DNA of 21,788 bases from a virus, in IMG/VR virus record IMGVR_UViG_3300030109_003353, positions 1 to 21,788 of that record, one strand, 5' to 3'. The translations under genes were made by a program, and so were the position numbers. Below, piece after piece: positions 1-21,788 of the stretch (position 1 is the first letter of the stretch; each line of letters opens with the position of its first letter). The notes below the pieces were generated by a model. The model had not been told where the DNA came from, did no database searches, and was given only the letters and a program-made list of their open reading frames with translations.

Positions 1-5
1 GAGCT

Positions 6-185
6 ATGTATAAAAAAGGTGGCAAAGTTGGTAAAAAGAAACAAGGTTACAAAGCTAGAAAAGATGAGTCAATTGCAATGAGAATCAAAAAGAAAAGAAC
101 TCCAAAACAATTGAAAGCATCAAGAGATGAGTCTTATGGTAAGTTTGGATCTAAAGCTAAAAAATCTGGAAAAATCAATAGGTAG
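6..185 (+). CDS. Short Lys-rich basic protein, possibly 5'-truncated
   Basis: An open frame of 59 codons runs from an ATG at base 6 to TAG at 183-185. It is open to the window edge, so the true start may lie upstream. The product is strongly basic, with many Lys and Arg and few acidic or hydrophobic residues, and begins MYKKGGKVGKKK. The KKGG motif recurs at the C-terminus of the next gene (MKKGGRAK). No enzymatic domain, signal peptide or membrane segment is visible. It heads a series of short basic proteins chained by overlapping stops and starts. The function is unknown; nucleic-acid binding inside the virion is only a guess from charge. Confidence 0.6.
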   Translation: MYKKGGKVGKKKQGYKARKDESIAMRIKKKRTPKQLKASRDESYGKFGSKAKKSGKINR

Positions 186-188
186 GTT

Positions 189-425
189 ATGAACACTAGA
201 AGAATGAATAGACTTGAAGAACTTGGCAGAGTTGACGCTGAAAAAGGGTTTACTAAAAAAGGTAAAAGAAATCTTAAAGATGAAAAAGCTAGAATTGTTA
301 GGGAATTAAAAAACGGTGGTAAAGCTTTAAAAAAAGTTAAGCCCTCTCAAAAAGGTCTTAAAAAATTACCTACAAAAGTTAGAAACAAAATGGGTTATAT
401 GAAAAAAGGTGGGAGAGCTAAGTAA
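189..425 (+). CDS. Short Lys/Arg-rich basic protein, unknown function
   Basis: This 78-residue protein starts three bases after the previous stop and ends in TAA, whose last A is the first base of the next ATG (TAATG). The first half is mixed-charge and probably helical (LEELGRVDAEKGF). The second half is Lys-rich and ends GYMKKGGRAK, echoing the KKGG motif of the preceding protein. No known domain is recognised. The tight coupling on both sides and codon use like its neighbours support a real gene. A DNA- or RNA-binding role would fit the charge but is not shown. Confidence 0.65.
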   Translation: MNTRRMNRLEELGRVDAEKGFTKKGKRNLKDEKARIVRELKNGGKALKKVKPSQKGLKKLPTKVRNKMGYMKKGGRAK

Positions 426-613
426 TGGCTAAACTTTGTCCTGCAGGAAAAGCTGCTGCTAAGAAAAAATTTGCTGTGTATCCCAGTGCATATGCAAATA
501 TTTGGGCATCTAAGTATTGTAAAGGCAAAGTAGGTCGAACTAAAAAAGCCGGCGGTGGAATATGTAAAGTAGCTACTAAAGGTAAAGGAAACGCTTATGG
601 AAAGAATTCATGA
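425..613 (+). CDS. Conserved small basic phage protein (LCPAGKAAAKKKF / YPSAYAN type)
   Basis: This 62-residue protein has the motifs LCPAGKAAAKKKF and VYPSAYANIWASKYCKGK. From memory they mark a small protein family common in marine phages and also seen in giant viruses; no function is known to me. Three Cys residues (5, 32, 47) and many Lys suggest a compact basic fold, perhaps metal-binding or disulfide-linked. It starts on the A of the previous TAA, and its TGA overlaps the next ATG (ATGA), so translation is probably coupled. No membrane segment is seen. Confidence 0.75.
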   Translation: MAKLCPAGKAAAKKKFAVYPSAYANIWASKYCKGKVGRTKKAGGGICKVATKGKGNAYGKNS

Positions 614-879
614 GTGGGTTAAAAAAATGGCTCGACGACAAATGGGTAGATATTGGAGCCCCAAAGAAAAATGGAAAATATCAACCTTGTGGAAGACAGA
701 AGGGAAGCAAGAGAGCTTATCCAAAATGCGTCCCACTTGCAAAAGCCACACGGATGTCAAGCTCGCAAAAGGCGAGTGCTGTCAAACGAAAACGAGCAGT
801 AAGTAATACTGGACCTAAACCAACCAACGTTGCAACGTTTTCTAAACGAGATAGAAAAGCAATTGGAGGAATGATATGA
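610..879 (+). CDS. Conserved small basic phage protein (KKWLDDKWVDIGAPKK type)
   Basis: An 89-residue protein with a recognisable N-terminal motif (GLKKWLDDKWVDIGAPKK), a PCGR segment, then AYPKCVPLAKATRMS and a Lys/Arg-rich tail. This pattern recurs in marine phage and large-virus proteins of unknown function; I recall a DUF label (possibly DUF6321) but cannot check it. Cys27 and Cys40 are spaced as in that family. The start is fixed by the 4-base ATGA overlap with the previous stop. The longer open frame at 597-806 covers the same DNA in another phase and is a shadow. It is basic, soluble, and of unknown role. Confidence 0.75.
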   Translation: MSGLKKWLDDKWVDIGAPKKNGKYQPCGRQKGSKRAYPKCVPLAKATRMSSSQKASAVKRKRAVSNTGPKPTNVATFSKRDRKAIGGMI

Positions 880-992
880 TGAAAAACAAAACAAAAAAAA
901 TAAAAAAAGTAATTAAAGGTTTAAAGAAAGCTTCTAAGTTACATGCAGGTCAAGCTAAGGTTTTAAAAAAAGTTATTGGATCTAAAAAATGA
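876..992 (+). CDS. Tiny Lys-rich protein (38 aa)
   Basis: An ATG at 876 overlaps the preceding TGA (877-879), and the frame runs to TGA at 990-992, which overlaps the next ATG at 989. The 38-residue product reads like one amphipathic, extremely Lys-rich helix (IKKVIKGLKKASKLHAGQAK). Similar very short proteins occur in marine phages, as I recall, and are usually left unnamed. The double start/stop overlap is the strongest evidence that it is translated. A second in-frame ATG at 879 is an alternative start. The function is unknown; it may bind DNA or another acidic partner. Confidence 0.65.
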   Translation: MMKNKTKKIKKVIKGLKKASKLHAGQAKVLKKVIGSKK

Positions 993-1372
993 AAATGCCT
1001 AACACAAAATACGATGGTAGTTTTATAAAAGGAGGTCCTGGAGAAAATCAAAGTTATAAAAAATATTACGGCAAGATGCTTGAAGGTTTTAAAAGAGGTG
1101 GCGACGTAATGCCTAAAAGAAATAAAAAGAATTTTCGTGCAACTGATAAAGGTGCGGGAATGACAGAAGCAGGTGTTAAAGCTTATAGAGCAGCTAACCC
1201 TGGTTCTAAATTAAAAACAGCAGTAACTGGAAAAGTTAAAAAAGGTTCAGCTGCTGCAAAACGTAGAAAGTCCTATTGTGCAAGAAGTGCCGGTCAAATG
1301 AAACAGTTCCCTAAAGCTGCTAAAGATCCTAATTCTAGACTACGTCAGGCTAGAAGAAGATGGAAATGTTAG
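989..1372 (+). CDS. Conserved basic phage protein (KNFRATDKGAGMTEAG / RRRWKC type)
   Basis: A 127-residue basic protein. Residues 1-40 are a Gly/Tyr-rich lead (SFIKGGPGENQSYKKYYGKM). From about residue 41 a well-conserved module follows: KKNFRATDKGAGMTEAGVKA, NPGSKLKTAVTGKVKKG, AAAKRRKSYCARSAGQMK and a terminal RRRWKC. I recall this module from many marine phage and large-virus proteins without an assigned function. In relatives it often stands alone, so the first 40 residues may be a fused extra segment, or the internal Met41 an alternative start. Two Cys (97 and 127) flank the basic core. It overlaps the genes on both sides by a few bases. Confidence 0.75.
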   Translation: MKMPNTKYDGSFIKGGPGENQSYKKYYGKMLEGFKRGGDVMPKRNKKNFRATDKGAGMTEAGVKAYRAANPGSKLKTAVTGKVKKGSAAAKRRKSYCARSAGQMKQFPKAAKDPNSRLRQARRRWKC

Positions 1373-1521
1373 ACAGATTAGTTTACCGATTCTTTGCAGG
1401 TCTTGACAATATATCGCTTTTTATAGATAGTTGGTGCAATGAGAGATACAAAAGTATTGGAAGCTTTTTCAATAAAAAAAGAAAAAGAAGAAAAACAAAA
1501 AAATCTGTTTCGAAATCTTAA
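1366..1521 (+). CDS. Small protein with hydrophobic N-terminus and basic tail (51 aa)
   Basis: An ATG at 1366 overlaps the end of the upstream gene (stop 1370-1372) and the frame continues to TAA at 1519-1521. The product has a hydrophobic/aromatic first half (MLDRLVYRFFAGLDNISLFI) followed by a Lys/Arg-rich tail (KKRKRRKTKKS). This could be a short membrane-anchored or amphipathic peptide with a cytoplasmic basic tail. It overlaps the following small frame (1439-1609) by 83 bases in another phase, which is more than usual for this genome, so one of the two may be unused. The overlapping start/stop supports this one. Confidence 0.5.
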   Translation: MLDRLVYRFFAGLDNISLFIDSWCNERYKSIGSFFNKKRKRRKTKKSVSKS

Positions 1522-1609
1522 AAAAGAAGTTGAAACTGGTGCGAATGGCACACAAGATTACATAATTAAGAAAGGTGTAAATAAAGGTAAAAAAGCAAAT
1601 GTTAGATGA
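1439..1609 (+). CDS. Small charged coiled-coil-like protein (56 aa)
   Basis: The frame starts at ATG 1439 and ends at TGA 1607-1609, overlapping the next gene's ATG at 1599. The product starts MRDTKVLEAFSIKKEKEEKQ and is rich in Lys and Glu, likely helical, then ends in a Lys-rich tail. No family is recognised with confidence. Evidence for expression is the start/stop coupling to the next gene and a protein-like composition. Evidence against is the long 83-base overlap with the preceding small frame and the lack of a clear ribosome binding site. Confidence 0.5.
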   Translation: MRDTKVLEAFSIKKEKEEKQKNLFRNLKKEVETGANGTQDYIIKKGVNKGKKANVR

Positions 1610-1850
1610 AATAAACTTAATAACTAAAATACAAAAACAATTAAAAGAAAGTTACCAACGAATAGGTGACTCAATGGTTAGTGGTGGTGTTGACAATATG
1701 GAAAAATACAAGTACATGTTAGGACAGGCCCACGCCTACCAATACATTTCAGGGGAAATATCCAACCTGCTAAACAAAGGAGCAACGAATGGAAAAGACA
1801 GAGACGGCAAAGTCGTCGACATTGGAAAAGACAGAAGTCCCAAAGCATAA
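1599..1850 (+). CDS. Small conserved phage protein, helical, unknown function
   Basis: An 83-residue protein with a helical N-terminal two-thirds: NLITKIQKQLKES, then MVSGGVDNMEKYKYMLGQA and YQYISGEISNLLNK. The middle motif (an M-x-KYKYMLGQ-A pattern) recalls short proteins found near head genes in many podoviruses and marine phages; none has a known role to me. The last 20 residues are Lys/Asp-rich and overlap the start of the GroES gene by 62 bases, so the tail may be less constrained. No membrane segment is seen. It sits between the basic small-gene run and the head assembly genes. Confidence 0.7.
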   Translation: MLDEINLITKIQKQLKESYQRIGDSMVSGGVDNMEKYKYMLGQAHAYQYISGEISNLLNKGATNGKDRDGKVVDIGKDRSPKA

Positions 1851-2271
1851 AAACGCCTTGGCAGAAAAATACGAAAAAGAAGATAAAGAACAACATCAAA
1901 AAGAAGTTGATGGATACGAACGTTTAAAAACGAAAGAAACTTCAAAGTTACCTCAGCCAACTGGCTGGAGACTTTTAGTTTTACCTTTTAAGATGCCAGA
2001 GAAAACTAAAGGTGGTTTGCTTTTAGGAGCGGACACACTTGAAAGACAACAAGTTGCATCTACATGTGGACTCGTCCTTTCGATGGGACCATATTGTTAT
2101 GATAAACAAAAATTTCCTGAAGGGCCTTGGTGCAAAAAAGGAGATTGGGTTATCTTTGCTCGTTATGCGGGTTCAAGATTACCTATAGATGGTGGGGAAG
2201 TAAGATTGCTAAATGATGATGAAGTTTTAGCAACCATCGATAAACCCGAAGATATACTTCATACATTTTAA
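1789..2271 (+). CDS. GroES-like co-chaperonin with charged N-terminal extension
   Basis: A 160-residue protein whose residues 56-151 match the Cpn10/GroES fold: PTGWRLLVLPFKMPEKTKGG, a mobile-loop equivalent around GGLLLGADTLERQQ, then GLVLSMGPYCY, CKKGDWVIFARYAGSR and the closing strand EVRLLNDDEVLATI. In phages such proteins (T4 gp31 is the classic case) replace or assist host GroES so that GroEL can fold the capsid protein; no GroEL is present here, so the host ring would be used. Residues 1-55 are an unusual Lys/Glu-rich, likely disordered or coiled extension, absent from ordinary GroES of about 95 residues. The start is supported by AAAGGAG six bases upstream. It lies directly before the scaffold and capsid genes. 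Confidence 0.9.
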   Translation: MEKTETAKSSTLEKTEVPKHKNALAEKYEKEDKEQHQKEVDGYERLKTKETSKLPQPTGWRLLVLPFKMPEKTKGGLLLGADTLERQQVASTCGLVLSMGPYCYDKQKFPEGPWCKKGDWVIFARYAGSRLPIDGGEVRLLNDDEVLATIDKPEDILHTF

Positions 2272-2286
2272 CCATAGGAGAATACT

Positions 2287-3303
2287 ATGCAAGACACAGA
2301 CAAGCCAGTTAACATAGATACCTCCGGGCCAGGTGCCGAAGTAGAGTTAGATTCAGTTAAGGAAGAATTAATTGAAGAAACTATTGTAGAAGAAAAAACA
2401 CCAGGAACGGATAAGTCATATGAAAACGAACGTGAAACAAAACTTGAAGACGGTGGTAGCGCCGATGACGCAAATGCGAAATCTGATGAGCCAGCTGATG
2501 TTCAAGCTAGCGAAGAGAATACAGAAAAAAAGAAAGAATTAGAAGAATACTCTGAAGGAGTAAAAAGAAGAATAGCTAAACTAACTAAAAAAATGCGTGA
2601 GTCGGAGCGAAGAGAAGAAGCAGCTACGATTTATGCAAAAAGTGTTTTAGCTGAAAAAGAAGCGTTAAGTTCTAGACTTGCAAAATTAGATACAGGATTT
2701 GTATCTGAAAAAGAGAATAGAATTAAATCAGGTATGGAAGCGGCTGTTGCAAAACTTGCAAAAGCTAGAGAAGAAAGCGATCTTAAAGCTGAAGTTGCTG
2801 CAAGTGCAGAAATTTCAAGACTAGGTTATGAAGAAGCAAGACTTGCAGATTTAAAAGCTAGACAAGCTGAACAGAAAGCTCAAACTCCTGTACCACAACC
2901 TCAACAACAAGAAGTGGATGTACCAAGACAAGTTGATTCTAGAGCAAGAGATTGGGCTAGAAAAAACGAATGGTTCAACAAAGACCCTATAATGACTGAG
3001 GGAGCAAAAGTAATACACAGACAATTGACTGAAATTGAAGGATATGATCCTAATACCGAAGCTGAAGAATATTATTCAGAGGTAGATAGAAGAATAAGAC
3101 TTGAATTTCCGCACAAGTTTGATACTAATGTTAATCAGGAATCGACTAGACCTACTCAAACTGTAGCTTCGGCTACGCGAGTAAATAAGTCTTCAGGTCG
3201 CAAAGTTGTGAAACTCACACCCTCACAGGTAGCAATTGCTAAAAAATTAGGTGTGCCACTTAAAGACTATGCGGAACAATTAAAAATCACGGAAGGAGTA
3301 TAA
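2287..3303 (+). CDS. Head scaffolding (capsid assembly) protein
   Basis: A 338-residue, highly charged protein with the layout of podovirus scaffolds. It has an acidic disordered N-terminus (1-85), a long Lys/Glu/Ala coiled coil (about 85-205), a Pro/Gln linker, and a conserved C-terminal part with ARDWARKNEWFNKDP, YYSEVDRRIRLEFPHKF and a final VVKLTPSQVAIAKKLGVPL helix. Such proteins guide assembly of the coat protein into the procapsid and leave before DNA packaging. The position just upstream of the coat genes fits. The ribosome binding site TAGGAG precedes the ATG. No maturation protease is visible in the window, so exit without cleavage is possible but not shown. Confidence 0.88.
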   Translation: MQDTDKPVNIDTSGPGAEVELDSVKEELIEETIVEEKTPGTDKSYENERETKLEDGGSADDANAKSDEPADVQASEENTEKKKELEEYSEGVKRRIAKLTKKMRESERREEAATIYAKSVLAEKEALSSRLAKLDTGFVSEKENRIKSGMEAAVAKLAKAREESDLKAEVAASAEISRLGYEEARLADLKARQAEQKAQTPVPQPQQQEVDVPRQVDSRARDWARKNEWFNKDPIMTEGAKVIHRQLTEIEGYDPNTEAEEYYSEVDRRIRLEFPHKFDTNVNQESTRPTQTVASATRVNKSSGRKVVKLTPSQVAIAKKLGVPLKDYAEQLKITEGV

Positions 3304-3305
3304 GC

Positions 3306-3764
3306 ATGGAAAATCAAGATAAAAAAACTTCACGTGCGAGTCAGACTAGAGAAAAAACATCTCGACCAAAAGTCTGGGCTCCACCATCTTTATTAGATGC
3401 ACCCCCTGCACCGGCAGGATTTGTACACAGATGGCTTAGAGCTGAGTCAATGGGATTCGACGATTCTAAAAATGTACAAAGCAGAATAAGATCTGGCTTT
3501 GAACTAGTAAGAGCGGATGAATACAATGAAACAGACTATGCTGTAGTACAAGACGGTAAATACAAGGGAGTGATCGGTCAAGGTGGCCTAGTGCTCGCTA
3601 GAGTATCTGTAGAGATCGCAAAACAATACGCTGATTACTATCGTAAACAAGCGCAGGATAACGAAAATGCCTTTGATAACGATCTACTAAAGGAAGAGCA
3701 TCCAAGTATGCCTATCAGTGTTGATAGAAATACTCGTGTAACTTTTGGTGGTACGAAGAAATAA
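3306..3764 (+). CDS. Conserved head-region protein, unknown function
   Basis: A 152-residue protein starting two bases after the scaffold stop, with a GGAG site that overlaps the end of the scaffold gene. Landmarks are RPKVWAPPSLLDAPPAPAGF, then HRWLRAESMGFDDSKNVQSR and FELVRADEYNETDYAVVQDG. I recall this pattern as a frequent gene between scaffold and capsid protein in marine podovirus-like phages, without an assigned role. The Pro-rich N-terminal arm followed by a compact domain would suit a minor head or assembly component. The last 30 residues are polar. Confidence 0.8.
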   Translation: MENQDKKTSRASQTREKTSRPKVWAPPSLLDAPPAPAGFVHRWLRAESMGFDDSKNVQSRIRSGFELVRADEYNETDYAVVQDGKYKGVIGQGGLVLARVSVEIAKQYADYYRKQAQDNENAFDNDLLKEEHPSMPISVDRNTRVTFGGTKK

Positions 3765-3817
3765 GTTTTTTAACAATTTCTAGTTACATCAATTAAATTA
3801 AACAATGGAGAAAAACT

Positions 3818-4387
3818 ATGGCAAACCAAGATAGTCCTTTCGGCTTAAGAGCAATTGGAAAAATCGGTCAAAATAGAGATAACCAAGGTTTAGCAGAATT
3901 TAGTATTGCAGCATCAGCAGGCGCTATATTCGGTCAAGATCCAGTAAAAGCATTAAATACTGGAACTATCGGTGTAGCAGCGGCAGGTGATTCTTTACTA
4001 GGAGCTCTAAACGGAGTTTTCTTTACTGACGCGAATACAAGTAAACCAACGTTTGCGAACCATCTATTAGCAGCTAATACTGCTACAGATATCGTAGGCT
4101 TTGTATCTTCAGATCCTTACGAGAGATTTGAGATTCAATCAGACAACACGACAGCTTCTGCACAAACTGATGTTTTTATGAACTATGACATCACTTATGC
4201 AGCAGGAAGTACACACGATCACCTTTCAGGTGTTGAACTAGACGACTCAACTGTGTCGACAGCTAGTGGACAACTAAGAGTGGTTGGTGTTTCAAAAGAC
4301 ATTAAGAACAATGATTTAACTGCATCGCATGTAAACTTTGTTGTAATGATCAATGAGCACTTCTTAAAAGCAACAGCTGGCGTATAA
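3818..4387 (+). CDS. Virion structural protein, probable head decoration protein
   Basis: A 189-residue protein, Ala/Thr/Asp-rich with short beta-like stretches (MANQDSPFGLRAIGKIG at the start, FVVMINEHFLK near the end). The composition, lack of catalytic motifs and position between the scaffold and the major capsid protein fit a head decoration or cement protein. A good GGAG site lies seven bases before the ATG. This family is common beside gpT-like capsid genes in marine phages, from memory. It could also be a minor capsid component. No signal peptide or membrane segment is seen. Confidence 0.75.
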   Translation: MANQDSPFGLRAIGKIGQNRDNQGLAEFSIAASAGAIFGQDPVKALNTGTIGVAAAGDSLLGALNGVFFTDANTSKPTFANHLLAANTATDIVGFVSSDPYERFEIQSDNTTASAQTDVFMNYDITYAAGSTHDHLSGVELDDSTVSTASGQLRVVGVSKDIKNNDLTASHVNFVVMINEHFLKATAGV

Positions 4388-4409
4388 TAGCAGAATAGGA
4401 GATTAAATT

Positions 4410-5318
4410 ATGGCTATATCACGAGGACAACTAGTTAAAGAACTAGAGCCAGGTTTGAACGCACTGTTCGGCTTGGAATACAAACGTTACGAAAATCAAC
4501 ATGCTGAGATATATGCAACAGAAACATCAGACAGAGCTTTTGAAGAAGAAGTTATGTTATCTGGTTTCGCTAATGCTCAAGTAAAACCTGAAGGTTCAGG
4601 TGTAGTTTTTGACAATGCTCAAGAAACTTACACTGCAAGATACACTATGGAAACTGTGGCTCTTGCCTTCGCGATTACTGAGGAAGCGGTGGAAGATAAC
4701 CTGTATGACAGACTGTCAAGCAGATATACAAAAGCGTTAGCTAGAAGTATGGCTAATACTAAGCAAGTTAAATCTGTTAACCCTTTGGTTAATGGTTTTG
4801 GAGGTGGTTTCACTTCTGGTGACGGTGTTAATTTATTTAGCACAGCTCACCCAACAATTGCTGGTACTACGTCAAACACTCTAACTACAGCAGCTGACCT
4901 AAACGAAACTTCATTAGAGCAATCTCTTATTGACATTGCAGCGTTTACTGATGAAAGAGGTTTAAAAATTGCAGCGAAAGCGACAAAAATGATTGTCCCT
5001 TCTGCGCTACAATTTCAAGCTGAGAGATTGATGAAATCAGAAGGCAGAACTCAAACTGCTGATAATGATATCAACGCAATCAGATCAATGGGAATGGTTC
5101 CTCAAGGTTACAGAGTGAACAATTTCTTAACTGATCCTAATGCGTTCTTCCTTATCACTGATGTTCCAAACGGAATGAAACATTTCGTTAGAACACCAAT
5201 CAAAACAGCTATGGAAGGTGACTTTGATACTGGAAACTTAAGATTCAAAGCTAGAGAAAGATACCAATTTGGTGTTTCTGACTTTAGAGGAATTTTTGGT
5301 TCTCCTGGAATCAGTTAA
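4410..5318 (+). CDS. Major capsid protein, Mu gpT-like / HK97-type fold
   Basis: A 302-residue protein typical of the Mu gpT-like coat family. The helical N-arm (MAISRGQLVKELEPGLNALF) leads into the E-loop-like FEEEVMLSGFANAQVKPEGS, then a spine-helix region (ALAFAITEEAVEDNLYDRLS), FSTAHP, and the C-terminal FKARERYQFGVSDFRGIFGS. It forms the icosahedral shell after scaffold-directed assembly. A strong GGAG site lies eight bases before ATG. It follows the probable decoration gene, and a perfect GC-rich hairpin stands 10 bases downstream, which would protect or end the capsid transcript. Confidence 0.9.
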   Translation: MAISRGQLVKELEPGLNALFGLEYKRYENQHAEIYATETSDRAFEEEVMLSGFANAQVKPEGSGVVFDNAQETYTARYTMETVALAFAITEEAVEDNLYDRLSSRYTKALARSMANTKQVKSVNPLVNGFGGGFTSGDGVNLFSTAHPTIAGTTSNTLTTAADLNETSLEQSLIDIAAFTDERGLKIAAKATKMIVPSALQFQAERLMKSEGRTQTADNDINAIRSMGMVPQGYRVNNFLTDPNAFFLITDVPNGMKHFVRTPIKTAMEGDFDTGNLRFKARERYQFGVSDFRGIFGSPGIS

Positions 5319-5328
5319 TAGATAATTT

Positions 5329-5353
5329 TGAGGCGGGACACAATCCCGCCTCA
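5329..5353 (+). terminator. GC-rich hairpin after the capsid gene (terminator or mRNA stabiliser)
   Basis: GAGGCGGGA (5330-5338) pairs perfectly with TCCCGCCTC (5344-5352) across a 5-base loop, extended by one T-A pair. The stem stands out in this AT-rich DNA. No T-run follows on either strand, so it is not a textbook intrinsic terminator. It may be a partial terminator or a 3'-end stabiliser for capsid mRNA. Confidence 0.65.
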
Positions 5354-5378
5354 TTCAAGAAATAAGAAAGATAAACCT

Positions 5379-5636
5379 ATGAAACAACTTCTCATTAATA
5401 TTTGGGCCTACAATCATCACGCTAAATTTACTGTGTTAGCTGAAGATAATGCTAAAAGTGTAGAAAATGCTATACTTGACAAACTAGGAGATAAAAGTAT
5501 AAAATGGGAAGATCTTGGAGTTAGTTATGACGACAAGATAAATAGAATAACTTTTGAAGAGGTTATAAATGATACAAGACCTATACAAACAAAAAAGGTC
5601 CTTGGAGTTGAAGTGGGAACAGGAGCATCTATCTAA
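5379..5636 (+). CDS. Small hypothetical protein (85 aa)
   Basis: The frame is open further upstream to an ATG at 5328, but that start lies inside the hairpin stem and encodes unlikely residues. The ATG at 5379 (MKQLLINIWAYNHHAKFTVL) is preferred. The product has an N-terminal beta-alpha pattern, AKFTVLAEDNAKSVENAILD, and a conserved-looking IKWEDLGVSYDD segment, but I do not recognise a family. The ribosome binding site is weak (AAGAAAG). It overlaps the next gene by 68 bases in another frame. Confidence 0.6.
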   Translation: MKQLLINIWAYNHHAKFTVLAEDNAKSVENAILDKLGDKSIKWEDLGVSYDDKINRITFEEVINDTRPIQTKKVLGVEVGTGASI

Positions 5637-5778
5637 TAATAGATATACTCTTGAAATGGTTAGAATTGATGACAAAGTTAAAGAAGTCATTACGAAGATC
5701 AAGCTGGAAGAAGCAGCTATTGCCCATAGACAAAACGCTGTAGAAGGCGCTGCTCCTGAAGTTTCTGTAGCTACTTAG
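5569..5778 (+). CDS. Small helical hypothetical protein (69 aa)
   Basis: A 69-residue, largely helical protein. YKQKRSLELKWEQEHLSNN and RIDDKVKEVITKIKLEEAAI give two likely helices that could pair as a coiled coil, followed by an Ala/Val-rich tail. GAGG lies six bases before the ATG, within the preceding gene. The 68-base overlap with that gene is long, but the ribosome binding site and protein-like pattern favour translation. The function is unknown. After it comes a non-coding stretch with promoter-like and structured sequences. Confidence 0.6.
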   Translation: MIQDLYKQKRSLELKWEQEHLSNNRYTLEMVRIDDKVKEVITKIKLEEAAIAHRQNAVEGAAPEVSVAT

Positions 5779-5826
5779 TAAAAAGCTACATCGTTGGAAT
5801 AAATCCACTCCGCATTACAGGCTCTC

Positions 5827-5855
5827 TTGCACTCTACTCAAATCTAGTATATAAA
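5827..5855 (+). promoter_or_regulatory. Promoter-like site upstream of the 5947 virion gene
   Basis: TTGCAC (5827-5832) and TATAAA (5850-5855) are spaced by exactly 17 bases, matching a sigma-70-type promoter in 4 of 6 and 5 of 6 positions. Predicted transcription would start near 5862, giving a leader of about 85 bases before the ATG at 5947. This is the longest non-coding gap in the window. Confidence 0.5.
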
Positions 5856-5881
5856 AAATACACTATACATTTAATAAACGA

Positions 5882-5938
5882 TGAATGCTGACGCGTATAG
5901 TCGACAACCCTAGGGACAGTATTCAGATATCTAGGAGG
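5882..5938 (+). promoter_or_regulatory. Folded leader with palindromes and strong Shine-Dalgarno
   Basis: TGAATGCTG (5882-5890) can pair with CAGTATTCA (5917-5925): nine pairs, one of them G-U. The enclosed and adjoining bases hold palindromes ACGCGT (5891-5896), GTCGAC (5900-5905), CCCTAGGG (5908-5915) and AGATATCT (5925-5932). An alternative pairing of CCTAG (5909-5913) with CTAGG (5931-5935) would cover part of the AGGAGG site (5933-5938). A 10-codon open frame starts at 5881 and ends at 5913. Regulation is inferred, not shown. Confidence 0.45.
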
Positions 5939-5946
5939 ATATTAAC

Positions 5947-6489
5947 ATGGCAAACACAACCTTTTCAGGACCAGTAAGGTCAAAAAATGGTTTTCAATCA
6001 ATTGGACCAGGAGCAGTTCCTGCCTTAACTTTAGCAACTGACTTAACTGTTGCTGATCACGCAGGAAGACTTTTAACTATGGATCCTACAGGAACACCAA
6101 CTGCGATTACACTTCCAGCAATTGTTTCTCAAGCGGATGCTGCAGTAGCAGGGACAACTGATTACAACAATCCAAGTACGATAGGAACTACTTTTGAAAT
6201 TCTTTTTATTGATGATTTCACTGGTACTATTAAAACTGCTAGCACAGCTGACAAATTTGTTGGTATGATTACTGCAGGTATTGATGCATCAGTATCAGGT
6301 AAGCAATGGGTTCCAGCAACAGCAAACAATGAAGTTAACCTAAATGGTGAAGCTGGTGCTTCTGTTGCAACAACAGGTGGTTTAAAAGGAACTTATCTTA
6401 AGTTTACTGCAGTTGCAGCTAATCTTTACTATGTTGAAGGTTTGACTAATGCAACAGGTTCAATTGCAACACCTTTTGATACACAATAA
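5947..6489 (+). CDS. Virion structural protein (probable head fibre or decoration type)
   Basis: A 180-residue protein starting MANTTFSGPVRSKNGFQSIG, a pattern that recurs in marine phage structural genes as I remember them. The body is Thr/Ala-rich with beta-strand periodicity (FEILFIDDFTGTIKTAS, GTYLKFTAVAANLYYVEG), and the end resembles surface beta domains. There is no enzyme motif. An unusually strong AGGAGG lies eight bases upstream. The gene has its own promoter-like site and folded leader upstream and a UUCG terminator 11 bases after the stop, so it seems to be made as a separate, highly expressed unit. Capsid decoration or a small fibre is the likeliest role. Confidence 0.75.
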   Translation: MANTTFSGPVRSKNGFQSIGPGAVPALTLATDLTVADHAGRLLTMDPTGTPTAITLPAIVSQADAAVAGTTDYNNPSTIGTTFEILFIDDFTGTIKTASTADKFVGMITAGIDASVSGKQWVPATANNEVNLNGEAGASVATTGGLKGTYLKFTAVAANLYYVEGLTNATGSIATPFDTQ

Positions 6490-6500
6490 TAAATAATTAG

Positions 6501-6530
6501 TGTGGGGCTTCGGCCCCACATAAAATTTTA
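6501..6530 (+). terminator. Intrinsic terminator with UUCG tetraloop
   Basis: TGTGGGGC (6501-6508) and GCCCCACA (6513-6520) form a perfect 8-bp stem closed by TTCG, a very stable tetraloop, followed by TAAAATTTTA. The tail is T-poor at first but the stem strength favours termination. Confidence 0.8.
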
Positions 6531-6541
6531 AGGAGAAAAAT

Positions 6542-6838
6542 ATGCAAACATATAGCGTAGATGGAGTAGCAACAAACGTAACCACAGAAGCTAAAACTAT
6601 TCAAGTTGGTAGAACTAGAGTGTATGGAGTTCATGTATCTGGACCAAATCAAGCTGGTGTCTTAGATCTTAAAGATGGCACAACATCTAAAGTAAAATTA
6701 AATAAAGGTGCTCATATTCATGATATGACAATTAATTTTCCTGTACCAATTTTATTTAAGACTAATTTAAATTCTACGTTCACTACAGAACAAATTACAG
6801 CTATCACTGTATTTCACAGTGGCGGAGATAACTCGTAG
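6542..6838 (+). CDS. Small virion-associated beta protein, unknown role
   Basis: A 98-residue protein beginning MQTYSVDGVATNVTTEAKTI and continuing VYGVHVSGPNQAGVLDLKDG, with a beta-sandwich-like alternation of hydrophobic residues. It resembles small proteins that sit between decoration-like and neck genes in marine phages. No catalytic motif is present. AAGGAG precedes the ATG by six bases, just after the terminator, so it may be expressed by readthrough. A minor capsid or stabilising role is inferred. Confidence 0.7.
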   Translation: MQTYSVDGVATNVTTEAKTIQVGRTRVYGVHVSGPNQAGVLDLKDGTTSKVKLNKGAHIHDMTINFPVPILFKTNLNSTFTTEQITAITVFHSGGDNS

Positions 6839-6846
6839 GAGTCTAA

Positions 6847-7788
6847 ATGGCCAACACTACTTCGGGCACTACAACGTTTGACAAAACGTTTTCGATCGAT
6901 GAGATAATTGAAGAGTCTTATAATAGACTCGGTCAATTTGACATGAGCGGTTATAATCTAAAAACTGCTCGAAGATCGCTAAACATAATGTTTCAAGAAT
7001 GGGGTAATAGAGGTCTTCATTTTTGGGAAGTAGCAAATACTAATATTACGTTAGCAACAAATAAAAACGAATATAAAATTTTTAGAGCAACGTCTGATGG
7101 TAATTCTGACGGAGTTACATCTACCCTAACTGCAGCCATAGCTACTACAACGGCAACCACTGGAATTACAATTGCATCAAAAGACCGTATGCCCGATTCT
7201 GGTACTATTAATGTTGGATCTGAAAACATTTCTTACACTGGATTTAACAGTTTAGAACTTACTGGAGTAACCAGAGGAGTTAATGGAACTACTGCAGCAA
7301 CTCATTCAGATGGAGCCGCAATAACTAACTTTGTTAATCAAGCTACAGAAATTTTAGAATGTTCTTTTAGAAATAGTTCTAATGTTGATTCTCCTTTAGA
7401 AAAAATAAATAGATCTCAATATCAAGCATTGTCTAATAAAACTTCAACAGGTCAACCCTCACAATATTTTGTTCAAAGATTTATTGACCATATTTTAATA
7501 ACAATTTATTTAACTCCAAGTTCTACTCAAAACGGAGATGTTATAAATTTTTATTACGAAAAAAGAATTCAAGATGCAGGTGCTTATAGTAATGCAACAG
7601 ACGTACCATATAGATTTGTACCTTGCATGGTTGCAGGTTTAAGTTATTACTTAGCTATGAAATATGCACAACCAAGAATACAAGAATTAAAATTAATCTA
7701 TGAGGATGAATTAGCTAGAGCTCTAGAAGAAGACGGATCTTCAGCTAGTGTTTACATTTCTCCTAAAACTTACTTTCCGAGTATATAA
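6847..7788 (+). CDS. P22 gp4-like head-tail adaptor with inserted beta module
   Basis: A 313-residue protein. Residues 14-62 (SIDEIIEESYNRLGQFDMSG, RRSLNIMFQEWGNRGLHFWE) and 165-313 (ATEILECSFRN, INRSQYQALSNK, PSQYFVQRF, YYLAMKYAQPRIQELKLIYE) match the gp4-like tail accessory family, which forms the ring below the portal and locks packaged DNA. Between them, about residues 91-163, is an extra domain with the pattern GTINVGSENISYTG and LTGVTRGVNGTTAATHSDGA. The same pattern recurs in the next gene. P22 gp4 is about 166 residues, so the insertion explains most of the extra length. GGAG is five bases from the start. Confidence 0.82.
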   Translation: MANTTSGTTTFDKTFSIDEIIEESYNRLGQFDMSGYNLKTARRSLNIMFQEWGNRGLHFWEVANTNITLATNKNEYKIFRATSDGNSDGVTSTLTAAIATTTATTGITIASKDRMPDSGTINVGSENISYTGFNSLELTGVTRGVNGTTAATHSDGAAITNFVNQATEILECSFRNSSNVDSPLEKINRSQYQALSNKTSTGQPSQYFVQRFIDHILITIYLTPSSTQNGDVINFYYEKRIQDAGAYSNATDVPYRFVPCMVAGLSYYLAMKYAQPRIQELKLIYEDELARALEEDGSSASVYISPKTYFPSI

Positions 7789-7790
7789 TT

Positions 7791-8588
7791 ATGGGTAACA
7801 CAGCAAGAGGAAAACACGCATTATTTATTTCAGACCGATCTGGTTTGGCATATCCATACACTGAAATGGTTAAAGAGTGGAATGGTGCAAGAGTACATAC
7901 TTCTGAGTATGAACCTAAACAACCACAATTAGAACCTAAACCTTATACCGCAGATCCTCAAGGATTAATGCATCCAAGACCTGCAAGAACAGAATTTCCA
8001 ACAACAGATTTTTTACCAAAAAATCCATTTACTATGACTAACTCTTCAACTCAAGTGTCTGTAAATTTTCCTTTTAGTGGTTACCAGACCGGAGACTTTA
8101 TTAGATTCTATGATGTAAAAAATCCTGTAGGTGGAGTTGCAATTTCTACTTTACAACTACAGACTACTTTAAATGGTGACATCACTGCAACGGCTACTTC
8201 AATTACTTTAACAGACTCATCTGCTTTTCCTAGTCAAGGATATATTGCAATTGAAAAAGTAAATTCAACATCTGGATTGTTTGAAACTGAAACTGTTTAC
8301 TATAATGGAAATACAGGAAATGTTTTATCGAATTGTGTTCGAGGAACAGCTGCTCCTTTCAGAGGACAGACTCCCAAAAACACACCCGCAGGTGAACACT
8401 CAAGTGGAGCAAAAGTTTACAGTGCTTATGCAGTAACGATGGTTCCAACCGTAGTTACACAAGCGGGTCAACCTTCAACTGTTACAGAATTTAACAGTTT
8501 TACTTTTAACTTAATCAGTGCTGCGAGTAGCACAGAAACAGGAGGCGGGTTCCAATGTTTAGCTGGACCTGTTAATGATAGAGCATGA
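7791..8588 (+). CDS. Conserved virion protein (SDRSG..PYTEMVKEWNG type)
   Basis: A 265-residue protein whose N-terminus is highly recognisable: HALFISDRSGLAYPYTEMVK, then EWNGARVHTSEYEPKQPQL and PRPARTEFPTTDF. I recall this from many marine podovirus-like genomes next to gp4-like genes, without a proven function. Residues 127-210 contain a beta module (SITLTDSSAFPSQGYIAIE, NCVRGT, EHSSGAKVY) like the one inserted in the preceding adaptor. The C-terminal third is beta-rich. No Shine-Dalgarno is visible and only two bases separate it from the previous stop, so translation is probably coupled. A neck or tail-attachment role is likely. Confidence 0.75.
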   Translation: MGNTARGKHALFISDRSGLAYPYTEMVKEWNGARVHTSEYEPKQPQLEPKPYTADPQGLMHPRPARTEFPTTDFLPKNPFTMTNSSTQVSVNFPFSGYQTGDFIRFYDVKNPVGGVAISTLQLQTTLNGDITATATSITLTDSSAFPSQGYIAIEKVNSTSGLFETETVYYNGNTGNVLSNCVRGTAAPFRGQTPKNTPAGEHSSGAKVYSAYAVTMVPTVVTQAGQPSTVTEFNSFTFNLISAASSTETGGGFQCLAGPVNDRA

Positions 8589-9244
8589 CATACGATGAAT
8601 TAAAACAAAAAATTATAGACTACACAGAAGTATCAAGCAATGTTCTTACAGATACTATTTTAAATGGCTTTATTAACGATGCTGAATTTAGAATTTTAAG
8701 AGAAGTAGATTCTGATAATAACAGAAGATATGTATCTGCTAATTTAATAGCAAGCACAAGATTTATAGATACTCCAACTGATTTATTAATTATTAGATCT
8801 GCTCAAATCGTGGACTCTGAATTAGCATCTGGAGATACAAATCAAAATAGAGATTTCTTGCAGTTTAGAGACACTAGTTTTATGTCAGAATTTAACCCTA
8901 CAGCAACTACTGGAGTACCTAAATATTATAGTAATTGGGATGAGACTCGAATAGTTGTAGCTCCTACTCCAGATCAAACTTACACTATTCAGTTAAATTA
9001 TATCTTGAAACCAACTGGATTATCGAGTACAAATACCACTACATACTTAAGTACCGAATTTCCCAACGGCTTATTGTATGCTTGCCTAGTAGAGGCTTAC
9101 GGATTTTTAAAAGGACCCGTTGACATGCTCCAGTTATATGATAAAAAATATGTTGAGGCAGTCAAAGGATTCTCAATAGAACAAATGGGAAGACGAAGAC
9201 GAGATGAATACCAAGCAGGTGTTCCTCGAATAGGAAAACAGTAA
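8585..9244 (+). CDS. Head-tail adaptor-family protein (SU10-type adaptor-like)
   Basis: A 219-residue protein with the layout of the podovirus adaptor family, as I recall it: N-terminal helices (MTYDELKQKIIDYTEVSS, ILNGFINDAEFRILREVD), then RFIDTPTDLLIIRSAQIV, GVPKYYSNWDETRIVVAPTP, a beta segment YTIQLNYILKPTGLS, and C-terminal helices ACLVEAYGFLKGP and MLQLYDKKYVEAVKGFS. Such proteins connect the portal/neck to the tail tube. The start overlaps the previous stop in ATGA. The family name is from memory. The basic end (MGRRRRDEYQAG) could face DNA. Confidence 0.75.
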   Translation: MTYDELKQKIIDYTEVSSNVLTDTILNGFINDAEFRILREVDSDNNRRYVSANLIASTRFIDTPTDLLIIRSAQIVDSELASGDTNQNRDFLQFRDTSFMSEFNPTATTGVPKYYSNWDETRIVVAPTPDQTYTIQLNYILKPTGLSSTNTTTYLSTEFPNGLLYACLVEAYGFLKGPVDMLQLYDKKYVEAVKGFSIEQMGRRRRDEYQAGVPRIGKQ

Positions 9245-9254
9245 GGAGAAAACT

Positions 9255-9701
9255 ATGGCTATAACACAAGCGATTGCAAACAACTTTAAAAAGTTACTAC
9301 TAGAAGGTGATTCAAACTTCAAACAAACTGGTGGTGATAAATATAAGTTAGCTCTTTATACTTCTTCAGCTACTCTTACTTCAGCAACAACTTCTCTATT
9401 AACTAGTTCACCAACTCATGAAGTTACATCAAGTAACTATTCAGCTGGCGGTGGTGCACTTGTTAACAACCCAACTTCTTTGACAGCAGGTGTTGCAAGA
9501 GCAGATTTTGCTGACCTGTCATTTCAAAACGTGACGTTGACAGCAAGAGGAGCTTTAATTTACAACACATCATCTGCAACTACTAACTCTGCAGTTTGTG
9601 TTTTAGATTTTGGAGGAGATAAAACAGCTACTTCAGGTACGTTTACAGTTCAGTTTCCAGCACCAACATCAACAGCAGCGATACTAAGAATATCGGGCTA
9701 A
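9255..9701 (+). CDS. Conserved virion/tail protein, beta-rich
   Basis: A 148-residue protein starting MAITQAIANNFKKLLLEGDS, followed by YKLALYTSSATL, YSAGGGALVNNPTSLTAG, a conserved ADLSFQNVTLTARGALIYN, VCVLDFGGDKTATSG, and a C-terminal strand FTVQFP. This is a widespread phage virion family, from memory, often near tail fibre genes and without a fixed function. A GGAG site is six bases from the ATG. Its TAA at 9699-9701 lies at the start of the hairpin that covers the next gene's start, so its translation probably controls that gene. Confidence 0.75.
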   Translation: MAITQAIANNFKKLLLEGDSNFKQTGGDKYKLALYTSSATLTSATTSLLTSSPTHEVTSSNYSAGGGALVNNPTSLTAGVARADFADLSFQNVTLTARGALIYNTSSATTNSAVCVLDFGGDKTATSGTFTVQFPAPTSTAAILRISG

Positions 9702-9719
9702 TAGGAGGAAGCTCCTATG
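9701..9719 (+). promoter_or_regulatory. Hairpin masking ribosome binding site and start codon
   Basis: ATAGGAG (9701-9707) pairs perfectly with CTCCTAT (9712-9718) around a GAAG loop. The stem holds the Shine-Dalgarno GGAG and the first two bases of the ATG at 9717. A ribosome ending the upstream gene at 9701 would open it, so coupled translation is the natural reading. The coupling is inferred. Confidence 0.6.
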
Positions 9720-11060
9720 GCGGATAAAACTTATACAGTCACTGTTGCAAGTGGTAACTTGTATGGTGGAGGTACGGGTAATGTATACTATATAGATGGC
9801 ACTCGTAGTTCATCTGGACCAGGTAATATTATTTGGGCTGGAGGATCAACTTTACGTTTTGAACAAAGTGATGCCTCTAATGACAATCATCCTTTAATTT
9901 TTTCTACAAACACAAGCACGTCTGGAATTATTTCTTCAGGGGTAACTTATTATTTAGACTCACCAACAAGTTCTTCAAATTATATAAACACAACTACATT
10001 TAATGCGGCAACCACTAGGTATGTTGAAATAGATGTATCAGCTCCTGATTTTTATTACCTATGTTATGTGCATGGAATAGGAATGGGTGGACTCATGGAT
10101 GTTGCTACAGGTAAAACTTGGAGCGTTGGTACATGGGGCATTAATCAATGGGGTGATCAAACTGATCCTACTATTCAAACTACAGGTCAAGCTCTTTCTG
10201 CAAATCTTGGAACTGCAACTGTTGACACAGAAATTAATTTAGGATGGGGAAGACTTGAATGGGGTAAGCAAGCATGGGGTATAGCAGGCACCCTTATTGC
10301 TACAGGTAATTCTTTATCAGGAAATTTAGGTACTTTAGGAATGCAGGGGGATGTAACTGTAATTCCAACAGGTTTACCACTTACAAATACTTTAAATAGC
10401 GCAACTGCTACGGGTTTAGCAGAAGTTGATTTAACAGGTTTTGCACTTACAAATTCTTTAGGTACAGCAGATGCTGGTCCTGATGCAATGTTAACAGGTA
10501 TTGGTGCTACTATGGGACTTGGTACTGTTGAAGCATTTAACTTAGCAGGTTGGGGTAGACTTGGTTGGGGAGACAATGATTGGGGTGAGCCTGGAAGTTC
10601 TGTGCAAGCAGATGTTTCTGGAATTGCAATGACTGCAGCTTTAGGAACTCCAACAGAAATTACTGGTGATGCAACTATTGTTGCAAATACTTTAAACGTA
10701 GCTCAAATAACTTTAGGTGCTGTTGATCCTGCACCTGATGCAATGATTCAAGGGAATGCAGGTCTTTTATCTTTAGGTCAAATAGGACATCAAGGTGATG
10801 TAGTAACTCTTCCTACAGGTTTTGGAATGTCCTCAAATTTAGGTACAACAACAGTAGATTTAAGAACAATTGTTATTCCAACTGGAGATGCAATATTAGC
10901 AAGGGTTGCTTCCCCGACTGCATTTACTGATGTTACTGCAACTTTTAATGGTTTTGGATTGACTATGAACTTAAATAGTGCTAATGCTCTTATCTGGAAC
11001 GAAGTAAATACCGGTTCTGCTCCAATAGATCCTCCTGGATGGAGGGAAGTCGTTGCATAA
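9717..11060 (+). CDS. Tail appendage protein with N-terminal cupredoxin-like domain and repeats
   Basis: A 447-residue protein in two parts. Residues 5-129 look like a cupredoxin: strands YTVTVASGNLYGGG and TLRFEQSD, NHPLIFS with His58, and FYYLCYVHGIGMGGLMDV with Cys116, His119 and Met123. These correspond to the His/Cys/His/Met copper ligands of plastocyanin (C-x2-H-x3-M). Residues 136-190 and 277-291 hold W-G-x3-W-G motifs. About 11 degenerate repeats of 18-25 residues (TG..L..NLGT pattern) fill residues 153-425. No signal peptide is seen. The position between virion genes and upstream of the tail collar gene points to a tail or fibre component. Copper binding is likely but unproven; a structural role for a cupredoxin fold is the alternative. 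Confidence 0.75.
   Translation: MADKTYTVTVASGNLYGGGTGNVYYIDGTRSSSGPGNIIWAGGSTLRFEQSDASNDNHPLIFSTNTSTSGIISSGVTYYLDSPTSSSNYINTTTFNAATTRYVEIDVSAPDFYYLCYVHGIGMGGLMDVATGKTWSVGTWGINQWGDQTDPTIQTTGQALSANLGTATVDTEINLGWGRLEWGKQAWGIAGTLIATGNSLSGNLGTLGMQGDVTVIPTGLPLTNTLNSATATGLAEVDLTGFALTNSLGTADAGPDAMLTGIGATMGLGTVEAFNLAGWGRLGWGDNDWGEPGSSVQADVSGIAMTAALGTPTEITGDATIVANTLNVAQITLGAVDPAPDAMIQGNAGLLSLGQIGHQGDVVTLPTGFGMSSNLGTTTVDLRTIVIPTGDAILARVASPTAFTDVTATFNGFGLTMNLNSANALIWNEVNTGSAPIDPPGWREVVA
10173..10991 (+). repeat. Degenerate tandem repeats inside the cupredoxin-tail gene
   Basis: About 11 in-frame units of 18-25 codons share a TG-x2-L-x3-LGT pattern, for example TTGQALSANLGT, ATGNSLSGNLGT, LTGFALTNSLGT and PTGFGMSSNLGT. 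Two W-G-rich inserts interrupt them (GWGRLEWGKQAWG, GWGRLGWGDNDWG). The units are similar in protein but diverged in DNA. Confidence 0.7.
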
Positions 11061-11088
11061 AGAGTTTGACACTAACTCTTTATTTTTA
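11059..11088 (+). terminator. Intrinsic terminator after the cupredoxin-tail gene
   Basis: AAAGAGTT (11059-11066) pairs with AACTCTTT (11074-11081) around a 7-base loop and is followed by ATTTTTA. The stem begins inside the stop codon. It overlaps the promoter-like site listed next. Confidence 0.7.
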
Positions 11089-11094
11089 TAAAAT
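11066..11094 (+). promoter_or_regulatory. Consensus-like promoter embedded in the terminator
   Basis: TTGACA (11066-11071) matches the sigma-70 -35 consensus exactly. After a 17-base spacer comes TAAAAT (11089-11094), five of six to the -10 consensus. The -35 box lies mainly in the terminator loop and the spacer includes the T-run. Transcription would start near 11101, before the gene at 11116. Confidence 0.6.
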
Positions 11095-11115
11095 AAACGA
11101 TATAAGGAATTTAAT

Positions 11116-11817
11116 ATGGCGAATTCAACATCAGCAAGTTTAAAACTTACAGTACAAGCAACCGGTGAAAACTCTGGAACTTGGGGACAAATTACAAACA
11201 CTAACCTTTTAATTTTAGAACAAGCTATTGGTGGTTATGATACTTTTAACGTAACTAACGCAAATAGAACTTTAACATTTACTAATGGTGCAGTATCCAA
11301 TGGTAAAAATGAAGTTATAAAATTAACAGGTACTTTAGCTTCTAACTTAACAGTTAGTATTCCAGACTCTATAGAAAAAGTATACACAGTAATTGATGGC
11401 TGTAATCATGCCAACAATACTTTAACTTTTAAAACAGCATCAGGTACTGGTGTTCTTTTATGTGAAGGTAATTGTTATACTTTATACTCTGATGGAACAA
11501 ATATTGTAAAAGCAAATGAATATAGAAAATGGAGAGCAGTATCTGCAGCTGAAACAGTTCAAGCTGGAGCTCAACTTTTAGTAAATACAAATGGTGGAGG
11601 AGTTACAATAACTCTACCAGCGTCGCCCGTTGCAGGTGATGAGGTTTCATTTGTAGACCAAGGTTATGATTTTAATAGTAACGCATTGACTGTTGGTAGA
11701 AATTCTTCTAATATAGCTAATGCAGCATCTGATCTTGTTGTTAATACACAAGGTGCAGCTTTTTCATTAGTTTTTTCTGGAGATGCTACAACAGGATGGA
11801 CTTACACGGAGAAATAA
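11116..11817 (+). CDS. Tail fibre-like virion protein
   Basis: A 233-residue protein starting ANSTSASLKLTVQATGENSG and TWGQITNTNLLILEQAIGGY, an N-terminal pattern I recall from tail fibre-type proteins of marine phages, where it attaches the fibre to the tail. The middle and C-terminus are beta-rich and Asn/Thr/Gly-rich (VTITLPASPVAGDEVSFVDQ, FSLVFSGDATTGWTYTEK), in line with a trimeric fibre shaft or tip. It has an upstream promoter-like site and an AAGGAA ribosome site. The tail collar gene follows at once. The host receptor is unknown. Confidence 0.75.
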   Translation: MANSTSASLKLTVQATGENSGTWGQITNTNLLILEQAIGGYDTFNVTNANRTLTFTNGAVSNGKNEVIKLTGTLASNLTVSIPDSIEKVYTVIDGCNHANNTLTFKTASGTGVLLCEGNCYTLYSDGTNIVKANEYRKWRAVSAAETVQAGAQLLVNTNGGGVTITLPASPVAGDEVSFVDQGYDFNSNALTVGRNSSNIANAASDLVVNTQGAAFSLVFSGDATTGWTYTEK

Positions 11818-11818
11818 T

Positions 11819-12409
11819 ATGTCAAATTACGAAGCAACAAAATACGATTTTTCTGGAGCAAACCTTACAGGTATCGAAGGAATTCCTACGGCGACTATTG
11901 TACCCTGGTCTTCTGCATCAGTGCCAACAGGTTTTCTAGAATGTAATGGTCAAGCAGTTTCAAGATCAACTTACTCTGCATTATTTGCAATCGTAAGTAC
12001 AACTTATGGATCTGGTGATGGTGCATCCACTTTTAATGTACCTGACCTTCAAGATAACGTTGCAATGGGTAAATCTGGAACTAAAGCTTTAGCTTCGACT
12101 GGTGGGGCCAACACTGTTACAGTTACGCCTGCAGGTAACGTTGGAGGTTCAACAGCTAATGCAACTTTATCAACTTCACAATTAGCCTCACACTCTCATA
12201 GCACTAATATTCCAGCTGGTGGTGATGGTAGTAATCAAAGAGTGTTAACACAGTATGGACAAGGTACTCAAAGCAGAAACGTTGGCTCGAATAATACAGG
12301 ATCAGGTACAGGTCACTCTCACAATATGAGTGCAACTTTTACAGGTACTGCAGCTAACCCATCAGTATTACAACCTTATTTAACAATTATTTATATAATT
12401 AAGACGTAG
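11819..12409 (+). CDS. Phage tail collar domain protein
   Basis: The frame is open to an ATG at 11783, but that start lies inside the preceding gene with no ribosome site. The ATG at 11819 has GGAG seven bases upstream and gives 196 residues. Residues 27-84 carry the tail-collar signature (IVPWSSASVPTGFLECNGQA, YGSGDGASTFNVPDLQDNVA). The C-terminal part has two His-Ser-His motifs (125-127, 166-168), like the HxH metal-binding sites in trimeric fibre tips, and ends QPYLTIIYIIKT, as collar proteins do. It is expected at the distal tail or fibre. The short N-terminal segment may bind the preceding fibre-like protein. Confidence 0.88.
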   Translation: MSNYEATKYDFSGANLTGIEGIPTATIVPWSSASVPTGFLECNGQAVSRSTYSALFAIVSTTYGSGDGASTFNVPDLQDNVAMGKSGTKALASTGGANTVTVTPAGNVGGSTANATLSTSQLASHSHSTNIPAGGDGSNQRVLTQYGQGTQSRNVGSNNTGSGTGHSHNMSATFTGTAANPSVLQPYLTIIYIIKT

Positions 12410-12417
12410 GAGAAATT

Positions 12418-12786
12418 ATGACAACAAATGCACAATGGACAGTAGTAATGGAGGACAAAAAAATCATCAAACAAAGTGGTGATGCTGCTGGAACACCTTA
12501 CGAAATTAATGATAATGATTTTTGGGGATTAGCCAAATGGAACAACATTTGGGCTATTCAATATGGAACAAGCGATCCAAGTGATACTGTAGAATACAGA
12601 GATGGCACTCCTCACTCTACGTGGGAAGATGCTAATTTAGGTGATTTTTCAGATTTTACTTCTAGATGGGATTCAGCTCATTTAGCTCAATTACAATCTA
12701 ATTGGGATAATGATAATGTTTCAGACGAAACTGAAGCTGATAAAATTGCTAGATTAGGTTCAAGACCTACCTCTTACTCTTCATAA
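12418..12786 (+). CDS. Conserved tail-region protein, unknown function
   Basis: A 122-residue acidic protein with conserved-looking blocks: NAQWTVVMEDKKIIKQSGDA, NNIWAIQYGTSDPSD, VEYRDGTPHSTWEDANLGDF and RLGSRPTSYSS at the end. I recall this family just downstream of tail collar genes in marine phages; its role is not known to me. Trp and acidic residues dominate, with no membrane segment. GGAG is six bases before the ATG. Its 3' end overlaps the convergent oxygenase gene by 13 bases and no terminator separates them. Confidence 0.7.
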   Translation: MTTNAQWTVVMEDKKIIKQSGDAAGTPYEINDNDFWGLAKWNNIWAIQYGTSDPSDTVEYRDGTPHSTWEDANLGDFSDFTSRWDSAHLAQLQSNWDNDNVSDETEADKIARLGSRPTSYSS

Positions 12787-13280
12787 TCTTTAATAAACAA
12801 AGTCGAAGTATATCTTTTTAAATTAGGTACATTACTTGCGTGCTGAGAATGCCACCAATTTGATGGAAACAATACAGCTCTATTTTCTCTAAATCCAACA
12901 TGTATATCTAATTCACCATCCGTATAAAAAACAGTTCCATTTGTAACTGCCGTAGGACCAGAAATCATTATTAATATATTTAAACTACCTAAACCACTAT
13001 CTATGTGAGGTTTAAAATGATCTAAGTTTCTTCTATCAATACTTGAATCTTTGGAAATTTTTATATTTTTTAAATTAAATTTTAACTCGGCTTGTTTTAT
13101 AAAAAGTTTTTTTATATTAGGTTCATATTGAAGTTCCCATCTGTCTCCATAATAATTTTCTTTATTTCTTTCTACAGCATTTTCAAAAAATCTAGGGGTA
13201 TAAAATGCTTTAGTTAAAGCAAAGTCTTGAATAAATTCAAAGTTTTTTTTATCAAAAAAATTATTGATAATTTTAATCAT
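12774..13280 (-). CDS. 2-oxoglutarate/Fe(II)-dependent oxygenase-like protein (oxygenase 1, last in operon)
   Basis: A 168-residue protein with a compact double-stranded beta-helix oxygenase core. The iron triad is readable as His92-x-Asp94 (HFKPHIDSG) and distal His144 (FPSNWWHSQH), with Arg156 (LKRYTSTLFI) placed to bind 2-oxoglutarate. The family couples oxidative decarboxylation of 2-oxoglutarate to hydroxylation of a substrate; the substrate here is unknown. The N-terminus MIKIINN matches that of the first gene of this operon, suggesting related members. It starts one base after the previous minus-strand stop and converges on the plus-strand tail gene. Confidence 0.8.
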   Translation of the reverse strand: MIKIINNFFDKKNFEFIQDFALTKAFYTPRFFENAVERNKENYYGDRWELQYEPNIKKLFIKQAELKFNLKNIKISKDSSIDRRNLDHFKPHIDSGLGSLNILIMISGPTAVTNGTVFYTDGELDIHVGFRENRAVLFPSNWWHSQHASNVPNLKRYTSTLFIKDYEE

Positions 13281-13281
13281 T

Positions 13282-13761
13282 TTACTTTTTTGTAGTATTA
13301 AAAGAAATCACTAATCTTTCTTCATTTGAATTAAGTTTATTTACTTGGTGAGGTATGTGTGAAGGAAATAATAATAATTTATTTTTTTTAAATTCATGAC
13401 AATAAGAATCAAACGCTCTATCATAAAACAGAGTAGGACTGTTTCCGTGTATATAAACTATACCCGAATAATTAGAACCTAGGTGTGTATGTATATTATG
13501 AAAATCGTCTTTATTATATAATTGAGCCCAATTATTAAGCAAAAATAATTCATGACTATCTAATATAGCTATAATTTGTTGTTTAAGATTTTTTAAAATT
13601 GGAAAGTTTAAAACATTTAAATAGTGATATGTATTTTTTTGTTCATTAGTTTGAGCATCTTTAACTAAAAATAAAATTTGATTAATTTCATCTACAGATA
13701 TGTCTAAATCATATTCATAGAATGAGTTTTGATATTTAAATGGATCAAAAGAATTAGACAT
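13282..13761 (-). CDS. Putative 2-oxoglutarate/Fe(II) oxygenase, HxH-type (oxygenase 2)
   Basis: The frame extends to an ATG at 13779, but the ATG at 13761 overlaps the previous stop (TAATG) and is preferred, giving 159 residues. The core reads NNWAQLYNKDDFHNIHTH, GSNYSGIVYIHG, LLLFPSHIPHQVNKLNSNE and ERLVISFNT, which fits the small '2OG-FeII_Oxy_5' type. In that group the first motif is His-x-His (His91, His93) instead of His-x-Asp, with distal His138 and Arg149. The family assignment rests on remembered motifs. Activity is unproven because an acidic iron ligand is absent. The substrate is unknown. Confidence 0.75.
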   Translation of the reverse strand: MSNSFDPFKYQNSFYEYDLDISVDEINQILFLVKDAQTNEQKNTYHYLNVLNFPILKNLKQQIIAILDSHELFLLNNWAQLYNKDDFHNIHTHLGSNYSGIVYIHGNSPTLFYDRAFDSYCHEFKKNKLLLFPSHIPHQVNKLNSNEERLVISFNTTKK

Positions 13762-14357
13762 TATCTTAACATCATCCAAGAAGTTAAAATATATTTTTCA
13801 CCAGATAAAGGTGGATTACCTCTATGTAAATATGGAAATGCAGAAGGCCAAATAACTATTCTACCTGTTTTAGGTTTTACTCTTTTTGAAAAATGTAAAA
13901 ATTCTGTTTCCCCTCCTTCTTCTACATCATTTAAATATATAGAAAAAACAAACGCTCTTGGTGCAGTGTGATACCCTTTACCATGTTCTATGTGCCAAAT
14001 ATGATAACCTTCCGTAGGAAGAGTTTTTTGTATTTTTAAATCTGTAAAATGAAAAGGTCCTCCATCGTATGCTTGATCTGCTCCCGTGTTTTTTATATAA
14101 TGATTCCAAGCCAAGTCAAAATTTACCATCATAGTTTTTAAATCTTCCCACCATACATTTATATTATTAGGTGCTGCAAAAAATTGTTGATCTTGTTTTT
14201 GTAGTATAGATGAATTTTCATTACCTATTCTGTTTACTGTTTTATTAAATTTATCTTGTTCTTCATATAATTTAATAGCTTTATCACATTCTTCTTTAGT
14301 GATGTAATTATCATACACGCCAATAAAATTGTTTATTAAAACTGTTTTTTCATTCAT
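13761..14357 (-). CDS. 2-oxoglutarate/Fe(II) oxygenase, prolyl-hydroxylase-like, HxE-type (oxygenase 3)
   Basis: A 198-residue protein with the prolyl-4-hydroxylase-like pattern YHIWHIEHG, FVFSIYLNDVEEGGETEFLH, VKPKTGRIVIWPSAFPYLHR and EKYILTSWMM. Candidate iron ligands are His122-x-Glu124 and His178; Lys188 stands where 2-oxoglutarate would be bound, as Lys does in animal prolyl 4-hydroxylases. Glu in place of Asp is uncommon but occurs. The gene overlaps the preceding one by ATGA and the next by TAATG, so the operon is translationally linked. The target could be protein or glycan; nothing in the sequence decides. Confidence 0.82.
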   Translation of the reverse strand: MNEKTVLINNFIGVYDNYITKEECDKAIKLYEEQDKFNKTVNRIGNENSSILQKQDQQFFAAPNNINVWWEDLKTMMVNFDLAWNHYIKNTGADQAYDGGPFHFTDLKIQKTLPTEGYHIWHIEHGKGYHTAPRAFVFSIYLNDVEEGGETEFLHFSKRVKPKTGRIVIWPSAFPYLHRGNPPLSGEKYILTSWMMLR

Positions 14358-15223
14358 TTATTTTTATTCTTTATATTTATTTTATATTTAAAAGTTAATA
14401 CCATTCTTAAATCATTAAAACTTCGAACAGTATCTCTAGCACAATGTTCTATTAAACCATCAAAAACTACAACTCTACCTGGTTTAGGTATAATACTTTT
14501 TTGAATATCATAATTATTTGTATCATAAAAAACTGTTTCTCCTCCTAAACTTAAGTCCCAGTTGTTATTTAAATAATACATTATAGTTATGCCTCCATCT
14601 GAATCTATATCATAATCTCTATGAGATTCATGCACAGTACCATAAGGATTACCGCTAGCATAAACTCTTTCTAATTCTAATAAATCAAAAAATTTAAGTT
14701 TTTTTAAAATGTTTTCTGTGCTTTTTTTAAATTTTTTTTCAATCTCATTATTAAAAGTTAAATCGTATTTAAATTTTCTCCATCTAGTAGTATCATTACC
14801 GGAACCTAAAAATTTCCAAGGAACTTCATCTCTAAAATAAAAATAAATTTTTGTTGTGTCTTCTTTATCAAAATAATTATCTATTAAATGAATAAAATTT
14901 TGATCTAATTCATTTGCTAAAGATATAATTTTTAAATTTTTATTTTGATATCTATCTTTATTATATAAATAAACCAAAGACTCTGCTTTTTTTCCAATTA
15001 ATTTTTTAATTACTTCTCTATCGGTTTCAGTTTTAAAAGTAAAACTGTCATTACCGTAAATAGAGTGAAATAATCCGGCATAACAAATATCTTCATGGCA
15101 GTTCCATTTTCTTAATTTATTATATACATTTACTAAATGATTAAATAAATTATTATGGTTATGAGGTACTTGATTAGTTTTTTTATTAATAAGGTAATTA
15201 ATAGAATTAATATATTTATTCAT
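14354..15223 (-). CDS. Fusion of an HD-like (DUF6817-like) domain and a 2OG-Fe(II) oxygenase (oxygenase 4)
   Basis: A 289-residue two-domain protein. Residues 20-110 resemble the HD-like DUF6817 family: HNNLFNHLVNVYNKLRKW, EDICYAGLFHSIYGND, and LIGKKAESLVYLYNKDRY. His29, Asp45 and His53 are possible metal ligands. Residues 185-283 are an oxygenase core: HESHRDYD with His201-x-Asp203, GGITIMYYLNNNW, LGGETVFYD, KPGRVVVFDGLIEHCARD with His260, and Arg273 in LRMVLTFKY. The family name is from memory. It starts 12 bases after the previous gene's stop. The fusion suggests a linked two-step reaction or substrate recognition by the HD-like part; both are inference. Confidence 0.8.
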   Translation of the reverse strand: MNKYINSINYLINKKTNQVPHNHNNLFNHLVNVYNKLRKWNCHEDICYAGLFHSIYGNDSFTFKTETDREVIKKLIGKKAESLVYLYNKDRYQNKNLKIISLANELDQNFIHLIDNYFDKEDTTKIYFYFRDEVPWKFLGSGNDTTRWRKFKYDLTFNNEIEKKFKKSTENILKKLKFFDLLELERVYASGNPYGTVHESHRDYDIDSDGGITIMYYLNNNWDLSLGGETVFYDTNNYDIQKSIIPKPGRVVVFDGLIEHCARDTVRSFNDLRMVLTFKYKINIKNKNK

Positions 15224-15235
15224 TTTTTTCTTTAA

Positions 15236-15760
15236 TTATCTCTTAATCACATAACTAACCGATGTTCTCCAATACGGTATTTTTTTTATTTCCTGTGATT
15301 GATGTAATTTAGTAGATTCAAATAATATAAAGTCACCGGGATTATATTTAATTATTTCTCCTTCTATATTTAATTCTCCACCCCAGTTTTCCGCCCATTG
15401 TGGTGTAAAAAATCCTACAATGCTATAAGTATTTTCTAAATTATCAGTATGAAACTCTGTATAATGATTGTCATTTTGAGCGTTTAAATTAATTCTTTGT
15501 ATTCTTCTATTTAATTTAAAATTATGTTGTTCTAATAATTTTTGATTTATTCTATCAAATAAACAATTAAAATATCCTATCCAATATTGATTGTTAACAA
15601 GAATTTCACCATCTTCAATAAAAGAAACTCCCGGAAAAGCACCCCCTATTGAATCTCCATAGGAAGTTCTATTTAAATTCCAAATGTTAGCAGAGGTTAA
15701 TGCTCTATATAAAGAGAAACAATCTTGTGTAGTTAAAACATTATTTATTATCTTTATCAT
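15236..15760 (-). CDS. 2-oxoglutarate/Fe(II)-dependent oxygenase (oxygenase 5, first in operon)
   Basis: A 174-residue protein with a complete oxygenase motif set: HYTEFHTDN (His104-x-Asp106), YSIVGFFTPQWAENWGGELN, YNPGDFILFESTKLHQSQE (His153), and Arg165 in WRTSVSYVIK. The GGEL strand and the PGD turn are typical of the 2OG-FeII_Oxy superfamily. It is the promoter-proximal gene of five on the minus strand, read away from the gp10-like gene across a 43-base divergent gap. The N-terminus MIKIINN is shared with the last gene of the operon. The substrate is unknown. Only a weak GAAAG lies before the ATG. Confidence 0.83.
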   Translation of the reverse strand: MIKIINNVLTTQDCFSLYRALTSANIWNLNRTSYGDSIGGAFPGVSFIEDGEILVNNQYWIGYFNCLFDRINQKLLEQHNFKLNRRIQRINLNAQNDNHYTEFHTDNLENTYSIVGFFTPQWAENWGGELNIEGEIIKYNPGDFILFESTKLHQSQEIKKIPYWRTSVSYVIKR

Positions 15761-15772
15761 TATGATACTTTC

Positions 15773-15801
15773 ATTCTATATAAAACTAATATATAACACA
15801 A
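15773..15801 (-). promoter_or_regulatory. Weak minus-strand promoter for the oxygenase operon
   Basis: On the minus strand, TTGTGT (15801-15796) is followed after 17 bases by TAGAAT (15778-15773), five of six to the -10 consensus. The -35 match is poor. Transcription would begin near 15766, only a few bases before the ATG at 15760. The same 43-base gap holds TATATAAC boxes on the plus strand. Confidence 0.35.
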
Positions 15802-15803
15802 TT

Positions 15804-17720
15804 ATGGCCTTAAAAAAAGTAGATTTTGCACCTGGTTTTAATAAACAAAGCGTACCCTCCGCTCTTCCTGGACAGTGGGTAGATGGTGATTTTGTACGTT
15901 TTAGATATACCGCACCTGAAAAAATAGGTGGCTGGGAACAATTAACAGCTGCATCTAAAACATTACCGGGCGCTGCTAGAGATCAATTAACTTGGACTTC
16001 ATTAGCAGGCGAACGTTATGCTGCTATTGGAACGTCTCAAGGTTTATTTCTATACTATGGTAATGATTTTTTTGATATCACACCATTAGATACAGCTATT
16101 ACAGGATGCACATTAACAACAGTTAATGGCTCAAATGTTTTACAAATTAATAAAGGATCTCATGGATTAGAGGTTGGAAGATATGTAACTTTGTCTGGGG
16201 TAACTGTTACAGGTGCATCAGATTATACAGCAGCAGAATTAGAAAAAGCTTATGAAATTTTAACAGTTGCAACAGCCGATAAATTTACTGTGCAAGCTGT
16301 AAGAAATGAAGGAGGATCAGGCATGACTGCAGTAGGAGCTGCAACTGTTAATCCATACGTTGAAGTGGGACCAACCACTCAAACAACTGGATATGGTTGG
16401 GGCACATCTACATGGGGAGCGTCTACATGGGGCACAGCTAGAGCTACAAGTAATGTAACTTTAGATCCAGGAAATTGGAGTCTAGATAATTTTGGTGAAG
16501 TTTTAGTCGCTACAATATTTAATGGTAAAACATTCACTTGGAATGCTGGAGCATCGGGAGCTCGAGGTATTCGAGCATCACAATCTACATCTGGTTTTGT
16601 AACAACCGCTAATCCTACAGCCAGCAGATTTACATTAGTTTCAGATAGAGACAGACATTTATTTCATTTTGGAACTGAAACAACTATTGGTGACGTCACA
16701 ACACAAGATCCAATGTTTGTAAGATTTTCTAATCAAGAAGATTTAAATACATATGCACCAACAGCTACTAATACTGCGGGTACTTTTAGATTAGATACAG
16801 GTAACCAAATTAGAGCCGCTCTTCAAGGTAAAGATTATGTTTTTGTTTTAACCGATAACGCTGCGTATGTGATTCAATTTGTAGGTCCTCCTTTTACTTT
16901 TAGTGTTAGACAAGTTGGCACAAACTGTGGGTGCCTAGGACAGCATGCAGCTTCTTATGTTAATGGTGCTATATATTGGATGTCTAATGAAGGTGGTTTT
17001 TTTATGTATGATGGTACTGTTAAAGCTCTTCCTTGTTTAGTTGAAGATTTTGTATTTACAACACAAAATGGAAATTTAGGTCTTAATTTTAATTCTTCAG
17101 ATGTTATTTATTCTTCACCTAATTCTTTATACACAGAAATAAATTGGTTTTATCCAAAAGATGGATCAGATCAAATTGACAGGTGTGTAACGTATAATTA
17201 CCAAGAAAATGTTTGGACTACTTCATCTTTAGATAGAACTACTTACGCTGATCAAGGTGTATTTGTCAAACCTTATGCAACGGACTATGAAACAACCACT
17301 ACTCCAGTGTTTCCAGATATTTTAGGAATTACAAATTTATATGGGGCATCCATATATTATGCTCATGAAACAGGAAATGATCAAGTTAATAGCTCCGGCA
17401 GAACTTCAATCAATGCTTTTATTAGATCTGGAGATTTTGATATTGATGATGGAGAATTATTTATGTCAATGAGGAGATTTATGCCAGATTATAAATTTTT
17501 AGTGGGAAACTCTAAAGTAACTTTGTTTATATCAGATTATCCATCCGATGTTCAATCCGGTTCACCTTTAGGTCCCTTTACAATAACAACTACTACTGAT
17601 AAAGTAGATACTAGAGCGAGAGGAAGACTACTATCTTTAAAAATAGAAAATGATGCTGCAGGAGAAACTTGGCGTTATGGTAGTTTTAGAATGGACGCTC
17701 AACCAGACGGAAGGAGATAG
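15804..17720 (+). CDS. P22 gp10-like packaged DNA stabilisation / tail hub protein
   Basis: The frame is open from 15684, but the first 40 codons read across the oxygenase start and the divergent gap, so the ATG at 15804 (MALKKVDFAPGFNKQSVPSA) is preferred, giving 638 residues. The start, the WVDGDFVRFRYTAPEKIGGW block and the later FRLDTGNQIRAALQGKDYVF, FSVRQVGTNCGC and AIYWMSNEGGFFMYDG blocks fit the gp10-like stabilisation family, which sits below gp4 and plugs the neck. P22 gp10 is about 472 residues; an insert near 97-180 and a W-G-rich stretch (197-210) add length. No Shine-Dalgarno is visible. In P22 this gene follows gp4; here it lies 8 kb away. Confidence 0.82.
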   Translation: MALKKVDFAPGFNKQSVPSALPGQWVDGDFVRFRYTAPEKIGGWEQLTAASKTLPGAARDQLTWTSLAGERYAAIGTSQGLFLYYGNDFFDITPLDTAITGCTLTTVNGSNVLQINKGSHGLEVGRYVTLSGVTVTGASDYTAAELEKAYEILTVATADKFTVQAVRNEGGSGMTAVGAATVNPYVEVGPTTQTTGYGWGTSTWGASTWGTARATSNVTLDPGNWSLDNFGEVLVATIFNGKTFTWNAGASGARGIRASQSTSGFVTTANPTASRFTLVSDRDRHLFHFGTETTIGDVTTQDPMFVRFSNQEDLNTYAPTATNTAGTFRLDTGNQIRAALQGKDYVFVLTDNAAYVIQFVGPPFTFSVRQVGTNCGCLGQHAASYVNGAIYWMSNEGGFFMYDGTVKALPCLVEDFVFTTQNGNLGLNFNSSDVIYSSPNSLYTEINWFYPKDGSDQIDRCVTYNYQENVWTTSSLDRTTYADQGVFVKPYATDYETTTTPVFPDILGITNLYGASIYYAHETGNDQVNSSGRTSINAFIRSGDFDIDDGELFMSMRRFMPDYKFLVGNSKVTLFISDYPSDVQSGSPLGPFTITTTTDKVDTRARGRLLSLKIENDAAGETWRYGSFRMDAQPDGRR

Positions 17721-17721
17721 C

Positions 17722-17856
17722 ATGCCACTTACTACAAAAGGTAAAAAAATAATGAAATCTATGAAAGATAGATACGGTAAGAAAAAAGGTAAAACTGTAT
17801 TTTATGCTTCAAAGAATAAAGGCAAAATAAAAGGTGTAGATAAAACTAGAAAATAA
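17722..17856 (+). CDS. Tiny conserved basic protein (MPLTTKGKKIMKSMKDRYG type, 44 aa)
   Basis: The preferred start at 17722 has AAGGAG six bases upstream; an ATG at 17650 lies inside the preceding gene. The 44-residue product reads MPLTTKGKKIMKSMKDRYG, then GKTVFYASKNKGKIKGV, a short motif I recall from many phage and giant-virus genomes, alone or as a segment of larger proteins. It is strongly basic and probably a small folded domain, with no known function. One base separates it from the preceding stop, and its TAA overlaps the next ATG (TAATG). Confidence 0.8.
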   Translation: MPLTTKGKKIMKSMKDRYGKKKGKTVFYASKNKGKIKGVDKTRK

Positions 17857-18020
17857 TGGCTAAACTAACTAACTATATACCTGAACCTAAACAAGAATAT
17901 GATGTAGAAAATCAAAGACAAATTATTGAGTCAATGACTACAATGAAACAACAACTTAATTTTTCTTTTCAAGAAGATTTAAAAAATGAACAAGACGCTT
18001 TTAATTACTTTTTATCATGA
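17856..18020 (+). CDS. Small helical protein (54 aa), unknown function
   Basis: An ATG at 17856 shares a base with the previous TAA, and the frame ends at TGA 18018-18020, which overlaps the next ATG. The 54-residue product, MAKLTNYIPEPKQEYDVENQ onwards, is polar and probably helical (RQIIESMTTMKQQLNFSFQE). It resembles very short conserved marine phage proteins that follow gp10-like genes, from memory. It may be a small virion or assembly factor. The double overlap strongly supports translation. There is no membrane segment. Confidence 0.7.
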   Translation: MAKLTNYIPEPKQEYDVENQRQIIESMTTMKQQLNFSFQEDLKNEQDAFNYFLS

Positions 18021-18358
18021 CAATACAATATAAAAATGCATCTAAGATATTAGACGGAACGGCTATGACAACTCTTTTAACTATATCCACGTCTGCTATA
18101 GCTATTGTAAAATCTGTATATGTATCTAATAACAGCACAGGAGCTGTATTAGTTAATTGTGATCTAAGAGATTCATCTGCTAGCACCGATGTAGAATTTT
18201 TTAGAAAAGACATACCTGCTACAAGCACAGTCAATGCCACAGAACAGGGGTTGAATTTAGAAGCAGGAGATGCTATAAAAGCTCAAGCAGAAACTGCTAA
18301 TAAACTTGAAGTAGTAGTTAGTTATGCGCTTATAAACAGAGAGAATGAAAACGGATAA
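18017..18358 (+). CDS. Small virion-associated beta protein
   Basis: A 113-residue protein with alternating hydrophobic beta strands (MTIQYKNASKILDGTAM, IVKSVYVSNNSTGAVLVNCD, NLEAGDAIKAQAETANKLEV, VVSYALINR). The pattern IVKSVYVSNNS and LEAGDAIKA is typical, as I recall, of small phage virion proteins with a sandwich fold, sometimes near tail genes. No catalytic residues are evident. It overlaps the preceding gene by ATGA and the following one by 14 bases. Neck or tail decoration is a guess. Confidence 0.7.
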   Translation: MTIQYKNASKILDGTAMTTLLTISTSAIAIVKSVYVSNNSTGAVLVNCDLRDSSASTDVEFFRKDIPATSTVNATEQGLNLEAGDAIKAQAETANKLEVVVSYALINRENENG

Positions 18359-18539
18359 TATACATAAAATAGATTGCACAACAGTAACAATTTATAGAAA
18401 CACAAAAACAGGCGAAACGTCTAAAGAGAAAGTAGAGGGTCCTGATATTGTAACCGATGTTACAGTTCACGTCTCACCGAAAGGATTGGATGTTTTCCAG
18501 AAAGTAATGAATCAAAATAATGGAAACAAAAAAACTTAG
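18345..18539 (+). CDS. Small hypothetical protein (64 aa)
   Basis: A 64-residue polar protein, MKTDNIHKIDCTTVTIYRNT followed by KTGETSKEKVEGPDIVTDVT and HVSPKGLDVFQKVMNQ. The first part looks like a beta hairpin with a K-T-G-E turn, the end like a short helix. I do not recognise a named family. It begins inside the preceding gene (14-base overlap) and ends within the start of the next (20-base overlap). The dense packing supports a real gene. It sits at the border between virion genes and the glycosyltransferase cassette. Confidence 0.6.
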   Translation: MKTDNIHKIDCTTVTIYRNTKTGETSKEKVEGPDIVTDVTVHVSPKGLDVFQKVMNQNNGNKKT

Positions 18540-19032
18540 TATCTTATCAATAGATTGTGATTGGATAACAAGTCTTAAACACCAAGAGGAATTGTTGAGT
18601 TTTGCAATACCTATAATTTACAATCACACAGATATAAAAACTGCGTACTCTCACAAGGATATATATCCATTATTTACTCATGGTTATGACGAATATAATT
18701 TAATAAATATAGATCATCATCACGACTTTCATTATGAAAAATGTTTAGATAGTATAACTGAAGGAAATTGGTTATTTCATTTATCAAATGTATTTAAAAA
18801 TAAAATTAATTATACATGGATATGTAATCCTAATTCTACTCATATTAGACTTAATAGTCTTACAAATTTAAAATCATTTACTTTTGACCACAATATTAAC
18901 TATATAACACAAAAAAAATTTGACAAAATATTTATATGTTGTAGCCCAGATTATGCGAGTAACCCTGAAGTTGCTACAACTTATAAAATTATAGAAAGGA
19001 TAACTAATGAAAATAAGAAACCAAAGCCCTAA
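18520..19032 (+). CDS. Arginase/deacetylase-like (UPF0489-like) metal-binding protein
   Basis: A 170-residue protein with two motifs suggesting a metal site: LSIDCDW near residues 9-15 and LINIDHHHDFHYEKC at 61-75, plus EGNWLFHL (81-88) and WICNPNSTH. The SIDCDW...NIDHHHD pattern recalls the UPF0489 family, distantly like arginase/deacetylase folds that use Asp and His to hold metal. The name is from memory and activity is unproven. It overlaps the previous gene by 20 bases and the next by 26, and opens the glycosyltransferase cassette, so it may prepare or process the sugar substrate or acceptor. Confidence 0.55.
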   Translation: METKKLSILSIDCDWITSLKHQEELLSFAIPIIYNHTDIKTAYSHKDIYPLFTHGYDEYNLINIDHHHDFHYEKCLDSITEGNWLFHLSNVFKNKINYTWICNPNSTHIRLNSLTNLKSFTFDHNINYITQKKFDKIFICCSPDYASNPEVATTYKIIERITNENKKPKP

Positions 19033-19954
19033 AGGCGGAACTGAGTTACAACTTGGGTTTTTACATCAATACGTAGATAAAAATCTATTAGATCAAGTAC
19101 AAATTTGTACTAGCGTACCGGGTAAAGTTCCTATTGATCCTAATAAACTTAACGTACTTTGGCAAAAAAATTCTTACGATCAACCTAATTTATATCCGTG
19201 GTTTAAAAATAAAGCTAATCATCACAAATATGATTGGTATGTTTTTAATTCTCATTGGAATTATGAAAAATTTCGAATGATGTTTGGTATCCCTACTGAA
19301 AAATGTGTGGTTATTAAAAACGGAGTTGAGAAAATAAAACAATCTCCACATTATGAAAAAGGTAAACCTATTAGAATAATTCATCAGAACACACCTTGGA
19401 GAGGATTATCTGTTTTACTGGGTGCAATGCAATTAATTAAAAACCCATTAATTACATTAGATGTTTATTCTTCGTGCGAAGTTTATGGCAAAGATTTTAT
19501 GGAAAAAAATGATCACAATTATAAAGCGTTGTATGAACAAGCTGAGTCTTTACCTAATGTAAATTATATTGGTTATAAACCAAACGAATATATTAGAGAA
19601 CATTTACAAGATTATAATATGTATGCTTATCCTAGTATCTTCGAAGAAACTTCTTGTATTTCTTTATTAGAAGCAATGTCTGCTGGTTTATATAGTATAG
19701 TAACTGATTATGGAGCTCTATTTGAGACAGGAGCAGAGTTTCCAATGTATATTCCTTTTGATAGTAATTATAAAGCTTTAGCAGAAAAGTTTGCATACGG
19801 GATTGCTGCCGCTGCAGAAACTTTACATGAGCCACAAATACATAGTCATTTAACCACTCAATCTAATTATACACAAATATACTACTCTTGGCCAAAACAG
19901 GCTTCTGCGTGGACTACATTTTTAAAAGGAGCTCTTAATGCCAAAGCCAAATGA
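19007..19954 (+). CDS. GT4-type (GT-B fold) glycosyltransferase
   Basis: A 315-residue protein with group-1 glycosyltransferase marks: an N-terminal KGGTELQLGF loop, YVFNSHWNYEKFR, KNGVE, and the C-terminal donor-binding region with YPSIFEETSCISLLEAMSAG containing the E-x7-E pair (Glu214 and Glu222). RIIHQNTPWRGLSVLLGAM fits the linker before the nucleotide-sugar domain. This retaining family transfers a sugar from a nucleotide-sugar to an acceptor. The first beta strand before GGTE is very short, so the N-terminus may be reduced. It overlaps genes on both sides. The acceptor is unknown: virion protein, DNA or host surface sugar. Confidence 0.85.
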   Translation: MKIRNQSPKGGTELQLGFLHQYVDKNLLDQVQICTSVPGKVPIDPNKLNVLWQKNSYDQPNLYPWFKNKANHHKYDWYVFNSHWNYEKFRMMFGIPTEKCVVIKNGVEKIKQSPHYEKGKPIRIIHQNTPWRGLSVLLGAMQLIKNPLITLDVYSSCEVYGKDFMEKNDHNYKALYEQAESLPNVNYIGYKPNEYIREHLQDYNMYAYPSIFEETSCISLLEAMSAGLYSIVTDYGALFETGAEFPMYIPFDSNYKALAEKFAYGIAAAAETLHEPQIHSHLTTQSNYTQIYYSWPKQASAWTTFLKGALNAKAK

Positions 19955-20867
19955 ACCAATATGGTTTAACATAGATAAAACCGAAACAGCAAATGATGAT
20001 ACCTATCAAACAATTAAAACTAACAAAGTAGAAAATAAAGTAACGGAAATAAATTTAGGTACTTCACCTCACAAAATTATGTTATGTACTCCTTGTCATA
20101 GTGATGTTAGTATGCATTACTGTCAAGCCGTATTAAAATTTCAACAAGCATGTTGGAAAGAAGGAATACAGTGTAGTTTTACATTACTTAAATCCTCGTT
20201 AGTTACACAAGGTAGAAACTTATGTGTAGCAGAATTTTTAAATCACGAAGATAAATATACTCATTTATTATTTATAGACTCCGACATTGATTTTGATTAC
20301 AAAACTATTTTTAAAATGTTAGATTTTGATAAAGATATTATATCTTGTCCATACCCTATGAAGATATTAGATTGGGATAAAATATGGCGAAGACTTAATA
20401 CTAAAGAAGATGCTATCAATAATGAAAAAGACCTGGCTACAGCAGGATTTACCTTTCCTGTTAAAGTAGAGGACCCTAATTCAATAACCGTGGACAAAGG
20501 ATTAATGGAGCTTACTCATGCTCCTACTGGATGTATGTTAATTAAAAGAAATGTAGTCGAGAAGATGATTAAAGAATATCCTCATTTAGAGATATATCAG
20601 CCTACCAATATTAATGGTAAAGAGGTTAAAAAAGATAATATGTACAATTTATTTGATACATTACATGACCCTGAAACTAAAAGATATTTTGGAGAAGACT
20701 TCGGATTTTGTCAAAGATGGACGGATATAGGCGGTAAGGTATATGCTTACGTAGATGCTCCTATAACTCACGTTGGAGAGTATTGTTATAAGGGTCGATT
20801 TAGAGATGATTTATGGCAAGCAGGAAGACCTGTCAAACCTGTTGACGATAGTAAAAAAATCAAATAA
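19938..20867 (+). CDS. GT-A fold glycosyltransferase (phage type)
   Basis: A 309-residue protein with a DxD-type metal/nucleotide-sugar site in LLFIDSDIDFDYKTIF (Asp114-Ser-Asp116), an upstream LVTQGRNLCVAEFL segment, and LTHAPTGCMLIKRNVVEKM followed by EDFGFCQRWTDIGGKVYAYV and ITHVG. This arrangement is common in marine phage glycosyltransferases. It would use a metal-bound nucleotide sugar. The first 45 residues are polar and possibly a recruitment segment. It starts inside the GT4 gene (17-base overlap), so the two enzymes are probably made together and may act in sequence. The acceptor is unknown. Confidence 0.85.
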   Translation: MPKPNEPIWFNIDKTETANDDTYQTIKTNKVENKVTEINLGTSPHKIMLCTPCHSDVSMHYCQAVLKFQQACWKEGIQCSFTLLKSSLVTQGRNLCVAEFLNHEDKYTHLLFIDSDIDFDYKTIFKMLDFDKDIISCPYPMKILDWDKIWRRLNTKEDAINNEKDLATAGFTFPVKVEDPNSITVDKGLMELTHAPTGCMLIKRNVVEKMIKEYPHLEIYQPTNINGKEVKKDNMYNLFDTLHDPETKRYFGEDFGFCQRWTDIGGKVYAYVDAPITHVGEYCYKGRFRDDLWQAGRPVKPVDDSKKIK

Positions 20868-20923
20868 AGTATCATATTTACAGGATTTCTACGCCTGCTT
20901 AACAGTATAAATATATTTAAATT

Positions 20924-21788
20924 ATGGCGATATCTAGATCTTTAATGAACAGACAATTACAAGCAGACGGCGGGATAATGCAAGTTGCACCCAGAGAAAA
21001 GTTTGGTTTAGGTAGTTCTATTAAAAAATTTGTTAGAAAAATTATACCCAATGAAGTATCTGAAATAGCAGTCAAAGCTGCTCCTTTTGTTGCACCATTT
21101 AACCCAGCAGTTGCAGCAGCAATGTCAGGACTAGGTACGTTTGATCAAACAGGAAGTATTGGGGATTCATTAAAAGGTGGGGCTTTAACTTATGGACTAG
21201 GTCAAGGTGCTAGATATTTAGGCGGAGCAGATTTTCAAGCTTTACCTGGTACAAAAAATTTTGGTGGTTTAGGTGGGTTTACAGAATTTACTTCACCTTT
21301 AGGAAACCAAACAGGATTTAAATTAGGTAAACCTATTGAAGGTGTAAAACCCCTTGAGAGCGATTACATTGACGCTAGAGTTGACTTTAATGAAGCAGGT
21401 AATTTAAGATCTAAAGTGCCTTTAAAGAAACCAATGATTCCAGGGGCAGGAGAAGGAGGCATTGATCTTGATACAGGTGGAGCTGATGCTGTCGGCATAA
21501 TATCAGATACAGTAGTAGACAAAACTATAGTAACTCAAAATGATCCTGGATTTTTAAAAAATTTATTTGATGGAGTAAGTAATCAAGACTACGGTAAAGT
21601 TGCTCAAACAATTGGAGATGGGGCTAAAAAATTTGGTAAAGCTATGTTTACAAATAAAGATGGTTCTATAGATAAAGCAGCAGTAATGGGAGCAATAACT
21701 TTTGCAGCTTCATACGCAGAAGCTAGAGCACTAGCGGCTGAAACTGGTGTAGATGATGATTTAACTGAAGAAGAATATAATGAAGCTA
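20924..21788 (+). CDS. Large conserved phage protein, N-terminal part only (cut by window end)
   Basis: An open frame from ATG 20924 to the last base without a stop, at least 288 codons. It starts MAISRSLMNRQLQADGGIMQ, then KFGLGSSIKKFVRKIIPNEV, a hydrophobic Ala/Pro-rich stretch (VAPFNPAVAAAMSG), Gly-rich segments (GGALTYGLGQGARYLGGAD) and later AAVMGAITFAASYAEARALA. This resembles large marine phage virion proteins near tail genes, perhaps internal or injected proteins, but I cannot name a family. No Shine-Dalgarno is seen; TATAAATAT lies about 10 bases upstream of the ATG. The rest lies outside the window. Confidence 0.75.
   Translation, partial: MAISRSLMNRQLQADGGIMQVAPREKFGLGSSIKKFVRKIIPNEVSEIAVKAAPFVAPFNPAVAAAMSGLGTFDQTGSIGDSLKGGALTYGLGQGARYLGGADFQALPGTKNFGGLGGFTEFTSPLGNQTGFKLGKPIEGVKPLESDYIDARVDFNEAGNLRSKVPLKKPMIPGAGEGGIDLDTGGADAVGIISDTVVDKTIVTQNDPGFLKNLFDGVSNQDYGKVAQTIGDGAKKFGKAMFTNKDGSIDKAAVMGAITFAASYAEARALAAETGVDDDLTEEEYNEA

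Follow-up and report, generated by a model that had tools for sequence, protein, structure and literature searches.

Introduction

Few unexplained genes of marine phages are as common as those for 2-oxoglutarate (2OG)-Fe(II) oxygenases, which have been read as functions of iron or nitrogen metabolism. HTVC023P-type pelagiphages carry eight non-orthologous 2OG genes with 'ferrochelatase' partners (Wittmers et al., 2022; PMC9599517), and two papers treat the 'ferrochelatase' partner as an iron gene (PMC9599517, PMC11561400). In cyanophage S-SCSM1, 24 2OG oxygenase genes were reported (PMC9602691). Fe(II) oxygenases are also listed for metaviromic islands, in passages that class them as host recognition (PMC3909814). 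Here we compare with these systems a locus of five predicted oxygenase genes in a viral DNA of 21,788 nucleotides (IMG/VR record IMGVR_UViG_3300030109_003353; the whole stretch is hereafter the window). Its features, as called from sequence matches, are:

11783..12409, plus strand: tail-collar/tail-fibre type protein (phrog_9116, tail protein, 2.5e-20; phrog_19618, tail collar, 1.8e-18)
12418..12786, plus strand: left flank (LF), 122 aa, no family; conserved, convergent with gene E and at the same position in relatives
12774..13280, minus strand: gene E, divergent 2OG-Fe(II) oxygenase, 168 aa (phrog_274, oxygenase-type, 2.6e-9)
13282..13761, minus strand: gene D, 2OG-FeII_Oxy_5-type protein, 159 aa (Pfam PF13759, 3.6e-11, above cutoff; phrog_81, 2.1e-23)
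13761..14357, minus strand: gene C, prolyl-4-hydroxylase-like oxygenase, 198 aa (Pfam 2OG-FeII_Oxy_3, 2.4e-11, above gathering cutoff)
14354..15223, minus strand: gene B, fusion of DUF6817 and a prolyl-hydroxylase-like 2OG-Fe(II) oxygenase, 289 aa (Pfam N-terminal DUF6817, 3.6e-23; 2OG-FeII_Oxy_3, 3.5e-9, above gathering cutoff)
15236..15760, minus strand: gene A, 2OG-Fe(II) oxygenase, 174 aa, heading the antisense run (Pfam 2OG-FeII_Oxy_3, 4.8e-7, above gathering cutoff)
15761..15803: divergent intergenic stretch of 43 bases between the gene starts of A and the right flank
15804..17720, plus strand: right flank, virion structural ('stabilization') protein, ATG at 15804 (phrog_3287, 7.6e-82)
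19007..19954, plus strand: GT4-type glycosyltransferase, conserved near the slot (Pfam Glycos_transf_1, 3.9e-14)
19938..20867, plus strand: conserved gene 3' of the glycosyltransferase (phrog_1574, 3.2e-38)

Organization of the antisense block

We assign the window to an HTVC027P-like pelagiphage (HTVC023P/HTVC027P type), of which it is a fragment, because its virion genes are ordered as in HTVC027P, its right flank protein is 78% identical to HTVC027P gp75 and its gene C product is 83% identical. A homologous slot was found on a Pelagibacteraceae single-cell contig. The coordinates agree with an earlier note on this DNA that had described five consecutive minus-strand genes: A to E are tightly packed, with junctions of +12 (A/B), -4 (B/C), -1 (C/D) and +1 (D/E) bases, and the 3' end of E, the last gene, shares 13 bases with LF. 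Gene D starts at an ATG, whereas the ORF lister used a TTG at 13779. The block is also AT-richer than its surroundings, as the note had it, with 24.9% GC against 35.8% across the remaining window and a minimum of 30.0% in any other window stretch of equal length. In relatives, every complete slot (56/56) is likewise more AT-rich than the contig that carries it. The claim that the block sits between two virion genes stands on the right, where phrog_3287 is matched, and in part on the left, where LF comes directly after the tail-collar gene but belongs to no family.

The antisense run would most likely begin its own transcription within the divergent 43 bases. In a promoter/terminator scan, promoter-like matches did not exceed chance, and these include a weak minus-strand match resembling -35/-10 elements (15774-15747). 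Downstream of the glycosyltransferase gene, the product of 19938-20867 looks like a putative GT-A glycosyltransferase from an SDIDFD motif recognized by eye; Pfam and PDB searches with it gave no match. Inspection by eye found no collagen-like repeats, a prolyl-hydroxylase substrate, in the translated sequences of two tail protein candidates. Trp-Gly repeats occur within 9717-11060 and might, speculatively, be a halogenase or hydroxylase target.

Predicted activities of genes A to E

By sequence, all five proteins are members of the 2OG-Fe(II) oxygenase superfamily, the predicted fold having been examined for B alone, and Fe(II)/2OG-dependent oxidation is their predicted activity. The profile searches proposed earlier placed A, B, C and D above Pfam cutoffs; E, weak in Pfam (E=0.004), is included because of its phrog_274 match and conserved ligands. 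The structure prediction likewise proposed was made for gene B, whose AlphaFold2 model (pLDDT 86) matched the PHD2/P4H fold in a Foldseek search of the PDB (E 5e-9). The profile of gene C matched prolyl 4-hydroxylases in the PDB at 1.1e-9. The earlier statement that all five show the motif set is correct for A, B, C and E, in whose family alignments the HxD/E...H iron triad and the 2OG-binding R/K are present and invariant (H104/D106/H153/R165 in A, H201/D203/H260/R273 in B, H122/E124/H178/K188 in C and H92/D94/H147/R156 in E). Gene D departs from it: H88, H91, H93, H138 and R149 are invariant, H91xH93 replaces HxD/E, and the acidic ligand is absent at the usual place. Confident links in an hhalign profile comparison among the gene families were confined to some pairs.

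All five genes are under purifying selection, with dN/dS values of 0.22-0.28 (A), 0.21-0.23 (B), 0.12-0.16 (C), 0.37 (D) and 0.24 (E). Relatives of A were found at 77 loci. They occur inside the slot or on the plus strand beside the glycosyltransferase gene, and about 30 contigs have an A-type oxygenase directly 5' of that gene. Relatives of E were found at 51 loci. Gene B is related to the FlmC family (NF052475) and, by its score of 102.6 bits against a curated cutoff of 240, not a member of it; a literature search for FlmC found no paper. The Tet_JBP oxygenase domain was absent from the Pfam matches of A to E. The PHROG labels 'DNA endonuclease V' and 'minor coat protein' were rejected, since the same proteins give Pfam 2OG matches.

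Variation of the slot among relatives

The survey of related phages covered 56 complete slots bounded by the same two virion genes. Slots hold 1-9 genes, 187/216 of them antisense and 186/216 (about 86%) 2OG oxygenases. The earlier observation of different oxygenases in one antisense run inside the virion block holds for the window, and the slot itself is common to relatives. Its place and its near-constant anchor, gene C (52/56 unbiased slots), are conserved; the content is polymorphic, with 39 distinct ordered gene sets among the 56 slots. The suggestion of a dedicated, multi-step pathway of five enzymes was rejected, because many slots hold other sets or gene C alone (9/56) and the exact set of the window recurs in one contig only, the near-identical L002. 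Phage pairs 3-6% apart in the flanking virion protein differ in gene set in 96% of cases, so that turnover of slot content outpaces divergence of that protein. Sister phages of the L185/L186 type, with more than 99% identity in the flanking protein, also differ in their cassettes. The locus is a polymorphic antisense cassette with a conserved place and rapidly exchanged content.

Cassette content did not covary with the LF protein (partial r -0.015, p 0.6). Covariation with the collar, tail and glycosyltransferase-region proteins was weak and differed between data sets, with uncorrected p values; for 19938-20867, p was 0.002 in one set and weakened to 0.064 in a larger one, both uncorrected.

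The slot genes of relatives that are not 2OG oxygenases include carbamoyltransferases (Nol-like, 1.7e-37), sulfotransferases (Sulfotransfer_2), methyltransferases (TylF-type O-methyltransferase) and tryptophan halogenases (7.7e-93). At least one such transferase or tryptophan halogenase was present in 14/48 dereplicated slots (about 30%), and 34/48 had no recognised transferase or halogenase. Another frequent cassette partner, absent from the window, is the 'ferrochelatase' PHROG 2954. The model of one member (L163:7864-8421; pLDDT 93.6) had 2OG-dependent oxygenases as its listed PDB matches, and H90xD92, H136 and R138 are invariant. This partner thus models as a 2OG-oxygenase fold and not as a chelatase fold, which contradicts its name.

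Possible roles of the cassette

The five genes are best explained as one allele of a polymorphic 'tailoring' cassette of HTVC023P/HTVC027P-type pelagiphages, probably with transcription of its own. We tentatively favour, as a reading that may well be right, a combinatorial chemical decoration whose targets would be tail/adhesin proteins or a glycan that they carry. The oxygenases would hydroxylate side chains of distal tail/adhesin proteins, or a glycan built there by the neighbouring glycosyltransferase, and some alleles would go on to add sulfate, carbamoyl or methyl groups to the hydroxyls so formed. Exchange of sets could alter the chemistry of the host-contact surface, for receptor binding or escape from surface defence, with the tail protein itself unchanged. 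Several observations point this way: the slot is conserved while its content is polymorphic and is replaced more quickly than the flanking protein diverges; relatives' slots hold the transferases, the tryptophan halogenase and a 'ferrochelatase' modelled as a 2OG fold; similar modules adjoin tail or baseplate genes in unrelated isolates, and A-type oxygenases lie beside a glycosyltransferase; a Prochlorococcus homologue of C lies near a surface protein; the genes are under purifying selection; and the island passages use a host-recognition class (PMC3909814). The reading is weakened by the lack of covariation with LF, by the 34/48 slots lacking recognised transferases or halogenases, by a group in HTVC008M that lies away from tail genes and by the setting of the Syn1 and P-SSM2 halogenase loci among other auxiliary genes. 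Clusters may also lie next to tail genes because insertion is tolerated there and not because of what they do. Among candidate targets, virion proteins are favoured and nucleotides least favoured. It is more doubtful that SAR11 phages use the locus as a combinatorial post-translational system, in which an anchor and interchangeable hydroxylases, transferases and halogenases diversify the receptor-binding tip.

During infection the enzymes might instead modify the host cell surface (LPS/O-antigen or another envelope polymer). This could serve, for instance, to keep related phages from superinfecting the cell, and variability would track competing phages. Tailoring of surface polysaccharides is classically the work of sulfo-, carbamoyl- and methyltransferases together with hydroxylases and glycosyltransferases; a conserved GT4 gene is close by, and the cellular C homologue adjoins a CMP-sugar-synthetase-type gene. 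We nevertheless consider this role unlikely, as a virion-block site by distal tail genes, in unrelated phages too, suits virion components better, and no lipid-carrier, flippase or polymerase genes were seen in the window. Modification of DNA or nucleotides against host nucleases, by hydroxylation of bases and then glycosylation, carbamoylation or methylation, would follow the known logic of phage cytosine hypermodification, which couples an oxygenase to carbamoyl or glycosyl transfer. Some HTVC023P-type phages do carry DNA-hypermodification genes (PMC9599517). This explanation is very improbable given that the Pfam matches of A to E lack a Tet/JBP domain, the nearest folds are prolyl hydroxylases, no cytosine-5 methyltransferase was identified in the sampled slots (the window itself covers part of its genome), and the genes lie antisense within a virion block.

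An auxiliary metabolic role, in which the oxygenases use host 2-oxoglutarate and iron and shift nitrogen or energy metabolism, has precedents in the 2OG/NtcA proposal for cyanophages (PMC3037559), the pairing of 2OG and ferrochelatase genes in pelagiphages (PMC9599517, PMC11561400) and the rise in iron uptake during HTVC027P infection (PMC12753301). It appears quite unlikely here: the haem/iron argument would fall if the 'ferrochelatase' is the oxygenase that it models as, and bulk 2OG use needs neither many divergent, fast-exchanged enzymes nor sulfo- and carbamoyltransferases. Least probable of all is that the run has no common function and consists of selfish or decaying morons collected where insertion is tolerated; its very high AT content, its antisense direction and the fast turnover would suit this, but purifying selection acts on every gene (dN/dS 0.12-0.37), gene C persists in 52/56 slots and the content is strongly biased to one enzyme superfamily.

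With the cassette and its oxygenase-like 'ferrochelatase', the metabolic reading gives way to one that can be tested, chemical decoration of the interface between phage and host; HTVC027P and its host HTCC1062 are both in culture. If the locus does diversify the receptor-binding tip in a combinatorial way, it would be the chemical counterpart of tail-fibre sequence variation, and what was reported from seasonal marine viruses as 2OG/'ferrochelatase' enrichment would be enrichment of this locus.

Comparison with known systems

Similar modules adjoin genes for tail fibres, tails or baseplates in the isolates HTVC027P, HTVC023P, 023Pt and HTVC008M and in the cyanophages P-RSM4 and ACG-2014g, and that of P-RSM4 includes a carbamoyltransferase. 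Genes gp72-gp74 of HTVC027P (MN698241) share the slot, the orientation and the anchor C (83% identical) with the window, but number three rather than five, one annotated as 2OG and two as hypothetical. The independent antisense run gp067-gp072 of HTVC008M (NC_020484), in which four genes annotated as 2OG oxygenases and a 'ferrochelatase' make up five members within the virion block, tempers, with the 24 genes of S-SCSM1 (PMC9602691), the earlier view of the window as unusual. It comes immediately behind two genes that succeed that of the baseplate wedge initiator; the product of one of the two is glycine-rich and resembles a fibre tip. Unlike the window, HTVC008M is a myovirus (Kyanoviridae in its record), and its members are distantly related and lack the DUF6817 fusion. 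Its carbamoyltransferase/2OG group sits away from the tail genes, and the halogenase loci of Syn1 and P-SSM2 are surrounded by other auxiliary genes.

In cells, the Prochlorococcus C homologue adjoins a CMP-sugar-synthetase-type gene, a TPR protein and a giant PA14/Calx-beta/lectin surface protein. For chromosomal C homologues in Massilia, shadow ORFs in the GC-rich loci obscured the gene neighbourhood. The closest solved relatives of C (by sequence) and B (by fold) are prolyl 4-hydroxylases/PHD2-type protein hydroxylases, at low identity. The genes of Wittmers et al. (PMC9599517) come from the same phage group, yet were nearby 'although not adjacent' and given no common role, and the ferrochelatase was a separate iron function rather than the oxygenase that we model; a term search of that paper turned up no carbamoyl-, methyl- or sulfotransferases. 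Metaviromic islands resemble the cassette in being variable, near host-recognition genes and endowed with Fe(II)-dependent oxygenases, whereas cassette structure, anchor gene and tailoring transferases are not described in the passages covered (PMC3909814). In this abundant SAR11 phage group, by contrast, the 2OG oxygenases form a fast-changing cassette, with tailoring transferases, at a fixed tail-side place.

The antisense run and its neighborhood

In this virus record of 21,788 bases, five minus-strand open reading frames are packed tightly at 12774-15760, with junctions of +12, -4, -1 and +1 bases as the earlier note had described them. The layout discussed below is as follows:

12418-12786, plus strand: virion gene, left flank
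12774-13280, minus strand: gene E
13282-13761, minus strand: gene D
13761-14357, minus strand: gene C
14354-15223, minus strand: gene B
15236-15760, minus strand: gene A
15804-17720, plus strand: virion gene (phrog_3287), right flank
19007-19954, plus strand: GT4-type glycosyltransferase gene

The run was also said to be richer in AT than its surroundings and to lie inside a virion block. Both statements hold: its GC content is 24.9%, against 35.8% in the rest of the window, and the genes around it encode head, tail and tail-collar proteins, the right-hand neighbor being the phrog_3287 virion protein. The nearest isolate, Pelagibacter phage HTVC027P, has an identical gene order, and its slot, the term that we use for the antisense run, or cassette, between these two virion genes, contains three antisense genes. 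The phage-encoded GroES co-chaperonin of the window (1789-2271; phrog_3188) is annotated in HTVC027P too.

Profile searches assigned A, B and C to the Pfam family 2OG-FeII_Oxy_3 and D to 2OG-FeII_Oxy_5; gene E gave a weak Pfam match (0.004) and a match to phrog_274 (2.6e-9). The earlier note had credited all five proteins with the motif set of 2-oxoglutarate (2OG)/Fe(II) oxygenases. In family alignments, the iron-ligand and 2OG-binding residues are indeed invariant in A, B, C and E, but D carries HxH where HxD/E is expected, and its chemistry may therefore differ from the usual one. Gene B joins a DUF6817 domain (3.6e-23) to an oxygenase domain, and its AlphaFold model (pLDDT 86) matches the PHD2/P4H prolyl hydroxylases. 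In some relatives of gene B (contigs L015-L017 and L063-L065), the oxygenase half is kept next to a truncated or degenerate DUF6817 half; HS or NS stands in place of the HD-type motif. Pairwise dN/dS values range from 0.12 to 0.37 across A-E and show purifying selection on all five genes.

Two virion proteins of the window (9717-11060 and 15804-17720) contain many repeated Trp-Gly motifs, with eight WG in 9717-11060. Speculatively, these Trp-Gly-rich proteins are a possible target of a halogenase or hydroxylase. A 170-aa gene at 18520-19032, preceding the glycosyltransferase gene, carries an IDHHHDF motif that by eye resembles those of arginases/deacetylases; a family search with this gene returned no convincing match. 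Its homologues lie within the slot of two related contigs (L051/L052) and adjoin A-type oxygenases in two others (L032/L034).

Slot content in related phages

We retrieved 80 related contigs by their right-flank protein, the cassette not serving as a criterion, and compared 56 complete slots, this window's included. Slots hold one to nine genes in 39 different ordered sets, and each of the 56 is richer in AT than its own contig. Among their 216 genes, 186 encode 2OG oxygenases and 187 are antisense. The C family is a near-constant anchor (52 of the 56 slots). Turnover is otherwise rapid, as gene sets differ in 96% of phage pairs whose flanking protein is 3-6% divergent. The proposal of a dedicated five-member set did not survive this survey, in which the window's set was found in only one other contig (L002).

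The remaining slot genes include those for Nol-like carbamoyltransferases, Sulfotransfer_2 proteins, tryptophan halogenases, cupin/JmjC proteins and several methyltransferases, a TylF-type O-methyltransferase among them. After dereplication, 14 of 48 slots contained at least one transferase or halogenase. One open reading frame in a related contig (L232:734-2053) fuses the N-terminal part of an A-type oxygenase with a tryptophan halogenase and is apparently a product of recombination within the slot. Five pelagiphage-like contigs (L230, L231, L233, L234 and L236) are binned into the metagenome-assembled genome 'Maricaulis sp. IN14', a record that they likely contaminate.

Proposed reassignment of the 'ferrochelatase' partner

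A family that is a common cassette partner, with 28 members when the genes were first clustered, matches phrog_2954, labeled 'ferrochelatase' (6.5e-42), and has invariant H90xD92, H136 and R138. The model of one member (L163:7864-8421; pLDDT 93.6) retrieved 2OG-dependent oxygenases throughout the PDB matches listed. Judged from this model, the protein appears to adopt a 2OG-Fe(II) oxygenase fold, and the phage 'ferrochelatase' annotation, for PHROG 2954 generally, appears to be wrong. A ferrochelatase partner has been discussed (PMC9599517), and in seasonal marine viruses phrog_2954 is reported to be enriched jointly with 2OG oxygenases (PMC11561400). Here both members of the 2OG/'ferrochelatase' pair seem to belong to a single superfamily, and the apparent mislabel bears on published AMG interpretations. 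PHROG 274 ('DNA endonuclease V') and PHROG 1644 ('minor coat protein') also match 2OG oxygenases in this analysis, and both labels look mistaken.

Proposed function and comparison with known systems

The analysis shows the slot, its polymorphism, the enzyme classes in it, selection on the genes, and recurrence beside tail or baseplate genes. We propose that the cassette oxygenases would hydroxylate distal tail proteins or their glycans, optionally followed by capping with sulfate, carbamoyl or methyl groups, the outcome being a host-contact chemistry that could change quickly. The strongest rival explanation is that the cassette modifies the host surface instead, and the covariation of cassette content with neighboring proteins did not pinpoint the substrate. 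In Prochlorococcus, a C homologue has as neighbors a CMP-sugar-synthetase-type gene and the genes of a TPR protein and of a giant surface protein.

Cyanophages and pelagiphages are known to carry many 2OG genes (PMC3037559, PMC9602691, PMC9599517), and metaviromic islands contain Fe(II) oxygenases (PMC3909814). The open-licence literature searched yielded no description of the antisense anchor-plus-variable cassette with its tailoring transferases or of the DUF6817 fusion, and no precedent for a fold-based reassignment of PHROG 2954. Similar modules are present in other phages. In the myovirus isolate HTVC008M, genes for four 2OG oxygenases and one 'ferrochelatase' form an antisense run with a small gene, directly following a glycine-rich fiber-tip-like gene and another hypothetical gene; apart from this run, the phage encodes an overlapping 2OG/tryptophan-halogenase pair and a carbamoyltransferase with two 2OG genes after it. 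ACG-2014g has a stand-alone DUF6817 protein, encoded in a 2OG cluster close to the tail fiber. Phage P-RSM4 carries four annotated 2OG genes close to its tail-fiber genes, together with a carbamoyltransferase and a 'ferrochelatase'.
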